DNA of 64,000 bases from Numidum massiliense (lineage in GTDB: Bacteria; Bacillota; Bacilli; Thermoactinomycetales; Novibacillaceae), in the NCBI RefSeq assembly GCF_001375555.1, contig NZ_CTDZ01000009.1:3465758-3529757 (forward strand), written 5' to 3'. Position numbers and translations under genes: made by a program. Shown piece by piece: positions 1 through 64,000 of the stretch; position 1 is the first letter of the stretch, and every line of letters begins with the position of its first letter. The notes under the pieces were generated by a model that was not told the origin of the DNA, made no database searches, and saw only the letters and a list, made by a program, of their open reading frames with translations.

Positions 1-921
1 TCCGAACCGCGATTTAAAGGTTTGTTGTAAATCTACCGTTCCTTTTTTTCGCTTCCGCTCAGGCTGTGGCTGTGTGGAGGTATCTTCAGTCGCATGGGCG
101 GAAGCGTTCGCAGTGACCGCCTCAGCAGTAGCTACTTTTTCGTGTGACGCTTCATCCTTTGTTTGACGCACACCTGCTTGCGTATTATCTTGTGGCGCGG
201 CGTTTGGCTGTAACGGATGATCCTGATCGGTATCTTCCGAATGTCTATAGAGCGGGACTGACTGAACGGGTTCGTTTCGATATTCCTGGTTTGCCACGTC
301 AACGAGCGGAGGTTTTAAAGGGCCAAAATAGCGCTCCAGTTCTTTTTTTTGTTCTTGGGCAATCGGTTCGTGATGCGTCCGTTTCAGTCGCTTTAGGACA
401 ACTTTCCTTTTCTGATTGATCCGTTTGCGCATTTCGCGGCGAATCTTATACATGTTGAGGGCGTCTATGTAGCGGATTGCGTCTAGGGCGATGATGACAA
501 TCGCGTAATACACATAACTGAAGTCACCTGTCATGTGGAACTGGCCGACGCCGAGTGCTGTGGCACAAATAATGACGCGGACGCGGTCGAGCGTATAGTC
601 GAGCCACATGCCGAACAGTGTGCCTGTTCCTTTCAGCCGTGCGACTTTGCCGTCCATACAGTCTAAAACAAAACTGAAATGGAACAATACGGCCCCGGCC
701 ACTAATGCGGAGTAATGACCTAGATAAAAATAGTACGCCGAAAATAATCCAATAATAAAGGCGAAGAGAGACAGTTGGTTCGGAGTGATGCGCGTATAGT
801 TAGCGACTGGCAACACTAAGCGCGCCGCGAGTGGATCGACGAGAAAAACGGTCCACCAAGCGTCGCGCTTTTTGTAGGATTTTTCCTTAACGTCAGCTAA
901 CGTGAACTTCCCAAGTTCCAT
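1..921 (-). CDS. CDP-alcohol phosphatidyltransferase family membrane protein (C-terminus cut by window edge)
   Basis: The reverse strand is open from an ATG at 921 to base 1, giving 307 codons without a stop. A GGAGGT ribosome site lies at 933-938. Around residues 80-105 the protein carries the full family signature DGxxAR-x8-Gx3Dx3D, read here as DGKVARL, then GMWLDYTLD, which binds the metal and CDP-alcohol. Several hydrophobic segments surround it. The C-terminal third is a charged, low-complexity tail rich in Lys, Arg and Gln, unusual for this family. Members swap CMP for an alcohol in phospholipid or polar-head synthesis at the membrane. The alcohol substrate cannot be told from sequence, so PgsA, PssA or a sugar-type enzyme all remain possible. 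The gene is probably nearly complete. Confidence 0.85.
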   Translation of the reverse strand, partial: MELGKFTLADVKEKSYKKRDAWWTVFLVDPLAARLVLPVANYTRITPNQLSLFAFIIGLFSAYYFYLGHYSALVAGAVLFHFSFVLDCMDGKVARLKGTGTLFGMWLDYTLDRVRVIICATALGVGQFHMTGDFSYVYYAIVIIALDAIRYIDALNMYKIRREMRKRINQKRKVVLKRLKRTHHEPIAQEQKKELERYFGPLKPPLVDVANQEYRNEPVQSVPLYRHSEDTDQDHPLQPNAAPQDNTQAGVRQTKDEASHEKVATAEAVTANASAHATEDTSTQPQPERKRKKGTVDLQQTFKSRFG

Positions 922-1029
922 ATAAAATAAGTACCTCCATCCAAAGTGAATGTAGGGGAAATATACCACAATTCAAACTGTCAATCAAGTAAGCGGATGC
1001 ACAATGTTGATTGGCGGTGCGCAACACGG

Positions 1030-1317
1030 TCAAAAAATGATGAGGACGAGCAAAAAGTGGAGAAGAATACCGACACAAAAGCCTGATACAGTGACTAAAT
1101 ACGCTTGGTTAACCTTGAAATAAGATGATTGTTCGCGTTCCTGTGCGATGCGTCGTTTACTTAAAATAAATGCGAGCACAGGGATCGCTAGCGCTAAAAT
1201 GAGGATTAGTGGGTTTGACGTGGCGATAGCGTATGTGACGCCTAGCGAGAAAAGCAGTGTGAACATTAAGCCGCTAATAAAACCGCTAAGAAAGAATCTC
1301 CCGTACGTTCGCTTCAT
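1030..1317 (-). CDS. Small membrane protein of unknown function (about 95 aa)
   Basis: The product has three predicted hydrophobic stretches (about residues 8-28, 34-50 and 72-94), with a short basic, polar loop between the second and third. It lies 108 bp upstream of the CDP-alcohol transferase on the same strand and is divergent from ispH. The ribosome site before the ATG (AGGGGCTGG) is only moderate. I do not recognise a family. The transmembrane pattern and its own intergenic spacing favour a real gene over a chance frame. Nothing in the sequence gives a function. Confidence 0.55.
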   Translation of the reverse strand: MKRTYGRFFLSGFISGLMFTLLFSLGVTYAIATSNPLILILALAIPVLAFILSKRRIAQEREQSSYFKVNQAYLVTVSGFCVGILLHFLLVLIIF

Positions 1318-1386
1318 CTGTCCCAGCCCCTTGTTTTACAATGATAAACGTCCTAACTGCACATAGCGACTACATGTGAAGTACGC

Positions 1387-1392
1387 TATAAT
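1387..1392 (+). promoter_or_regulatory. Candidate sigma-A -10 box for ispH
   Basis: A consensus TATAAT lies 52 bp before the chosen ispH start. No good -35 hexamer is seen at the expected distance, so this is a partial match only. Confidence 0.35.
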
Positions 1393-1444
1393 CAAATTAT
1401 GTAACGGTACTATTACGTTTACTCTCGATTTGGAGGGGAATGAT

Positions 1445-2380
1445 ATGGAAGTCATCAAAATTACACCGCGCGGCTACTGTTACGGTGTCGTCGACGCGAT
1501 GGTGATCGCGCAGCGGGCGGCGAAAGACCCGACGTTGCCGCGCCCGATTTACATTTTAGGAATGATTGTCCACAACCGCCACGTCGTGGATGCTTTTGAC
1601 GAAGAAGGAATTATTACTCTCGATGGAGAGAATCGGATACAACTATTAGATCAAATAGACAAAGGAACAGTTATTTTCACGGCGCACGGCGTGTCGCCAG
1701 AAGTAAGGGCGAAAGCGCAGCAAAAAGGGTTAACCGTGATCGATGCGACGTGTCCTGACGTGACGCGGACGCACGACCTCATTCGCGAAAAGACGGCGAA
1801 TGGGTACGATGTCGTGTACATTGGAAAAAAAGGGCATCCGGAGCCAGAAGGAGCGATCGGCGTTGCCCCAGACCGCGTGCACTTAGTGGAGAAGGCGGCC
1901 GACGTCGCTGCCCTCGACCTTAGTAACGAGCAGATCATCGTGACGAACCAAACGACGATGAGTCAATGGGACACGCTGCAGTTGATGGACCTTATTCGCG
2001 AGAAATACCCGCAAGCCGAAGTGCATAACGAAATATGCATGGCGACACAGACGCGGCAAGAAGCGGTTGCTGAGCAGGCAAAACAGGCGGATGTCACGAT
2101 CGTCGTCGGCGACCCGCGTAGCAACAATTCGAATCGACTGGCGCAAGTTTCGGAAGAAATTGCTGGTGTTAAGGCGCATCGCATTAGTAACGTAAGTGAA
2201 ATAAAGCCAGAATGGTTGTTAGGCAAGAAAAAGGTTGCTGTCACTTCGGGCGCTTCCACGCCGACTCCGCTAACGCGCGAAGTGGTCAAATACGTCGAGC
2301 AGTTCGACGAAAATGATCGTCACACGTGGCAGCCGCAGCGCATGGTTGACGGTAAAAAAATATTGCCGAAAATTCGATAA
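1445..2380 (+). CDS. ispH: 4-hydroxy-3-methylbut-2-enyl diphosphate reductase
   Basis: This is the last enzyme of the MEP isoprenoid route. It reduces HMBPP to IPP and DMAPP with a [4Fe-4S] cluster. The three cluster cysteines are visible at about residues 12 (RGYCYGV), 103 (DATCPDV) and 198 (NEICMAT), along with the conserved HNRHVV, TAHGVS and SNNSNRL blocks. The length of 311 aa is normal. The start at 1445 is preferred over an upstream in-frame ATG because a TTGGAGGGGA ribosome site sits directly before it and the family motif begins at once ([12 protein letters not shown]). It supplies precursors that the cyclase at 49-51 kb would need. It stands alone, with no other MEP gene nearby. Confidence 0.97.
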
Positions 2381-2472
2381 CTGTTGCTACAAACTATACG
2401 GAAAGGGACATTGGTATAAGTGACGATAACGTAAGAGAAGCTAGGGCGTTGAATGAGGAGGGAGGGGAGCAG

Positions 2473-3045
2473 ATGGAAGAAAGAAGGAACGACAAAGAGT
2501 ACGGCTATGCGTCGGGCGTTAAGATTGGTGGCGAAGCGGATCGCGACGCTAGCTACTCCGAATACGATGCCGACACCCGCTACGACCGCGATACACACTA
2601 CGACGGTGCAAGCCATACAGAAAATACGCCGTTCACGGGTGCGTACAATGGAGGAGATCAGCCGCACGGACAGCGTCTTTACGAGGGAACCAGCGGAGCT
2701 CCGTACGGTGACGGATCACCAGTTGGGGGTACGTACGATAGTCATGGAGCGGGTTCGCTATACGGACAACACATGACAAAGAAACCTAACGGATTGGGGA
2801 CGGCCGGGCTAATTTGCGGCATTGTCGGGGCTGTTTTGGCAATCGTTCCTGTATTTCTCTGGTTTTTCTCCTTCGTATTGGGTATTTTAGCCATCGTTTT
2901 TGGCGCCATTAGCAAAAAAAGAGACGGTTCGGGAATGGCCGCGATTGTGTTAGGTGCGGCTACCTTTGGGATCATGTTGTTGTGGGTCCTCGGTTTCGTA
3001 TTATTGGCCGCGGTATTCGAAACACAAGGGACGCAAATGTACTAA
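2473..3045 (+). CDS. DUF4190-type membrane protein with a long Gly/Tyr/Asp-rich N-terminus
   Basis: The first ~105 residues are hydrophilic, low-complexity and rich in Asp, Tyr, Gly and Ser. The C-terminal half has two long hydrophobic segments with the pattern LGTAGLICGIVGAVLAIVP and a second helix before the end, typical of DUF4190 proteins. The start at 2473 follows a strong GGAGGGGAGC site; an upstream in-frame ATG at 2449 lacks one. The function of this family is unknown, with a membrane or envelope location expected. The low-complexity N-terminal region faces one side of the membrane and could be an interaction region. A hairpin follows the gene. Confidence 0.7.
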   Translation: MEERRNDKEYGYASGVKIGGEADRDASYSEYDADTRYDRDTHYDGASHTENTPFTGAYNGGDQPHGQRLYEGTSGAPYGDGSPVGGTYDSHGAGSLYGQHMTKKPNGLGTAGLICGIVGAVLAIVPVFLWFFSFVLGILAIVFGAISKKRDGSGMAAIVLGAATFGIMLLWVLGFVLLAAVFETQGTQMY

Positions 3046-3067
3046 CAGGATTGTACTGACGGAACGG

Positions 3068-3102
3068 AAGAGGGGCTGGCTTTAGTGAGACCAGCCCCTC
3101 TT
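3068..3102. terminator. Shared hairpin between convergent genes
   Basis: A perfect 12-bp stem (3068-3079 with 3091-3102, AAGAGGGGCTGG) encloses an 11-nt loop between the DUF4190 gene and the convergent FlhA-C-like gene, whose stop codon it touches. T-tracts are weak on both sides, so termination is likely but not certain. Confidence 0.6.
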
Positions 3103-3844
3103 ACTCGATGCGGTGGATGACGGCGGTCGGTCGCTTCGGTGGCGGGAGTCGCTTTTTCTTTTGCTTAGCGACGTATTTGACGATGTCGTCCGGGTGGGCG
3201 CTCGACCATTCCGGAGGTGCATGACCCTGTGGCGGGTGTACGACATAGTACGCGACGATCGTCTCTAGCAATTGTTCAAATGGATGGAGTGGGATGCGTT
3301 GCGCTAACAGTTTACGCATCACTTGCCACATTAAACCAGTGGTCATCCCTCTTTTCTCCAACTCTTTATACAGCAGAGGTGTATGGGTGCGCGCTTGTAG
3401 CCACCAGCGCGACGCTGTTTCAAACGTTAACAAGTCGGGTGCTTTTTTCTCCATAACGTAAAGTAAGTGGTCGAGCAACAGATCGGCCGCAGGTGTCCCG
3501 TCACTGTCCGTCCACACGCCAGCCTCGTTCGTCACGGGATGAACACCCGGCTCCCCCTCCTCGTGTACACTGCTGAACAGGAGCGGCGGGCGTAACACAC
3601 CTTCGCCAGCCAGTTGCCCCCGCGTGCGCACGACGTAACGGTGCGGGGCGAGCTCGGTCGGCTTAATGCGGATGGCTGGGACAAAAAGACCGTGTGTACC
3701 CATAATGCGCTGTCGCAAGTGCTGGACGCGGATGGCAAGGTCCGTCTGTTTAAACAGCGTGTCGTACAGAGACGCCCCAAGCTCCAATGCGAGTACATCG
3801 TATTTTTGTTTGCTGTAAGCATCAGAGATGGACCAGTCGTTCAT
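3101..3844 (-). CDS. Stand-alone FlhA C-terminal (cytoplasmic) domain protein, FHIPEP family
   Basis: The 247-residue product lines up with the cytoplasmic half of FlhA, the export-gate subunit of flagellar type III secretion. Markers are an N-terminal LELGASLYDTL, the block GLFVPAIRIKPTEL near residue 55, the VVRTRGQLAGEGVL strand, AADLLLDHLLYVMEKKAPDLLTF, and LMWQVMRKLLAQRIPLHPFEQLLETI near residues 170-200. No transmembrane half is present, the ribosome site AAGGGGG precedes its own ATG, and no flagellar genes are near, so this is not a broken flhA. It lies 57 bp downstream of the YfhH-like gene on the same strand and probably shares its transcript. It could be a soluble binding platform for export-type clients, or a repurposed domain; I know of no assigned function. 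Confidence 0.8.
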   Translation of the reverse strand: MNDWSISDAYSKQKYDVLALELGASLYDTLFKQTDLAIRVQHLRQRIMGTHGLFVPAIRIKPTELAPHRYVVRTRGQLAGEGVLRPPLLFSSVHEEGEPGVHPVTNEAGVWTDSDGTPAADLLLDHLLYVMEKKAPDLLTFETASRWWLQARTHTPLLYKELEKRGMTTGLMWQVMRKLLAQRIPLHPFEQLLETIVAYYVVHPPQGHAPPEWSSAHPDDIVKYVAKQKKKRLPPPKRPTAVIHRIE

Positions 3845-3901
3845 CGGATATGATCCCCCTTGCGCGTCGTATTTTCATCCTCTGTCACTGCCGGGATGTC
3901 A

Positions 3902-4213
3902 TTAATAGTCGGGTTGGTAAAGGCGGCCAAGTGGGAAGGCGCGTTCCGGTTCCTCGTTGTTGAGGTAACCCCAAGCCATTACCCCGTTAATGTACGTTAC
4001 TTTAAAAACGCCAGCCTCGCCGTGAATGTGGTAAACCGTTCCGGGCACGATGTGCTTCGGGTTGACGAGGTACGATTTTGCAAAGTAATATTGCTGTTCG
4101 AGCACATTCACCTCATAAAACCTACCGGCGCGCAGCTTCTGGTCTGCCTCTTGGCGTAGGCGCTCAGTTTCTTGGATAAGTTCATCGCGATTCATTTGGC
4201 TAAATCGATCCAC
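3902..4213 (-). CDS. yfhH: YfhH family protein (DUF1811)
   Basis: The 103-aa product opens with FSQMNRDELIQETERL, an amphipathic helix, then a middle block VLEQQYYFAKSYLVNP and a C-terminal beta-rich part with the family hallmark YINGVMAWGYLN. This order matches B. subtilis YfhH. The start codon is GTG with GGAGG nine bases before it. It is the first gene of a probable two-gene unit with the FlhA-C-like protein and is divergent from the phosphatase-superfamily gene. Its biochemical role is not known; the family is confined to Bacillales and relatives. Confidence 0.8.
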   Translation of the reverse strand: MDRFSQMNRDELIQETERLRQEADQKLRAGRFYEVNVLEQQYYFAKSYLVNPKHIVPGTVYHIHGEAGVFKVTYINGVMAWGYLNNEEPERAFPLGRLYQPDY

Positions 4214-4312
4214 GGGCTCTATCCTCCAGTAGTAAAAATACGGTGGTTGACTATTATTATAACAGACGACAGCAAGCGATCGTGCGACAGGGAACGAGAA
4301 AGGAGCGAAACG

Positions 4313-5236
4313 ATGGCAGTCTTACTGTTATTTATCGATGGCGTCGGCTTAGGCGACCGCGCATCGTACAATCCGTGGTACGCGTTGCCGACGCCGCACG
4401 TAAACCGCTTGTTGGACGGGCAGTCGCTAACGAAAGAGGCTGTCGGTTCGTATGCGGACGGGGTGCAGCTCGTCGCGACCGATACGCTGTTAGGCGTCCC
4501 TGGGTTACCGCAAAGTGCGACGGGTCAGGCGACAATTTTTACCGGGAGAAACGCGCCTAAGTTTTTACAAAGGCATATGAGCGGCTTGCCGTTTCAACGT
4601 TTGCGCCAGTTCGTGCGCGAAGACAACTTGTACTTACAGTTGGAGCGCGCCGGGCTGCGGCCGACGTTTGCCAACGCGTATACGGAGGAGTACTTTGCCC
4701 GTCCGGCGACGAAGCGAGGCTGGATGTCGGTATCGACAGTAGCGATCGACAGTGCAGCGGCACCGCTGCGCTTCACGCAGCATTTGCTCCAAAACCGTGC
4801 GCTCTTCCACGATTTGACGCGGGCGTATCTACGCCAGCTTCGTCCCGACATTGCGGAGGTCACACCGGAAGAGGCGGCGGAGCACGCGCTCGCGCTCGTC
4901 TCGGACTACGACCTCGTCGTGCATGAATATTTTTTGAGTGACGTCGCTGGCCACAAACAGGTGCCGGGGATGATCGAGAACGTCGTCGATACGTACGACC
5001 GCTTTCTCGGGCACATCGCAAAGGGCAAGCGACGCGAAGACACAGTTATTTTGGTCAGTGACCACGGAAACAGTGAAGACTTTCGCCGGCGCACGCACAC
5101 GATGAACGAAGTTCCCACGTTAATCGTCGGACCGGTTCCGCCGCTCGGCGAGGAAGGGCGAGCGAGTTGGGATTTGACGCGCATTGTGCCACTCATTCGT
5201 CGCGTGCTCGACGTCGAACACCTACAAGTAAATTGA
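4313..5236 (+). CDS. Alkaline-phosphatase-superfamily metalloenzyme, phosphomutase-like
   Basis: The motifs are those of the two-metal phosphomutase/phosphatase fold: LLFIDGVGLGD at the N-terminus (metal Asp), QSATGQATIFTG (Ser/Thr nucleophile) near residue 65, HEYFLSDVAGHK in the middle, and VSDHGNSEDF with a following HT-NEVPTL metal site near residues 250-270. The last resembles cofactor-independent phosphoglycerate mutase. At 307 aa it is far shorter than GpmI (about 510) and lacks its inserted domain. The start at 4313 has an AGGAG site; the upstream in-frame ATG does not. The substrate is unknown. It is separated from fabI by 199 bp. Confidence 0.8.
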   Translation: MAVLLLFIDGVGLGDRASYNPWYALPTPHVNRLLDGQSLTKEAVGSYADGVQLVATDTLLGVPGLPQSATGQATIFTGRNAPKFLQRHMSGLPFQRLRQFVREDNLYLQLERAGLRPTFANAYTEEYFARPATKRGWMSVSTVAIDSAAAPLRFTQHLLQNRALFHDLTRAYLRQLRPDIAEVTPEEAAEHALALVSDYDLVVHEYFLSDVAGHKQVPGMIENVVDTYDRFLGHIAKGKRREDTVILVSDHGNSEDFRRRTHTMNEVPTLIVGPVPPLGEEGRASWDLTRIVPLIRRVLDVEHLQVN

Positions 5237-5325
5237 CAGCTGCTCACAATTTAGGTACATTTATTATTACATATTATGATCAGGTGCTAAAAGCGGACTG
5301 CGGCAGTGTTGAACAGGTGGATTGC

Positions 5326-5345
5326 TCGCTCGTTAGCGATTTTTT
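5326..5345 (+). terminator. Weak terminator-like hairpin before fabI
   Basis: A 5-bp stem TCGCT/AGCGA with loop CGTT is followed directly by six T residues. The short stem makes it weak, but position and T-run fit the end of the phosphatase-superfamily gene. Confidence 0.4.
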
Positions 5346-5435
5346 AAAGGGATACAGAGACACGCGGCATACTAGGGAATCTCCGGTGGGCACTCGTCCG
5401 CGCGCGGGCACTAATCACGGAAAGAGGGATGCACA

Positions 5436-6212
5436 ATGACAAAATTAATGGATGGTAAGCGGTTTGTCGTGATGGGAGTCGCCAATCACCGTAGCATCGC
5501 TTGGGCGATTGCGCAAGCGATGCACGAAGCAGGGGCGACGCTCGCTTTTACATATTTGGGTGAACGGGAAGAGAAAAAACTGCGCGAGTTGATCGCAAAG
5601 GCGCAAATGGACGATGCGCTACTACTGCCGTGCAACGTGACGAACGACGGAGATATCGCTCACGCGTTTCAAACGATTGGCGACAAGTGGGGCACGATTC
5701 ACGGGTTAGCGCACTGTATCGCTTTTGCTAAAACGGACGATTTAAAAGACGGCTACGTGAACACGTCGCGCGACGGCTACGCACTCGCACAAGACATTAG
5801 CGCGTACTCCTTAGTCGCCGTGGCACGGGCTGCCCGTCCACTCATGCGCGAAGGCGGCAGTATTTTGACGATGACCTACATGGGCTCGGAACGGGTCATT
5901 CCTAACTACAACGTGATGGGGATCGCTAAGTCGGCCTTGGAGATGAGCGTCCGTTACTTAGCGTACGATTTAGGAGAAGACAACATCCGCGTGAACGCCG
6001 TTTCTGCCGGGCCGATTCGCACGCTCGCAGCGAAAGGGATTAAAGATTTTAGTACGATGATCCATCACGTGGCGGAAAAAGCGCCGCTCAAACGGACGGT
6101 TGAAGTGACGGAAGTTGCCAACACGGCGCTGTTTTTAGCGAGCGATTTATCTTCGGGCATTACCGGTGAAGTGGTGCACGTCGACGGCGGATACAACATT
6201 ATGGGCATGTAA
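5436..6212 (+). CDS. fabI: Enoyl-ACP reductase (NADH), FabI
   Basis: FabI carries out the last reduction of each fatty-acid elongation cycle. It is an atypical short-chain dehydrogenase: the cofactor loop reads GVANHRSIAWAIA near residues 14-26, and the catalytic Tyr-x6-Lys pair is Tyr158 and Lys165 in PNYNVMGIAK, with Tyr148 also conserved. The C-terminal AGPIRTLAAKGI substrate loop and GEVVHVDGGYNIMGM end are typical. The length of 258 aa is normal. The start has a GAAAGAGGG site. It is monocistronic here. I looked for a FapR operator upstream and did not find a convincing one. Confidence 0.96.
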   Translation: MTKLMDGKRFVVMGVANHRSIAWAIAQAMHEAGATLAFTYLGEREEKKLRELIAKAQMDDALLLPCNVTNDGDIAHAFQTIGDKWGTIHGLAHCIAFAKTDDLKDGYVNTSRDGYALAQDISAYSLVAVARAARPLMREGGSILTMTYMGSERVIPNYNVMGIAKSALEMSVRYLAYDLGEDNIRVNAVSAGPIRTLAAKGIKDFSTMIHHVAEKAPLKRTVEVTEVANTALFLASDLSSGITGEVVHVDGGYNIMGM

Positions 6213-6244
6213 TCATTGGGCAGTAGCGGTTTCCGCGTTTTCCC

Positions 6245-6273
6245 TTGAATTCACTCTGTCCGTGTGGTAAAGT
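6245..6273 (+). promoter_or_regulatory. Candidate sigma-A promoter for speD
   Basis: TTGAAT and TAAAGT are separated by 17 bp, about 150 bp before the speD start, leaving a leader of roughly 140 nt. No known riboswitch fold was recognised in the leader. Confidence 0.5.
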
Positions 6274-6421
6274 AGATTTCGTTACGCGATGGAGGATAGA
6301 CACGAACCAATATTCACTTAAAGGGTTGGGACCTCGATGGACTAACCTTCCCCCGTGGTGAATGGTGACGGTCCTAGCGAATTTTTATCCTATCTCGTTT
6401 GCTAGGGAGGGGGACGAAAGC

Positions 6422-6832
6422 ATGGAGCAAGTATTTTCCACTTTCGGACGGCATGTTGCGGTGGACACGTGGGGCGTCGATTTTTTGAAGCTTAACGATG
6501 TCCGCTATTTGGAGCAACAATTAGTGCAGGCAGCACAAGTTTGCGGGGCGACTGTTTTGTCGACGCAGTCGAAACAGTTTGAGCCCCAAGGTGTTACAGT
6601 TCTCGTCATGTTATCGGAGAGTCACCTCTCCATTCACACCTATCCGGAAAAGGGCTTTGCTGCTATTGACTGTTACACGTGCGGCACGTCGGTCGATCCG
6701 CAGGACGCAATTGACTATGTGCTCACAGCGCTGCAGCCAAGCGAGCGGTACAGTCACACGCTAATACGCGGTCAAGGTCCAATCGAGGTTATGGCAGTTG
6801 CTCCGACGGAGCGAGTAGCTGCGGAAGCATGA
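6422..6832 (+). CDS. speD: S-adenosylmethionine decarboxylase proenzyme (prokaryotic class)
   Basis: The enzyme makes decarboxylated SAM, the aminopropyl donor for spermidine. The protein cuts itself between Glu66 and Ser67 in the block LSESHLSIHTYPE; Ser67 becomes the pyruvoyl group. The conserved AIDCYTCG block with the catalytic Cys follows. The length of 136 aa is typical of the small SpeD/SpeH class. The start at 6422 is chosen because of a GGGAGGGGG site and because the conserved N-terminus FGRHVAVD begins just after it; the upstream in-frame extension has no support. No spermidine synthase gene is adjacent. Confidence 0.94.
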   Translation: MEQVFSTFGRHVAVDTWGVDFLKLNDVRYLEQQLVQAAQVCGATVLSTQSKQFEPQGVTVLVMLSESHLSIHTYPEKGFAAIDCYTCGTSVDPQDAIDYVLTALQPSERYSHTLIRGQGPIEVMAVAPTERVAAEA

Positions 6833-6947
6833 TTTTTTTTGACGTTTTATTATAAAAAAAGCGTTTTCCTAGTGTATAATAAATGCGGATGCCAATCTAC
6901 GTAGCAAAGGTAAAACCTAACCTAAATGCATAAGGAGGAAATAGGAG

Positions 6948-7181
6948 ATGGCCTACATCATTACGTCCCCGTGTATCGGTGAAAAGCATGGCGATTGCGT
7001 CGACGAATGCCCAGTAGACGCAATTCACGAAGGTGAAGAGCAGTTTTTTATCGATCCAGACGTCTGCATCGATTGCGGTGCGTGTGAACCGGTATGTCCG
7101 GTAGAAGCGATTTATCAAGATGAGTTCGTGCCAGAAGACGAGCAGGAATTCATCGAGAAAAATGCCGAGTTCTTCCGGTAA
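6948..7181 (+). CDS. fer: 7Fe ferredoxin ([3Fe-4S]/[4Fe-4S])
   Basis: The 77-residue electron carrier has seven cysteines: Cys9, 17 and 21 in a C-x7-C-x3-CP pattern and Cys40, 43, 46 and 50 in CxxCxxCxxxCP. The long first spacing marks the 7Fe type, in which Cys9, 17 and 50 usually hold the 3Fe cluster and the others the 4Fe cluster. The acidic C-terminal tail is normal for Bacillales ferredoxins. An AAGGAGG site precedes the start. A TATAAT lies at 6875-6880, but no clear -35 was found. A good terminator follows, so it is a single-gene unit. Confidence 0.95.
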   Translation: MAYIITSPCIGEKHGDCVDECPVDAIHEGEEQFFIDPDVCIDCGACEPVCPVEAIYQDEFVPEDEQEFIEKNAEFFR

Positions 7182-7198
7182 ATTTTCGCGATTCCGAA

Positions 7199-7240
7199 GA
7201 GGGGACGTGCTTCGCTTTAGCATGTCCTCCTCCTTTTTGC
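7199..7240 (+). terminator. Rho-independent terminator after ferredoxin
   Basis: GAGGGGACGTGCT (7199-7211) pairs with AGCATGTCCTCCTC (7219-7232) with one bulge, followed by TTTTT and, shortly after, a second T-rich stretch. Confidence 0.8.
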
Positions 7241-7426
7241 ATTTTTCGAGTTTTTGTCAGGGGAAATTTAAACAAATTTGTCTGTTCCCCTTGACGGATG
7301 ACGCATTTTACGTTAATTATATTAATTAGAGGTACCACTTTCCAAGCACAGCAAAATCGAAGCCTAATGTAATCGCTTAGGTTCAGAATGGTGTGCACAC
7401 AAGGAAGTATTTTTTTTAACCCATAG

Positions 7427-7444
7427 TGAATGAGTGTTCATTCA
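7427..7444. promoter_or_regulatory. FadR-type operator before fadN
   Basis: TGAATGAGTGTTCATTCA has perfect 7-bp arms around a GTGT centre and matches the B. subtilis FadR (TetR family) consensus TGAATGA-N4-TCATTCA. It ends 17 bp before the fadN start, where bound repressor would block transcription until long-chain acyl-CoA releases it. Confidence 0.85.
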
Positions 7445-7461
7445 AAATAGAGGAGGGAACA

Positions 7462-9864
7462 ATGTTGCGCGATATTCGACAAGCGGCGGTGCTCGGAGCC
7501 GGGGTAATGGGAGCGGCAATTGCTGCTCACTTAGCGAATTGTGGGATCGATTGTTATTTGTTCGATATCGTTCCGCGCGAGTTGACGGGGGAAGAGGAGC
7601 AGCAAGGGAAGACGCTGAACGATCCAGAGGTGCGCAACCGATTTGCACTGCGGGCGTTAAAGCGATTGCAGAAGGAAAAACCTTCACCGATTTATACGAA
7701 AGGGACTCTCGAGCGTATCACCGTCGGCAACTTTGACGACGATTTAGACAAGTTGGCTAAAGTCGACTGGATCATTGAAGCAGTTGTGGAAGATTTAAGT
7801 ATTAAGCGGCAACTACTCAACCGGGTAGAAAACGTGTGGCAGCGGGGGACGGTTGTCAGTTCGAACACGTCCGGCATTTCCATTACACAAATGGTTGAAC
7901 AGTGTTCACCCGAGTTTCAAAAGCATTTCATGGGGACGCATTTCTTTAATCCACCGCGCTACATGAAATTGCTCGAAGTCATTCCGACGGAAGCGACCGA
8001 TCGCGATCTCGTCCAATTTATGAGCGATTTTGGCCGGAACAAACTTGGGAAAGGCGTCGTCATGGCGAAAGATACACCGAACTTTATCGCCAACCGCATC
8101 GGCGTTTACGGGTTACTCGCGACGTATCGCGAAATGGCCGCGAGCGGTTTAACGCCGGAACAAGTCGATGCGATTACTGGTCCGGCGCTCGGGCGGCCCA
8201 AAAGCGCGACGTTCCGCACGTTAGATTTAGTTGGGTTGGACACGTTTGTCCACGTTGCAGACAACGTGCGGCACAACGTGGATGATAAGGAAGAGCAAGA
8301 GGCATTTGACGTACCGGCGAAACTTAGGCAGCTCGTGGAAAAAGGCTGGCTCGGTGAAAAGAGCGGGCAAGGGTTTTACCGCAAAATTAAAGGTAAGGGC
8401 GGTAGTACGATTTTGAGTCTCAATTTAGAGACGATGGACTACCAACCGCGGGAAAAACTGCGCGCGAGGTCGCTCGAAGCGGCCAAACGGGCCAAGACGC
8501 TCCCGGACAAACTGAAGACTCTTTTATACGCTGAAGACGTCGCTGGCAAATTCGCTTGGAACATTACGAAGCGCGTGCTGTTGTACAGTGCGGCGAAAGT
8601 ACCAGAAATTGCCGACGACATCGCCGACGTCGATTTGGCGATGAAGTGGGGCTTCAACTGGAAGCTCGGGCCGTTTGAAATGTGGGATGCGCTCGGCGTC
8701 GAACGCGCGGTCGAGCGGATGCGTGCGGAAGGTGAGACGATCCCCGCGTGGGTCGAGGATATGCTCGAAAGTGGTCGCACCAGTTTTTACGAACGCATTG
8801 ACGGTCAACCGACAGTGTTTACGCGCTCGGGGGACGTGCGCGAAGTGGTAGCCGATCCACGTGCCATTTCCCTCGCCGAGTTAAAAACGGCCGGAAAGCT
8901 CATTAAAGGCAACCGCGGCGCGAGCTTGATCGATATCGGAGACGATGTCGTCTGCTTAGAATTCCATTCGCCGAAAAATGCGATCGCTACCGATATAGTC
9001 GCGATGATGAACACGGCAGTGAAAGAAGTCGCCGCCAATTACCGTGGACTCGTTATCGGTAACCACGGCAGTAACTTTTGCGTCGGGGCGAACTTAATGA
9101 TGATATTGATGGAAGCGCAAGACGACAACTGGACGGAAATTGAATGGGTCGTACGCCAATTCCAAGATGCGACGATGGCGTTGAAAGCGTGTCCGCGTCC
9201 GGTCGTCGCGGCGCCGTTCGCGATGACGCTCGGCGGCGGGGCAGAAGTGTGCTTCCCGGCAGATCGCGTACAGGCAGCGGCAGAAACGTACATGGGCCTC
9301 GTCGAGGTCGGTGTCGGTCTCATTCCTGGCGGCGGCGGAACGAAAGAAATGCTCATCCGCTATACGGACGGGACTGGCAAGCCAAACGCGGTCGGGCTGC
9401 AGGGGCAATTGAATCAGGCTTTCGAGCGAATTGCGATGGCACAAGTGTCGACGAGTGCAGCACACGCGCGGGAGCTCGGCTATTTGCGGCCGCAAGACCG
9501 GATTACCGTAAACGGTGACTACTTGCTGTTCGACGCTAAACAGTCCGTGCTCGAACTGGATGCAGCCGGCTACGAAGCGAAAGGGGCGGGACTCGTACCT
9601 GTCCTCGGGGAGAGCGGTTATAATACGTTGAAATTGGGCGCTTACGGCATGTTGAAGTCGGGCTACATTAGCGAACACGATTACAAAATCGCCTCTAAAC
9701 TAGCGTACGTACTCGCTGGTGGGGACGTGCCGGAAGGGACGTACGTCACGGAACAGTACTTGCTCGACTTAGAGCGGGAAGCGTTCTTAAGTTTAGTCGG
9801 CGAGCCGAAGTCGCAGGCGCGCATGCAGCATATGTTGACGAAGAACAAACCACTGAGGAACTAA
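7462..9864 (+). CDS. fadN: 3-hydroxyacyl-CoA dehydrogenase / enoyl-CoA hydratase, FadN
   Basis: This two-domain beta-oxidation enzyme carries out the hydration and NAD-dependent dehydrogenation steps. The N-terminal Rossmann motif is VLGAGVMGAAIAAHLA (residues 9-24), followed by SSNTSG and the catalytic HFFNPPRYMKLLEVIP block near residue 160. The hydratase/isomerase-type domain is C-terminal (about residues 480-780), with CVGANLMM, GGGAEVCFPAD and GLVEVGVGLIPGGGGTKEM. The 800-aa length and dehydrogenase-first order match B. subtilis FadN rather than E. coli FadB. The start at 7462 has GAGGAGGGA in front; the upstream in-frame ATG overlaps the operator and is rejected. It is first in fadN-fadA-fadE. 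Confidence 0.96.
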   Translation: MLRDIRQAAVLGAGVMGAAIAAHLANCGIDCYLFDIVPRELTGEEEQQGKTLNDPEVRNRFALRALKRLQKEKPSPIYTKGTLERITVGNFDDDLDKLAKVDWIIEAVVEDLSIKRQLLNRVENVWQRGTVVSSNTSGISITQMVEQCSPEFQKHFMGTHFFNPPRYMKLLEVIPTEATDRDLVQFMSDFGRNKLGKGVVMAKDTPNFIANRIGVYGLLATYREMAASGLTPEQVDAITGPALGRPKSATFRTLDLVGLDTFVHVADNVRHNVDDKEEQEAFDVPAKLRQLVEKGWLGEKSGQGFYRKIKGKGGSTILSLNLETMDYQPREKLRARSLEAAKRAKTLPDKLKTLLYAEDVAGKFAWNITKRVLLYSAAKVPEIADDIADVDLAMKWGFNWKLGPFEMWDALGVERAVERMRAEGETIPAWVEDMLESGRTSFYERIDGQPTVFTRSGDVREVVADPRAISLAELKTAGKLIKGNRGASLIDIGDDVVCLEFHSPKNAIATDIVAMMNTAVKEVAANYRGLVIGNHGSNFCVGANLMMILMEAQDDNWTEIEWVVRQFQDATMALKACPRPVVAAPFAMTLGGGAEVCFPADRVQAAAETYMGLVEVGVGLIPGGGGTKEMLIRYTDGTGKPNAVGLQGQLNQAFERIAMAQVSTSAAHARELGYLRPQDRITVNGDYLLFDAKQSVLELDAAGYEAKGAGLVPVLGESGYNTLKLGAYGMLKSGYISEHDYKIASKLAYVLAGGDVPEGTYVTEQYLLDLEREAFLSLVGEPKSQARMQHMLTKNKPLRN

Positions 9865-9876
9865 GGAGGAGAGACG

Positions 9877-11058
9877 ATGAGAGAAGCGGTAATTGTCGCT
9901 GGTGTGCGCAGTGCAGTAGGCAAGGCGCGACGCGGCAGCTTAAAAGATACGCGCCCGGACGACTACGGGGCAGAAGTGGTGAAAGCGCTCCTCGCGCGCG
10001 TACCGGAAGTCGCTCCGGAAGAAATTGACGACTTATATCTCGGCTGTGCCTTTCCCGAAGGGGAACAAGGGATGAACGTCGGGAGAATTATCGGTCAGCG
10101 GGCAGGGCTCCCGGTAGAAGTGTCAGGCGTGACGATGAACCGGTTCTGTGCATCCGGTTTACAGACGATCGGGATGGCGGCGGCAAGCATAACCTCTGGG
10201 TTTGCCGACATCATCGTCGCCGGCGGCGTCGAAAGTATGACAATGGTGCCGATGGGCGGCAATAAACCGGCCCCGAACCCGTATTTGATGGACAACTATC
10301 CCGAAGTGTACATGTCGATGGGGCATACCGCGGAGGAAGTCGCGCGGCAGTACGGCGTAACCCGCGAAGAACAAGATGAGTTCGCCGTCGCCAGTCATCA
10401 GAAAGCGTATGCGGCAATTCAAGCGGGACGCTTTAAGGACGAAATTGCGCCGCTCCGCGTGAAGGTGAAGCAGTACTCGGAAGACAAAGGATTGCAAGTG
10501 ACGGAGAAAGTGTTTGACACAGACGAAGGGGTGCGTCCGGACACGACGTTAGACGTGCTCGCCTCGCTCCGACCCGCCTTTTTGCAAACCGGCACTGTCA
10601 CCGCGGGGAACTCGTCGCAAATGAGTGACGGTGCAGCGGCCGTCATGGTCATGTCGGCCGAAAAGGCGCAGCAACTAGGCTTGAAACCACTTGCTGTGTT
10701 CCGCTCCTTCGCCGTCGGGGGCGTCGCACCGGACGTAATGGGCATCGGCCCAGTTGCCGCCGTGCCGAAAGCGTTAAAGACGGCCGGTCTCACCCTCGAT
10801 CAAATCGACTTGATCGAACTGAACGAAGCGTTTGCTTCCCAATCGATTCAAGTGATCCGCGCGTTGGAAATGGATCCGGCGCGGGTGAACGTGAACGGTG
10901 GCGCGATCGCGCTCGGACACCCACTCGGCTGCAGCGGCGCGAAGCTAACGGTGACGTTGCTGCACGAACTAAAACGGCGCGGGGGCAAGTACGGCCTCGT
11001 GACGATGTGTATCGGCGGCGGTATGGGCGCTGCGGGTGTACTAGAAATGGTGTCCTAG
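9877..11058 (+). CDS. fadA: Acetyl-CoA acyltransferase (thiolase), FadA
   Basis: FadA cleaves 3-ketoacyl-CoA to acetyl-CoA and a shortened acyl-CoA. Thiolase landmarks are the nucleophile Cys in [10 protein letters not shown] (about residue 90), the AGGVESMT loop, NEAFAS, the His in [14 protein letters not shown], and the acid/base Cys in [10 protein letters not shown] near the C-terminus. The length of 393 aa is standard. It begins 12 bp after the fadN stop with AGGAGGAGA covering the gap, so the two are co-translated and under the FadR-type site. Confidence 0.96.
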
Positions 11059-11243
11059 GGGAAAGCCACATTTTTAGAAGACGTGGCGTATACGTTGAAG
11101 GACGTAATCAAAACTGACAGTGCATGAAAAAATGCAGGGCGGAAGAAATGGACGGTAGTGTGCAAAGAGTGTATGGTTGGGAAAAAAGCGGAATGAAATA
11201 AACGACGTGTCTAAATAATGCAAGGCAAAAAGGAGAGATGGAG

Positions 11244-13025
11244 ATGGCGTTACAGACAGAAGTACAAAAAGGCGGCCAATTTCTTATCGGCTCACCGGAA
11301 GTCGAGCAAGTGTTTACGCCGGAAGACTTTACCGAAGAGCACCAGATGATCGCCAAAACGACGGCCGATTTCGTGGAGAAAGATGTGCGCCCCGTGCTGG
11401 AAGAAATCGAAGCACACGATTTTTCACACAGCGTACGCTTACTGAAACAGGCGGGTGAACTCGGCTTGCTCGGCGCCGACGTCGCCGAAGCACACGGCGG
11501 CGTCGGACTCGATAAAATTAGTTCCGCGCTCATTACGGAAAATATGGCTGGCGGGCGCTCGTTCGGCCTCAGTCACGGCGCGCACGTCGGAATCGGGACG
11601 TTGCCGATCGTTTTCTTCGGCAACGAGAAACAAAAGCAGCAGTACTTGCCGAAGCTGGCGAGTGGGGAATGGATTGCCGCTTACGCCTTGACCGAACCGG
11701 AGTCCGGCTCCGACGCACTCGGCGCCAAGACGACGGCGAAGCTAAGTGCAGATGGCACGAAATATATTTTAAACGGGCAAAAGCAGTGGATTACGAACTC
11801 TGCCTTTGCCGACGTGTTCGTCGTGTACGCGAAAGTTGACGGCGACAAGTTTACTGCCTTTATCGTCGAAAAAACGTTCCCCGGCGTCTCGACCGGTCCG
11901 GAAGAAAAGAAGATGGGCATTAAAGGATCGTCGACGCGTACGCTCAACCTGGAGGACGCCGAAGTGCCTGTGGAAAACGTGCTCGGGGAAATCGGACGCG
12001 GTCACGTCATCGCCTTCAACATTTTGAACGTCGGGCGTTACAAATTAGCGGTGGGGTGTGTCGGATCAAGCAAGCGGGTTCTTGAACTGAGCACGAAATA
12101 CGCTAAGGAGCGCAAGCAGTTCAAGACGCCGATCGCTAGCTTCCCGCTCATTCAACAAAAGTTAGCGGACATGGCGATTAAGACGTACGCCGTAGAAAGT
12201 ATGGTTTATCGCACAGGCGGCTTATTCGAAAACTCGCTCGGTCAAGTGTCAGCTGACGACGGGCAAGCAATTGCGAAGGCGATTGCCGACTATGCGATTG
12301 AATGCTCGATGAACAAAGTATTCGGTTCCGAAGTGCTGGATGCGATCGTCGACGAAGGCGTGCAAATTCACGGCGGTTACGGCTTCATGCAAGAGTACGA
12401 AGTGGAAAATGCGTACCGCGACTCGCGCATCAACCGCATTTTCGAAGGGACGAACGAAATAAACCGCTTGCTGATCCCGGGCACGATCATGCGTAAAGTG
12501 ATGAAGGGCGAGCTGCCGCTGCTGCAAGAGGCGCAGTCGTTGCAAGAAGAGCTCTTGACGTTCATGCCGCCGATGTTTGACGATCCGGACACGCTGGAAA
12601 TCGAGGGGCACTTAATCGAAATGACGCGCAAAATCGCACTCATGACAGCCGGTTTAGCTGTCGAAAAGTACGCCGAGAAGCTGGAGCGCGAACAGGAGCT
12701 GCTAAGCGACATCGCCGATCTCGTTACCGCTTTGTTCGCGATGGAAGGCTGCTATTTACGGGCGCAAAAGGCCATTCAAACCGTCGGGCTGGAGAAGGCG
12801 TCGCTGCACGTCGATTACACGTCGGCGTTCGTGTACGACACGTTTGAAGAGGTTGAAATGAAAGCGCGCGGGATCCTTGCGGCGCTAGAAGAGGGCGACA
12901 TGTTGCGTGCCCAACTCGCCGTGCTGAAAAAGTTAACGCGCTACACGCCGATTAACAAAGTCGCCTTGAAGCGTCGCATCGCAGCTGTCATTATCGAGGA
13001 AGAAGCGTACGTCTGCAGTAAATAG
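11244..13025 (+). CDS. fadE: Acyl-CoA dehydrogenase, FadE
   Basis: FadE catalyses the FAD-dependent first step of beta-oxidation. Visible family blocks are YALTEPESGSDALG (FAD/substrate loop), GKQWITNS-type KQWITNSAFADVF, RKQFKTPIASFPLIQQKLADM, the VQIHGGYGFMQEYEVENAYRD stretch and INRIFEGTNEINRL. At about 593 aa it has the extra C-terminal helical domain of the long B. subtilis FadE type rather than the 380-aa short type. Two ATG codons lie close together; 11244 is preferred because AAAGGAG is eight bases away, whereas it abuts the one at 11238. A 185-bp gap separates it from fadA, with no terminator seen. Confidence 0.95.
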   Translation: MALQTEVQKGGQFLIGSPEVEQVFTPEDFTEEHQMIAKTTADFVEKDVRPVLEEIEAHDFSHSVRLLKQAGELGLLGADVAEAHGGVGLDKISSALITENMAGGRSFGLSHGAHVGIGTLPIVFFGNEKQKQQYLPKLASGEWIAAYALTEPESGSDALGAKTTAKLSADGTKYILNGQKQWITNSAFADVFVVYAKVDGDKFTAFIVEKTFPGVSTGPEEKKMGIKGSSTRTLNLEDAEVPVENVLGEIGRGHVIAFNILNVGRYKLAVGCVGSSKRVLELSTKYAKERKQFKTPIASFPLIQQKLADMAIKTYAVESMVYRTGGLFENSLGQVSADDGQAIAKAIADYAIECSMNKVFGSEVLDAIVDEGVQIHGGYGFMQEYEVENAYRDSRINRIFEGTNEINRLLIPGTIMRKVMKGELPLLQEAQSLQEELLTFMPPMFDDPDTLEIEGHLIEMTRKIALMTAGLAVEKYAEKLEREQELLSDIADLVTALFAMEGCYLRAQKAIQTVGLEKASLHVDYTSAFVYDTFEEVEMKARGILAALEEGDMLRAQLAVLKKLTRYTPINKVALKRRIAAVIIEEEAYVCSK

Positions 13026-13434
13026 TGTGAGTGGAGGCGTTCGTTTCATCGTAAAGAGGGTCGTGCTGGAAGGAGTAAGTCGCGTCATAGCGAGGTAAAT
13101 TGTCTCACAAGGAAGAGCGTTTTGCTCTCGTGTTGTTAACAGTATTAGCAGTACGTTTTCGTACGTTGAACGATCCACTTAAGCAAGATCCCATAACGAA
13201 TACACATTATCCCCGCTCAGCCGTTGAGCGGGTCTTTTTTTACGCAGTCGCTTTACGTATTTTGGGTAAAGTGCGTGAGAGGGTTTGCGCTGCGTCGCTT
13301 AAGCACCACGAAGCTTAGGCGACGATGCCGATGGCCAGGTGAGTCAGGTTGAGACAAGGCACGCGAGTTGCGGGACCACCTGCGATTTGCTACAGTTGAA
13401 CAGCAAACAATTAACCTTTTGGGAGCGTACGGCG
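13026..13434. other. Intergenic region between fadE and the pseudouridine synthase gene
   Basis: About 400 bp without a gene. It holds the fad terminator (below), a small hairpin GTACG-TTTT-CGTAC at 13151-13164, and a possible GTG start at 13339 in frame with the next gene. Nothing else is recognised. Confidence 0.5.
13212..13241 (+). terminator. Rho-independent terminator of the fad operon
   Basis: CCCGCTCA (13212-13219) and TGAGCGGG (13225-13232) form a perfect 8-bp stem with loop GCCGT, followed by TCTTTTTTT. Confidence 0.92.
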
Positions 13435-14451
13435 ATGTCAGATCGATCCGATATGTACGGTGCACGATACGATAGACTTAGCATATGTGGCCCATCCGAT
13501 CGGGGCGACGCTTTTGAACAGCCTAGTAAGTTCGATCGACGAGGTGAGTCCGATTTTTCTTTTACGGTTGACGCCGCTGAAGAGGGAAAGCTCCTGCAAC
13601 GGGTGTTACAGAGCCGCTTTCGCTTTTCGCGGCGCTTTTTAAGGCGATTAAAGCAAACGGGCGCAGTCACGGTGAACGGCGACATTGTCTATTTCACATC
13701 GCGCGTGCGGACGGGTGACGTCGTGCGCGTGCGGATGCCGGCGGACGATGTCCCACACCTACCGCCCGAACCGGTGCCGCTCGACATTTTACACGAAGAC
13801 AGCGACATTCTCGTACTTAACAAGCAAGGGGGCGTCGTCGTCCACCCGACGAAAAATTATGCGCACGGGACGTTGGCGAACGGCGTCGTCGCCCATTGGC
13901 AGGCGCGGGGGGAGAACCGCCTCGTCCGCCCTGTCAACCGACTAGACAAGCAGACGACGGGCGTGTTAGTCGTCGCCAAACACGCGTATGCGCACGACTT
14001 TATTGCGAAGCAGTTGCACACGAAGGCGAGTGAGCGCGAATATCGCGCGCTCGTGCTCGGGCTCGTCGCGGAGGGCAGCGGGACTGTATCCTTACCGCTT
14101 GCCCGCAGTACGGAAAACTTAAGTCGCCGTATCGTCGCTGCGGACGGCAAGCGAGCCGTGACACATTACGACGTACTCGCACGCTTCCCCCGCGACGGGG
14201 CGACGTACGTGGCGTTGCGGCTAGAAACAGGGCGTACACACCAAATTCGCGTGCACATGCAGGCGCTCGGACACCCGCTCATCGGCGACGCGATGTACGG
14301 GGACGAAAGCGAGAACCGCCGCTTGATCATCCCCCGCCAAGCACTGCACGCGGTGTCGCTTCGCTTTACTCACCCGCGGACGCGCATCCCTGTACAGTTC
14401 TCGGCGCCGTTGCCGCCAGATATGCGCCACTTACTCGACTCGTTGTCATAG
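13435..14451 (+). CDS. RluA-family pseudouridine synthase
   Basis: The protein isomerises uridine to pseudouridine in structured RNA. The catalytic Asp lies in RPVNRLDKQTTGVLV, with the later family blocks SEREYRALV, LRLETGRTHQIRVHMQALGHPLIGD and QALHAVSLRFTHP. An N-terminal S4-like part (RFRFSRRFLRRLKQTGAVTVNG, TRVRTGDVV) precedes it, as in RluD/YlyB/YhcT-type enzymes. The true start is unsure: 13435 has a GGGAGCG site, but an in-frame GTG at 13339 would add 32 residues, and the first 45 residues even from 13435 are not conserved-looking. The target site cannot be assigned. Its 3' end overlaps the convergent gene by 6 bp. Confidence 0.88.
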   Translation: MSDRSDMYGARYDRLSICGPSDRGDAFEQPSKFDRRGESDFSFTVDAAEEGKLLQRVLQSRFRFSRRFLRRLKQTGAVTVNGDIVYFTSRVRTGDVVRVRMPADDVPHLPPEPVPLDILHEDSDILVLNKQGGVVVHPTKNYAHGTLANGVVAHWQARGENRLVRPVNRLDKQTTGVLVVAKHAYAHDFIAKQLHTKASEREYRALVLGLVAEGSGTVSLPLARSTENLSRRIVAADGKRAVTHYDVLARFPRDGATYVALRLETGRTHQIRVHMQALGHPLIGDAMYGDESENRRLIIPRQALHAVSLRFTHPRTRIPVQFSAPLPPDMRHLLDSLS

Positions 14452-15462
14452 TGCCTGTTCGGTTCGCGGAGACAAGCCGCGCGGCAAACCGGCGTCTGCC
14501 ATCGTCAGCAAGCCTGTCTCGGTGGATTGGGCGAGCATTTTGGCACTGTTAACGGCGATCGCTGCGGTCGCCGTATCGCCGAAAATTCCCTCCGGAACGA
14601 GGAGCCGTTCCGTCGAATCGCCAGTGACGACGATCTCGTCAAACTGTTCGACTCCGAGCGCCATCGTCAAATCCAAATTAATGTCGATCCCGCCCGTCGT
14701 TTTTCCGACCGACGTCTGATGCAGGCCACTGACACTACTTTCGCTAGGTGGGACGATCGGCGCGATCGTATTTGCGACGTCTGTCAAGGTGTGGCCTAGT
14801 CCGTACGCGATGAGACGCACCGACTCTTCTAATCCGACGTGGCCGATTTTACCGTCTGCAGCAAGTTGGCGAAATTTCGCTTCATCCATACCGACACCTA
14901 CTTTTTGCTGAAGCGGTAGGCGCCGTTTAGAAACGTCTACTTGCCGTCGCACCTGGATGGCAGAGACAGCGTCGGTTACCGCCGTTAGGGCGAGGACGAG
15001 CGTGTCCATGACGAACCCGGGATTTACCCCTGTTCCGAGTACGGCTAACTTTCTTTCTCGCGCATACGCGTCGATTTCTGCCGCTAGGTCTGGATAGCGG
15101 TGCCACGGGTACGATAGCTCTTCACATGTGGAAACAACGGAAAAACCGTGTGCGAGCAGTGCGCGAATTTGTGGCCATACTCGTGGTAACTGTGAGCCCG
15201 TTGCGTGGATCGCAATTTTACTCGCTGCAGTACACTCCTGAGGAGGTATTTCCTCTAAGTGTGAACGAACTGCGATCCCGAGAGGCTGCGCCTCGATTAA
15301 TGTCCCGAGGTCACGCCCTACTTTCGCCGGGTCGATGTCTACGGCACCGAGCAACGTCACGTTTCGTGCGCGGTAGCATTTACGCAAAATTTGCATACCG
15401 ATTGGCCCCAGGCCAAATGGTAATATATAGAATTCATTAGAAGAGTGCTGCGCAGGGTTCAT
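14446..15462 (-). CDS. Dihydrodipicolinate-reductase-like dehydrogenase (2,4-diaminopentanoate dehydrogenase type)
   Basis: The N-terminus is a Rossmann fold (LPFGLGPIGMQILRKC, then AVDIDPAKVGRDLG), followed by HATGSQLPRVWPQI and the catalytic-region signature GTGVNPGFVMDTLVLALTAV. This layout is shared by DapB-like proteins annotated as 2,4-diaminopentanoate dehydrogenase, an enzyme of clostridial ornithine breakdown. None of the other ornithine-pathway genes (racemase, aminomutase, thiolase OrtAB) is nearby, so the actual amino-acid substrate is open. The length of 338 aa fits the family. The start ATG has GAAAGGCGG upstream. It is convergent with, and overlaps by 6 bp, the pseudouridine synthase gene. 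Confidence 0.72.
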   Translation of the reverse strand: MNPAQHSSNEFYILPFGLGPIGMQILRKCYRARNVTLLGAVDIDPAKVGRDLGTLIEAQPLGIAVRSHLEEIPPQECTAASKIAIHATGSQLPRVWPQIRALLAHGFSVVSTCEELSYPWHRYPDLAAEIDAYARERKLAVLGTGVNPGFVMDTLVLALTAVTDAVSAIQVRRQVDVSKRRLPLQQKVGVGMDEAKFRQLAADGKIGHVGLEESVRLIAYGLGHTLTDVANTIAPIVPPSESSVSGLHQTSVGKTTGGIDINLDLTMALGVEQFDEIVVTGDSTERLLVPEGIFGDTATAAIAVNSAKMLAQSTETGLLTMADAGLPRGLSPRTEQAL

Positions 15463-15607
15463 CTATAAATACCGCCTTTCAATTGGTGTATGCGGTTCGA
15501 TAGTAACATTCGTTATGTGAATGAGGGAAATATGAAAACGTTATATAAGTTATAAGTATCATCTATAAATTGGTCTATTCGTTAATCTAAAATTATTAAA
15601 CCCTACT

Positions 15608-15645
15608 AAAAAAAGGCTGCCTCTCGTTTGAGACAACCTTTTATC
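15608..15645 (-). terminator. Terminator of the first gamma-glutamyltransferase gene
   Basis: On the minus strand an imperfect stem (AAGGTTGTCTC with GAGAGGCAGCCTT) is followed by a run of seven T residues. Confidence 0.65.
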
Positions 15646-15686
15646 GCGAAGACATTTTTTTGTTTGTGTCGGTGTCGCCATACGCC

Positions 15687-17975
15687 TTATCTTTCGGATT
15701 TCCGTTGCTTTTCCTTTCCCTTTTTTCCCTTATTTGCCGACGTGTTGCCCTTCTTCTTTTTCTTCTTTTTTGAGTCCGTTTTTAACGTTTTAATCGGGTG
15801 CTCGACCATCGCGCTACCACCGCCGCGGCGTACCGGTTCAGCCACTGCTTGGACGAGGCCGCTCGGGGAAAAGGCGATGGCCGTCGCTGCGCCAATCCCT
15901 TGCTTTAATGTCGAGACGGAAAATTTGTGCCCGCGTTTCTTTAGTTTACGGTAAGTTTTGTCCTTCGTAAACGCTGGTTCGACGGTTGTACTGTCCGTAG
16001 AAATATTCATTTGCGATACGCGGGGGGCAGCGACTGCTTGCGGTAAACTCATTTCAAAGTCGAGATAACTGATGACGATTTGCAAAACGGTCGTAATGAT
16101 TGTCCCGCTGCCTGGTGCACCGACGGTTAACACCGGTTGCCCGTCTTTCATGACAATCGTCGGCGACATGCTACTGAGTGGGCGCATCCCCGGTTCAGGT
16201 GCGTTCGGCTCCCCTTGTTTTCGGTTTAGTGGCACGTGGGCCGACAAGGCGTTGTTGAGCAGGAAGCCGTAGCCGGGGACGACAATGCCGTTGCCGCCGA
16301 TCGTGACGATTGTCGACGTGTAACTGACGATGTTGCCGTCTTTGTCGGCTACAGACAGATGGATCGTCGACTGCTTGTCTGGATTGTAGCCACCTCGATT
16401 CGCGGTGAGCATGTAACCGGCTGTGCCGAGAGAGGTGTCCTCGCTGCCGATGTGACGAAGTGTCAGGTCGTTTCGTTCCTCGCTGCCCGTGCTATCGCGT
16501 GCCATATCCCATCGATCCTCGCCGCGGATGCACGCGAACGGCGTGGTGGCTATTTGTCCACCTGTTTGACCCCCTGCACTTAGTACACTGTCCGTCCCTC
16601 TACTCGCGGCGAACAGGGTGGATACGGTACCTGCAAGTGGCATGGAAACTGCGTGAGCTGCCGCGTAGTGGCGGAAAAACAAATGTTCGTCTTCGTCCAT
16701 TTCTGGTGTGGGCCAGCGCGCCGGTTTTACATATGGCCACGGGTTGCCGGGACGAATGATACCTTTCGAGGCACGGCGCCCAATTTTTTGCCGTCTCTCC
16801 GCGGCATAACCTTTGGACAGTAGGCCGCTGAGTGGGATGTCGACGAGAGTCGGGTCGCCGAGGTATTTGTTGCGGTCGGCAAACGCGTGGCGGGAAGCTT
16901 CGATGTAGTAGTGCCAAGCTTTGTCGCGCGGCATTTTAGAGAGGTTATACCGCTCCAAAATGTTCAACGCTTCGCCGATCGTCGTGCTGCCGCTCGACGG
17001 CGGCGGCATGCCGTACACGTCGTAGCCGCGGTAGGACACTTTGATCGGGTCAGTCGTCATCGTTTCGTAATTCGCCAAATCGGCCAGTGACATGTCGCCC
17101 GCTTTGACAGGGAACGGACGTTTAGAGACTGTTGGCGGTCGGTTGACAGTATCGACGATCGCCTCTGCAATTTCCCCTTCGTAAAACGCGCTGCTACCGT
17201 GTTTGGCGATGAGGCGGTACGTGCGCGCCAAGTCGCGGTTCCGTACCGTTGTCCCGCTTTTAGGCACTCTTCCTTTGTGCGTCAGAAACAGTTTGCGACT
17301 AGAGGAAAACATGCGGAAGCGAGGAGCGTTTTCCGTCGTTTCCCGCACGTAATTGTCGTCGACGGCAAACCCTTTTTCAGCGACGGCAATAGCAGGTCTG
17401 AGCACTTGCCGCATTGACATCGTTCCGTACGCCGTTAGCGCCTCTTCCCACGCCATTACTGCGCCGGGAACACCGGCTGCAGCGCCACTACTCTGCCTGA
17501 CGTTGGCCGGAAGGACGTTCCCTTTCGCATTGAGGAAGCTGTGCGCGCCGAAGGAGCGGGGAGCCATCTCGCGGTGATCGATGGCGACGAACCGCTTTTC
17601 TTTAGCCAAATAGATGAGCATCATGCCACCGCCGCCGATTCCCCCCGAGTAAGGGCGAGTAACACCTTGCACGGCAGCTGCGGCAATGGCCGCATCGACG
17701 GCGTTTCCGCCTCGTTTAAGAATGTCTAGCGCAGCTTGCGAGGCTGCAGGGTGTTCCGAGGCGACGGCGCCACCGGTTCCGGTAGCGGTTGGCCGCTGTT
17801 TTGTGGGCCAGTTGAAACGCGACTTGCTTTTGGCTTGGCGAGCTTGACTGACTAAAAAGAGGTCGTCAGACGCCACTCTTGTGAACGGCACTGACGTAGC
17901 TCCCGTTAACGGGAGTGTAAATAGTAACGATATAACAATCACAACGCGCACAATTTGTGCGCCTCGACGTTTCAA
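15687..17975 (-). CDS. ggt: Gamma-glutamyltransferase, secreted, with insertion and Lys-rich tail
   Basis: The enzyme hydrolyses or transfers the gamma-glutamyl group of glutathione-like or poly-gamma-glutamate substrates outside the cell. A signal peptide covers about residues 1-30. The large-subunit start GGNAVDAAIAAAAVQ and GGIGGGGMMLIY are present. The self-cleavage nucleophile is Thr at about 537 in QSTIHLSVADKDG, and the downstream RPLSSMSPTIV and GAPGSGTIITTVLQ blocks are typical. At 762 aa it is much longer than usual (550-600). About 100 extra residues rich in Ser, Gly and Thr lie just before the catalytic Thr (about 425-530), and the C-terminus ends in a poly-Lys tail. The start is TTG with AGGGGGAG before it. 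A second paralogue lies at 20.3-22.2 kb. Confidence 0.9.
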   Translation of the reverse strand: MKRRGAQIVRVVIVISLLFTLPLTGATSVPFTRVASDDLFLVSQARQAKSKSRFNWPTKQRPTATGTGGAVASEHPAASQAALDILKRGGNAVDAAIAAAAVQGVTRPYSGGIGGGGMMLIYLAKEKRFVAIDHREMAPRSFGAHSFLNAKGNVLPANVRQSSGAAAGVPGAVMAWEEALTAYGTMSMRQVLRPAIAVAEKGFAVDDNYVRETTENAPRFRMFSSSRKLFLTHKGRVPKSGTTVRNRDLARTYRLIAKHGSSAFYEGEIAEAIVDTVNRPPTVSKRPFPVKAGDMSLADLANYETMTTDPIKVSYRGYDVYGMPPPSSGSTTIGEALNILERYNLSKMPRDKAWHYYIEASRHAFADRNKYLGDPTLVDIPLSGLLSKGYAAERRQKIGRRASKGIIRPGNPWPYVKPARWPTPEMDEDEHLFFRHYAAAHAVSMPLAGTVSTLFAASRGTDSVLSAGGQTGGQIATTPFACIRGEDRWDMARDSTGSEERNDLTLRHIGSEDTSLGTAGYMLTANRGGYNPDKQSTIHLSVADKDGNIVSYTSTIVTIGGNGIVVPGYGFLLNNALSAHVPLNRKQGEPNAPEPGMRPLSSMSPTIVMKDGQPVLTVGAPGSGTIITTVLQIVISYLDFEMSLPQAVAAPRVSQMNISTDSTTVEPAFTKDKTYRKLKKRGHKFSVSTLKQGIGAATAIAFSPSGLVQAVAEPVRRGGGSAMVEHPIKTLKTDSKKKKKKKGNTSANKGKKGKEKQRKSER

Positions 17976-18109
17976 TACATACTCCCCCTAAGTGGCAAAA
18001 CGATAATTACAATATGACTCCAAATAAGTCATTATAAACGACTCTTGTAATCAGGTGGTTATTATTTTTAACGAGTTTTTCTGTCCAATGTCGTCAAAAT
18101 TTACGCTTC

Positions 18110-19039
18110 TTACGTGTTATCCGCTGTCATCGGGGTGCTATCGTCAGTGTCATTTAGCATTTGTAACAAGCCGTGCATAGCAGGAGGAAAATAACTTGCG
18201 CCGTGCCATACGGCGGAAATGGAACTTTCGAGTTGTTCGTTGGCGATGTCGATCGCGACAACTTTTTTTGGTTCTAGAAGCGTAACCATGTCTTGCGGCA
18301 TGATCGTCACGCCTAGTCCATAGGCAATAAGGTTAGCCATCGTCAAAATTTCTGGCCCGACACACAGCGTATTCGGGATAAAGCCGGCCGTCACACACGC
18401 CCGCTCTAACAAAAAGTACAGTGCCGGCGATCGGCGCGGGTCGTAGTGAATGAAGTGTTCGTTTTTCAGTTCGGACAAATTGACTGTTTTTTTGCTAGCT
18501 AGGCGATGGTTAGCAGCTACGACAAGTTGTAGCCGGTACCTCATAAGCTCGATCGTTTTCAAATCGTGAGTCGCTAGCAGCGTTAAATCGACGGGCGTGC
18601 GGATGAAGGCGATGTGGCAGTGCTGTTCCTTGAGCAGTTCGACGGCTTCATTGGATGTCGTCTCTTGCAAATAAAACTCTGTACCCGGGAAGTCCCGGTG
18701 CAGCGCATTGAGTAGTTTTGGCAAGTAAACACTTGCCGCAGACGGGACAGTCGCTATTTTTAAAACGGTGTGGGGAACGGCACTGTTCCGCGTAATCTCG
18801 CGCATCGTCTCTTCAATATTAGCAAAAGAATGGTTAAGTTTTTTGTATAAATATTCCCCTGCCTCCGTTAGCGAAACTTTGCGCGTCGTGCGATGGAGTA
18901 ACTTAAACCCAAGTTCCTTTTCTAGCGCGCTAATCTGTTGGCTTAGACCGGGTTGCGAGATATGCAACTTTTGTGAGGCAATACTGAAGTTAAGGTGTTT
19001 TGCCAGCTCCAAAAAGTAGCGAAGTGCTAAGTAGTTCAT
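18110..19039 (-). CDS. LysR-family transcriptional regulator
   Basis: The N-terminal winged helix-turn-helix reads YFLELAKHLNFSIASQKLHISQPGLSQQISALEKELGFKLLHRTTRKVSLTEAG (split here only by my reading of helices), the classic LysR block in residues 6-60. The substrate-binding domain follows from about residue 90. Of two in-frame starts, ATG at 19039 has a GGGGG site seven bases away and is preferred over the GTG at 19045. It lies between two gamma-glutamyltransferase genes and upstream of one on the same strand, so control of gamma-glutamyl metabolism is possible. The inducer is unknown. Confidence 0.9.
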   Translation of the reverse strand: MNYLALRYFLELAKHLNFSIASQKLHISQPGLSQQISALEKELGFKLLHRTTRKVSLTEAGEYLYKKLNHSFANIEETMREITRNSAVPHTVLKIATVPSAASVYLPKLLNALHRDFPGTEFYLQETTSNEAVELLKEQHCHIAFIRTPVDLTLLATHDLKTIELMRYRLQLVVAANHRLASKKTVNLSELKNEHFIHYDPRRSPALYFLLERACVTAGFIPNTLCVGPEILTMANLIAYGLGVTIMPQDMVTLLEPKKVVAIDIANEQLESSISAVWHGASYFPPAMHGLLQMLNDTDDSTPMTADNT

Positions 19040-19165
19040 AGCCACGCCCCCATTTTCATCCTAATCATTCTATTAGACGCTCACTCTGCATGCGAATTTA
19101 GACTTGATCGGTAAATAAGATTGCCAAGCAAACGTATGCTTGACAACTTTATTTACCTATTGGAC

Positions 19166-20008
19166 TTACTCCGCATAATACATAAAGCCGATCGCCCCGG
19201 CACCCGTATGGGTACTAATAATTGGTGTCGTTACCTCTATTTCTATAAGATCAAAACCGGTTGCTTGCACAATTGCCTGTTTTAACTTAGATACGAGTTC
19301 CGAAGCTTCAGCGTGGGCAATGCCTATTTTCTTAATCGTTTTTCCCATCGCATCTTCCGTCAGTTTTTTCGTCAAATACTTCACGACTTGCGTGTGGGTC
19401 CTTACTTTAGCTACCGGGTTGTATACACCGCCCTCTAAGGAGGCGATCGGCTTAATATTTAATAGTGAACCAATAAGGGCTTTCCCCTTGCCAATTCTCC
19501 CGCCTTTTACTAAGTTATCTAGTTTTTCGACGACGACGAAAAGTCTCGTTTGTAATCGAATCGTTTCCAATCTGTTTACAATCTCTTCGATGCTTTTTCC
19601 TTCCTGCGCTAAAACGGCCGCTTCTATTACTTGAAACGATAACGCTTTGGAAATGAAGCGAGAATCGACTACCGTCACGTTTGCTTTGGACATAGCGGCG
19701 GCATGCTTGGCAGCATTCACTGTCCCGCTCATGCCACTGGTCATATGAATCGATAGGACGTCATACCCTTCTTCGCCTAAGCGGTCATACAATTGTAAGA
19801 AAGCGCCAACGGAAGGCTGGGAGCTTTTTGGAAGCTCGTGAGCTTCATTCATCTTTTGAATAAACTCGCTTGGTGATAGATCGACGCCATCGAGATAACA
19901 CTTTCCATCGATGTATACGGATAAAGGGACGACCTCGACACCCAACTTTCTAATTAACTCATTCGACATATCTACCGTTGAATCAGTGACGACTTTAATT
20001 TTGCCCAA
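19166..20008 (-). CDS. DegV family fatty-acid-binding protein (FakB-like)
   Basis: DegV/FakB proteins hold a fatty acid so that FakA can phosphorylate it, feeding exogenous fatty acid into phospholipid synthesis. The N-terminal VVTDSTVDMSNEL, the middle IHMTSGMSGTVNAAKHAA with the fatty-acid carboxylate-binding Ser, the VDSRFISKALSFQVIEAA block, and the C-terminal THTGAGAIGFMYY (ligand His) are all typical. The length of 280 aa is normal. The start is TTG with AAGGTGG ahead. No FakA homologue is in the window. It lies 126 bp upstream of the LysR gene on the same strand. Confidence 0.92.
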   Translation of the reverse strand: MGKIKVVTDSTVDMSNELIRKLGVEVVPLSVYIDGKCYLDGVDLSPSEFIQKMNEAHELPKSSQPSVGAFLQLYDRLGEEGYDVLSIHMTSGMSGTVNAAKHAAAMSKANVTVVDSRFISKALSFQVIEAAVLAQEGKSIEEIVNRLETIRLQTRLFVVVEKLDNLVKGGRIGKGKALIGSLLNIKPIASLEGGVYNPVAKVRTHTQVVKYLTKKLTEDAMGKTIKKIGIAHAEASELVSKLKQAIVQATGFDLIEIEVTTPIISTHTGAGAIGFMYYAE

Positions 20009-20321
20009 CGCTAAACCACCTTAATAGGGAAGTATTTTTAAGCATAATACACGATTTGCGGATGTTTTTGCGGCAATGCCTCATTTTATCTCGTGTCATG
20101 GCGAAGTTATTCGGTTTCGTAGCTTAAGCCATTACCCGCAGTCTAGAGTTTGCCTACTAACTTGTCAAGGTAATTATACAACCAACTGAACGGAACGTTT
20201 ATCATTGGCCGATCGGACGTCCAGGCTCCCCATTTCAATTATAAAACAACAGTACTAAATGAATTTTCATACTCATACAATGTAATACACTTGTCCAAAT
20301 AGTAAAGGAGTGCGATTAAAC
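20009..20321. other. Divergent intergenic region between degV and the second gamma-glutamyltransferase gene
   Basis: About 310 bp, AT-rich. A TACAAT at 20276-20281 could be a -10 box for the plus-strand gene, but no good -35 is found. Nothing else is recognised. Confidence 0.4.
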
Positions 20322-22178
20322 ATGAAGCGACGCTTACGGATGGTGTTCATCGCGTGGTTGACGTTACTGACAATAAACGCTTGCAGTTTCTCATTTAAGG
20401 GCAGTATCTCGCAAGTTTTCGCGGCAGAGGACGGGAGTGTGCACGGCGAACGCGGCCGCAGCAGGGCGAACGTGAGTGACGGCGCGAACGGCGCACGGTC
20501 CGAACAAGTGGCGACAGGTGACGAAGGAATGGTTGTGACCGCACACCCAGCGGCGTCGCGGGTCGGCGCTGACATTTTAAAAAAGGGTGGTAACGCGGTC
20601 GATGCTGCGGTGGCCGTCCAATTCGCCTTGAACGTCGCGGAACCGATGATGTCAGGGATCGGCGGCGGGTTCATGATGGTCTACAATGTGCACGACCAAA
20701 ATATACGTATCATTAACAGCCGTGAAAAAGCGCCTGGCGGGGCGACGCCGGACATGTTTTTAGACGACCAAGGGAAAATTATTCCGTTTCCTGTACGTTC
20801 GACAAGTGGCAAGGCAGTCGGCGTCCCGGGCACGCTCAAAGGCGTGGAGCGCGCGCTCGAAGAGTGGGGCACGATGTCGCTTGCTGAGCTGATTGAACCG
20901 GCGGTGCAATTAGCTGACCAAGGGGTAGAAGTAAACAGGATATTGGCGGACGCGATTGCCGACCACGCCGATAAACTGCGGCGGACGGCGGCGAAAGACG
21001 TCTTCTTGCCTAACGGGGAACCGCTTGCCGAAGGTGACCTCCTCGTACAAAAAGATTTAGCAAAAACGTTTAAACTCATCCAAGAGGAAGGGACGGACGT
21101 TTTTTACGAAGGGGCAATCGGCGCCGCAATCGCAGAGACTGTGCAGCAGTTTGGTGGCGCGATGGAGCTGGAAGACCTTAGTCGTTACGAAGTGAAGGAA
21201 GAAGTGCCGCTGTGGGGTTCGTATCGCGGCTACGACATTGCGACGATGCCGCCGCCAAGTTCTGGGGGCGTAACGCTTTTACAAATGCTGCAGTTACTTG
21301 AGCCGTTTAATATGCGCCAGTACGACGTGCGCGCGACGGAAAAATACCACCTCGTCACCGAAGCGATGCATCTCGCCTACGCCGACCGCGGTGCGTACAT
21401 CGGCGATCCGACCTTCGTCGATGTACCCGTTGAAGGGATGCTCCATCCGGACTACATTGCCGAACGGCACAAACTGATCGACTTGAATCGTGCGAACGAC
21501 GACGTACAGCCGGGCGACCCGTGGCACTATCAAGAAGGAACACGGCGCGCAATTGTTCCCCAGTTGGACGACCGCCCGCTCGGGGAGACGACTCACTTCA
21601 CCGTCGCCGACCGCTGGGGCAACCTCGTCGTCTATACGACGACGATCGAGCAGTTGTTCGGAACGGGGATCATGGTCCCGGAGTACGGTATTATTCTCAA
21701 CAACGAGCTAACCGACTTCGACGCGCGTCCCGGTGGCCCGAATGAGGTTCAACCGTACAAGCGCCCGATGAGCAGCATGACGCCGACGATCGTCTTTGCG
21801 AACGGGCAAGGGCGGGATGCCAAGCATAAACAGCCGCTCATGACGGTCGGCTCGCCGGGCGGAGCGACGATTATTGCCTCCGTGTTACAAGTGACGCTTC
21901 ATGTGCTCGACTTCGACATGGGACTAAAGGATGCGATTGAGGAACAGCGCATTTACAGTAACAACTACCCGCAAATTCGCTGGGAAGAGGGCATTCCTGA
22001 CGCTGTGAGGCAGGAGATGGTACAGCTTGGCCACGAGTGGGAACCGCGTGCAACTGCGATCGGCAACGTGCAAAGCATTATGATCAATCGCGCGGGCACG
22101 CGTTATCTCGGCGCAGCAGATTCATCGCGTGAGGGGAGTGCTATTGGCCTCGGGAAAGCGAATATCATTAAGAAGTAA
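20322..22178 (+). CDS. ggt: Gamma-glutamyltransferase, secreted (second copy)
   Basis: This is the same enzyme class as the gene at 15.7-18.0 kb but of ordinary size (about 618 aa). The N-terminus is a signal peptide (hydrophobic residues 7-22); a Cys in TINACS might act as a lipobox, though Asn at -2 is poor. The large subunit shows AASRVGADILKKGGNAVDAAVAVQ and GIGGGFMMVY. Self-cleavage would occur before Thr423 in GETTHFTVADRWGN, and RPMSSMTPTIV and GSPGGATIIASVLQ follow. The start at 20322 has GGAG 12 bases upstream; a GTG at 20310 sits on the ribosome site and is rejected. It reads away from DegV and LysR. Confidence 0.93.
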   Translation: MKRRLRMVFIAWLTLLTINACSFSFKGSISQVFAAEDGSVHGERGRSRANVSDGANGARSEQVATGDEGMVVTAHPAASRVGADILKKGGNAVDAAVAVQFALNVAEPMMSGIGGGFMMVYNVHDQNIRIINSREKAPGGATPDMFLDDQGKIIPFPVRSTSGKAVGVPGTLKGVERALEEWGTMSLAELIEPAVQLADQGVEVNRILADAIADHADKLRRTAAKDVFLPNGEPLAEGDLLVQKDLAKTFKLIQEEGTDVFYEGAIGAAIAETVQQFGGAMELEDLSRYEVKEEVPLWGSYRGYDIATMPPPSSGGVTLLQMLQLLEPFNMRQYDVRATEKYHLVTEAMHLAYADRGAYIGDPTFVDVPVEGMLHPDYIAERHKLIDLNRANDDVQPGDPWHYQEGTRRAIVPQLDDRPLGETTHFTVADRWGNLVVYTTTIEQLFGTGIMVPEYGIILNNELTDFDARPGGPNEVQPYKRPMSSMTPTIVFANGQGRDAKHKQPLMTVGSPGGATIIASVLQVTLHVLDFDMGLKDAIEEQRIYSNNYPQIRWEEGIPDAVRQEMVQLGHEWEPRATAIGNVQSIMINRAGTRYLGAADSSREGSAIGLGKANIIKK

Positions 22179-22608
22179 TATTTTACACCAACAAATTCCT
22201 GACAAATAGTTGACAAGTGTTCGTAACAGTTGTACGATTGTCCAAGAAAGTGCAGTCTTCAGTGCCGTCACGCGGTAAAACGCTGTCAACAGGGTCGAGT
22301 GGTTGGAAGTGATTCGACGCAAAAAAATATACGTAAGCCGTGGCTCGTTACGTGTTTGCCAGCACCCGTCGCATGTCCCCAGCACTTTCTACTAAACAGC
22401 ACCAGCTGTTTTACCTTCTTTTGATGCGAGCGCTTTTATAATCACACGTAAGCGCCCATCTCCCGCGCTCGCGTCCTACAAAAACTTTGTCACTCTTGCA
22501 TCAGTGGTAATGGATCGTCTTTTCGGTTTAAGTGTACGGACTACTTAACTAGTAGGTTGCAATGCGCGACAAAATAAACGAAGTTACAAGCAGAAAGGAT
22601 GACAATGG
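22179..22608. other. Long leader of the TRAP-TAXI operon
   Basis: About 430 bp without a gene. A TTGACA-17-TACGAT promoter lies at 22210-22238, leaving a leader of about 365 nt. Inside, AAACAGC-ACCA-GCTGTTT (22394-22411) is followed by a pyrimidine-rich TACCTTCTTTT and could act as a weak attenuator. No riboswitch class is recognised. Confidence 0.5.
22210..22238 (+). promoter_or_regulatory. Sigma-A-type promoter for the TRAP-TAXI operon
   Basis: A perfect TTGACA is followed after 17 bp by TACGAT. Confidence 0.6.
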
Positions 22609-23607
22609 TTGAAGCGGATCATTAGTACGGCATTACTCGCTCTCATTTTAGTTGTAGGGGCTGTTGGCTGCTCTTCTTCCGACGGCGACGGTGGCGGCAA
22701 TGGTGGCGGGGGCTCTGCGTCCGACCCCGATGCGATTCAAATCGCGACTGGTGGGACGAGCGGGGTTTATTACCCACTAGGTGGTGGGATGGCCAATATT
22801 TTCTCGGAAAAGATGGACATTAAAGCAAGTGCGCAGACGACAGGTGCTTCAGTTGAGAACATGCAACTGTTATCGAAAGGGTCTGTACAAGTCGCCTTTA
22901 CACAAAATGACATCTTAGAATACGCGGTAAACGGCGGCGAAGAAAAAGTTTTAAAAGAGAAGCTCGATAAAATTCAAGCAGTCGGTGCGTTGTATCCGGA
23001 GATTATCCAACTCGTCGTACTCGCCGACAGTGACATTCAATCGATTCAAGACTTGAAGGGCAAAAAAGTGTCGGTCGGGGCGGCTGGCAGCGGCAACGAA
23101 GCGAACAGTCGACAAATTCTCGAGGCCGCGGGGCTCTCTTACGACGATATCAAGCCGGAATTTAAGTCTTACGGCGATTCGGCCGACGCCTTTAAAGACG
23201 GGGGCATCGACGCGATGTTTGTCACCTCCGGCATTCCGAACTCGGCAGTACAAGATATCGCCGTGACGAAAGGCGTGCGCGTACTCGGCTTAGACGATGA
23301 CATCATTAAAAAAATAAAAGACAAGTACCCGTTCTACATCGATTCGGCCATTCCCGACGGCTCGTACGAAGGACAGAAAGGTGAAGTGAAGACAGTCGCC
23401 GTGCTTGCATCGCTCGCGGTTAACAGTGATTTAAGTGAAGACTTCGTGTACAACTTGACGAAATCGCTGTTTGAAAACTTAGAGGAGCTGGAGAAGACGA
23501 ACGCTAAAGCTTCGGAAATTGAGCTAAAGAAGGCCCTCGAGGGCATTACTGTTCCCGTCCACCCAGGCGCTGAGAAATACTACAAAGAAAAAGGGATCGA
23601 AAAATAA
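22609..23607 (+). CDS. TAXI-family TRAP transporter solute-binding lipoprotein
   Basis: The signal sequence ends in a lipobox VGAVGCSS (Cys about 21), followed by a Gly/Ser/Asp-rich linker that tethers the binding domain to the membrane. The TAXI fold shows IQIATGGTSGVYYPLGGG, then the SKGSVQVAFTQND and KKVSVGAAGSGNEANSRQILEAAGL blocks. TAXI proteins deliver organic acids such as glutamate or C4 compounds to a fused permease. The ligand is not predictable here. The start is TTG with AAAGGATG nine bases away. It heads a three-gene unit with DUF1850 and the permease. Confidence 0.93.
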   Translation: MKRIISTALLALILVVGAVGCSSSDGDGGGNGGGGSASDPDAIQIATGGTSGVYYPLGGGMANIFSEKMDIKASAQTTGASVENMQLLSKGSVQVAFTQNDILEYAVNGGEEKVLKEKLDKIQAVGALYPEIIQLVVLADSDIQSIQDLKGKKVSVGAAGSGNEANSRQILEAAGLSYDDIKPEFKSYGDSADAFKDGGIDAMFVTSGIPNSAVQDIAVTKGVRVLGLDDDIIKKIKDKYPFYIDSAIPDGSYEGQKGEVKTVAVLASLAVNSDLSEDFVYNLTKSLFENLEELEKTNAKASEIELKKALEGITVPVHPGAEKYYKEKGIEK

Positions 23608-23624
23608 TGCGGCTGAAGGGATTA

Positions 23625-23650
23625 GGGGAGCTAATTTCGATTAGCTCCTT
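23625..23650 (+). other. Intercistronic hairpin between binding protein and DUF1850 genes
   Basis: GGAGCTAA (23627-23634) pairs with TTAGCTCC (23641-23648) with loop TTTCGA and two flanking G-T pairs. It sits right after the binding-protein stop, where such hairpins often shield the upstream message and raise the yield of the binding protein over the permease. No T-run follows. Confidence 0.6.
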
Positions 23651-23659
23651 TGCCTTCAT

Positions 23660-24199
23660 ATGATCGCTGTCAGTAGGCAACGCAAGCGGAAAAAGTGGCT
23701 GTGGCACTGTGCGGCTCTCGCTCTGCTTACCATCGCCACAGTGGCGGCTTTTTGGCCATACAGTACGGTGTTAGTCATTTCAGCGAACGAGACGGGAGAC
23801 ACGCTGTGGCAGCGGGACGTATCCGTCGGCGATACGTTTGCGATTCGCTTCACCCACTCGGTCGCGCGGACGGACGTAGACGACGTCATTAAAGTAGGGG
23901 ATGGCAAACTCGTCGTCGACGCGACGATTTACGAGTCGTTCGGAGCTGGTTTGCCCGACAGCGTGCACGGGGAAGAGACAATCGCCTTGGAGGACGGGAA
24001 AGTTATGATTCGCCACTTAGGGCGCGCACTGCCGCAGATCGACCTGTTTATAGGACAAGTCGTCGCCAACCACCGACTCGTCTTCAGTGACGAGGTCATT
24101 CCGTTTGCTCGCTTTAGTCCGCCCGGAACATCCGTGCGCCTATCGCTTGAACAACAAAATTTTGTCACTTTTATCGGGAGGTGTTTGCGTGGCAGATAA
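23660..24199 (+). CDS. DUF1850 domain protein of TRAP-TAXI operon
   Basis: A basic N-terminus and one transmembrane helix (about residues 13-31) are followed by an extracellular DUF1850 domain with the hallmark FAIRFTHSVARTDVDDVI and YESFGAGLPD blocks. DUF1850 proteins occur almost only between TAXI binding-protein and fused-permease genes, so a role as an accessory subunit is likely, though its action is unknown. No clear ribosome site precedes the ATG; the hairpin just upstream may matter for its translation. It overlaps the permease gene by 11 bp. Confidence 0.85.
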   Translation: MIAVSRQRKRKKWLWHCAALALLTIATVAAFWPYSTVLVISANETGDTLWQRDVSVGDTFAIRFTHSVARTDVDDVIKVGDGKLVVDATIYESFGAGLPDSVHGEETIALEDGKVMIRHLGRALPQIDLFIGQVVANHRLVFSDEVIPFARFSPPGTSVRLSLEQQNFVTFIGRCLRGR

Positions 24200-26216
24200 C
24201 GGAAAGACAGACAATATATCGGAAGAAGAGATTCAGAAACTGCGCGAGCAGTACGATCCAGAAGCCGCCGGCGATTCGCTGCAGGGCGTCATGAAATGGA
24301 TCGTTTTTACCCTAACTGTCGCTTTTTCACTGTTTCATCTATACGCTGCACACAGCGGGGGCTTTGCCTCGGAAATTCAGCGCTCCATTCACCTCGGGTT
24401 TGCGCTCGTACTCATTTTCCTCGTCCACCCCTTTGCAAAAAGGAAGAAAAAGGGCGGTCAAGTACCGCCGTGGGATACGGCCGTTTCATACAGCCTCGCG
24501 GGTGTCGGCGGTTTTATCGGCTTGTACTGGGTCTTAAACTTTTCTGACCTCATGTCGCGCGCGGGTGCATATACAGCCACGGACTTGACCGTCGCCGTGT
24601 TGGCGATCGTCCTCGTGCTAGAAGCGACACGTCGCGCAGTCGGCATTCCGATTACGATTATCGTTTCACTCTTTTTACTGTACGCTCTCGCTGGACAGTA
24701 CATGCCTGGATTTTTAGGTTTTTCTGGCGTAGAAATCGATCGGCTCGCCTCGCACATGTTTTTTACGACTGAAGGTATTTTAGGTACGCCGCTCGGTGTA
24801 TCGTCGACCTTTATTTTTATGTTTTTACTGTACGGGGCGATGCTAGACAAAACGGGAGTCGGCAATTACTTCAACGACTTAGCGCTCGTCGTCGCCGGAC
24901 GCTTCAGCGGTGGACCGGCAAAAGTTGCCGTATTTTCCAGTGCACTGCAAGGGACGATTAGCGGAAGCTCTGTCGGAAACGTCGTGACGACCGGTTCCTA
25001 TACCATCCCGTTAATGAAGAAACTCGGCTACCGCAAAGAATTTGCCGGCGCGGTGGAAGCGGCGGCGTCGACGGGCGGGCAGCTCATGCCTCCCGTCATG
25101 GGTGCGGCGGCGTTTATTATGGCCGAGTTTACACGCATTCCGTACTGGGATATCGTCATTGCAGCTTCGATTCCTGCCGTGTTGTACTTTACGGGCATTA
25201 TTATTATGACCCACTACGAAGCGAAGCGACTCGGTCTGCGCGGAATGACGAAGGAAGAGTTGCCCAACCCGCTCGACGTGTTGAAGCGCGCTTACTTGCT
25301 CTTGCCGATCGTTGTCATGATTTATTTGTTGGCGACAGGCTATACGCCGATGTTCGCAGCGCTGTACGGCATTTATACGGCAGCGGCGATCGGATTCTTG
25401 CAAGAGTTGATTAAGCACGTCAAACAGGATGGCTTCCTCAAAGGAATCGGCGGGGCGATCGTTGCGACGATTAAGTTGTTCATCGAAGCTCTCGCCTCTG
25501 GTGGCCGGACAGCGATGTCTGTCGCCATCGCCTGTGGGGCGGCGGGAATGATCGTCGGGGTCGTCACGTTGACGGGGCTCGGCTTGAAGTTCGGTACGGG
25601 TATCGTTACGCTCGCTGGTGGCAGTGTCGCCTTGGCACTCATTTTGACGATGGTGTCGAGCCTGCTCCTCGGGATGGGGATCCCGACGACGGCGAACTAC
25701 ATTATTACGTCGACAGTTGCCGCACCGGTGCTCATTCAGATGGGTTTTCCGTTGCTCGCTGCGCACATGTTCGTCTTCTACTTCGGCATTGTCGCCGATA
25801 TTACGCCGCCGGTAGCGTTGGCCGCGTTCGCCGCTTCGGGCATTAGCCGCGGCGATCCCTTAAAGACGGGTGTACAGTCCACGCGATTAGCGATCGCTGC
25901 GTTTATGATTCCGTACATTTTCGTCTTTTCGCCGCAAATGCTGTTAATCGACACGACGTGGTCCGAGGCAGCGCTCGTCTTCGTCAGTTCGACGATCGGC
26001 ATGCTCGGTGTCGGCGCCGGTATGATCGGTTACTGGCAAAAGAAATTGCACCCGCTCCTACGCCTCGTGACGATTGTGGGCGGCGTCTTGATCGTCGTCC
26101 CGGAATGGAAATCGTCACTCGGCGGGTTAGCGATCTTAGTCGCCGTTTGGTGTTACCAGCGGTGGATACAAAAAGTAGATAGCGACAGCGGCGCTCCAGT
26201 GACTCTCAGTCAGTAA
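24189..26216 (+). CDS. TRAP transporter permease, 4TM-12TM fusion
   Basis: The small (DctQ-like) and large (DctM-like) membrane subunits are fused, as is usual with TAXI systems. The DctM part shows the repeats FSGGPAKVAVFSSALQGTISGSSVGNV, the GSYTIPLMKKLGY block, STGGQLMPPVMGAAAFIMAE, and GMGIPTTANYIITS with VADITPPVALAAFAASGI. Transport is driven by a cation gradient. The start is GTG at 24189: GGGAGGTG is positioned for it, it overlaps the DUF1850 end, and the in-frame ATG 100 bp upstream has no such site. The length is about 675 aa. A strong hairpin follows. Confidence 0.95.
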   Translation: MADNGKTDNISEEEIQKLREQYDPEAAGDSLQGVMKWIVFTLTVAFSLFHLYAAHSGGFASEIQRSIHLGFALVLIFLVHPFAKRKKKGGQVPPWDTAVSYSLAGVGGFIGLYWVLNFSDLMSRAGAYTATDLTVAVLAIVLVLEATRRAVGIPITIIVSLFLLYALAGQYMPGFLGFSGVEIDRLASHMFFTTEGILGTPLGVSSTFIFMFLLYGAMLDKTGVGNYFNDLALVVAGRFSGGPAKVAVFSSALQGTISGSSVGNVVTTGSYTIPLMKKLGYRKEFAGAVEAAASTGGQLMPPVMGAAAFIMAEFTRIPYWDIVIAASIPAVLYFTGIIIMTHYEAKRLGLRGMTKEELPNPLDVLKRAYLLLPIVVMIYLLATGYTPMFAALYGIYTAAAIGFLQELIKHVKQDGFLKGIGGAIVATIKLFIEALASGGRTAMSVAIACGAAGMIVGVVTLTGLGLKFGTGIVTLAGGSVALALILTMVSSLLLGMGIPTTANYIITSTVAAPVLIQMGFPLLAAHMFVFYFGIVADITPPVALAAFAASGISRGDPLKTGVQSTRLAIAAFMIPYIFVFSPQMLLIDTTWSEAALVFVSSTIGMLGVGAGMIGYWQKKLHPLLRLVTIVGGVLIVVPEWKSSLGGLAILVAVWCYQRWIQKVDSDSGAPVTLSQ

Positions 26217-26250
26217 AGGTAGTCCTATCAGTAATAGCAACTCAACCACA

Positions 26251-26282
26251 ACAATCGCACAGGAGGAATCCTGTGCGATTGT
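26251..26282 (+). terminator. Perfect 14-bp hairpin after the TRAP operon
   Basis: ACAATCGCACAGGA (26251-26264) pairs perfectly with TCCTGTGCGATTGT (26269-26282), tetraloop GGAA. The following bases are only moderately T-rich, so it may act as a terminator or as message protection. Confidence 0.7.
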
Positions 26283-26324
26283 TTACGTTATTCGTGTCGG
26301 ATCGCACGCCATTTTTCGGCTTGT

Positions 26325-26352
26325 TCCATTCGCGCGATGAATTTGCTATAAT
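26325..26352 (+). promoter_or_regulatory. Extended -10 promoter for the phosphate-transport pair
   Basis: TGCTATAAT (26344-26352) is a perfect extended -10. The -35 (TTCCAT, 16 bp upstream) is poor, as tolerated by extended -10 promoters. Confidence 0.5.
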
Positions 26353-26410
26353 CCTTGTTGAACGGCAAATGTCAAAAACGAACGTCATATCATATGGAGG
26401 ATGCTGTTGC

Positions 26411-27031
26411 ATGATTTTTTCCGCGAAAAAGGACGTATTTTTGGAGATGCTTTCATCAATTGCCGAAAATGTAAAGGAATCGGCACATTTTTTTGTGGAT
26501 TTCACGATTCGAAATGAAAACGATCTGAAGCAATTCGCAAAGACGATGAAGGAGTTTGAAACGAAAGGGGATACGTTCGTCCACGACATTATTGTGACGT
26601 TGAATAAAACGTTTATTACTTCCCTCGAACGGGAAGATATTTTAGCGCTGGCGATCGCCATGGACGATATTCTCGACGGGATGGAGCAGTTTTCGTCGCG
26701 CCTAGAAATATACAACATTACGCAAATCGACGACATTATGGTTCAATTCAGCGAGAAAATTCTCGCGAGCACGGCCGAAGTCGCAAAATCGACGAAGCTG
26801 CTCGACCGGAAACAGTTGATGGACATCCGCCCGCACGTCATAAAAATAAACGATATTGAATCGGAATGTGATACGTTACTGCGCGACGGTCTAAAGAACT
26901 TGTTCGCGACGGAAAAAGACCCGATTAAAATTATCCAATACAAAGAGTTGTACGAGACGCTCGAGGGTATTTCTGACAGCTGCGAAGACGCCGCCGACAC
27001 CTTAGAGACAATCATTATGAGAAACGTGTAA
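26411..27031 (+). CDS. DUF47 family (PhoU-like) protein paired with PiT
   Basis: The 206-aa product is all-helical and charged, with FSAKKDVFLEMLSSIAENV at the N-terminus and AMDDILDGMEQFSSRLEIYN in the middle; the latter is the acidic DUF47/PhoU metal-binding region. DUF47 proteins are cytoplasmic partners of low-affinity PiT phosphate transporters. It ends 14 bp before the PiT gene, which supports that role. The start at 26411 has GGAGG 11 bases ahead; an in-frame GTG far upstream would run into the previous hairpin. Confidence 0.9.
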   Translation: MIFSAKKDVFLEMLSSIAENVKESAHFFVDFTIRNENDLKQFAKTMKEFETKGDTFVHDIIVTLNKTFITSLEREDILALAIAMDDILDGMEQFSSRLEIYNITQIDDIMVQFSEKILASTAEVAKSTKLLDRKQLMDIRPHVIKINDIESECDTLLRDGLKNLFATEKDPIKIIQYKELYETLEGISDSCEDAADTLETIIMRNV

Positions 27032-27045
27032 GGAGTCCGTAGTTG

Positions 27046-28047
27046 ATGGATACAACGTTACTACTTATCGTTTTAATCGTCGTTTTTGCGCTCGCCTTTG
27101 ATTTCATTAACGGTTTTCACGACACGGCGAACGCCATAGCGACGTCTGTTTCGACCCGGGCGCTTCATCCGCGCGTCGCAGTCATATTAGCTGCTGTCAT
27201 GAACTTTGCCGGCGCACTGACGTTTACGGGTGTGGCGCAAACGGTCACGGAAGACATTGTCGACCCTTTTACGATTAGTAACGGCATGGTCGTCGTACTG
27301 GCCGCGTTAATTTCTGCGATCTTTTGGAACTTGCTCACGTGGTATTTCGGTATCCCGAGTAGTTCCTCGCACGCGCTCATCGGTTCGGTCGCCGGGGCGG
27401 CCATTGCTTCGGCTGGTGTCGATGCGATCCATTTCAAAGGTTTTTTGAAAATTATTGAATCTCTTGTTTTTTCACCGTTCATTGCGTTATTTCTCGGCTT
27501 TATCATGATGCGCGGCATCGGTTATGTTTTCAGAAATTTCGACCTGGTAAATACGAATCGCAAGTTCCGTTACTGTCAAATATTTACTGCTGCCTTGCAG
27601 TCGTTTTCCCATGGGACGAACGACGCCCAAAAAGTGATGGGTATTATTACGATTGCCTTAATCGTCGGCGGTTATCATACGACTGCTGACATTCCGCTGT
27701 GGGTACGAGTAGCCGCCGCTCTCGCCATGGGCATAGGGACGTCGGTCGGCGGATGGAAAATTATCAAAACAGTTGGTGGAAAAATTACGAAGTTGAAGCC
27801 AGTCAACGGGGTGGCCGCCGATTTAACGTCTGCCATCATTATTTTTGGCTTTACAGCGCTCAAGCTACCAGTTAGTACGACGCACGTCATTTCTTCTGCG
27901 ATTATGGGGGTCGGCGCGGCCAAGCGGGTGCGCGGCGTGAAGTGGGGCGTCGCCGGACGCATTGTCGTGACGTGGATTATCACCCTCCCTATGTCGGCGC
28001 TCATTGCAGGGCTCACATATTGGCTGTTGTCGACTTTCGTGTTCTGA
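27046..28047 (+). CDS. pit: Inorganic phosphate transporter, PiT family
   Basis: The protein is a low-affinity cation-coupled phosphate carrier. The two family repeats are GFHDTANAIATSVSTRAL (about residues 22-39) and SHGTNDAQKVMGII (about 186-199), each with the conserved phosphate-binding Asn/Asp, and PVSTTHVISSAIMGVG follows near residue 270. About ten hydrophobic segments fit the family. The length is 333 aa. The ATG at 27046 has AAGGAG 11 bases ahead; a TTG directly before it is also in frame. It is co-transcribed with the DUF47 gene. Confidence 0.95.
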   Translation: MDTTLLLIVLIVVFALAFDFINGFHDTANAIATSVSTRALHPRVAVILAAVMNFAGALTFTGVAQTVTEDIVDPFTISNGMVVVLAALISAIFWNLLTWYFGIPSSSSHALIGSVAGAAIASAGVDAIHFKGFLKIIESLVFSPFIALFLGFIMMRGIGYVFRNFDLVNTNRKFRYCQIFTAALQSFSHGTNDAQKVMGIITIALIVGGYHTTADIPLWVRVAAALAMGIGTSVGGWKIIKTVGGKITKLKPVNGVAADLTSAIIIFGFTALKLPVSTTHVISSAIMGVGAAKRVRGVKWGVAGRIVVTWIITLPMSALIAGLTYWLLSTFVF

Positions 28048-28168
28048 AACTTTTATTGCTGTCATACGTCTTAATATATAGGCAGCCGTGTGTGCGCTAT
28101 ATGAATAAAATGTGTATCGCTATTCCAGCTAATTTGGGGTAGAATGCAGGTGCAGGAGGTTATGCCCC

Positions 28169-30802
28169 ATGAACGATACGACGCATTCCGTAGCGAATCG
28201 GAAAGCATTGAAAGGGCGAAAAAAGAAACGCGATCTTAAACAACCGGAGCAAAAACCGGGTCGCAAAAAAAAGCGGCGCTTTATAAAATGGGCAGCACTC
28301 GTCATTATCGCTTCCATTTTTTTAGTGATGGTCGGGTGTTCTGCGGTCATTTTAGCTGGTAACTACGTCGTCGACGAGGAGAAGCTCGCCATGCCGCAAA
28401 CATCGGTATTTCTCGACAAAAAAGGGAAAGAGTTTGGGCAGCAAGGGGAAGAAGACCGCGAATACGTCAATATATCTGACACGCCGGAATACCTCGGGCA
28501 AGCGTTTATCGCTGTAGAGGACAAGCGGTTTATGGATCACTTCGGGGTCGACCCAAAAGGCGTCATGCGTGCCGTTTGGATCGACATTAAGAGTGGGAGT
28601 CTCGCCGAAGGGGCGAGTACGATTACGATGCAATTAGCGCGTAACGTCTTTTTAACGCAGGACAAAGATTTTAGTCGCAAATTCAAAGAGATGCTGATCG
28701 CGATTAATTTGGAGCAAAATTACACGAAGGATCAAATACTGGAAATGTACATGAACCAAATATATTTTGGGCATGGAAAGTACGGCGTGGAGACAGCTGC
28801 GCAATGGTTTTTCGGAAAGACGGTGCGGACGGACGGCAAGCAACCGACCATCACGCTCAGTGAAGCGGCGATGTTAGCCGGTGTGCCGAACGGGCCGGAA
28901 ATATTTTCACCGAAGAAAAACTTAGACAACGCGATCAAGCGGCGCAACCTCGTCTTAGCACAGATGGCAGATGCCGGCTTTATAACAAAGGAAGAAAAAG
29001 AACAAGCGATGGCAGAAAAAGTGACACTCGCTTCCGACAAAAAAGGCGGCAACAAATACGAGGCATACCTCGATGTCGTGCGCAAGGAAGCAAAAGAGCG
29101 GTACGGATTGGACGAGGATGAACTGAACCGCGGCGGCTATCGCATTTATACGAACTTAAACCGTCAAGCGCAAAAAGCGGCCGAAAAAGCTTACAAAAAC
29201 GACGAATTATTCCCGCCTAACGGCGAACACGGTAAGGTCGAGAGCGGGATGACGATGATGAATGTGAAGACGGGGGAGATCGTCGCTGTCGCCGGGGGCC
29301 GCAAATACGAAGTGGGAAACTTCAACCGCGCCACTGCTCGCGTGCAACCGGGATCGACGATGAAGCCGCTCGCTTCGTACGGGCCGGCGCTCGAATATAA
29401 CGGGATGACGCCGTACGATATTGTAGACGACACGCCGATCGAGAAAGACGGGAAGCCGTACCCGCAAAACTACAATAACGGTGCGTACAGCGGTAAAGAA
29501 TATATGATCGACGCGCTGAAAAAGTCGGATAACGCTGCCGCCGTACGCTTGTTACACGACGTCGTCGGGGTGAAAAACGGCTATAAGTTTGCCTCGAACT
29601 TGGGCTTAAAAATTGACGAAAAGTTTAACAACGATGAAGCGTACAGTTTGACGCTCGGCGGCAACGAAGTGTCGACGCTAGAAATGGCACAAGCGTACAG
29701 CGCCTTCGCCAATAAAGGGGTGATGGTCGAAGGACACGCCATCGATAAAATCGAACGGTCCGACGGTTCCGGAGTCTCAGTTGACGACCCGCAAGTGAAA
29801 GAAGTGATGAGTGCGCAGACAGCGTACTACATGACGACGATGCTACAGGCGGTCGTCAACGAAGGGACGGGGATCGCCGCCCAAATTCCCGGACGGGAAG
29901 TCGCCGGTAAAACAGGAACGACCGACTCGGAAGCGCGCCTCTGGTTCGTCGGCTACACGCCGCAGTATGTCACCGCCCTTTACTTTGGGCGCGACGAGGA
30001 CACGACCTATCCCGTTGGTGGGGATAGCAGCGGGCCTGCGCGTCTCTTTTCGATCATTATGGCCGAGGCGTTAGAAGGGATGCCTGCCGAAAGCTTTACT
30101 AAACCGGACAACGTGAAGAAAGTCGTGAAGCCGGTCGAGTTGCGCAAAGTAACTGACTTACGAGCGAGTTACGATGCCGAGAGCGGACAAGTGTCCCTTA
30201 GCTGGACGGCGAACGACAACCGGGTCAGCTATGAAATATACCGCTCGGAAGGTAGTGGCAGCGCGAGCAAGATCGGCGATACGAGTGGCGGTAGCTATAC
30301 GGACAGCAGCATCGACGTCCCGAAAGCGGGCGGACTGTTTGGCGCCAAAGAGAAGACGTACCACTACTATCTCGTGCCGGTAAACCCGGACAGTGGGGAA
30401 AAAGGCGATAAATCGAATTCTGCGACGGTCGTCGTTACACCGCTAGAGGACAAGCAGGAAGAGGAGCCAGACGAGGACGAGAAGAAGGACACTCCTGAGG
30501 AAGAAAAACCGGATGAGCAGGAAGAACCCGGGGATGTCGAGCAGCCAGGCGACGATCAAGGTGACCAAGGAGAAGACGAACAACCTGGGGACGAGCAGCC
30601 GCCGGGCGATGATGGCGATGATGGCGACGATGGCGACGGCGGTGACGGCGGTGACGGCGGTGATGGGGGCGACAAGGAGCAGCCTCCTGTTGACGTCAAA
30701 CCGCCCGGACAGAAGCAGCCGCCGGTCAGGCAAAAACCACCGGGTCAAAGTCAACAACCCGGAGCCAATAGTCAAGGAAATAAACAAATCGACGGCGAGT
30801 AA
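28169..30802 (+). CDS. Class A penicillin-binding protein (PBP1A type) with FN3 domain and acidic Gly/Asp tail
   Basis: This is a bifunctional peptidoglycan synthase. A Lys/Arg-rich cytoplasmic N-terminus (residues 1-40) leads into one membrane helix (about 41-63). The glycosyltransferase domain has EDKRFMDHFGVDPKG with the catalytic Glu, GASTITMQLARN and KEMLIAINLE. The transpeptidase motifs are SxxK in PGSTMKPLAS (Ser near 400), SxN in KKSDNAAA and KTG in AGKTGTTDSEA. A fibronectin type III domain follows (about 660-745), then a ~130-residue tail of Glu/Asp, GDDGD repeats and Pro/Gln. The ribosome site is CAGGAGGT. It resembles PonA in layout, but the usual recU neighbour is missing. Confidence 0.95.
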   Translation: MNDTTHSVANRKALKGRKKKRDLKQPEQKPGRKKKRRFIKWAALVIIASIFLVMVGCSAVILAGNYVVDEEKLAMPQTSVFLDKKGKEFGQQGEEDREYVNISDTPEYLGQAFIAVEDKRFMDHFGVDPKGVMRAVWIDIKSGSLAEGASTITMQLARNVFLTQDKDFSRKFKEMLIAINLEQNYTKDQILEMYMNQIYFGHGKYGVETAAQWFFGKTVRTDGKQPTITLSEAAMLAGVPNGPEIFSPKKNLDNAIKRRNLVLAQMADAGFITKEEKEQAMAEKVTLASDKKGGNKYEAYLDVVRKEAKERYGLDEDELNRGGYRIYTNLNRQAQKAAEKAYKNDELFPPNGEHGKVESGMTMMNVKTGEIVAVAGGRKYEVGNFNRATARVQPGSTMKPLASYGPALEYNGMTPYDIVDDTPIEKDGKPYPQNYNNGAYSGKEYMIDALKKSDNAAAVRLLHDVVGVKNGYKFASNLGLKIDEKFNNDEAYSLTLGGNEVSTLEMAQAYSAFANKGVMVEGHAIDKIERSDGSGVSVDDPQVKEVMSAQTAYYMTTMLQAVVNEGTGIAAQIPGREVAGKTGTTDSEARLWFVGYTPQYVTALYFGRDEDTTYPVGGDSSGPARLFSIIMAEALEGMPAESFTKPDNVKKVVKPVELRKVTDLRASYDAESGQVSLSWTANDNRVSYEIYRSEGSGSASKIGDTSGGSYTDSSIDVPKAGGLFGAKEKTYHYYLVPVNPDSGEKGDKSNSATVVVTPLEDKQEEEPDEDEKKDTPEEEKPDEQEEPGDVEQPGDDQGDQGEDEQPGDEQPPGDDGDDGDDGDGGDGGDGGDGGDKEQPPVDVKPPGQKQPPVRQKPPGQSQQPGANSQGNKQIDGE
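30605..30672 (+). repeat. GAT/GGC triplet repeat coding a Gly-Asp run in the PBP tail
   Basis: Repeated GATGGC and GGTGAC units encode GDDGDD then GDGGDGGDGG. This triplet tract is prone to slippage and may vary in length between strains. Confidence 0.75.
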
Positions 30803-30914
30803 GCCCCCTTGTAAATAGACACCAGCTGGCTCACTAAGTTGCGGCTTATCTTTATGTTGCGTTCGAAATGGCGGTGACGGGTATCAAAACTACCTTCGAA
30901 CCGCTAACTGCGAG

Positions 30915-30972
30915 GCCTCAGTCCCCATTATGGACTGAGGCTTCCCCATCATGGACTGAGGCTTCCCCATTA
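30915..30972. repeat. Hairpin plus 21-bp tandem repeat
   Basis: GCCTCAGTCC (30915-30924) is the inverted copy of GGACTGAGGC (30932-30941). The second arm is part of a 21-bp unit present twice (30931-30951 and 30952-30972) with one difference. The block could form a terminator-like fold after the PBP gene or alternate pairings before the binding-protein gene. Confidence 0.8.
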
Positions 30973-31031
30973 AGGGACTGCTGTTTCCTATTCTCAATAA
31001 TATTGCCGACATAGAGACGGAGAGGATTGTC

Positions 31032-32057
31032 GTGAAGAGAGCAGCACTGTTTGCTTGTGTATGGCTAACGGTCATGTTAGGCGGTTGTACGTTTGGACAA
31101 GCCGAATCCCAAGTAGCGACAACCGAAAGTACGGGCGGTGGTACCGTGCGCGTATGGATTGCGGGCGAACAATTTCCCCTCAAGGCGTTCCAAGCGTTTA
31201 CCGAGGCGACGGGCATCGCGGTGCAACCCCAATTTGGCGACGAACGCGACTTTGTGCGTCAAGTGCTACAACATAAAGGGCAACCACAGGCCGATCTGTT
31301 TTGGAGCGACAATGCGCTCGACTTAGCCGTCTTGGCCGGGCGCGGCGCTTTTGAGGCATATCGCTCGCCCCATGCGGCAAAAATCCCGAGTACAGCGAAA
31401 GACAGTGACGGATTGTGGTACGGACTAACCGAGCGACGGCTCGCATTATTATATAAGCCGGCGAAACTTTCCGATGACAAGGTGCCAAAGACGCTTGATC
31501 AACTCGAGCAGTTTGCACATAAAGGTAAGATTGGCGTGCCCGCACCTTCTTCGTCACTTTGGACGAGCGCAGGTGCGGCGATCGTCCCAGTCCAAGGTGA
31601 GTTTGGGATGCAAAGTTTTTTTAGCGGGCTCAAAGAATGGAACGTTTATTTCGCCAAGGAAGACCCGCCGGGCGCGGCACTCGTGTTGGAGGAAAAAGTA
31701 CCGTTACTGTTGTCGACGAGTGAACAGGCGTTGCGCCACATGAGCAAACAGCGGAAAGACGCGAAACATACAAAAGACGCGGCACTTCGCATACAGCCGC
31801 TCGTTGCCGACAACGGCGAGCCGCTCAACGTTACGACTGGGATCGGTATATTGAGGGGCACAGAAAAGAAAAAGGAAGCAGAGCAATTCATCGATTTTAT
31901 GCTGCGTGAACAAAATCGGAGTGACCTAGCGACCGCGCGCATGCACGAAGCACTCGCTTCAACCGGACCGGCTTCGCGTCTGCACCCGGATGAAATGGTG
32001 CAACTTTCGCCCCTCATCGCTCATTACCTTGCCGTCAGTTTCCCCGATGCCCCCTAA
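31032..32057 (+). CDS. Iron(III)-type ABC solute-binding lipoprotein (orphan)
   Basis: The signal sequence ends in the lipobox MLGGCTFG (Cys about 19). The mature part shows the type of Fe3+/thiamine/spermidine binding fold (FbpA-like): TVRVWIAGEQFPLKAFQAFTEATGI, then ADLFWSDNALDLAVLAGRG, and GLWYGLTERRLALLYKPAKL, where Tyr residues could bind iron. The length of 341 aa is normal. The start is GTG with GGAGAGG upstream. No permease or ATPase gene is adjacent, so it must share a distant transporter, or it acts as a sensor. The ligand is an inference. Confidence 0.8.
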   Translation: MKRAALFACVWLTVMLGGCTFGQAESQVATTESTGGGTVRVWIAGEQFPLKAFQAFTEATGIAVQPQFGDERDFVRQVLQHKGQPQADLFWSDNALDLAVLAGRGAFEAYRSPHAAKIPSTAKDSDGLWYGLTERRLALLYKPAKLSDDKVPKTLDQLEQFAHKGKIGVPAPSSSLWTSAGAAIVPVQGEFGMQSFFSGLKEWNVYFAKEDPPGAALVLEEKVPLLLSTSEQALRHMSKQRKDAKHTKDAALRIQPLVADNGEPLNVTTGIGILRGTEKKKEAEQFIDFMLREQNRSDLATARMHEALASTGPASRLHPDEMVQLSPLIAHYLAVSFPDAP

Positions 32058-32122
32058 TCATGATCTCGCTCCCCGGACATACAATGGTTGTATAAAGCCC
32101 TTATTATAGGGGGGGGGAAGTG

Positions 32123-32695
32123 ATGAGTTATTTAATTCTAGCCTTGTTTTCGTACGCGTTAGGGGTGACCCCATCTGCACTATTGCTCAATGTACGGCAA
32201 GGGAGGTTAGGGCGTGCGCGGTTGTCACGTCACTACGTCCCGTCCTCACAGCGCTTTACGGTAGCAGGTCTCGATTTTTTGAAGGGGGTAGCCGCGACGT
32301 TAATCGGTCTATTCGTCGCCGGTTGGGGCGGCGCGTGTACGGCTGCCGTAGCCGTGAACGCTGGCGGCGTGTTTCCGCCGTCGGTCGCGGCGACACCAGG
32401 TGCGCGAACGACAGGGACGGCGGCTGGTTCGTTGCTAATCCTTAGCCCGTTACTGCTGTTAGCGGGAGTGGTCACCTTCGTGCTCGTGTTGTACTTTACC
32501 CAATACTTGTCCCTCTCGACAGCGCTCAGTACGGTCGTGGTCATGATTCTCAGTTTTTTCATACGGCCGTCTTGGTTTATTCTCGTTGTCATCTTACTAT
32601 TAGGTTTGGGTGTCCTTTATTTACACCGCAACAGCTATGCCCGCTTTATGAGGGGAAAAGAGCCGGTTTATCCTATTCGTCGCTGGTTGCGATGA
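32123..32695 (+). CDS. Divergent PlsY-like membrane protein
   Basis: The 190-aa protein has about five hydrophobic segments and keeps traces of the PlsY acyl-phosphate:glycerol-3-phosphate acyltransferase layout: YLILALFSYALGVTPSALLL at the N-terminus, DFLKGVAATLIGLF (compare the PlsY DxxKG), and a C-terminal YLHRNSYARFMRGKEPVYPIRRW like the PlsY HRxNIxRLxxGxE end. The catalytic SGNxGATNxxR and GGKG motifs are absent, so acyl transfer is doubtful. A GGGGGGGAAG site precedes the ATG. It could be a pseudo-enzyme or a distinct membrane family. Confidence 0.6.
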   Translation: MSYLILALFSYALGVTPSALLLNVRQGRLGRARLSRHYVPSSQRFTVAGLDFLKGVAATLIGLFVAGWGGACTAAVAVNAGGVFPPSVAATPGARTTGTAAGSLLILSPLLLLAGVVTFVLVLYFTQYLSLSTALSTVVVMILSFFIRPSWFILVVILLLGLGVLYLHRNSYARFMRGKEPVYPIRRWLR

Positions 32696-32848
32696 GGGGT
32701 ATTTGTTCGAGTTAAAGTTGACCTGCGGTGAAAAAGTGACGGAGTAGTGTCGCCTATCGTCAACGGTTGGCGACTTTTCTTTTTTCCGTATACAATGGAA
32801 GTACGTTTTGCCGCGTAAATTGGACAAGTTGACAGGGAGGCTTTCTCA

Positions 32849-33211
32849 TTGAGTAAACTAAAAATGTATGAGTATCCGCGGTGCGGGACGTGCCGCAAGG
32901 CAAAAAAGTTTCTCGACGCACACAGCGTTGCCTATACGACGCAACAGATCGTCCAGCAACCGCCGTCTAAGCCTGAGCTCGCCGAGTTAGTCGCCAAAAG
33001 TGGCTTGCCGCTGAAGAAATTTTTCAATACGTCGGGCAAATTGTACCGGGAACTTAACATGAAAGAAAAGGTAAACGTGCTTAGCGAAGATGAGCTGTTA
33101 GAGTTATTAGCCGCGCACGGCATGTTAATTAAGCGCCCGATTGTAACCGATGGCGTGAAAGTGACTGTCGGTTTTAACGAAGAGACTTTCAAGGAGATGT
33201 GGTTGGTTTAA
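32849..33211 (+). CDS. ArsC/Spx-family protein, YusI-like
   Basis: The 120-aa thioredoxin-fold protein has MYEYPRCGTCRKAKKFLD with a CxxC at about residues 12-15, a following helix and the RPIVTDGVKVTVGF C-terminal block. This matches the YusI/YffB branch rather than Spx itself, which carries RNA-polymerase-contact residues and a different C-terminus. Its biochemical role is unknown. The start is TTG with GGGAGG nine bases ahead. In B. subtilis yusI sits next to gcvH and the fad genes; here gcvH lies 1.4 kb downstream, so part of that neighbourhood is kept. Confidence 0.85.
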   Translation: MSKLKMYEYPRCGTCRKAKKFLDAHSVAYTTQQIVQQPPSKPELAELVAKSGLPLKKFFNTSGKLYRELNMKEKVNVLSEDELLELLAAHGMLIKRPIVTDGVKVTVGFNEETFKEMWLV

Positions 33212-33273
33212 CGCGATTTGCAACCGTTTTACCTAGCCAAATATGCGGCTTCCGACTGAGAATGGTTACCTTA

Positions 33274-33288
33274 TTATAATCATTATAA
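33274..33288. promoter_or_regulatory. PerR box
   Basis: TTATAATCATTATAA is a perfect 7-1-7 palindrome identical to the B. subtilis PerR consensus TTATAATnATTATAA. It ends seven bases before the -35 of the peroxiredoxin promoter. PerR would be displaced by peroxide. Confidence 0.85.
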
Positions 33289-33295
33289 AATAGTA

Positions 33296-33324
33296 TTGAC
33301 TTTAATCCTCAGTCGTGCTATCTT
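33296..33324 (+). promoter_or_regulatory. Peroxiredoxin promoter
   Basis: TTGACT and TATCTT are separated by 17 bp, with an extended TGC before the -10. The leader to the chosen start is about 160 nt. Confidence 0.7.
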
Positions 33325-33492
33325 AAGAATAAGCCATTCAGTTGGTTCTCCTGCCTGGCAGAAACGACGTAGAGACAAGCTTTTTTTTACGTTTAACGCA
33401 CCTGACGTTAGGGTAAAGTATTAATGGTTGTCCGCGTTGGTTTACGTTGGTTTACTGTAGGTAGGAGAGAAATATTATTAGGAGGGCTACAT

Positions 33493-34032
33493 ATGAGCAA
33501 ACGTTTAGTTGGTTTACCAGCACCAGATTTTGAAATGGAGAGCACGAAGGACTTAGAAAACCTCGAAACACCCGTACGTCTATCTGACTACAAAGGCAAA
33601 TGGTTAGTCCTGTTCTTTTATCCGTTAGACTTTACGTTTGTATGTCCTACCGAAATTACGGCATTGAGTGACCGAGCCGACGAGTTTAAGGCGTTGGACA
33701 CTGAAATTCTCGGCGTGAGCACAGATAGCAAATTCTCGCACCGCGCGTGGATGAACGTATCCCGCGACGACAACGGGATCGGCGACATTAACTTCCCGTT
33801 AGCTGCGGACACGACGCACCAAGTAAGCCGCGATTACGGGGTGCTCATTGAAGATAGAGGTGTGGCGCTCAGAGGACTGTTCATTATCGATCCGGAAGGC
33901 ATCCTGCGCTACCAAGTCGTCAACGACGAAAATATCGGTCGCAGTGTCGACGAAACGTTGCGCGTGCTGCAAGCACTGCAAACGGGTGGCCTGTGCCCGG
34001 CCAACTGGAAACCGGGTCAAAAGACGCTATAA
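33493..34032 (+). CDS. 2-Cys peroxiredoxin (AhpC/Prx1 type)
   Basis: The enzyme reduces hydrogen peroxide and alkyl hydroperoxides. The peroxidatic Cys51 lies in [15 protein letters not shown] and the resolving Cys168 in [11 protein letters not shown], the typical 2-Cys pair, with the conserved Arg further on in the fold. The 179-aa length is close to AhpC. The start at 33493 has TAGGAGGG eight bases ahead; the in-frame ATG at 33424 would add 23 unconserved residues. No AhpF partner is adjacent; electrons may come from the thioredoxin system. A PerR box precedes the promoter. Confidence 0.95.
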
Positions 34033-34054
34033 TTTTGGAGACAATATAGAGGAA

Positions 34055-34102
34055 GAGGGCGGAGGGTTTTATTCAATCCCTTCGCCTTCGCTGTCCTTTT
34101 TT
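34055..34102 (+). terminator. Terminator after peroxiredoxin
   Basis: GGCGGAGGG (34058-34066) pairs with CCCTTCGCC (34078-34086), extended by weaker pairs, and a run of six T residues follows about ten bases later. Confidence 0.6.
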
Positions 34103-34182
34103 ACGTATATGAGACAAAATCACATTTAACTTGGAAATGCCAGCAAAAACGGTTTATAATTACACATAAGGAGGAAATTACG

Positions 34183-34632
34183 ATGGCGTTGCGCTTACGC
34201 TCCGACATGCCCGAGTTTAAAAACGTCACTGAATGGGTGAACGGTGAGGTGACCAAAGAAGACTTACAAGGTCATCCGGTACTCGTTCACTTCTGGTCGA
34301 TTAGCTGTGGCGTATGTAAACAGACCTTGCCCGACGTGAATGAATGGCGCGAAAAATACAAAGAACACAACTTGAAAGTGGTCGGCGTGCATATGCCGCG
34401 TTCCGAAAAAGATACCGAAATCGCACCGGTCAAAGAAGCGATCGAAAAATACGAACTCATTCACCCGCAAATGATCGATAACACGCACAGTGTCGTCGAC
34501 GCATTCCAAAACGAATACGTCCCGGCTTACTATTTGTTTGACCAAGAGGGGAAATTACGGCACTTTCAAGCGGGAGAAAAAGGATTACACATGGTCGAAC
34601 AACGCCTGAAGCGCGTGTTAGACATAAAATAA
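34183..34632 (+). CDS. TlpA/ResA-like thioredoxin-fold protein, cytoplasmic
   Basis: The 149-aa product has a thioredoxin fold with HFWSISCGVCKQTLPDVNEW, giving CGVC as the redox pair at about residues 44-47, and the cis-Pro in VPAYYLFDQEGKL. There is no signal peptide or membrane helix, unlike ResA. It may reduce or oxidise cytoplasmic thiols; its place right after the peroxiredoxin and before gcvH hints at a redox role. The start has TAAGGAGG. It ends 21 bp before gcvH, so the two are probably on one transcript. Confidence 0.85.
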   Translation: MALRLRSDMPEFKNVTEWVNGEVTKEDLQGHPVLVHFWSISCGVCKQTLPDVNEWREKYKEHNLKVVGVHMPRSEKDTEIAPVKEAIEKYELIHPQMIDNTHSVVDAFQNEYVPAYYLFDQEGKLRHFQAGEKGLHMVEQRLKRVLDIK

Positions 34633-34653
34633 ACGCTACGGAGGATTTGAAGT

Positions 34654-35043
34654 ATGAACTTACCAAAAGAGTTAAAGTACAGCCAAGAACACGAATGGGT
34701 AAAGGAAGAAGGGAACAACCGCGTACGAATCGGCATTACCGATTTTGCACAATCCGAGCTCGGTGACATCGTCTTCGTCGAGTTGCCGGAAGTGGGTGAC
34801 GAAGTCGAAGCGAACGAACCGTTCGGTAGTGTCGAGTCGGTGAAAACTGTTTCTGAACTGTATGCTCCCGTCTCCGGTAAAGTGGTCGAAGTAAACGGTG
34901 AGTTAGACGATTCACCAGAACTGGTGAACGAGTCCCCGTACGAAAAGGCGTGGATGGTCGTCGTCGAGCTGTCGAATGCGGCTGAACTGGGTGACCTCTG
35001 GTCGGCGGAGAAGTACGAAGAGACGTTTAAGGAAGACGAATAA
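34654..35043 (+). CDS. gcvH: Glycine cleavage system H protein
   Basis: GcvH carries the lipoyl arm that shuttles the aminomethyl group between the P, T and L proteins; in Bacillales it is also the entry point for lipoate synthesis. The lipoylated Lys lies in [19 protein letters not shown] near residue 63. The fold is complete at 129 aa with an acidic C-terminus. GGAGG is nine bases before the ATG. The rest of the glycine cleavage system (gcvT, gcvP) is not in the window, as in other Bacillales where gcvH stands apart. Confidence 0.96.
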
Positions 35044-35112
35044 AAAACTGTCGACATTCGACTCGCGTTCTAAGGATATATCCGGATAGCTATTAATGGC
35101 AATGTTGCTGTG

Positions 35113-35179
35113 AGAGCTTTCACCTGTTCCATGCACCGCAAACACGGTTGACAAGTGTGGTACAATAGGTGAAAGCTCT
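35113..35179. repeat. 13-bp perfect inverted repeat with 41-nt spacer
   Basis: AGAGCTTTCACCT (35113-35125) and AGGTGAAAGCTCT (35167-35179) are perfect inverted copies, and with one mismatch the arms extend to 16. The spacer holds TTGACA and TACAAT hexamers, but only seven bases apart. The 3' arm ends about 27 bp before the next gene, so the structure could be an operator pair or an RNA stem that controls it. Confidence 0.85.
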
Positions 35180-35206
35180 TTATCTATCTTAACGGAGGGA
35201 TAGCCT

Positions 35207-35620
35207 ATGAGTTTTTGCTGTGGAGCGAGTATGATTGGTGCTGTAGGCGCGATCAAAAGCAAACAGGTCCTTGTCGACGGCGTTCCCTTTTTGTTTTGCC
35301 CTGTCTGTCACAAAGTAGACGTCCATCACTCCGTTAAAGAACCGTTCGATTTACTCGTCGATCATGCGCTAGGGGATGGCGCGAAGCACGTTGATTTTAG
35401 AGAGCACGTCACCGAGCCAAGTGATGACATACTGAGTAACTGTATTTCGGTCGAGCGCGGTAATCCAGAGCAATTATTAACAGAACAAATCGACAATGCC
35501 CTTGATTTATACGGTTTCGCAAAATATATCGGTGACCGCGAATGGCAAGATACGCTAGTCAAACGGTTGAAAGTGTTTACTGCTGGGCTCGCCCGTTACC
35601 GACAAGGGGAGAACGTGTGA
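35207..35620 (+). CDS. Small conserved-looking protein with Cys pairs
   Basis: The 137-aa product is not recognised. It begins MSFCCGAS and has CPVC at about residues 29-32, so CC plus CxxC could hold a zinc ion. The central part is acidic with several His, and the C-terminus is amphipathic helix (WQDTLVKRLKVFTAGLARY). A GGAGGG site precedes the ATG. A long inverted repeat lies in front of it. It is convergent with the redoxin gene, with five bases between stops. A zinc-dependent regulator or chaperone is possible but unsupported. Confidence 0.65.
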   Translation: MSFCCGASMIGAVGAIKSKQVLVDGVPFLFCPVCHKVDVHHSVKEPFDLLVDHALGDGAKHVDFREHVTEPSDDILSNCISVERGNPEQLLTEQIDNALDLYGFAKYIGDREWQDTLVKRLKVFTAGLARYRQGENV

Positions 35621-35625
35621 TTCGC

Positions 35626-36126
35626 TTAGCCGCTTATAGTGGTACTGAACGTTTCCAGTACGTGGATAAACGGCACGTCTGCGCCGTAACGGCCGACGAT
35701 CATCCCTCGGGCGTCAATCACAACCCACGATGGCACCGAAGTGAGTCCGAAAGCGTCGTACGTTTCCCTGCCGCGATCACTCAGCACAGGTAACGTGAAC
35801 GCATTGTCCTTAAGAAATGGGATCGCGTCGTCCACGTGTCGTTCGCGACCAGTGACGTTAACGGTAACGATGGCAGCTGCTTCGCGAATGAAGGAGCTGC
35901 CGTCATTCGCGAGGGAGCGGTGAAACACTTCCATTTTTGGCAATTGCGCATGGCAGTCCGGGCACCAACTGACCCAGAACGCGAGGAGCAAACTTTTGCC
36001 GCGAAAAGCGGATAAGCATACTTCTATTTGTGCGTCTTGCAGAGTCGGCAAGCAAAAATCGGGTGCACGTTCGATCGGTAGCACCTCCCCTGTGCGATAT
36101 GTCCGACCTAATCGGTTAGTACCCAT
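35626..36126 (-). CDS. Thioredoxin-fold protein, redoxin/TlpA type
   Basis: The protein has APDFCLPTLQDAQIEV, the strand LLLAFWVSWCPDCHAQLPKMEVF with CPDC as redox pair, and the cis-Pro in SVPSWVVIDARGMIVGRYG. This is the TlpA/MauD-like peroxiredoxin-related fold. The start is unclear: ATG at 36126 is taken, but it lacks a ribosome site; a TTG at 36174 also lacks one, while a strong GGGGAGG lies further inside with no good start behind it. No signal peptide is seen. It is divergent from the riboswitch-controlled met operon. Confidence 0.8.
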   Translation of the reverse strand: MGTNRLGRTYRTGEVLPIERAPDFCLPTLQDAQIEVCLSAFRGKSLLLAFWVSWCPDCHAQLPKMEVFHRSLANDGSSFIREAAAIVTVNVTGRERHVDDAIPFLKDNAFTLPVLSDRGRETYDAFGLTSVPSWVVIDARGMIVGRYGADVPFIHVLETFSTTISG

Positions 36127-36182
36127 CTTATCGTGAAAACAGCGTGACTTCAACGGAAACAAAAATTGCCGCAAAAATACAG

Positions 36183-36211
36183 TTGTGCTATTTTGGTCGG
36201 CATGTTACAAT
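36183..36211 (+). promoter_or_regulatory. Promoter of the met riboswitch transcript
   Basis: TTGTGC, a 17-bp spacer and TACAAT with an extended TGT before the -10. The expected start lies just before the aptamer. Confidence 0.7.
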
Positions 36212-36235
36212 CACGAATAATTGCATAACCTTTGG

Positions 36236-36357
36236 ATTCTCTTATCCAGAGAGGTGGAGGGAAAGGCCCGATGAAACCCGGCAACCATTTTCACGCGCGG
36301 CGTGTGAAAAAAGGTGCCAATTCCTTCAGGCGCTGTGCCTGGCAGATGAGAGAGAAC
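36236..36357 (+). ncRNA. SAM-I (S-box) riboswitch
   Basis: The conserved S-box core is present in order: CTTATCCAGAGAGGTGGAGG, then GGCCCGATGAAACCCGGCAA, a variable hairpin TTTTCACGCGCGGCGTGTGAAA, AAGGTGCCAATTCC, TTCAGGCGCTGTGCCTGGCA and GATGAGAGAGAA closing P1. SAM binding would favour the terminator downstream and switch metNIQ off when methionine and SAM are plentiful. Confidence 0.97.
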
Positions 36358-36372
36358 GGATCTTGTTGAGGC

Positions 36373-36405
36373 AAGTCCTTTCCCGTCTGCGGAGAGGACT
36401 TTTTA
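36373..36405 (+). terminator. Riboswitch expression-platform terminator
   Basis: AAGTCCTTTCC (36373-36383) pairs with GGAGAGGACTT (36391-36401), one G-U pair, followed by TTTTT. Confidence 0.92.
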
Positions 36406-36427
36406 TGTTTTATAGGGGGGATGGCGG

Positions 36428-37462
36428 TTGATTCGACTAAGTGGGATCCGCAAACATTTTCCAACGCGGCACAGTGAAATTCGCGCGGTCGACGGGGTCA
36501 ATTTGACCGTTGAGCCGGGGGAAATATTCGGCGTGATCGGTTACAGTGGCGCTGGCAAAAGCACCCTCATCCGCACGATTAATTTGCTCGAGCCGCCGAC
36601 GGAAGGGAAGGTTATCGTCGGGGATCGTGTGTTAACGGAGTTGTCGGCGCGAGACTTGCGCCTAGCGCGGCAAGAGATCGGCATGATTTTCCAACAATTT
36701 AATTTGCTTTGGTCGCGTACTGTTGCAGAAAATGTGCGCTTTCCACTCGAAATTGCGGGATTAGACAAGCAGACAGCTGCGGACAAAGTGCAGCATTTGT
36801 TGGAAGTAGTTGGATTAAGTGACCGAAGAGACGCATATCCGGCACAGCTGTCCGGTGGCCAAAAGCAACGCGTCGGGATCGCACGGGCGCTGGCGGGCGA
36901 TCCAAAAGTGCTCTTGTGCGACGAAGCGACGTCTGCCTTAGACCCGAAAACGACCGAAGACATTTTACAGTTACTACAAAAAATTAATCGCCAATTCGGC
37001 TTAACGATCGTACTCATTACGCATGAAATGGACGTCATCCGTAAAATATGTCATCGCGTCGCGGTGATGGATCACGGCAAAATCGTGGAGAGCGGACCCG
37101 TCGCCGCACTGTTTCGCCGGCCACAGACGGCGATTACGCGGCAATTTGTGCAAGAAAGTGTCGGGGCACAAGGGGCGGATGAATCGCTGGACGTGTTGCT
37201 AGAGGAAGTGACGGCTGGCGCTATCCTCAAGTGTACGTTTCCCGGATCGGGAGCGACACAGCCGGTCATTAGCCGCTGTATCCGCGAATGTGACGTCGAC
37301 TTAAACATTTTGGCAGGACAGTTGCATCGTGTGCAAGGGGCATCTTACGGCACGCTTTACGTACAACTTGACGCCCCGGAGGAGCTACTCGCGCGCGTTG
37401 TACGTTACTTGCGCGACAGCGACATCGAAGTGGAGGTGGTAAAGCGTGGCACTCCTGCCTAA
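36428..37462 (+). CDS. metN: Methionine ABC transporter ATP-binding protein, MetN
   Basis: MetN drives methionine uptake. Walker A is GYSGAGKST, the signature LSGGQKQRVGIARAL and Walker B VLLCDEATSALDP are intact, and a C-terminal NIL (ACT-like) regulatory domain covers about residues 265-344. The start is TTG at 36428 with GGGGGG upstream. It overlaps metI by 17 bp, so the subunits are coupled. The SAM riboswitch directly in front supports a methionine rather than another amino-acid substrate. Confidence 0.96.
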   Translation: MIRLSGIRKHFPTRHSEIRAVDGVNLTVEPGEIFGVIGYSGAGKSTLIRTINLLEPPTEGKVIVGDRVLTELSARDLRLARQEIGMIFQQFNLLWSRTVAENVRFPLEIAGLDKQTAADKVQHLLEVVGLSDRRDAYPAQLSGGQKQRVGIARALAGDPKVLLCDEATSALDPKTTEDILQLLQKINRQFGLTIVLITHEMDVIRKICHRVAVMDHGKIVESGPVAALFRRPQTAITRQFVQESVGAQGADESLDVLLEEVTAGAILKCTFPGSGATQPVISRCIRECDVDLNILAGQLHRVQGASYGTLYVQLDAPEELLARVVRYLRDSDIEVEVVKRGTPA

Positions 37463-38108
37463 TGTGCAGTGGGATCTTATGCTCGAAGCGACCGTCGATA
37501 CGGTATACATGGTGTTTATTTCTACTTTTTTCACGGCGCTCCTCGGAGTGCCGCTCGGGATCTTACTCGTCGCAACTGACGTGAACGGGATTCGTCCATT
37601 GCCGTTGCTGCAGCGCATCGTCGGGGTCTTTGTCAACTTGTTCCGCTCTGTGCCGTTTATCGTGTTAGCCGTCTGGATGCTCCCGGTGGCACGTGTCATC
37701 GTCGGTAACTCGCTCGGCCCGACAGCCGCTTGCGTGTCGCTTATCGTCGGTGCCGCACCGTTCTATGCGCGACTCGTCGAAACGTCGTTGCGCGAGGTCG
37801 GAAAAGGGGTCGTCGAGGCAGCGCGAGCGATGGGGGCGTCGCGCCGACAAATTGTGCGCAAAGTACTCCTTCCCGAAGCGTTGCCGGGTATCGTTTCCGG
37901 CCTTACCGTCACGTGTATTACGCTCATCGGCTACACAGCCATTACCGGATTAATCGGCGGCGGCGGTTTAGGTGACCTCGCCTACCGCTACGGGTTTCAA
38001 TCGTTTCAAACGGATGTTATGATCGTCGCCACAGCGATTCTCGTCATCATGGTACAACTCATTCAAGTGCTCGGTGACCGCCTCGTGAAAAAAATCGATA
38101 AGCGGTAA
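37446..38108 (+). CDS. metI: Methionine ABC transporter permease, MetI
   Basis: The 220-aa permease has five hydrophobic segments and the inner-membrane EAA loop VVEAARAMGASRRQIVRKVLLPEALPGI near residues 120-145, which docks with MetN. The GFQSFQTDVM C-terminal part is typical of MetI. The start is GTG with GGAGGTGG upstream and overlaps the metN end. Confidence 0.96.
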   Translation: MALLPNVQWDLMLEATVDTVYMVFISTFFTALLGVPLGILLVATDVNGIRPLPLLQRIVGVFVNLFRSVPFIVLAVWMLPVARVIVGNSLGPTAACVSLIVGAAPFYARLVETSLREVGKGVVEAARAMGASRRQIVRKVLLPEALPGIVSGLTVTCITLIGYTAITGLIGGGGLGDLAYRYGFQSFQTDVMIVATAILVIMVQLIQVLGDRLVKKIDKR

Positions 38109-38126
38109 ACCGACATTCGTGGTTCG

Positions 38127-38147
38127 CCCAGGCTTCCTTAGCCCGGG
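38127..38147 (+). other. Intercistronic hairpin between metI and metQ
   Basis: CCCAGGCT (38127-38134) and AGCCCGGG (38140-38147) form an 8-bp stem with one mismatch. No T-run follows; it may set the relative amount of metQ message. Confidence 0.5.
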
Positions 38148-38186
38148 AGCAATAAATATTTTGTAATTTTAGGAGGAGAGAAATAG

Positions 38187-39050
38187 GTGAAAAAGCTGTT
38201 TAACGTACTATTAGTAACGATACTCACGCTCGCTGTCGCCGCCTGCGGTTCAGCGGCAAACGAAACGGGGAAAGACGGTGACGCTGGAGGTAACCAGGGA
38301 GCGAAAGAACCGGTTAAGAAAGAACCGGTTAAGCTAACAGTAGGCGCTTCAGCTGTACCCCATGCGGAAATTTTGGAACACATTAAGCCGGCGCTCGAAA
38401 AGGAAGGGATCGCGTTAGACGTTAAAGTGTTCCAAGACTACGTCTTACCGAATAAGACGCTCGCTGAAGGAGAGTTGGACGCCAACTACTTCCAGCATAA
38501 ACCGTGGATGGAAACAGCGAACGAAGAAAACGGTTGGAAGCTCGTCGACGCCGTCGGCGTACACATCGAACCGATCGGTGCCTACTCGGAAACACACGAT
38601 TCGGTGGACAACATTCCCGACGGGGCGACAGTAGCGATTCCGAACGCGACGGCGGAAACGCACCGAGTGCTCTTGCTACTGGAAGCGAACGGGCTGATCA
38701 AATTGAAAGCGGGAGACGGCAACAAGAAGTTGGCAGACATCGCCGAAAACCCGAAAAACCTTAAGTTTAAAGAAGTAGAAAATGCGATGCTGCCGCGAAC
38801 GCTGCAAGATGTTGACTTTGCTGTCATTAATACGAACTACGCCTTGCAAGCCGACTTGAACCCGACGAAGGATGCTTTGTTTATCGAGGATGCGCGCTCC
38901 CCTTACGTCAATGTGTTAGCGGTAAACGCAGGAGATGAGAAGAAGCCGGAAATTGAAACACTCGTCAAGGTATTGACCTCGGACGACGTAAAAAAATTTA
39001 TTGAAGAGAAGTATGAAGGCGCCGTTGTCCCAGCGTTTACAAATAAATAA
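38187..39050 (+). CDS. metQ: Methionine-binding lipoprotein, MetQ
   Basis: The signal peptide ends in LTLAVAACGSA (lipid Cys about 20), followed by a Gly/Lys linker. The NlpA/MetQ fold shows TVGASAVPHAEILEHIKPALEKEGI, LPNKTLAEGELDANYFQHKPWM, VHIEPIGAYSE and NTNYALQADLNPTKDALFIED. The length is 287 aa. The start is GTG with AGGAGGAG. It delivers methionine to MetNI. A terminator follows at once. Confidence 0.96.
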   Translation: MKKLFNVLLVTILTLAVAACGSAANETGKDGDAGGNQGAKEPVKKEPVKLTVGASAVPHAEILEHIKPALEKEGIALDVKVFQDYVLPNKTLAEGELDANYFQHKPWMETANEENGWKLVDAVGVHIEPIGAYSETHDSVDNIPDGATVAIPNATAETHRVLLLLEANGLIKLKAGDGNKKLADIAENPKNLKFKEVENAMLPRTLQDVDFAVINTNYALQADLNPTKDALFIEDARSPYVNVLAVNAGDEKKPEIETLVKVLTSDDVKKFIEEKYEGAVVPAFTNK

Positions 39051-39060
39051 TTGCGCGGAC

Positions 39061-39089
39061 AATGCGTGAAGCACCAGAACGCATTTTTT
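39061..39089 (+). terminator. Terminator of the met operon
   Basis: AATGCGT (39061-39067) pairs with ACGCATT (39079-39085), followed by a T-run. Confidence 0.8.
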
Positions 39090-39175
39090 GTGCGGTCATA
39101 AAAAATTCCCAGCAGGGATTTTTAAACCTCTTGTCGAAGTGTATAGTAATCAACATCAGAAGGCAGGGATGCAGC

Positions 39176-40507
39176 ATGTCGATCGAACGAATCGAACTTG
39201 GCAATATTATTCGTAAAAAGAGAAAGGAACTCGGCCTAACCTTGAACGATCTGGCAGGAGATAATATTTCTGTCCCGACCATCAGTAACATTGAGCGCGG
39301 CATTACGCACAATGTGAGCGATGAGAAGATTACTTATCTCCTCGACCAATTGGGACTAGATGAGCAGACGATCGCCAAGATGAAACAGTCGGGAGCAGTG
39401 GAAAAGGAGCACGTCGAGCTCGAACTCGTCAACATTGCGCACCTGGTCGAACTGAAACTTTTCGACCTAGCGCGCGAGCGCATTATGGCCTTAGAGAAAC
39501 AAGACATTATCGATGAAAATGCGCACTTTTCCGCCCATTTGCAACTAACTAAGGCCAATTTATACCTTTATCGGCAGCATTGGGATCGTACCGAGCGCAT
39601 CTTAAAGAAGGTTGTTCGCCTCGTCAAAGAGTGTGCCATCGACGCGAAAACGAACATCGAAGCGGAAGCGTACTACTTGTGGGGGCAGATCGTCTTTTAC
39701 CGCGACCAAGATACAGAACAAGCGTTGCGCTACAGTGATTGGGCCTTGGACGCCTTTCATCTAGGTGGCGATAAGCCGTACTTAGAAGGGCGCATCAACT
39801 ATAACATCGGCGTTTATCACTACCGTGCGGAAGCGTATGCGCCAGCGTTAAAATATATTAGCAAAGCAAAGAAAATAAGCGAACAGACGAACGATATGCG
39901 TACGTTGGCGATGACCTTTTATATGGAAGGAAATATTTTGAAGAAGCAAGAAATGTATCAAGAAGCGATTCCGTTTTTCAAGAAGGCAATTAACGTGTCG
40001 CGCACACTTTATCCGAACAATGATCTCGCCTGTCACCTCTATATTAATATGGGGGACAACTATTATTGTGCGGAACAGTACGAAGAGGCGATCCGCTATT
40101 ACAAAATTGTACGGGAGCTGTGCCACGTAACGAAAGATCAACAGATGATGGCGCACGTGTACAGATCGTACGGGGAAGTATATTTAGCGACTGGCGATTA
40201 TGACCGGGCGGCACTTTGTGCCGATAAGGCGCTCGACTTAATGAAGAAAGTTCCGTCGCCGTTCGACCGTTTTCGCCTCTTACTGCTCTGTGCAAATACT
40301 GCCCTGTGTCAAAAATCAGAAAAGACAGTCGACTACTGTCAAGAAGGGATTCGCCTCGCCGACGAATTGAAACAGTATCGTATGAAAAAGGAATTCCACT
40401 TTTTGTTGGCAAAATACTATAGCGGGGTAGGAAACAACGAGAAGCATCTAAGGGAACTGCAGCATTTGTTCTACGTCGAGACAGTATTGAACAAAGAAGC
40501 CCGCTAA
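39176..40507 (+). CDS. HTH (XRE) plus tetratricopeptide regulator, RRNPP-like
   Basis: Residues 1-65 form an XRE helix-turn-helix (LGNIIRKKRKELGLTLNDLAG, then ISVPTISNIERG). From about residue 110 to the end the chain is a series of helical TPR units (such as YHYRAEAYAPALKYISKAKKI and YEEAIRYYKIVRELC), giving 443 aa. This is the layout of NprR/PlcR/Rap-type peptide-sensing regulators. No gene for an exported pheromone with a signal sequence is seen on either side, so the ligand may be absent, elsewhere, or not a peptide. The start at 39176 is preferred: the HTH begins directly after it. Single-gene unit with terminators on both sides. Confidence 0.85.
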   Translation: MSIERIELGNIIRKKRKELGLTLNDLAGDNISVPTISNIERGITHNVSDEKITYLLDQLGLDEQTIAKMKQSGAVEKEHVELELVNIAHLVELKLFDLARERIMALEKQDIIDENAHFSAHLQLTKANLYLYRQHWDRTERILKKVVRLVKECAIDAKTNIEAEAYYLWGQIVFYRDQDTEQALRYSDWALDAFHLGGDKPYLEGRINYNIGVYHYRAEAYAPALKYISKAKKISEQTNDMRTLAMTFYMEGNILKKQEMYQEAIPFFKKAINVSRTLYPNNDLACHLYINMGDNYYCAEQYEEAIRYYKIVRELCHVTKDQQMMAHVYRSYGEVYLATGDYDRAALCADKALDLMKKVPSPFDRFRLLLLCANTALCQKSEKTVDYCQEGIRLADELKQYRMKKEFHFLLAKYYSGVGNNEKHLRELQHLFYVETVLNKEAR

Positions 40508-40537
40508 GTCGCAGGTCAATTGACCGCCTACGTCTAC

Positions 40538-40580
40538 GCGATCCCCGTGCGCTGAAACAGCAACCGGGGATCGCCGTTTT
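40538..40580 (+). terminator. Terminator after the HTH-TPR regulator
   Basis: GCGATCCCCG (40538-40547) pairs perfectly with CGGGGATCGC (40565-40574), followed by CGTTTT. A separate 12-bp palindrome GGTCAATTGACC lies just before it at 40514-40525. Confidence 0.75.
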
Positions 40581-40663
40581 ATGTCCAATCAATTTCCCTC
40601 GTACATATGAGACGTATAACTCTGCGCGATAACTTTGCGCGATAAGGAGGGGCACCGCCACTT

Positions 40664-40726
40664 ATGCCTTCCCCTATACGGTTAATTGAGAATGACCGAC
40701 AGTTCGTACTGTTGAAACATCATTAA
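40664..40726 (+). CDS. Possible 20-aa leader or small protein before suf
   Basis: A strong AAGGAGG at 40644-40650 is followed, 13 bases later, by an ATG opening a 20-codon frame (MPSPIRLIENDRQFVLLKHH). The spacing is longer than ideal. Just upstream TGCGCGATAA occurs twice (40623-40632 and 40636-40645). It is not hydrophobic, so it is not an exported pheromone. It could be a leader peptide or chance. Confidence 0.3.
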   Translation: MPSPIRLIENDRQFVLLKHH

Positions 40727-40760
40727 AGTTCCTTATACGGTGTTACTTCTTTGGCGAGTA

Positions 40761-40801
40761 TGGTATACTTTACAATGAGAATACATTAAGAATGATTATA
40801 A
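40761..40801 (+). promoter_or_regulatory. suf promoter (extended -10) and PerR/Fur-like box
   Basis: TGGTATACT (40761-40769) is an extended -10 without a good -35. At 40787-40801, TAAGAATGATTATAA matches 12 of 14 fixed positions of the PerR consensus and 11 of 14 of the Fur consensus, placed just after the expected start. Iron or peroxide control of suf would fit, but the match is imperfect. Confidence 0.45.
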
Positions 40802-40870
40802 ACTGAGAAAGCAACGGCGGCTTTTAAAACACGGCCTTTAAATATAGCAACTACACTGGAGGAATGCCAC

Positions 40871-41659
40871 ATGTCAAACATCCCTAAGTTAACAGTAGAC
40901 GACTTGCACGTCTCTATTGAAGATAAGCACATCCTTAAAGGTGTCAACTTAGAAGTTAAGGGCGGCGAAATCCATGCGATCATGGGGCCGAACGGCACCG
41001 GTAAAAGTACGCTCGCCTCTGCGTTAATGGGTCACCCTAAATACGAAGTGACACAAGGCGCCGTTACGCTCGACGGCGAAGATGTTCTAGACATGGAAGT
41101 GGACGAGCGGGCGCGCAAGGGGATTTTCCTCGCCATGCAATACCCGAGTGAAATTAGTGGCGTGACGAACGCCGACTTTTTACGCAGTGCCGTCAACGCA
41201 CAGCGCGGTGAAGGTAATGAAGTATCGATCATGAAGTTTATCCGCCAGCTTGACAAGAAGATGGAAGCGTTGGATATCGACCCGGTGTTTGCGGAACGTT
41301 ACTTAAACGAAGGATTTTCCGGCGGGGAGAAGAAACGGAACGAAATATTGCAAATGATGATGTTAGAGCCGCGCATTTCTATTCTCGACGAGATCGATTC
41401 GGGACTCGACATCGACGCGTTGAAAGTAGTGGCCAAAGGCGTTAACGACATGCGCAGCCCAAACAACGGCGTGTTAATTATTACCCACTACCAGCGGTTG
41501 TTGAACTACATTAAACCGGACTTCGTGCACGTGATGATGCAAGGTCGTATCGTAAAATCGGGTGGACCGGAGTTGGCTGAGCGCTTAGAAGCGGAAGGTT
41601 ACGAATGGGTCAAAGAAGAACTCGGCATTAAAGACGAAACAGTCGGCCAAGAGGCTTAA
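40871..41659 (+). CDS. sufC: Fe-S cluster assembly ATPase SufC
   Basis: SufC is the ABC-type ATPase of the SufBCD scaffold that builds Fe-S clusters in the cytoplasm. Walker A is GPNGTGKSTLAS, the signature is FSGGEKKRNEILQMM, and Walker B is ISILDEIDSGLDIDAL, the last two being diagnostic of SufC rather than a transporter. The length is 262 aa. GGAGG precedes the ATG. It heads sufC-D-S-U-B, the usual Bacillales order. Confidence 0.97.
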   Translation: MSNIPKLTVDDLHVSIEDKHILKGVNLEVKGGEIHAIMGPNGTGKSTLASALMGHPKYEVTQGAVTLDGEDVLDMEVDERARKGIFLAMQYPSEISGVTNADFLRSAVNAQRGEGNEVSIMKFIRQLDKKMEALDIDPVFAERYLNEGFSGGEKKRNEILQMMMLEPRISILDEIDSGLDIDALKVVAKGVNDMRSPNNGVLIITHYQRLLNYIKPDFVHVMMQGRIVKSGGPELAERLEAEGYEWVKEELGIKDETVGQEA

Positions 41660-41677
41660 GTAGGAGGGATGTCAAAG

Positions 41678-44628
<2,951 letters not shown>

Positions 44629-44641
44629 GGAGATGAAGACG

Positions 44642-46039
44642 ATGGCTGAACAGTTGCCGGATTTCTCCGAGTACAAATATGGCTTTCACGATAAAGACGT
44701 TTCCATCTTCCGCACGAAGCGCGGTTTAACGCGTGAAATTGTGGAAGAAATTTCGCGCATGAAGGACGAACCGCAGTGGATGTTGGACTTTCGTCTTAAG
44801 GCGTTAGACGTTTTCTATAAAAAGTCAATGCCAAAGTGGGGCGGTGACTTAAGTGAACTCAACTTCGATGACATCACGTATTACGTGAAACCGTCGGAGA
44901 AGCAAGGAAAGACCTGGGAAGAAGTACCTGAAGAAATCAAAAACACATTTGACAAGTTAGGGATTCCGGAAGCAGAACAGAAGTTTCTCGCCGGTGTCTC
45001 CGCTCAGTACGAGTCTGAAGTCGTGTACCAGAGCATGAAGAAAGACTTGGAAGACCAAGGCGTCATTTTTTGCGACACGGATACGGCTGTCCGGGAATAC
45101 CCTGAGTTAGTAAAAGAGTACTTCGGGACCGTCATTCCGATGACAGACAACAAGTTTGCCGCGTTGAACAGCGCCGTCTGGAGCGGTGGCAGCTTCATTT
45201 ACGTCCCGAAAGGTGTTAAGTGCGAAGTGCCGCTACAGGCGTACTTCCGCATTAACACGGAAAACATGGGGCAGTTCGAACGGACGCTCATTATCGCCGA
45301 CGAAGACAGCTTCGTCCACTACGTCGAAGGGTGCACCGCGCCGATTTACACGACCGCTTCCTTGCACAGTGCCGTCGTAGAAATTATCGTCAAAGACCGC
45401 GCCCGCTGCCGCTACACGACGATCCAAAACTGGTCGCCGAACGTGTACAACTTAGTGACGAAGCGCGCCGTGGCGCACGCCGACGCGCACATGGAATGGG
45501 TCGACGGCAACATCGGTTCGAAAGTGACGATGAAATACCCCGCTGTCATTATGAAGGGTGAAGGGGCTCGGGGTGACGTGCTGTCGATCGCTGTGGCCGG
45601 TAAGGGGCAAAACCAAGACTCTGGCGCGAAACTGACTTTCCACGCTCCGAACTGCTCCGGCTCGATCGTCTCTAAGTCGATCAGCAAGCACGGCGGGAAC
45701 GTGACGTACCGCGGTCTGACGAGCTTCGGTCGCAACTCCGGCGGTTCGAAAGTGAACGTCGAGTGCGATACGATCATTCTCGACGATCAGTCGACGTCAG
45801 ATACGATTCCGTACAACGAAGTGAAAAACGACAACGTCACCTTGCAACACGAGGCAACTGTCAGTAAGGTGAGTGAAGACCAACTGTTCTACTTGATGAG
45901 CCGCGGGTTGACGGAAGAAGAAGCGACACAAATGATCATCATGGGCTTCATCGAACCGTTCACGAAAGAACTCCCGATGGAGTACGCGGTGGAGATGAAT
46001 AGATTGATAAAATTCGAGATGGAAGGCAGTATTGGTTAA
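44642..46039 (+). CDS. sufB: Fe-S cluster assembly protein SufB
   Basis: SufB is the scaffold subunit on which the cluster forms. The family is plain from [75 protein letters not shown] with the functional Cys, and the C-terminal [19 protein letters not shown]. Of two close ATG codons, 44642 is preferred: AAGGAG is nine bases ahead of it but touches the one at 44633. 465 aa. The last codons fall in a 20-bp tandem duplication. Confidence 0.97.
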
Positions 46040-46062
46040 TATAAGGCAGTATCGGTTTATAA
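46023..46062 (+). repeat. 20-bp tandem duplication across the sufB stop
   Basis: AAGGCAGTATTGGTTAATAT (46023-46042) is followed directly by a copy with a few changes (46043-46062). The first copy holds the last sufB codons and its stop. Confidence 0.75.
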
Positions 46063-46067
46063 ACGAA

Positions 46068-46108
46068 ACCCTTGTCACAGCAACGTCTGTGGCAAGGGTA
46101 ATTTTTTT
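46068..46108 (+). terminator. Terminator of the suf operon
   Basis: ACCCTTGTCACAG (46068-46080) pairs with CTGTGGCAAGGGT (46087-46099), one G-U pair, followed by AATTTTTTT. Confidence 0.93.
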
Positions 46109-46116
46109 ATGACTTT

Positions 46117-46197
46117 CTATTTAATAACAATAACGCCCTCTTTCGTTTCGACTGAAAGCATAGTATTAGAGATGGACATATTTTTTAGATTAGCCAT
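46117..46197 (-). CDS. Possible 26-aa small protein between two terminators
   Basis: On the minus strand an ATG at 46197 opens 26 codons (beginning MANLKNMSISNTML, ending GVIVIK). It lies in the only stretch between the suf and galU terminators. The ribosome site is weak (CAGG). Alternating polar and hydrophobic residues suggest two beta strands. It may be a remnant or chance. Confidence 0.25.
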   Translation of the reverse strand: MANLKNMSISNTMLSVETKEGVIVIK

Positions 46198-46211
46198 GCC
46201 TGCAGATGTTT

Positions 46212-46246
46212 AAAAACACCCTCTTGCAATGTTCAAGAGGGTGTTT
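46212..46246 (-). terminator. Terminator after galU
   Basis: AAACACCCTCTTG (46214-46226) and CAAGAGGGTGTTT (46234-46246) are perfect 13-bp arms. Read on the minus strand the stem is followed by TT and more T-rich sequence, fitting the end of galU. Confidence 0.85.
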
Positions 46247-46275
46247 CTTATCGTCGGTTGGCTTTTAGCGACTAA

Positions 46276-47217
46276 CTATGAATGCACGCCCGTACGATCC
46301 TTATGATCAGTTTGATCAGTATGATCTGTATGGCGTCGATCGTCTCTTAAGCGCCTAACGAGGGACTCTAAATACCGCTGTAGTTCGCCACTCAAGTCTT
46401 TCCGCCCGAGCGCCATTTCAATCGTCGCCTTGATAAAGTTCAATTTGTCCCCTGTATCGTAACGGCGCCCACTGAAGTTGTAGGCAAAGACAGCCCGTTG
46501 TTTCGCGAGCGCGTTGAGCGCATCGGTCAGTTGAATTTCTCCTCCCGTTCCCGGCTGCTGCCTCGTTAGCAGTTCGAAGATATCCGGCGTTAACACATAT
46601 CTCCCCATGATGGCGAAACGAGAAGGCGCCGTAGCAATGGCTGGTTTTTCTACCATCGCCTTGACTGCCGCGACCCGTTCGCTGACACGTTCTACTAGGT
46701 CGACGATGCCGTACTTGACGACATCGCGTTCCGGGACGGGCTGTACGCCGACGACAGGGCCACCGTGCGCCTCGTACACCTCGAGTAACTGTTTAATGCA
46801 CGGGACGTCGGATTGCACGATGTCGTCGCCGAGTAAGACCGCAAACGGCTCATCCCCGATGAATCGCTTAGCACAGCCGATGGCGTGACCGAGACCTTGC
46901 GCTTCGCCTTGACGAATATAGTGGACATTTCCGAGTTGCGAGATGGCTTGCACCTCCGCGAGGAGCTCGACCTTCTTCCTTTTCGCCAAAGTTTCCTCGA
47001 GTTCATAAGATGTGTCAAAGTGGTCTTCGATCGCGCGTTTGCCGCGTCCGGTTACGATGATCAAATCTTCGATACCGGCGGCGACTGCCTCTTCGACGAT
47101 GTACTGAATTGCAGGTTTATCGACGATTGGCAGCATTTCTTTCGGTTGTGCTTTCGTCGCTGGTAACAGACGCGTCCCGAGGCCAGCCGCCGGGATAATT
47201 GCTTTTTTGACTTTCAT
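46276..47217 (-). CDS. galU: UTP--glucose-1-phosphate uridylyltransferase
   Basis: GalU makes UDP-glucose for glycolipids, teichoic acid and other glycans. The nucleotide-binding [24 protein letters not shown] (residues 12-35, with the catalytic Lys) is complete, and LLGDDIV and [13 protein letters not shown] follow. The core ends at about residue 295; the last ~18 residues are a repetitive His-Thr-Asp tail made by a short TGATC-containing repeat (46300-46340). The ribosome site is AAAAGGAGA. It follows the glycosyltransferase gene on the same strand by 147 bp, which could use its product. Confidence 0.95.
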
Positions 47218-47364
47218 TGCGGTTCTCCTTTTCCATATCTCGTACTATGAGTATGTCGACGGTCGAAAGCTACGCCGATGCCGACACGTTTGTCCGAAAG
47301 AAAACGTTAGGCGTTACCCCTTCGTAGCATCGGTTTCTGCGCTATCCTCGCTTTTTTATGTTAC

Positions 47365-49137
47365 TCACTGAGCCCGCATGCGGGGCGTTACGCGGCTCTC
47401 TGCCTCCGTTCCCGCTTTTGCTCCTGTTTCTGTTTCCGGGGCAGGTGCAACTTCAGCAATCAGTGAGAGCCACTGCTGACGGTATTTTTCTACGCTGAAC
47501 CGTTCGTTCGCGGCTACCGCGTTGCGCGACAGCTTTTCGCGTAGTGCCGGTTTGCGCAAAATGCGGACAATTTTATTCGCCAGCAGTTTTTGTTCTCCTT
47601 TTGGGACGAGGTAACCGTCGACGCCGTCGCGAACGATGTCTAGCGGTCCGTATTTACTCTGGTACGCGACGACTGGTGTCCCTACAGCTAAACTTTCCGT
47701 CAAGCTGAGTCCGAACCCTTCGAAGTCAGAGGTCAACACTGAACAAGCGGCGCGGCGGTACACGGCCGCAGCATCTCGCGTGAAGCCCATTAAGCGTACG
47801 TGCTTCTCCAACTTAAGCTTTTTGATTAACTGCTTGAGTGCCTTTTCTTCCTCGCCAAACCCGTATATTTCGTAACGCGCCTCGGGCACGCGCTGCACGA
47901 CGTGACGGAACGCTTGAATTGCCTCGTCGAGCCGCTTTTGTTTCACGTAGCGCGCGAGTGTGACGACGAGGTGTGGATGGTAGTCGTCGGGCTCGTGCGG
48001 ATGTTCGTGAAGTCGCACAGCGATGGTAGGCACGCTGTGCGGAATGACGCAAAAGTTGTCGTGGGCGCCGAATTGCTGCTGAAAGTCTGTGAGCTGTTCG
48101 CGCGTAAGAAAGACGATGCGTTCAAAGCGGTCAAAGTTGCGCAGTAACGTCTTCCATCTGCCCCGTACGGGAGCACCCATCGTAAAAGGCTCGTCGAAGT
48201 GATTGTTATGTAGCACGGCAACCCGCTTGACGGTTGTGTTTTCGACATTCAAGACGATCGCATCCGTATCGCGCGCGTCGGACATTAATACCGCGTGTGG
48301 GATGGAAGCGACTTTTTGCGTGATCCAAAAACTGCACAAGTCGTTGAAGCTACCGAATTCGCGCGTCGTCGGCTGGAGTAGGATGCAGCGCCCGACTTTT
48401 CCTGTCTTGCTGTCGAGCCACGTCGTCAAATAACAACTACCGTTGCGACTAAAATAGCGGTCCAAACTCGGCTTGTTCGTGACGAGGTCCATGTGCCGAA
48501 TGCGGACGAGGTCCCCTTGCTCATTAAATTCTTCGCGGCGGAGGCGGTGCCGATTTTCATTAAAATAATCGATAAACGCGAGCTGCCCGTTTTCGTCGAA
48601 GCGCTCGTAATGGACGTATAGGCCATTACGGTAGCAGCGGTATGAAAGAGATGGTGCTTTCTTGTCTTCGATCTTAACGATGCCATTCGCACCAAGTTGC
48701 GCGAGAGTAATCTCCGCAGCCGTCGTCTGTTTGCCTTCGCAAGTAGTGGTTCGAGAAACAGCACGCTCTCCCGTGTCAGGTGTAACACCCATAGGAGAAG
48801 CCGTTCGATCTCCGTGCGGAGTGACATCTACAGGCGCGTACCGTCCACGTTCGTTAGGGGTAGCTCCATATGCAGCAGCTCCGTCCACAGCCGACTCCTC
48901 TTTAAACGGGTCTAAATCGAGAAACATGTTGTAGGTTTGTACGCGTGCATCGAGGGCGTTCGACTGATACAACTTGTCAATAATCTCGCGATGGTTGCGC
49001 TGAAACTTTAGAGTAAAAAAGTGGACTGAGTCGAAGTGGTCGCTCAACGTATTTGCCCGCGTCAATACGGCCTTCGTCAGTCCGCCTCTTTGCGTATTAA
49101 GGGAGTTAAATACAAATATTGGAGTGACTCTCCTCAT
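47365..49137 (-). CDS. Glycosyltransferase, GT4 type with GtfA/TagE-like N-terminal domain
   Basis: The C-terminal half is a GT-B, GT4-type domain: VVTLARYVKQKRLDEAIQAF, RLMGFTRDAAAVYRRAACSVLTSDFEGFGLSLTESLAVGTPVVAYQS and PLDIVRDGVDGYLVP, with the EGFGLSLTE sugar-nucleotide signature. The N-terminal part (FVFNSLNTQRGGLTKAVLTRANTL) and the YFSRNGSCYLTTW region resemble the poly(glycerol-phosphate) alpha-glucosyltransferase and Gtf1 group. A ~60-residue low-complexity stretch (about 105-165, rich in Thr, Pro and Gly) is inserted. The start is uncertain; 49137 or 49149, both near AGAGGAGG. A UDP-glucose donor is plausible given galU next door. The acceptor is unknown. Confidence 0.85.
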   Translation of the reverse strand: MRRVTPIFVFNSLNTQRGGLTKAVLTRANTLSDHFDSVHFFTLKFQRNHREIIDKLYQSNALDARVQTYNMFLDLDPFKEESAVDGAAAYGATPNERGRYAPVDVTPHGDRTASPMGVTPDTGERAVSRTTTCEGKQTTAAEITLAQLGANGIVKIEDKKAPSLSYRCYRNGLYVHYERFDENGQLAFIDYFNENRHRLRREEFNEQGDLVRIRHMDLVTNKPSLDRYFSRNGSCYLTTWLDSKTGKVGRCILLQPTTREFGSFNDLCSFWITQKVASIPHAVLMSDARDTDAIVLNVENTTVKRVAVLHNNHFDEPFTMGAPVRGRWKTLLRNFDRFERIVFLTREQLTDFQQQFGAHDNFCVIPHSVPTIAVRLHEHPHEPDDYHPHLVVTLARYVKQKRLDEAIQAFRHVVQRVPEARYEIYGFGEEEKALKQLIKKLKLEKHVRLMGFTRDAAAVYRRAACSVLTSDFEGFGLSLTESLAVGTPVVAYQSKYGPLDIVRDGVDGYLVPKGEQKLLANKIVRILRKPALREKLSRNAVAANERFSVEKYRQQWLSLIAEVAPAPETETGAKAGTEAESRVTPRMRAQ

Positions 49138-49365
49138 TACGAACAACATCCTCCTCTTATTGTGCCGGATTAGGGAGATTAAGAAATAGCTCCAAGGACA
49201 TTTCTTTACACGTAGATCGTTTTGATTAGCTTCCAAAACATTCCACATGCTCTTAACCAATTAGACGTTCGAGGGAGGCGTTTGGTTGCACCTTCCGTGG
49301 ACTTTTTGGCAAATAAAAAGTTTAACCGCACTTAACGACATCGTTACGGTACGTTGCGGCGCTGT

Positions 49366-51252
49366 TTAATGGTACCTTTTGTAGTAGTTACCTAGAGCGA
49401 CTAAGGGCCAGATGTAGCGGTAGCTGTGATAGTTAATGTAAAAATTTCCGGGTAAACCTGCCCCTGTCGGATAAGTCGTCGTCCAGTCACGTCTATTCGC
49501 TGTGTTTAGGAGATAGCGAATCCCGCGTGTAATCGTCGGAGTCGGTTCATCGTGCACGGCGATGAGCGCGTCGACAGCCCACGCCGTTTGCGACGGCGTG
49601 CTCGCTTTAAGTGGCACGTACTCTTTTTCGACGTCGCTGCTGCACGACTCGCCCCAACCGCCGTCCTCGTTTTGGATGCGCGTCAACCAGTGGGCAGCGC
49701 GTGCGATCGCAGGGTGATCGGGGGAGACGCCGACTGCGCGTAGACCGGTGAGGGCGGCCCACGTGCCGTAAATGTAGCAGACGCCCCAGCGCCCATACCA
49801 CGAACCGTCCCGCTCTTGGTGTCGGACCAGCCATTCCGTGCCGCGGCGGATCGCGCGGTGGCGCACCGTTAAATGGGCATAGTTGCCGAAAAGTTCTAAT
49901 GTGCGTCCGGTTAGATCGACTGTCGACGGGTCAGTAGCGGCGGCGTCAGCCCCTTCGATCGGAATTAAGCGGAGTAGCTCGTGGTTAGCGTCTTTTTCGA
50001 AAGCAGCCCAACCGCCGTCGCGGTTTTGCATTGAGAGGAGCCACTGACAGCCACGCCGAAACGCGTGTCGGTACGTGTCACTTTTTTTGGACAGGCGGTA
50101 AATGGCGCGTAGGGCGGCGGTCGTGTCGTCGTTGTCGGGGTTAATCGTGTTGATGTCGGAAAAACCCCAGCCACCCGGGGCGGTGTCCGGGCTGTGCACC
50201 GACCAATCGGCGTACGTGTTTTGCTGCCGAGAAAGCAAGTACGCGCCAGCTTTTTTTACAACTTGGGACGAGGCGGAGAGGCCGGCCGTTTGTAAACTAG
50301 CGCTCAGCAGGGCCGTGTCCCAAACAGTCGAAGTCGAATTTTGTAAGTGGATGTGGTTGTCTGTGCGGCACACGAGAGTCTTAAGCCCTTTGACCGCACG
50401 GCGGACGGTCGGATGGTTTTTCGGGTAACCGACGGCGAGCAAGGCGAAAATCATGAGAAAGGTGGCACTGGCATAACTGTATAGCGTGCCGTCGCTTTCG
50501 ATGCGCGCCAACATGTAGTTGACGGACTTGTTTAGCGCCGTTTCGTGTATTTGCCGCGGCAAGAGCGGTACCGACTGGATCAACTGTCCGACGGATAAGG
50601 CGAGCGTATTGTCTTCGTTCGCCAAGGCGTGATACGATTGTTCCTCGCCTTCTTGGCCCGCGAAACTTAACAAGCGGGGTAGGCTCGGCAAGTTGTCGCT
50701 GTGCAGGACGAACTTACGGTCAGCGGCGACGAAAATCGGCGTCAAGTGCACGCGCGCATAGCCAGAAAAATCGTAAAAATTGAGCGGGAACGAAAGCGGG
50801 AGTAAGACGACTTCTACCGGAATTTTGAAGTGACGTGGCCACGGAATTTGCCCCGTAGCAGCGAGTAACGCCTTTGTCATCGGGCCGACCTTATGTAAGC
50901 CGCCCGCTTCGTGGATGAATTGCTGCGCGGCAATCATGCGGCGGTCCGTCGCCTTGTAGTAACCGGAACTGAGCAAGGCGTAGTACGCTTCGACCGTTGC
51001 GGAAAGGTTGCCGCCGGGCTCATCGACGTACAGTTTCCACACACCGCTGTCGTCTTGAATGCTCGCAATGCGTTTCGCCAACTTTTGGATGAACGGTTCG
51101 TCGTTTATGTTTAACGCACGCAATAAAACGATTGTAAACGAGTCGGTCATCGGTCCGCTTTCAAAGCACATCCGCCACGTGCCGTCTTGTTTTTGCAAAG
51201 CTTGTAGACGGTAGGCGATCCGGCGAATTTCTGCCCTTATCTGCTCCCTCAT
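49366..51252 (-). CDS. Squalene-hopene / sporulenol-type terpene cyclase
   Basis: The 628-aa protein is a class II terpene cyclase. The catalytic acid motif DxDD is present as PDNDDTTAAL near residue 367, and QW repeats recur (QKDGTWRM, QNRDGGWAAF, QERDGSWYG, QNEDGGWGES). The size equals B. subtilis SqhC, which cyclises C35 tetraprenyl-beta-curcumene to sporulenol in spores; true squalene-hopene cyclases are similar, so the substrate cannot be told apart here. A curcumene synthase (YtpB) or squalene synthase gene is not in the window. AAAGGAT precedes the ATG. A glycosyltransferase and galU follow on the same strand. Confidence 0.92.
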   Translation of the reverse strand: MREQIRAEIRRIAYRLQALQKQDGTWRMCFESGPMTDSFTIVLLRALNINDEPFIQKLAKRIASIQDDSGVWKLYVDEPGGNLSATVEAYYALLSSGYYKATDRRMIAAQQFIHEAGGLHKVGPMTKALLAATGQIPWPRHFKIPVEVVLLPLSFPLNFYDFSGYARVHLTPIFVAADRKFVLHSDNLPSLPRLLSFAGQEGEEQSYHALANEDNTLALSVGQLIQSVPLLPRQIHETALNKSVNYMLARIESDGTLYSYASATFLMIFALLAVGYPKNHPTVRRAVKGLKTLVCRTDNHIHLQNSTSTVWDTALLSASLQTAGLSASSQVVKKAGAYLLSRQQNTYADWSVHSPDTAPGGWGFSDINTINPDNDDTTAALRAIYRLSKKSDTYRHAFRRGCQWLLSMQNRDGGWAAFEKDANHELLRLIPIEGADAAATDPSTVDLTGRTLELFGNYAHLTVRHRAIRRGTEWLVRHQERDGSWYGRWGVCYIYGTWAALTGLRAVGVSPDHPAIARAAHWLTRIQNEDGGWGESCSSDVEKEYVPLKASTPSQTAWAVDALIAVHDEPTPTITRGIRYLLNTANRRDWTTTYPTGAGLPGNFYINYHSYRYIWPLVALGNYYKRYH

Positions 51253-51349
51253 CAGTAGACAAATCCTTTCTTTATGCTGGTAATAGCCTATAATTAACGT
51301 ATTCCGTTCGATTCTTTATGGTTCAACGCCAAGGGGGAGTACGGTAAAC

Positions 51350-52204
51350 GTGACACATATTTTTATTGGTGTAACGGGTTGGGGTGACCACGAACAACTA
51401 TATCCGGCGGGCACGCGACCGAGTGAAAAACTGTCGCTTTATGCGGGTCACTTCCCGCTCGTCGAAGTGGATGCAAGTTTTTATGCGCTACAACCGCAGC
51501 GCAATTTCGCGTCATGGGCGAAGCAAACGCCGGACAACTTCCAATTTGTCGTGAAGGCACACCAACGTATGACTGGCCACCAGCGCGGCGACGACCTTAA
51601 GGGGAAAAGGGCTAAAGACGTCTTCACGGAATTTCGCGATTCCTTAAGCCCGCTTCGCGAAGCCGGAAAATTAGCGACCGTGTTGTTCCAGTTTCCGCCT
51701 TGGGTTGATTGCCAAAAAAAGTACGTGGCATACATTCGTCAATGTCGCGATTTTTTCAACGATTTGCCACTCGCTGTCGAATTTAGGCACCAGAGTTGGT
51801 TTTCGCCGCGCTATAAAGAAGCTACCTTAAACTTTTTGCGACAAGAACAGCTCGTGCACGTCGTTTGCGACGAGCCGCAAGTCGGCTCCGGGTGTGTGCC
51901 GATCGTCCCTGTTGTCACGCATGCCGAGAAAGTACTCGTCCGCTTTCACGGACGTAACCGCGCAGGGTGGGTGAATCGCGGTCAGGACAATTGGCGTGCC
52001 GTGCGTTACAATTATCGCTACAATGAGCGGGAACTACGTGAATGGGCCGATCGGTTGCGTGCGCTGGCTGAACAAGCAGCACACGTTTATGTTTTGTTTA
52101 ACAACAATTCAAAAGGGGATGCTGTACCGAATGCGCGGGAGATGATCGATTTGTTAGGAATCCGCTATCGCGGGCTTGCCCCCCGCCAATTGGAATGGTT
52201 TTGA
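51350..52204 (+). CDS. DUF72 family protein, YunF-like
   Basis: The protein has the TIM-barrel-like DUF72 layout: IFIGVTGWGDHEQLYPAGTRPSEKLSLYAGHFPLVEVDASFYALQP at the N-terminus, FVVKAHQRMTGH, LATVLFQFPPWVD, AVEFRHQSWF, VLVRFHGRNRAGW and YVLFNNNSKGDAVPNA. DUF72 proteins have no firm function. The start is GTG with GGGGGAG about ten bases ahead. It precedes a YunE-like gene; in B. subtilis yunE and yunF are also neighbours. 284 aa. Confidence 0.9.
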   Translation: MTHIFIGVTGWGDHEQLYPAGTRPSEKLSLYAGHFPLVEVDASFYALQPQRNFASWAKQTPDNFQFVVKAHQRMTGHQRGDDLKGKRAKDVFTEFRDSLSPLREAGKLATVLFQFPPWVDCQKKYVAYIRQCRDFFNDLPLAVEFRHQSWFSPRYKEATLNFLRQEQLVHVVCDEPQVGSGCVPIVPVVTHAEKVLVRFHGRNRAGWVNRGQDNWRAVRYNYRYNERELREWADRLRALAEQAAHVYVLFNNNSKGDAVPNAREMIDLLGIRYRGLAPRQLEWF

Positions 52205-52246
52205 GGCGTCGTGTACAATGAGGAAAATACGGAAAGGATGGGATGG

Positions 52247-53071
52247 ATGGCGTGGGATTGGGCCTTATTGTTAGCTACGGGAATTCTCGCAGGGACACTC
52301 GGTAGTTTAGCTGGGCTAGGCGGCGGGATTGTCGTCGTCCCAGTTTTGCTGTTGTTAGCGGGTACGCTGCCTGACTTTGCGAGTATTACGCCGGCGGTCG
52401 CCGCAGGGAGTGCGCTCGTCGTCGTCGTCATTAACGGGTTGTCGGCGACGTTCGCTTATGCGCGGCAACGGCGAGTCGATTTTAAAAGCGGTTTGCTCTT
52501 CTTTGCAGGCAGCGGTCCCGGATCGTACGTCGGCGCCTTTTTTAGCACTCATTTAAGTGTTGCTTTGTTTAATGTCCTGTTCGGTGTGCTCATTGTTGTC
52601 GTCGCACTGTTGTTAAAGCGTGGGAACACGCGCCGCGAAGGGCAAGTTGCGTGGAAGGTTAAGCGGCATTACGAAGATGAAGAAGGCAAGACGTACGTGT
52701 ATGGCTACTCGCCGTTACTTGCCGTCGTGTTGACGTTTATGATCGGTCTCGTCGGCGGGTTGTTTGGCATCGGCGGCGGCCTGTTCTTCGTACCGCTAAT
52801 GGTACTTTTATTTCGGTTTCCGCCCCACTTGGCGACGGCGACGTCTATGTTCGTCATTTTTCTGTCGTCACTTACAGGCAGTGTCACTCACACCGTGCTC
52901 GGCAATGTGTACTGGTGGGCTGTCCTTTGGTTGGCTCCCGGGGCGTGGCTCGGAGCCAAGTTCGGTGCGGCGATTTCGCGGCGCATGAGCGTGTCATTGT
53001 TAGTGACGGTGTTGCAAGTCATTTTTATCCTACTCGGCGTGTACATGATTTGGGGCGGTTTAACGGCGTAA
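52247..53071 (+). CDS. TauE/SafE-family membrane transporter, YunE-like
   Basis: The protein has eight or so hydrophobic segments and the two internal repeats of the family: GSLAGLGGGIVVVPVLLLLA near the N-terminus and GLVGGLFGIGGGLFFVPLMVLLF in the second half. TauE/SafE carriers export sulfite or sulfonated anions; the substrate here is unknown. The start at 52247 is preferred because GGAAAGG is nine bases away; an earlier GTG and an ATG touching the site are less good. About 275 aa. It begins 42 bp after the YunF-like gene. Confidence 0.9.
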   Translation: MAWDWALLLATGILAGTLGSLAGLGGGIVVVPVLLLLAGTLPDFASITPAVAAGSALVVVVINGLSATFAYARQRRVDFKSGLLFFAGSGPGSYVGAFFSTHLSVALFNVLFGVLIVVVALLLKRGNTRREGQVAWKVKRHYEDEEGKTYVYGYSPLLAVVLTFMIGLVGGLFGIGGGLFFVPLMVLLFRFPPHLATATSMFVIFLSSLTGSVTHTVLGNVYWWAVLWLAPGAWLGAKFGAAISRRMSVSLLVTVLQVIFILLGVYMIWGGLTA

Positions 53072-53094
53072 TCGCGGTAGCTCCATAGCTCGAA

Positions 53095-53132
53095 GCACCT
53101 TCACACAATTAAAAGTAACGGTGTGAAGGTGC
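53095..53132 (+). other. 12-bp inverted repeat after the YunE-like gene
   Basis: GCACCTTCACAC (53095-53106) and GTGTGAAGGTGC (53121-53132) are perfect arms around 14 bases. There is no T-run, so the role as a terminator is uncertain. Confidence 0.6.
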
Positions 53133-53188
53133 GGACGATTACGCGGGGCGTGGGCGGATCCGAGTGGGCGTCTGCTTCTTCATTCAAC

Positions 53189-53259
53189 GCAATAGCAACT
53201 CACTTAATGCCTCGCAATAGCAACTTACTCAATGCCTCGCAATAGCAACTCACTTAACG
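53189..53259. repeat. 25-bp tandem repeat, 2.8 copies, ending inside queT
   Basis: GCAATAGCAACTCACTTAAT plus GCCTC forms a unit at 53189-53213, repeated with two changes at 53214-53238 and partly at 53239-53259. The last copy holds the queT stop codon and its final codons. Confidence 0.85.
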
Positions 53260-53733
53260 TAACTGAAACGCGCCGCGTTCCTTCAAACGCAGTAACACGA
53301 ATAACACCGGAAGCCCTAACCCGTAACAGACACCTAGTTGGCCGAGCCCGACGTATGCCATTGCCGCAAGGTAACCGACATCGGCGGGCATACTGAGCGT
53401 GTAGACGGCAACGGCGCCAATAATGACGGCGTTGACGATGACTGGTGGCAGTGGCGCCAACCATTTGGACGGCATTTTATACGTCAAATAAGCTGCGATT
53501 AGCGACGAGAGACTGCCGAAGATGACGTCGAGCGCCCCAAGCGGGCTAAACAAGTTGGCGATCAGCGCCCCGATAAACAAGCCGGGAACGGCGAGTGGTG
53601 TAAGGAACGGGAGCACCGTCATGACCTCGGAAATACGGAATTGAATAAAACTGTAAGAAAGAGGGGCAAAAGCAAGGGTTAGTGTGACGTAGATCGCGGC
53701 GATGACGCCGACGAACGCTACTTTTCGCGCCAT
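53254..53733 (-). CDS. queT: QueT-family transporter (ECF S component)
   Basis: The 159-aa membrane protein has about five hydrophobic segments with the QueT hallmark LSYSFIQFRISEVMTVLPFLTP near residues 25-46 and NLFSPLGALDVIFGSLSSLIAAYLTY. QueT proteins are substrate-binding subunits of energy-coupling-factor transporters for queuosine precursors. I looked for the preQ1 riboswitch that often precedes it and did not find one. A GGGGGA site lies in front of the ATG. Its C-terminal codons derive from a tandem repeat. Confidence 0.85.
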   Translation of the reverse strand: MARKVAFVGVIAAIYVTLTLAFAPLSYSFIQFRISEVMTVLPFLTPLAVPGLFIGALIANLFSPLGALDVIFGSLSSLIAAYLTYKMPSKWLAPLPPVIVNAVIIGAVAVYTLSMPADVGYLAAMAYVGLGQLGVCYGLGLPVLFVLLRLKERGAFQLR

Positions 53734-53845
53734 ATATATCCCCCTTTCGCTGTTTACTTATTAGGCATACATTATATAATAACATTCAGGTGAATGCATA
53801 CAGCAACGATCGCGCGACGATATGATGTACAGAAAGGATGAAAAC

Positions 53846-54100
53846 ATGCGATTTGTCGACGACTTATTCGCCTTTTACAAGGAACAGTTCTCCGGGGACG
53901 AAAATGAAGCGATTATGTTGATTTGGAGTGTGTTAAACGAACAGCGGCGCGAAGACCTCGTAAAGTTGCTCGAGGAAATGAGCGACGAAGAAGTGAAGCA
54001 AATGTTCAGCCTTTACTTGATCGAACTGTTAAAGGTGCGAATGATTAAGGAGGGGATCTTGGAAGGAATGGACGCGCCGGAGTCGCTCAGGTACCATTGA
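53846..54100 (+). CDS. Small acidic conserved protein (DUF6154-like)
   Basis: The 84-aa protein is helical and acidic: MRFVDDLFAFYKEQFSGDENEA, then LIWSVLNEQRREDLVKLLEEMSDEEVKQM and LYLIELLKVRMIKEGI. This pattern resembles a small Bacillales family I know as DUF6154; I am not certain. No catalytic motif is seen. AAAGGATG is in front of the ATG at 53846, which is preferred to an in-frame ATG at 53822. It lies in the YunF-YunC neighbourhood. Confidence 0.65.
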   Translation: MRFVDDLFAFYKEQFSGDENEAIMLIWSVLNEQRREDLVKLLEEMSDEEVKQMFSLYLIELLKVRMIKEGILEGMDAPESLRYH

Positions 54101-54315
54101 CGATCACTGTTTTCGGGTTCGCCGCGACGGATACGAGCATTCGCAGCGTTGCTTAGAAAGGCGCTACGTGATTGTTACCTTTAAAAGGTCTTGGTACACA
54201 TGCATACCGAACGATTTGACTGATACATATAATTGTTTTGTTCTTCGAATAGGCACTTGCTGCCCCCCTCCCTCATATGTTGTATAAAGTGAAGCGCAAG
54301 GAGGGGGCAGCGGGC

Positions 54316-54627
54316 GTGATTGAATTAAAGCCACTAAAAGTGGATGACACGACCGTAACTGGCATCGAGGTGGCATTGCCGAAGACGAAGTTGCTCATCG
54401 TGGCGACCGACGTCGGTTACATTATGTGTGGGGCGTTGGACATCGCGCTGTTGAACGAACGGCTACAGGAACGGGAAATTGTCGCCGCACGCGCAATTGG
54501 CGTGAGAACATTGGAAGACTTGTTAGCTGCGCCGCTCGAGTCTGTGACATATACCGCCGAAAGCTTCGGCATCCTGCCAGGTATGACTGGGCGCGAAGCG
54601 CTGCGCAACATGTTGGCCGCAAATTGA
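54316..54627 (+). CDS. yunC: DUF1805 protein, YunC-like
   Basis: The 103-aa product matches YunC: IELKPLKVDDTTVTGIEVALPKTKLLIVATDVGYIMCGALDIALLNERL, then GVRTLEDLLAAPLESVT and GILPGMTGREAL. The conserved GYIMCGALD block is a hallmark of the family. The fold is known from structural work, but the function is not. The start is GTG with GAGGGGG eight bases ahead; an upstream in-frame ATG would put the site inside the gene. It completes a yun-like neighbourhood with YunE and YunF. Confidence 0.88.
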   Translation: MIELKPLKVDDTTVTGIEVALPKTKLLIVATDVGYIMCGALDIALLNERLQEREIVAARAIGVRTLEDLLAAPLESVTYTAESFGILPGMTGREALRNMLAAN

Positions 54628-54687
54628 TTGAAAAAGACACATTAGAAAAAACGTGACGACGTGTCGTGAACAGGCATTTCCTACAGC

Positions 54688-54738
54688 ATGAAAAGATGGA
54701 TCCCACCCCCAGGGGAATATTCTCGGGGGTTTTTCATG
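54688..54738 (+). terminator. Terminator after the YunC-like gene
   Basis: ACCCCC (54705-54710) pairs with GGGGGT (54725-54730), followed by TTTT. An outer stem CATGAAAA/TTTTCATG extends the fold in both directions. Confidence 0.75.
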
Positions 54739-55152
54739 TGATACGACAATTTTTTCACCGTAGGAAATAGCGCACCTTTTCCCGGGAAATAAGTTGACTG
54801 CTGTCGATACGGCAATGCGATCGTGTCGAAAAAGAAGTGACATCGTTCGGCAGACTCACGCGATCATACGCCGCACCGTATGACGCGCTGTTTGTAACAG
54901 CTAGCGACGAACAACCGGCACCTGCAAGCAGGGAAGCAGCAAGTAGGGAACCAGCAAGCGGCAACCAGCAACAATAGCCACGCCATGTGCCGTCGGGGGG
55001 CGGGGACTCTGCTGGGAGTCCCGTCTATGCCTGTCATTCGCACGCCAACGCGCGTCGTATTCACAGAGCTGTACGATCTTCACTCCTCACACCATAACGA
55101 TACTTATGGTAAAATAAAGTTATTATAACGACGAGGGAGCTATGTTAAACGT
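54739..55152. other. Intergenic region with short tandem repeat; no confident gene
   Basis: About 410 bp. A 14-15-bp unit starting GCAAG recurs about three and a half times at 54924-54973. A hairpin GGGACTC-TGCTG-GGAGTCCC lies near 55005-55025. Minus-strand frames here include one that resembles a lipoprotein signal (LLAGAGCSS), but its residues come from the repeat and it lacks a ribosome site, so I do not call it. Confidence 0.5.
54924..54973. repeat. 14-15-bp direct repeat cluster
   Basis: GCAAGCAGGGAAGCA, GCAAGTAGGGAACCA and GCAAGCGGCAACCA follow one another, then a partial GCAACA. Confidence 0.7.
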
Positions 55153-55701
55153 ATGAAACAACATGCTACGCCACCACCAGTCAAACAGCGCAATTACACG
55201 CCTCTGATCATCGTGCTGACAATCGTTATGTACGCGGTTATTGCCGCTTTGTCCTTTTTACCGAAAATCGAAGGGGAAACGAGTTTTGATCTGACGCTTT
55301 TACCGCTGTTAAATGCGATCTTCAATAGCTTTACGTTCTTATTTTTACTGTCTGCGCTCATTATGATTAAGCGCAAAAACATTGTCGCACACCGTCGCTT
55401 CATTTACGCGGCGTTTGCGACGACGTTTTTCTTTCTCATTTCTTACGTCACGTATCACGCCCTCGCCGAGTCGACGGCGTACGGCGGCAGCGGGCTACTC
55501 GCGGGCATTTACTACTTTGTCCTCGTATCGCATATCGTGTTGGCCGCAGTGATCGTCCCGCTGGCCCTGTTCACAGTTGCGCGCGGACTGAATATGCAAG
55601 TTGCCCGGCACCGCAAAATTGCCCGTTGGACGATGCCGCTCTGGCTGTACGTCAGCTTAACTGGCGTGCTCGTCTATATAATGATCGCCCCGTACTATTA
55701 A
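55153..55701 (+). CDS. DUF420 membrane protein (CtaM/YozB-like)
   Basis: The 182-aa protein has five hydrophobic helices with conserved His: NAIFNSFTFLFLLSALIMIKRKNIVAHRRFIYAAF, SYVTYHALAE, VLVSHIVLAAVIVPLALF and RHRKIARWTMPLWLYVSLTGVLVY. This is DUF420. B. subtilis YozB and S. aureus CtaM belong here; CtaM is needed for heme-copper oxidase assembly, so a similar role is plausible. No cytochrome oxidase genes are adjacent. The ribosome site GAGGGAG is about 11 bases ahead. Confidence 0.85.
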   Translation: MKQHATPPPVKQRNYTPLIIVLTIVMYAVIAALSFLPKIEGETSFDLTLLPLLNAIFNSFTFLFLLSALIMIKRKNIVAHRRFIYAAFATTFFFLISYVTYHALAESTAYGGSGLLAGIYYFVLVSHIVLAAVIVPLALFTVARGLNMQVARHRKIARWTMPLWLYVSLTGVLVYIMIAPYY

Positions 55702-55928
55702 CAGCGAGAAATAGGCGTGTACGCACATATGCTAACGGCGAACCCACATCATACCTGGCTGATAACGAATTGTTTGTGGCGGAGACAGAAACACGCACCC
55801 GATGCAAATCACATCCGGCAAGCGTGCATCTATCCGGCGGACGCGAATGAGGCGCACTACTAGTAGAAAAATGTCGGACGCTTACGTCGAACGGCGTTTA
55901 CACTGTGTACGACAGGAGGGGCTTTTCG

Positions 55929-57905
55929 TTGCGCAATGCCCACAGCAAACAACCCGCTGGGAAACAGTTGCCGATGAAGCAGTCTAAAAACGACTGGAAG
56001 GCGTTCTTAAATCTAATTAAAGAAACAGAGTTGTCAAAGGCGATTCTGGCAGTTGCCGTCACATTAAGTCTACTGGAGACGGCAGCTGGCCTCGTGGCGC
56101 CGCTATTCATGCAACAATTAATCGATAAAGTGACCACTGCATCCCTCGATGGGCGGCTTTTGGCGCTGTTGATCGGCGCCTTCGTGTTGCAGGCGCTTTT
56201 TGCCGGCCTCTCTTTTTACGCGATGACGCGACTCGGACTGAAAGTCGTCGCTTCCTTGCGTTCACGCCTGTGGCAAAAAACACTGGCGCTGCCGGTGTCT
56301 TTTTTTGACGAACACGAATCGGGGGAGACGATGAGTCGCATAACGAACGATACGAGCGTCGTCACCAACTTAATGACGAACCACCTTATTTCCTTTTTTT
56401 CTGGAATCGTCACTATCGTTGGCGCCGTCGCTATTTTACTGTACTTAGACTGGCAAATGACGCTTATCTTACTGTTGGCCGTCCCGCTGTCGTTGGCGAT
56501 CATTATGCCGGCCGGGCGAAAAATGTACGCCATCTCGAAAAAGACGCAAGATGAAATGGCAGGCTTTACGGCCGGACTGAGTCGCGTGTTGTCGGATATT
56601 CGCCTCGTCAAGTCGAACAACGCCGAGGAGAAAGAGTGGGGGCACGGACGGACAGGAATCGACAAGCTGTTCCGCCTCGGGTTGCGCGAGGCAAAAATTC
56701 AGGCCGTCCTATCACCGCTCATGACGTCGGTGATGATGATTTTGCTCGTGGCAGTGCTCGGATACGGCGGCGTGCGAGTTGCTGCTGGGACGTTATCTGC
56801 CGGGGCGCTCGTGGCGATCATCATTTACTTGTTCCAAATCATCGTCCCGTTTAGCCAATTTGCCACCTTTTTTACTCAATTGCAAAAAGCGATGGGGGCG
56901 ACAGCGCGCATCCAGCTCATCCTCGATCATCCGCTTGAGGAAGCGGAGCGTATCGGTCAGGGAGATGTTCGTGAGTCGCGCATAGGCGAGGATCATGTAG
57001 GTGAAGAGCACGTAAGTGAGACACATGAAGGTGTGAAACGCGTCAGCTCGGAGCATGTTCGCGGGAAACGTACGGGCCAGGAGCATGTCCGGCGAGAGAG
57101 TGAAGGCGGGGAACGTGGGGAAAGTTTTATCGGAGACATCCAGTTTAAAAACGTTACTTTCGCCTATAAACCGGGTGAAACCATCCTGCACGACGTTGAC
57201 GTCACTTTTCCCGCGGGGGAGATTACGGCGATCGTCGGACCGAGTGGCGGTGGAAAAACGACGATGTTCGCGCTTCTCGAACGGTTTTACAGCCCGGATC
57301 GCGGGCAAATTTTGTACGCCGGCCAGCCGATCGAGCAACTGCCGCTCACGGCGTGGCGTAGCCGCTTAGGCTACGTGTCGCAAGAGAGCCCGATCATCGC
57401 CGGGACGATTCGCGACAACATCGTGTACGGCTTGCAGCGCGACGTTAGCGACGAAGAAGTTGTGCGCGTCGCGGAAATGGCTTATGCGGCGTTGTTTATT
57501 GACGAATTGCCCGAGCGGTACGAGACAGAAGTCGGCGAACGCGGCATTAAACTGTCTGGCGGGCAGCGGCAACGCATCGCCATCGCGCGGGCACTACTTC
57601 GCAACCCACAAATCCTTTTGTTGGATGAGGCGACGTCCAATTTGGACAGTACGTCTGAGCAGTATGTGCAGCATGCGTTGACGAATTTAATGGAAGGGCG
57701 CACGTCGCTCGTCATCGCCCACCGTTTGTCGACCGTCGTCGGGGCAGCACAAATCGTCGTCGTGGAAAAAGGGCGTATTACAGGAGTCGGTACGCACGAG
57801 TCTTTAATTGCGGATCACGACTTGTACCGTCAGCTAGCGGAACAGCAATTCGGGTCAGGCGGACCTGTGGACGACCATAACACCGTTCCAAAAAAAGTTA
57901 AGTGA
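55929..57905 (+). CDS. ABC exporter half-transporter (BmrA/YvcC type) with repetitive linker
   Basis: An N-terminal six-helix export domain (about residues 45-330) is followed by an ATPase domain with Walker A GPSGGGKTT (near 437), LSGGQRQRIAIARALL and Walker B ILLLDEATSNLD. It most resembles the homodimeric multidrug exporter BmrA. Between the two domains (about residues 338-399, bases 56944-57125) lies a charged insertion with repeated E-H-V, R-G-E motifs absent from the standard fold. The start is TTG at 55929 with AGGAGGGG seven bases away; the GTG at 55905 precedes that site. A secreted protein follows 59 bp on. Confidence 0.9.
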   Translation: MRNAHSKQPAGKQLPMKQSKNDWKAFLNLIKETELSKAILAVAVTLSLLETAAGLVAPLFMQQLIDKVTTASLDGRLLALLIGAFVLQALFAGLSFYAMTRLGLKVVASLRSRLWQKTLALPVSFFDEHESGETMSRITNDTSVVTNLMTNHLISFFSGIVTIVGAVAILLYLDWQMTLILLLAVPLSLAIIMPAGRKMYAISKKTQDEMAGFTAGLSRVLSDIRLVKSNNAEEKEWGHGRTGIDKLFRLGLREAKIQAVLSPLMTSVMMILLVAVLGYGGVRVAAGTLSAGALVAIIIYLFQIIVPFSQFATFFTQLQKAMGATARIQLILDHPLEEAERIGQGDVRESRIGEDHVGEEHVSETHEGVKRVSSEHVRGKRTGQEHVRRESEGGERGESFIGDIQFKNVTFAYKPGETILHDVDVTFPAGEITAIVGPSGGGKTTMFALLERFYSPDRGQILYAGQPIEQLPLTAWRSRLGYVSQESPIIAGTIRDNIVYGLQRDVSDEEVVRVAEMAYAALFIDELPERYETEVGERGIKLSGGQRQRIAIARALLRNPQILLLDEATSNLDSTSEQYVQHALTNLMEGRTSLVIAHRLSTVVGAAQIVVVEKGRITGVGTHESLIADHDLYRQLAEQQFGSGGPVDDHNTVPKKVK

Positions 57906-57964
57906 CGGGACGAATGATGAAGGAGGTACAAGTGACACATGCTATAGTAGGGAGGTCATAACGA

Positions 57965-58909
57965 GTGAGCATACGAACGGTCGCACTGAGCGTTACCTTA
58001 ACGCTTACATTGGTGGGATTAGGTGTCCCAACTGTCGCTGCTGCGAAATACGAAGACAATATAACAAACGCAGAAGCTTATGAAGCGTATAAACAGGCCG
58101 TCTACAGGACGCGCACCGCCAAAAGTAAAAAGGCAGTTTTTCAATTGGAAGTGACCGATAACGGCCAGCAAGTCGTTTGTATACGTTCGACGGTAAAGGA
58201 AAATCGAGAACGACACGCACTGAGTAAGCAGACGGTTTTTTTAGAAAACGGAAAGCAAAATGAGGTGTTTGTGCACCGGGAAAACGGTACAGAAACCGTT
58301 ATTCGAAGTGACGGCGGCACTAATCGAGCGCACGCACAAGTGATCACCTTGCCGACCGCCAAACAGGTAAACCGTTTGGACGATCGAACTGTAAACCGGC
58401 GAAAAGCGAAGGAAAGAGAAGGGGCTGTCACGCGCACGAAACAGTCGTCTGCAGCCAACTTTAGAACACCACAGGCGGCGGCCACCTTCTTCGATGCACT
58501 CGTCGCTGATTTGCCGGGAAAGATTGAGCACAAGCGCGCGCCGGACGGGGCACAAGTGATCAGCCTTGCACTGACCCATGAACGCATGCCGCCCGTTGCC
58601 CAACTTTTACTCACGTCATTAATGAAAAACGACGGATCACATGAGCCGAACAAGCTTCCCACCGATTGGCTCACCGCTTTCTCCGGTTACGTCCAAGCTC
58701 GCCTGCCACAGATATCTCAGCTCCGCTTAGAACGGGTGCACTTAGAGGCGCACATTCACGCGGAACGGGTTATTGAGCGGCAGGCGGTACACGTGCGGTG
58801 GGTGGGTACCGCGCGCGACGGCACAACCCATACATTGACCGCCCTGTTCACGGTCGCCTATTCGGACTACAATCAGACAACCCCTGAGTCTCTGCCCACG
58901 AGTGCCTAG
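57965..58909 (+). CDS. Secreted protein of unknown function
   Basis: A signal peptide (residues 1-26, ending VPTVAAAKY) leads to a 290-residue exported domain. It reads as alternating beta strands with many Gln, Thr, Arg and His residues (VFQLEVTDNGQQVVCIRSTV, then AVHVRWVGTARDGTTHTLTALFTVAYSDY) with a helical middle. I do not recognise the family; a distant kinship to lipoprotein-sorting or DUF6612-like folds is only a guess. The start is GTG with GGGAGG eight bases ahead. It follows the ABC exporter on the same strand, so it may be a cargo, a partner or unrelated. Confidence 0.65.
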   Translation: MSIRTVALSVTLTLTLVGLGVPTVAAAKYEDNITNAEAYEAYKQAVYRTRTAKSKKAVFQLEVTDNGQQVVCIRSTVKENRERHALSKQTVFLENGKQNEVFVHRENGTETVIRSDGGTNRAHAQVITLPTAKQVNRLDDRTVNRRKAKEREGAVTRTKQSSAANFRTPQAAATFFDALVADLPGKIEHKRAPDGAQVISLALTHERMPPVAQLLLTSLMKNDGSHEPNKLPTDWLTAFSGYVQARLPQISQLRLERVHLEAHIHAERVIERQAVHVRWVGTARDGTTHTLTALFTVAYSDYNQTTPESLPTSA

Positions 58910-59009
58910 TGCTCGACGTGCTCACATCATTGGTGTGACCAGCTTTTCGCGAGACGTAAATTGCCCCTCCACACGGTGACAAATAGTCGTTCCATTGTCG
59001 TAGCTGCCG

Positions 59010-59039
59010 TTCAAGTGTGCGCTCGCGATGTGCTATACT
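59010..59039 (+). promoter_or_regulatory. Promoter of the RpiR gene
   Basis: TTCAAG, an 18-bp spacer and TATACT, with an extended TGC before the -10. Confidence 0.5.
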
Positions 59040-59073
59040 GAAAATAACTTACGTGAATAAAAGAGGCTGCAGC

Positions 59074-59814
59074 ATGATCAATTTTCTCGACAGTTACGAT
59101 GAACTAACGGCTAGTGAGAAAAAAGCGTTGAAATATATGATCGATCATACCGAAGAAATCCCTTACCTATACATTAATGACTTAGCCGAGGCAGCGTTTG
59201 TATCGAAAACGGTCATCATTAATTTATCACAAAAACTGGGATTCAGTGGCTACAAAGAGTTAAAATACCATATTAACAACGTCGTGCGCGCGGCCAAAAA
59301 TGAAGTGAGCCAACAAAGATTACCTATTACGGAAAATTTACGGCGCAGTATCGACAAAACGTTTTCGCTCGTATCGGAAGAGGAATTAAAGCGGTGCGTG
59401 GACGTCATCTTAAACGCCAAAAATTTGTTCGTCATGGCGCGGGGGACGAGCAAGGCAGCGGGCTATTACTTGGAACATTTGCTCTTCTCTTTAGGGATTC
59501 ACTGCATTTTTATTAAGGACTACAATTTATCGGAGTCGTTTACGAATTTAGTGACAGATCAAGATGTGGTCATTTTAATTTCCTTATCGGGCAATACGAA
59601 AAAAATCGTGGAAACAGCTAAAAAAATTGAATTAAAAAAGGCGAAAATCATCAGTATGACCTCGTTTCAATCAAATACGTTGACGAGTTATACGGATTAC
59701 CATTTGTATTGTCACACGGACAATTGGGATACGAAGCGCGACGATACGATCTCGCGCATCGGCTTCTTTATTTTGATCGATTTGTTAATCAACTATTTGG
59801 GCGAGGCTGTTTAA
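59074..59814 (+). CDS. MurR/RpiR-family transcriptional regulator
   Basis: Residues 1-77 form the RpiR helix-turn-helix (LTASEKKALKYMIDH, then INDLAEAAFVSKTVIINLSQKLGFSGYKELKYHI). A sugar-phosphate-binding SIS domain follows (about 107-240) with FVMARGTSKAAGYYLEHLLFSLG and VILISLSGNTKKIVETAKK. Such regulators sense a phosphosugar. The start at 59074 is chosen because conserved sequence begins at once; the upstream extension is unlikely, as it runs into the promoter. It precedes a PTS operon in the same direction, separated by 495 bp that hold a terminator and likely operators, so that operon is its probable target. Confidence 0.92.
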   Translation: MINFLDSYDELTASEKKALKYMIDHTEEIPYLYINDLAEAAFVSKTVIINLSQKLGFSGYKELKYHINNVVRAAKNEVSQQRLPITENLRRSIDKTFSLVSEEELKRCVDVILNAKNLFVMARGTSKAAGYYLEHLLFSLGIHCIFIKDYNLSESFTNLVTDQDVVILISLSGNTKKIVETAKKIELKKAKIISMTSFQSNTLTSYTDYHLYCHTDNWDTKRDDTISRIGFFILIDLLINYLGEAV

Positions 59815-59828
59815 CCTGCCAATTCGGC

Positions 59829-59894
59829 AACAGCAATCCTTTGACTGCTTACGATGTCCGAAACAGCAATCCCTTGACTGCTTACGATGTCCGA
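59829..59894. repeat. 33-bp tandem duplication
   Basis: A 33-bp unit beginning AACAGCAATCC and ending GATGTCCGA lies at 59829-59861 and again at 59862-59894 with one base changed (T to C). Confidence 0.9.
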
Positions 59895-59958
59895 TGAGTT
59901 TGTTCGGCCATGCTGTGCGATCCCACGGTGTGCGGTAACTCTGTCCGGAATAACCCTT

Positions 59959-60017
59959 CCCATCTACGGTGCGCATCAGGAGATGGGGTACGCTCCTTTC
60001 CCAGGGGGCGTTTTTTT
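59959..60017 (+). terminator. Terminator after the RpiR gene
   Basis: An upstream hairpin CCCATCT/AGATGGG (59959-59965, 59981-59987) is followed by ACGCTCC/GGGGCGT (59990-59996, 60005-60011) and a run of seven T residues. Confidence 0.8.
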
Positions 60018-60039
60018 GTTTGGCGAACAGAATGACGGA

Positions 60040-60070
60040 TGACCTAGGTCAGGAGCCATGACCTAAGTCA
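60040..60070. promoter_or_regulatory. Paired operators upstream of the PTS promoter
   Basis: TGACCTAGGTCA (60040-60051) is a perfect 12-bp palindrome; TGACCTAAGTCA (60059-60070) is a near copy. Centres are 19 bp apart, about two helical turns, so both face the same side of DNA. This is a likely binding array for the RpiR regulator. Confidence 0.65.
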
Positions 60071-60082
60071 CTAAGTATAACG

Positions 60083-60096
60083 TGTCAGCGCTTTTT
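60083..60096. promoter_or_regulatory. Candidate cre site (CcpA)
   Basis: TGTCAGCGCTTTTT fits the cre consensus TGWAARCGYTWNCW at 12 of 14 positions and overlaps the -35 of the PTS promoter, where CcpA would repress. Confidence 0.4.
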
Positions 60097-60123
60097 GTAA
60101 AGATAGGCGCATGCTAGTATAAG
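60095..60123 (+). promoter_or_regulatory. PTS operon promoter
   Basis: TTGTAA and TATAAG are separated by 17 bp. A perfect palindrome ACACCATGGTGT (60129-60140) covers the expected transcription start and may be a further operator. Confidence 0.65.
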
Positions 60124-60309
60124 GGTACACACCATGGTGTATCACTTATGTTTAGATGTATAGAGATCCAGAGGTTCATGTGAGGATCTGTTCAAGCATC
60201 AGATTGAGGAATCATAAGTCGTAAGTTGCTTTAGCAAGTGGTGAGTACCTTTCAAGCAAGTAAACAAACACAAGCACGTGGCATGACCTAAAAAAAGGAG
60301 AATGTACCT

Positions 60310-61863
60310 ATGAAAAGGAAGGGAAAATTCAGCGAGTCGATTCAAAGATTTGGTCGCACGCTGCTCTTGCCGATTGGCGTGTTAGCGCCCGTCGGGATGA
60401 TCCTTGGGATTAGCGGCGCCTTAGTGCAGCCGTACATGATCGAACGCTTTGCATTTCTAGGCAATGATAACGTTAACGCCATCCTCGTCAGTATTCGTAC
60501 CATTGCTAGCATTATTTTCGACAATATTCCCCTACTGTTTGCGATGGGTGTCGCTTACGGGATGAGTAAGAAAGATAAAGGGATTTCCGTATTTGCGGCA
60601 ACAGTCGGCTACTTGACTCTCATCATTACGATGAACGTCTGGTTGACGTTGACGGGCAAAATGGCTGATCCAGAAGTGATGACGCAAGTGGGACAAATTA
60701 ACGTCCTCGGGATTCAGACGATGAATATAAGCGCCGCCGGGGGGATCATTACCGGGTTAATTGCCGCTTGGGCGACGGACAAGTACTACAACTTGGAGTT
60801 ACCGACCGCCTTAGCTTTCTTCTCCGGTAAAAAATCGGTACCGATTATTACGATCGGCGTTATGATCGCGATTGGCGCCGTGCTGCCGTTCATTTGGGAG
60901 TTTTTTGTCGGAATCCTAATGAAATTGTCAGTTGTGTTCGTTAGTGCCGTCGGGCCATTCTTTACCGCTGCCGGTGAACGGCTGTTTATTCCGTTCGGGT
61001 TACACCACGTGTGGAACGCGCTGTTCCGCTTTACGGAAGCGGGTGGCAGTTATGTGATCGGGGATGAAACGTTTGTCGGGGTCGTCCCGGCGATGACGGA
61101 AGTGTTGTTCAACCAAGGGCCGAACAGTGAATACTGGGCGATGTTGCCGAAACTGACGCGCTTTATGGCGCAACAGCAAATGTTAGTGACGCTGTTCTTG
61201 TTCCCAGCGATTGCGCTGGCGATGTACCGCGCGGCGCGCGTGGAGAACCGCCCTGTCGTTAAATCGATGTTAATTACGATGGTGTTAACTGCGGTACTCG
61301 GGAACGTGACCGAGCCGTTAGAATTTACGTTCGTGTTTATCGCTCCGTTACTGTACGTCGCCTACGCCTGTATCGTTGGGATCGGCGCGGTCTTGCTCTC
61401 CTTCGCTAGCGTAGGAATCGGCTACATCCGCGGCACGATTTTTGACTTTGCGATTTTCGGTTTGCTCTATGAAAAGACGAATTGGATTTTCCTCGTCTTA
61501 ATCGGTTTAGGCCTTGCGGTCGTGACGTATTTCTTCTTCTACTGGGCGATTACGAAGTTTGACATTAAGACGCCTGGTCGCGAAGAATCGCAAAACGTCG
61601 ATAACACCTTAATTAAAGAGAAGCGCTACGGTGAGATTGCCGACATCGTCGTGCGCGCTTTAGGCGGTAAGGGGAACATCATCAACGTGGACAACTGTAT
61701 TACCCGTCTGCGTATTGACGTAGCCGATGTGCGCGTCATCGATAAAGATCTGTTACAGACGTCAGGTTGCACCGGATTTTTCTTACCGGCCGAGAAGCAC
61801 GTCCACATCGTGTACGGGCCGCAGGTCGAGTTTGTCCGTAACGCTGTCGACGAGAAATTGTAA
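60310..61863 (+). CDS. PTS sugar transporter EIICB, glucose/alpha-glucoside family
   Basis: The protein imports and phosphorylates a sugar. The EIIC domain (about residues 1-420) has GMILGISGALVQPYMIE, FDNIPLLFAMGVAYGMSK, FIPFGLHHVWNALFRFTEAGG and GNVTEPLEFTFVFIAPLLY, with the sugar-contact His and Glu of the Glc/MalX/GlvC group. The EIIB domain (about 440-517) has the phosphorylated Cys in NVDNCITRLRIDV. No EIIA is fused or adjacent, so it must borrow one, as known for several family members. The ribosome site is AAAGGAG. The lyase gene begins 18 bp downstream. Its sugar is unknown. Confidence 0.93.
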   Translation: MKRKGKFSESIQRFGRTLLLPIGVLAPVGMILGISGALVQPYMIERFAFLGNDNVNAILVSIRTIASIIFDNIPLLFAMGVAYGMSKKDKGISVFAATVGYLTLIITMNVWLTLTGKMADPEVMTQVGQINVLGIQTMNISAAGGIITGLIAAWATDKYYNLELPTALAFFSGKKSVPIITIGVMIAIGAVLPFIWEFFVGILMKLSVVFVSAVGPFFTAAGERLFIPFGLHHVWNALFRFTEAGGSYVIGDETFVGVVPAMTEVLFNQGPNSEYWAMLPKLTRFMAQQQMLVTLFLFPAIALAMYRAARVENRPVVKSMLITMVLTAVLGNVTEPLEFTFVFIAPLLYVAYACIVGIGAVLLSFASVGIGYIRGTIFDFAIFGLLYEKTNWIFLVLIGLGLAVVTYFFFYWAITKFDIKTPGREESQNVDNTLIKEKRYGEIADIVVRALGGKGNIINVDNCITRLRIDVADVRVIDKDLLQTSGCTGFFLPAEKHVHIVYGPQVEFVRNAVDEKL

Positions 61864-61881
61864 CAGGTAGGAGGATTTGTC

Positions 61882-63258
61882 ATGAGAGCATTATACGATT
61901 CCAAAAGTAAAACGATCGACGACCGCGGCATTAAGGAATTATTGTCGCCGGAAGCGAAGTATAAAACATGGCTTAAGTTTGAGGCTGCTTTAGCCGAAGC
62001 ACAAGCGGAAGCTGGCTTTATTCCGCAAGAAGCGGCGGCAGGAATTAAAGAAGGGGCGAAAATCGAGAACATCGATTTCGCCGAGATGGACCGCATTTAT
62101 CGCAAAATCGGGCATGGTTTTGTCCCGTTTTTAAAAGTGCTCGTGAAAGCTTGCCCCGGTGACAGCGGCAAATACGTACACTACGGTATTACGACGCAAA
62201 ATATTCAACAGAGCTCCCAACTGTACATGGTTAAAACAGTACATGAAAAATATATGCAACTGTTGGGGGAAATTTTAAGCAACTTAAGTAAGCTGGCGGA
62301 AGAGAATAAAAATGCGGTCATGCCGGGAAGGACGCACGGCCGCCACGCCATTCCGATCACGTACGGTTACAAAGTAGCGGTGTGGATTAGCGACTTTATC
62401 GCTTGCTCCGAACGGATGCGCGAAGTTGAAAAGCGCGTATTCCAAGTAATGATGGGGGGAGCCGTCGGTACGTTTAGTTCCATGCCCGAAGTCGGTGTAC
62501 AAGTGCAAAAGCGCGTCGCCGAATTAGTCGGGATGTACCCGATGGAAGTGCCGTCGCGCAATATTAGTACGCACAAAGTAGAATACATGATGAACTTAGC
62601 GTTAATGGCGAACGTGTGCCATAAAATTGCCGAGGAAGTGTACAGCACGACGTTGGAAGAAATCGCTGAAGTATCGGAGGGATTTAGCAAAGGGACGGTC
62701 GGCAGCAGTACGATGCCGCACAAGATTAACCCGAAACTGGCGAAAGGTATTATCGCCAACTCGCAAAAACTGTATTCGTTACCCGGCGTCGGCATGTACT
62801 CGGCGGTAAGACCGTACGAAGGCGATAGCAGTTCTTACATGTTATTCGACGGGATCTTGGAAGAAGCGCTCGAGTTGACAACAGAAATTTTACTGCGCTG
62901 TGAAGAATTAACCCGGACGCTTGTGCCGCACAGAGAGCGTATGCTTCACAATGCCATGCGCAATAAAGGATTAGACAACAGTGAGTACGTCATGATGAAA
63001 CTGTCGGAGAAGCTGGGGAAAGATCAAGCCCACGGGCTTATGTACGAAATTGCGATGAAGACGGCTGCTGAAGGTGAAGACTTCTATACGAATTTAATCG
63101 CCAACGATGTAATTGCGCGTGAGTTCAGCGAAGAGGAAGTGCGGGCGATGATTGATCCGCGCAACTATACTGGGCTATCGGTACAATTGGCAGAAAAAGA
63201 AGCGGCGCGCGCGAAAGAGACAGCAGCAAAAATCGCGGCACAGTACAGCGCGTCGTAA
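61882..63258 (+). CDS. Fumarase/aspartase-superfamily lyase, adenylosuccinate-lyase-like
   Basis: The 458-aa protein has the superfamily layout: CPGDSGKYVHYGITTQNIQQSS (compare T/S-Q-D of PurB), GRTHGRHAIPITYGYKVAVW, and the mobile-loop signature GTVGSSTMPHKINPKLAKGI near residue 275 with the catalytic Ser. It is nearest in pattern to adenylosuccinate lyase and carboxymuconate cycloisomerase. All well-known lyases of the family release fumarate or work on a succinyl or muconyl group. It is not near purine genes and follows a PTS permease by 18 bp, so a housekeeping PurB role is unlikely. AGGAGGA precedes the ATG. The substrate is unknown. Confidence 0.88.
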   Translation: MRALYDSKSKTIDDRGIKELLSPEAKYKTWLKFEAALAEAQAEAGFIPQEAAAGIKEGAKIENIDFAEMDRIYRKIGHGFVPFLKVLVKACPGDSGKYVHYGITTQNIQQSSQLYMVKTVHEKYMQLLGEILSNLSKLAEENKNAVMPGRTHGRHAIPITYGYKVAVWISDFIACSERMREVEKRVFQVMMGGAVGTFSSMPEVGVQVQKRVAELVGMYPMEVPSRNISTHKVEYMMNLALMANVCHKIAEEVYSTTLEEIAEVSEGFSKGTVGSSTMPHKINPKLAKGIIANSQKLYSLPGVGMYSAVRPYEGDSSSYMLFDGILEEALELTTEILLRCEELTRTLVPHRERMLHNAMRNKGLDNSEYVMMKLSEKLGKDQAHGLMYEIAMKTAAEGEDFYTNLIANDVIAREFSEEEVRAMIDPRNYTGLSVQLAEKEAARAKETAAKIAAQYSAS

Positions 63259-63283
63259 GAATTTGTTTTTTGAAGGTTAGTCG

Positions 63284-63318
63284 CCCTTTCCTTTCTTCTT
63301 GAAAGGAGAGGGATTTTT
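63284..63318 (+). terminator. Terminator or attenuator between lyase and malic enzyme
   Basis: CCCTTTCCTTT (63284-63294) pairs with AAAGGAGAGGG (63302-63312), one wobble, followed by ATTTTTC. It would lower but need not stop read-through into malic enzyme. Confidence 0.65.
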
Positions 63319-63344
63319 CTTGGAAAATTAAAAGGAGTAGACTG

Positions 63345-64000
63345 ATGAATAAGCAAACACCGGCTTTGCAAATGCACGCAGCTAACAAAGGGAAAATATC
63401 TATTGTCAGTAAGGTAAGAACGGCCAATAACGAAGATTTAGCCCTCGCCTATACGCCTGGAGTAGCAGAGCCTTGCGAAGCGATTGCCGAAGACCCTGCT
63501 GCTTCTTACGAGTACACCGCAAAGGGAAACTTAGTCGCTGTCGTCTCCGACGGATCCGCTGTTTTGGGGATGGGCAATGTCGGACCAGAAGCAGCGATGC
63601 CTGTCATGGAAGGAAAAGCGATTTTGTTTAAGGCGTTCAGCGGTGTAGATGCGATGCCGATTTGTTTGGATACGCAAAAACCAGGTGAAATCATTGAGAC
63701 GGTGCGGCGGTTAGCCCCTACTTTTGGCGGCATTAACTTGGAAGACATCGCTTCGCCCCAATGCTTTGCCATCGAAAAAGCGCTCGACGAAACGTTAGAT
63801 ATTCCCGTGTTTCACGACGACCAGCACGGCACCGCGATCGTCGTTGCCGCGGCTGTGCTAAACAGTTTAAAACTGACAGGGAAAAAAATCGACGAAGTGA
63901 AAGTCGTCCTAAACGGACCAGGTTCCGCCGGCACCGCCATAATGAACATGTTGCTCACGATGGGTGTCCGACGAGCACGAGTTTGCGACGAACACGGCAT
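63345..64000 (+). CDS. NAD-type malic enzyme (C-terminus cut by window edge)
   Basis: The enzyme oxidatively decarboxylates malate to pyruvate. The visible 218 residues cover the short bacterial malic enzyme N-terminus: KISIVSKVRTANNEDLALAYTPGVAEPC, NLVAVVSDGSAVLGMGNVGPEAAMPVMEGKA, the metal-binding NLEDIASPQCF and FHDDQHGTAIVVAAA, and the start of the cofactor-binding fold VVLNGPGSAGTAI. AAAAGGAG lies in front of the ATG at 63345. It follows the lyase by 86 bp with a hairpin between. A link with fumarate or malate made upstream is an inference. Confidence 0.93.
   Translation, partial: MNKQTPALQMHAANKGKISIVSKVRTANNEDLALAYTPGVAEPCEAIAEDPAASYEYTAKGNLVAVVSDGSAVLGMGNVGPEAAMPVMEGKAILFKAFSGVDAMPICLDTQKPGEIIETVRRLAPTFGGINLEDIASPQCFAIEKALDETLDIPVFHDDQHGTAIVVAAAVLNSLKLTGKKIDEVKVVLNGPGSAGTAIMNMLLTMGVRRARVCDEHG

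Follow-up and report, generated by a model that had tools for sequence, protein, structure and literature searches.

FlhA is regarded as a protein that cannot be separated from type III export, and the locus analysed here raises the question of what a part of this protein might do by itself. Within the window (the whole 64,000-nucleotide stretch of Numidum massiliense DNA under analysis), a 247-residue protein resembles the cytoplasmic domain of FlhA (FlhA-C). Profile searches placed this protein in the FHIPEP superfamily PF00771 (E 1.4e-16; 60.6 bits, against a curated Pfam cut-off of 29.1 bits), with the match covering profile positions 326-534 of 657, and all nine aligned members of the stand-alone family scored above that cut-off. 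The FlhA model TIGR01398 also matched (E 1.4e-15), with a score far below the full-length cut-off of that model, and a phmmer search against the PDB retrieved FlhA-C of H. pylori (3myd, 4e-9) and of Salmonella. In addition, an AlphaFold2 model built from ten orthologues (pLDDT 80.8, pTM 0.76) had FlhA-C crystal structures as its best PDB matches (E 3.7e-14, TM 0.73). The first-pass annotation had proposed a stand-alone FlhA-C fold, and both the profile search and the structure prediction bear this out. The extent of the domain had to be revised: the profile start, the model and the alignment agree that domains D1-D3 are retained and that D4 is missing along with the membrane half, and the coding strand was corrected to minus.

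The absence of a membrane half, also claimed at first, was confirmed. No second FHIPEP match was found in the whole genome (3.76 Mb, 9 contigs, 100% complete), and no FlhA membrane half adjoined the stand-alone gene in any orthologous locus read; a frameshifted or split full-length flhA was rejected on these grounds. FlhA proper combines a multi-span N-terminal membrane domain, domains D1-D4 and a chaperone dimple with the company of FlhB, FliP and the MS ring, and the window protein falls outside that definition.

The gene has its own ribosome-binding site and lies next to yfhH on the same strand, as originally described (Table 1). The terminator-like hairpin that follows its stop codon has a folding energy of -25.3 kcal/mol (z -6.86), a stability reached by none of 200 shuffled sequences; it is near-palindromic and possibly serves both directions. 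A sigma-70 promoter scan gave no site 5' of the yfhH-FlhA-C gene pair on the same strand. In the f2 loci L027, L028 and L029, a conserved GGGTATATTATA...GATGATAGGA arrangement is present upstream of the stand-alone gene, where it may constitute the gene's own promoter. Between ispH and the stand-alone gene, the window also encodes a 198-aa protein (2449-3045, plus strand) whose N-terminal half is repetitive and rich in Tyr, Asp and Gly and precedes two hydrophobic segments. This protein had no significant match in Pfam or NCBIfam and no relative in the related loci examined.

Table 1. Features of the stand-alone FlhA-C locus in the window (coordinates are window positions).
Feature	Position	Strand	Basis and remarks
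Stand-alone FlhA-C gene	3101..3844 (stop included)	-	ATG start, 247 aa; FHIPEP D1-D3
N-terminal motif M-x-[DE]-W-x-x-[STA]-[DE]-A-Y-x-x-Q, residues 1-13	3806..3844	-	54% invariant columns, most conserved segment
D2-equivalent, residues 76-118	3491..3619	-	Chaperone dimple lost ([DE]PAFG to HPxxx); alignment with 30 full FlhA
D3, residues 138-220, with family-specific insert PPEW...HP (residues 204-220)	3185..3433	-	Conservation and alignment
Ribosome-binding site AAGGGGGAT	3845..3865	-	Shine-Dalgarno about 8-10 nt 5' of ATG, read directly
Intrinsic terminator-like hairpin	3066..3101	-	Immediately 3' of the stop codon of the stand-alone gene
yfhH (DUF1811)	3902..4213	-	PF08838, E 2.9e-28; 57 bp upstream of the stand-alone gene, codirectional
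Alkaline-phosphatase/phosphoglycerate-mutase superfamily gene, divergent	4313..5236	+	PF01676, E 3.6e-15; conserved neighbour
ispH	1445..2380	+	Conserved anchor at the opposite flank; related loci carry 68-80% identical homologues in the equivalent position

The searches recovered orthologues from 13 genomes; in 12 of these, from four families, the reading frame is intact. Matches to PF00771 occurred in 11 of the 42 genomes of the window's order, ten of them with the stand-alone protein only. Neither full FlhA nor FlhB, FliP, FliF or FliS was detectable in the window genome or in the other nine carriers of this group (G000-G009). The remaining carriers are flagellated: one of the window's own family (G018) and two of a sister order (G046 and G069). 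The survey for co-occurring full flhA gave a divided answer, as 10 of the 11 carriers in the order do without it, and G018 and both sister-order genomes have both; in the latter two, full FlhA is accompanied by a stand-alone protein of 225 aa. FlhB, FliP and FliS were each found in only one of the 42 genomes of the order, G018, and FliF in G018 and as one marginal match in G037, which has no stand-alone gene. A wider survey of 399 Bacilli and 398 phylum genomes, which is a partial sampling, added only G046 and G069 among the matches listed, nearly all others being full-length FlhA frames. A scan of named genomes returned as carriers only Kroppenstedtia guangzhouensis, Marininema halotolerans and one MAG, and a literature search, with most subscription journals outside its reach, found no paper on stand-alone FlhA-C.

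One proposal for such a protein was that free FlhA-C regulates export or acts as a decoy, competing with FlhA for chaperone-substrate complexes. The matched fold and the three genomes that pair full FlhA with a stand-alone gene or a broken copy (G046, G069 and G018) are in line with it, but ten carriers have no detectable component among the five export proteins surveyed, which excludes both roles for the window genome and the nine others. In flagellated G018, moreover, the stand-alone copy is frameshifted (L036 9542-10281) beside a five-G run (GGGGG), which may reflect genuine decay or a sequencing error.

The residues involved in docking point in the same direction. In Salmonella FlhA, D456, F459 and T490 bind the chaperones FlgN, FliS and FliT (PMC8166844). 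The corresponding chaperone signature [DE]-P-x-F was present in 30 of 30 full FlhA vs none of 12 stand-alone proteins, and the Thr of THL in 30 of 30 vs 1 of 12. A model of a sister-order protein lacked the extra D2 strands and still matched FlhA-C structures. With these residues gone, the docking-platform property that the first-pass annotation gives for FlhA-C is not retained, and the loss also counts against the regulator or decoy proposal, which is highly improbable. Among the roles suggested at the outset, recruitment elsewhere is the one that survives in the aflagellate carriers.

Conservation within the family was concentrated elsewhere. Apart from the N-terminal motif, invariant columns amounted to 41% in the PPEW...HP insert, which is missing in the FlhA rows shown of the alignment, and to 30% in the D3 helices; D2 was not among the most conserved parts. 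The N-terminal motif lies directly N-terminal of D1, the place of the ring-stabilising linker in the FlhA alignment; the correspondence is positional, without sequence identity, and model confidence over the motif is low (pLDDT about 36). In Salmonella FlhA, the linker (E351, W354 and D356) contacts D1 and D3 of the subunit next to it, and FliJ binds the D4 inter-subunit cleft (PMC8166844).

We then considered the history of the gene. In the phylogenetic tree, all stand-alone proteins formed one clade with 100% bootstrap support on a very long stem of 2.5 substitutions per site, a length that prevents placing the family's origin precisely within the FlhA tree. Values of dN/dS were 0.084 (G001/G002), 0.104 (G001/G003), 0.094 (G002/G003), 0.155 (G006/G007) and 0.054 (G004/G005, near saturation). 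Ratios of about 0.05-0.15 in congeneric pairs without flagellar genes indicate purifying selection there and, together with the single clade, that the gene is not a decaying remnant. That it is a functionless leftover of a lost flagellar gene is accordingly very doubtful: flagella have been lost in most carriers, and the stand-alone gene itself disappeared on several occasions and carries a frameshift in G018, but selection, the intact frame in 12 genomes of four families, the invariant motifs missing from FlhA, the presence beside full FlhA in the sister order and the gene's own ribosome site and terminator all speak against a relic. A mobile origin was also rejected, with no phage match and only distant plasmid matches (about 25% identity), the annotated ones being flhA of Alphaproteobacteria.

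Gene order in the related loci runs from ispH, through genes for a TPR-membrane protein, HxlR and DoxX in one family, to the FlhA-C gene and yfhH, with the phosphoglycerate-mutase-like gene divergent; in f2 and in G005, a 5-formyltetrahydrofolate cyclo-ligase gene is inserted between the FlhA-C gene and yfhH. Several species of the same families keep this order intact minus the stand-alone gene, so that its function is dispensable; no convincing remnant of it was found in species without it. The synteny and distribution make the gene look old, vertically inherited and lost several times, and its presence together with full FlhA in the sister order indicates that it predates the loss of flagella. 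Other neighbours were also recorded. Adjoining the locus is a gene for a TPR protein whose N-terminus is hydrophobic (L030 11387-12115; same site in f3 genomes), conserved also in relatives without the FlhA-C gene. A 127-aa protein without a Pfam match (cl12; L030 7742-8122), beside the phosphoglycerate-mutase-like gene, is conserved in most loci of the order. In the sister order, uncharacterised proteins of 187 aa (L071 9566-10126) and 151 aa (L072 2879-3334) are encoded convergent to the stand-alone gene, and the 187-aa protein had no Pfam match.

The reported linkage to yfhH held in all 11 carriers of the order, with yfhH directly upstream in seven and one gene away in four. It did not extend to the sister-order carriers, where ispH was nearby and no yfhH match was found in the stretch read around the stand-alone gene. 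The arrangement within the order, and a DUF1811 crystal structure that suggested two binding sites (PMC3614154), would fit YfhH as the partner of the stand-alone protein. However, 19 genomes of the order have yfhH but no FlhA-C gene, so that linkage alone is weak evidence, and together with the sister-order loci this makes the partnership unlikely; the linkage mostly reflects ancestral gene order.

The carriers belong to a spore-forming group that mostly lacks flagella, and SpoIIIAG and SpoIIIAH share ring-building folds with T3SS rings. The protein could thus serve a sporulation or envelope assembly resembling type III secretion, for instance as a factor that docks on the SpoIIIA-SpoIIQ channel. 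In the loci compared, no neighbour of the stand-alone gene was recognised as a sporulation gene. The stand-alone gene is missing from much of the order (f4-f6 and some of f3) and so cannot be a core sporulation part; this role is quite improbable.

The conservation of the family in spore-formers mostly without detectable export genes suggests that a part of the export machine has apparently been re-used, and we consider the stand-alone gene very probably to be a domesticated (exapted) paralogue of the FlhA cytoplasmic domain. The stand-alone proteins represent a new and diverged branch within a known family of domains, and their job is probably independent of export; in the flagellated G046 and G069, a residual flagellar role may persist. 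In the scenario that we propose, an FlhA-C copy minus the membrane half would have settled near ispH in the ancestor of the window's order and the sister order. Thereafter, D4 and the pocket for chaperone docking would have disappeared, the N-terminal motif and, in D3, the PPEW...HP insert would have been added, and purifying selection would have kept the gene after flagella vanished. Most likely, the product would be a soluble homo-oligomeric scaffold or adaptor that works in the cytosol independently of type III export: the N-terminal motif might stand in for the linker by which an FlhA subunit holds on to D1 and D3 of its neighbour, and D3 with its insert might display a binding surface for a partner. 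The surfaces under constraint are those of subunit contact in FlhA, whereas those for export docking have been lost; the most economical explanation of this pattern, from which we infer oligomerisation and the adaptor role, is a homo-oligomeric adaptor that has acquired a new partner. A ring former of the FlhA-C type builds a homo-nonamer through contacts of the linker with D1/D3, and in the stand-alone family it is the conserved N-terminal motif and D3 that bear on such a ring. Exaptation and the soluble oligomeric-adaptor mechanism, taken together, stand at or slightly under an even chance. The broader statement is evenly balanced: in spore-forming Bacilli that are mostly aflagellate, a domain of the type III gate would have been exapted to a process other than export, as a soluble protein that forms rings or serves as an adaptor, and would have outlived its machine.

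A family of FlhA-C proteins under purifying selection without an export gate indicates that the domain is able to carry an independent function, and offers a natural system for learning what the D1-D3 module does alone. In the aflagellate carriers, such a test is clean, since there is no flagellar phenotype to interfere. As a caution, neither flagella nor type III secretion should be deduced from an FHIPEP match in a genome.

Compared with known systems, the family shares with FlhA-C (PF00771, TIGR01398) the D1-D3 fold, the order of secondary structure and significant sequence similarity. It differs from FlhA in having no membrane half, D4 or chaperone dimple, in its new N-terminal motif and D3 insert, and in its occurrence in genomes that hold none of the other export-gate genes tested. 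The C-domains of the injectisome proteins SctV, YscV, CdsV and MxiA also matched the window model structurally (E about 1e-10), whereas sequence similarity to SctV was marginal (TIGR01399, E 0.02) and the window genome has no type III gate gene of the FlhB/SctU or FliP/SctR families. The stand-alone FlhB C-domain, of the YlqH/FhlB type, is an earlier known example of an export-gate protein whose cytoplasmic half occurs on its own. Unlike the family described here, it is FlhB-derived and of unrelated fold, and it is absent from all aflagellate FlhA-C carriers; within the order, it was present only in flagellated G018, as a 191-aa frame.
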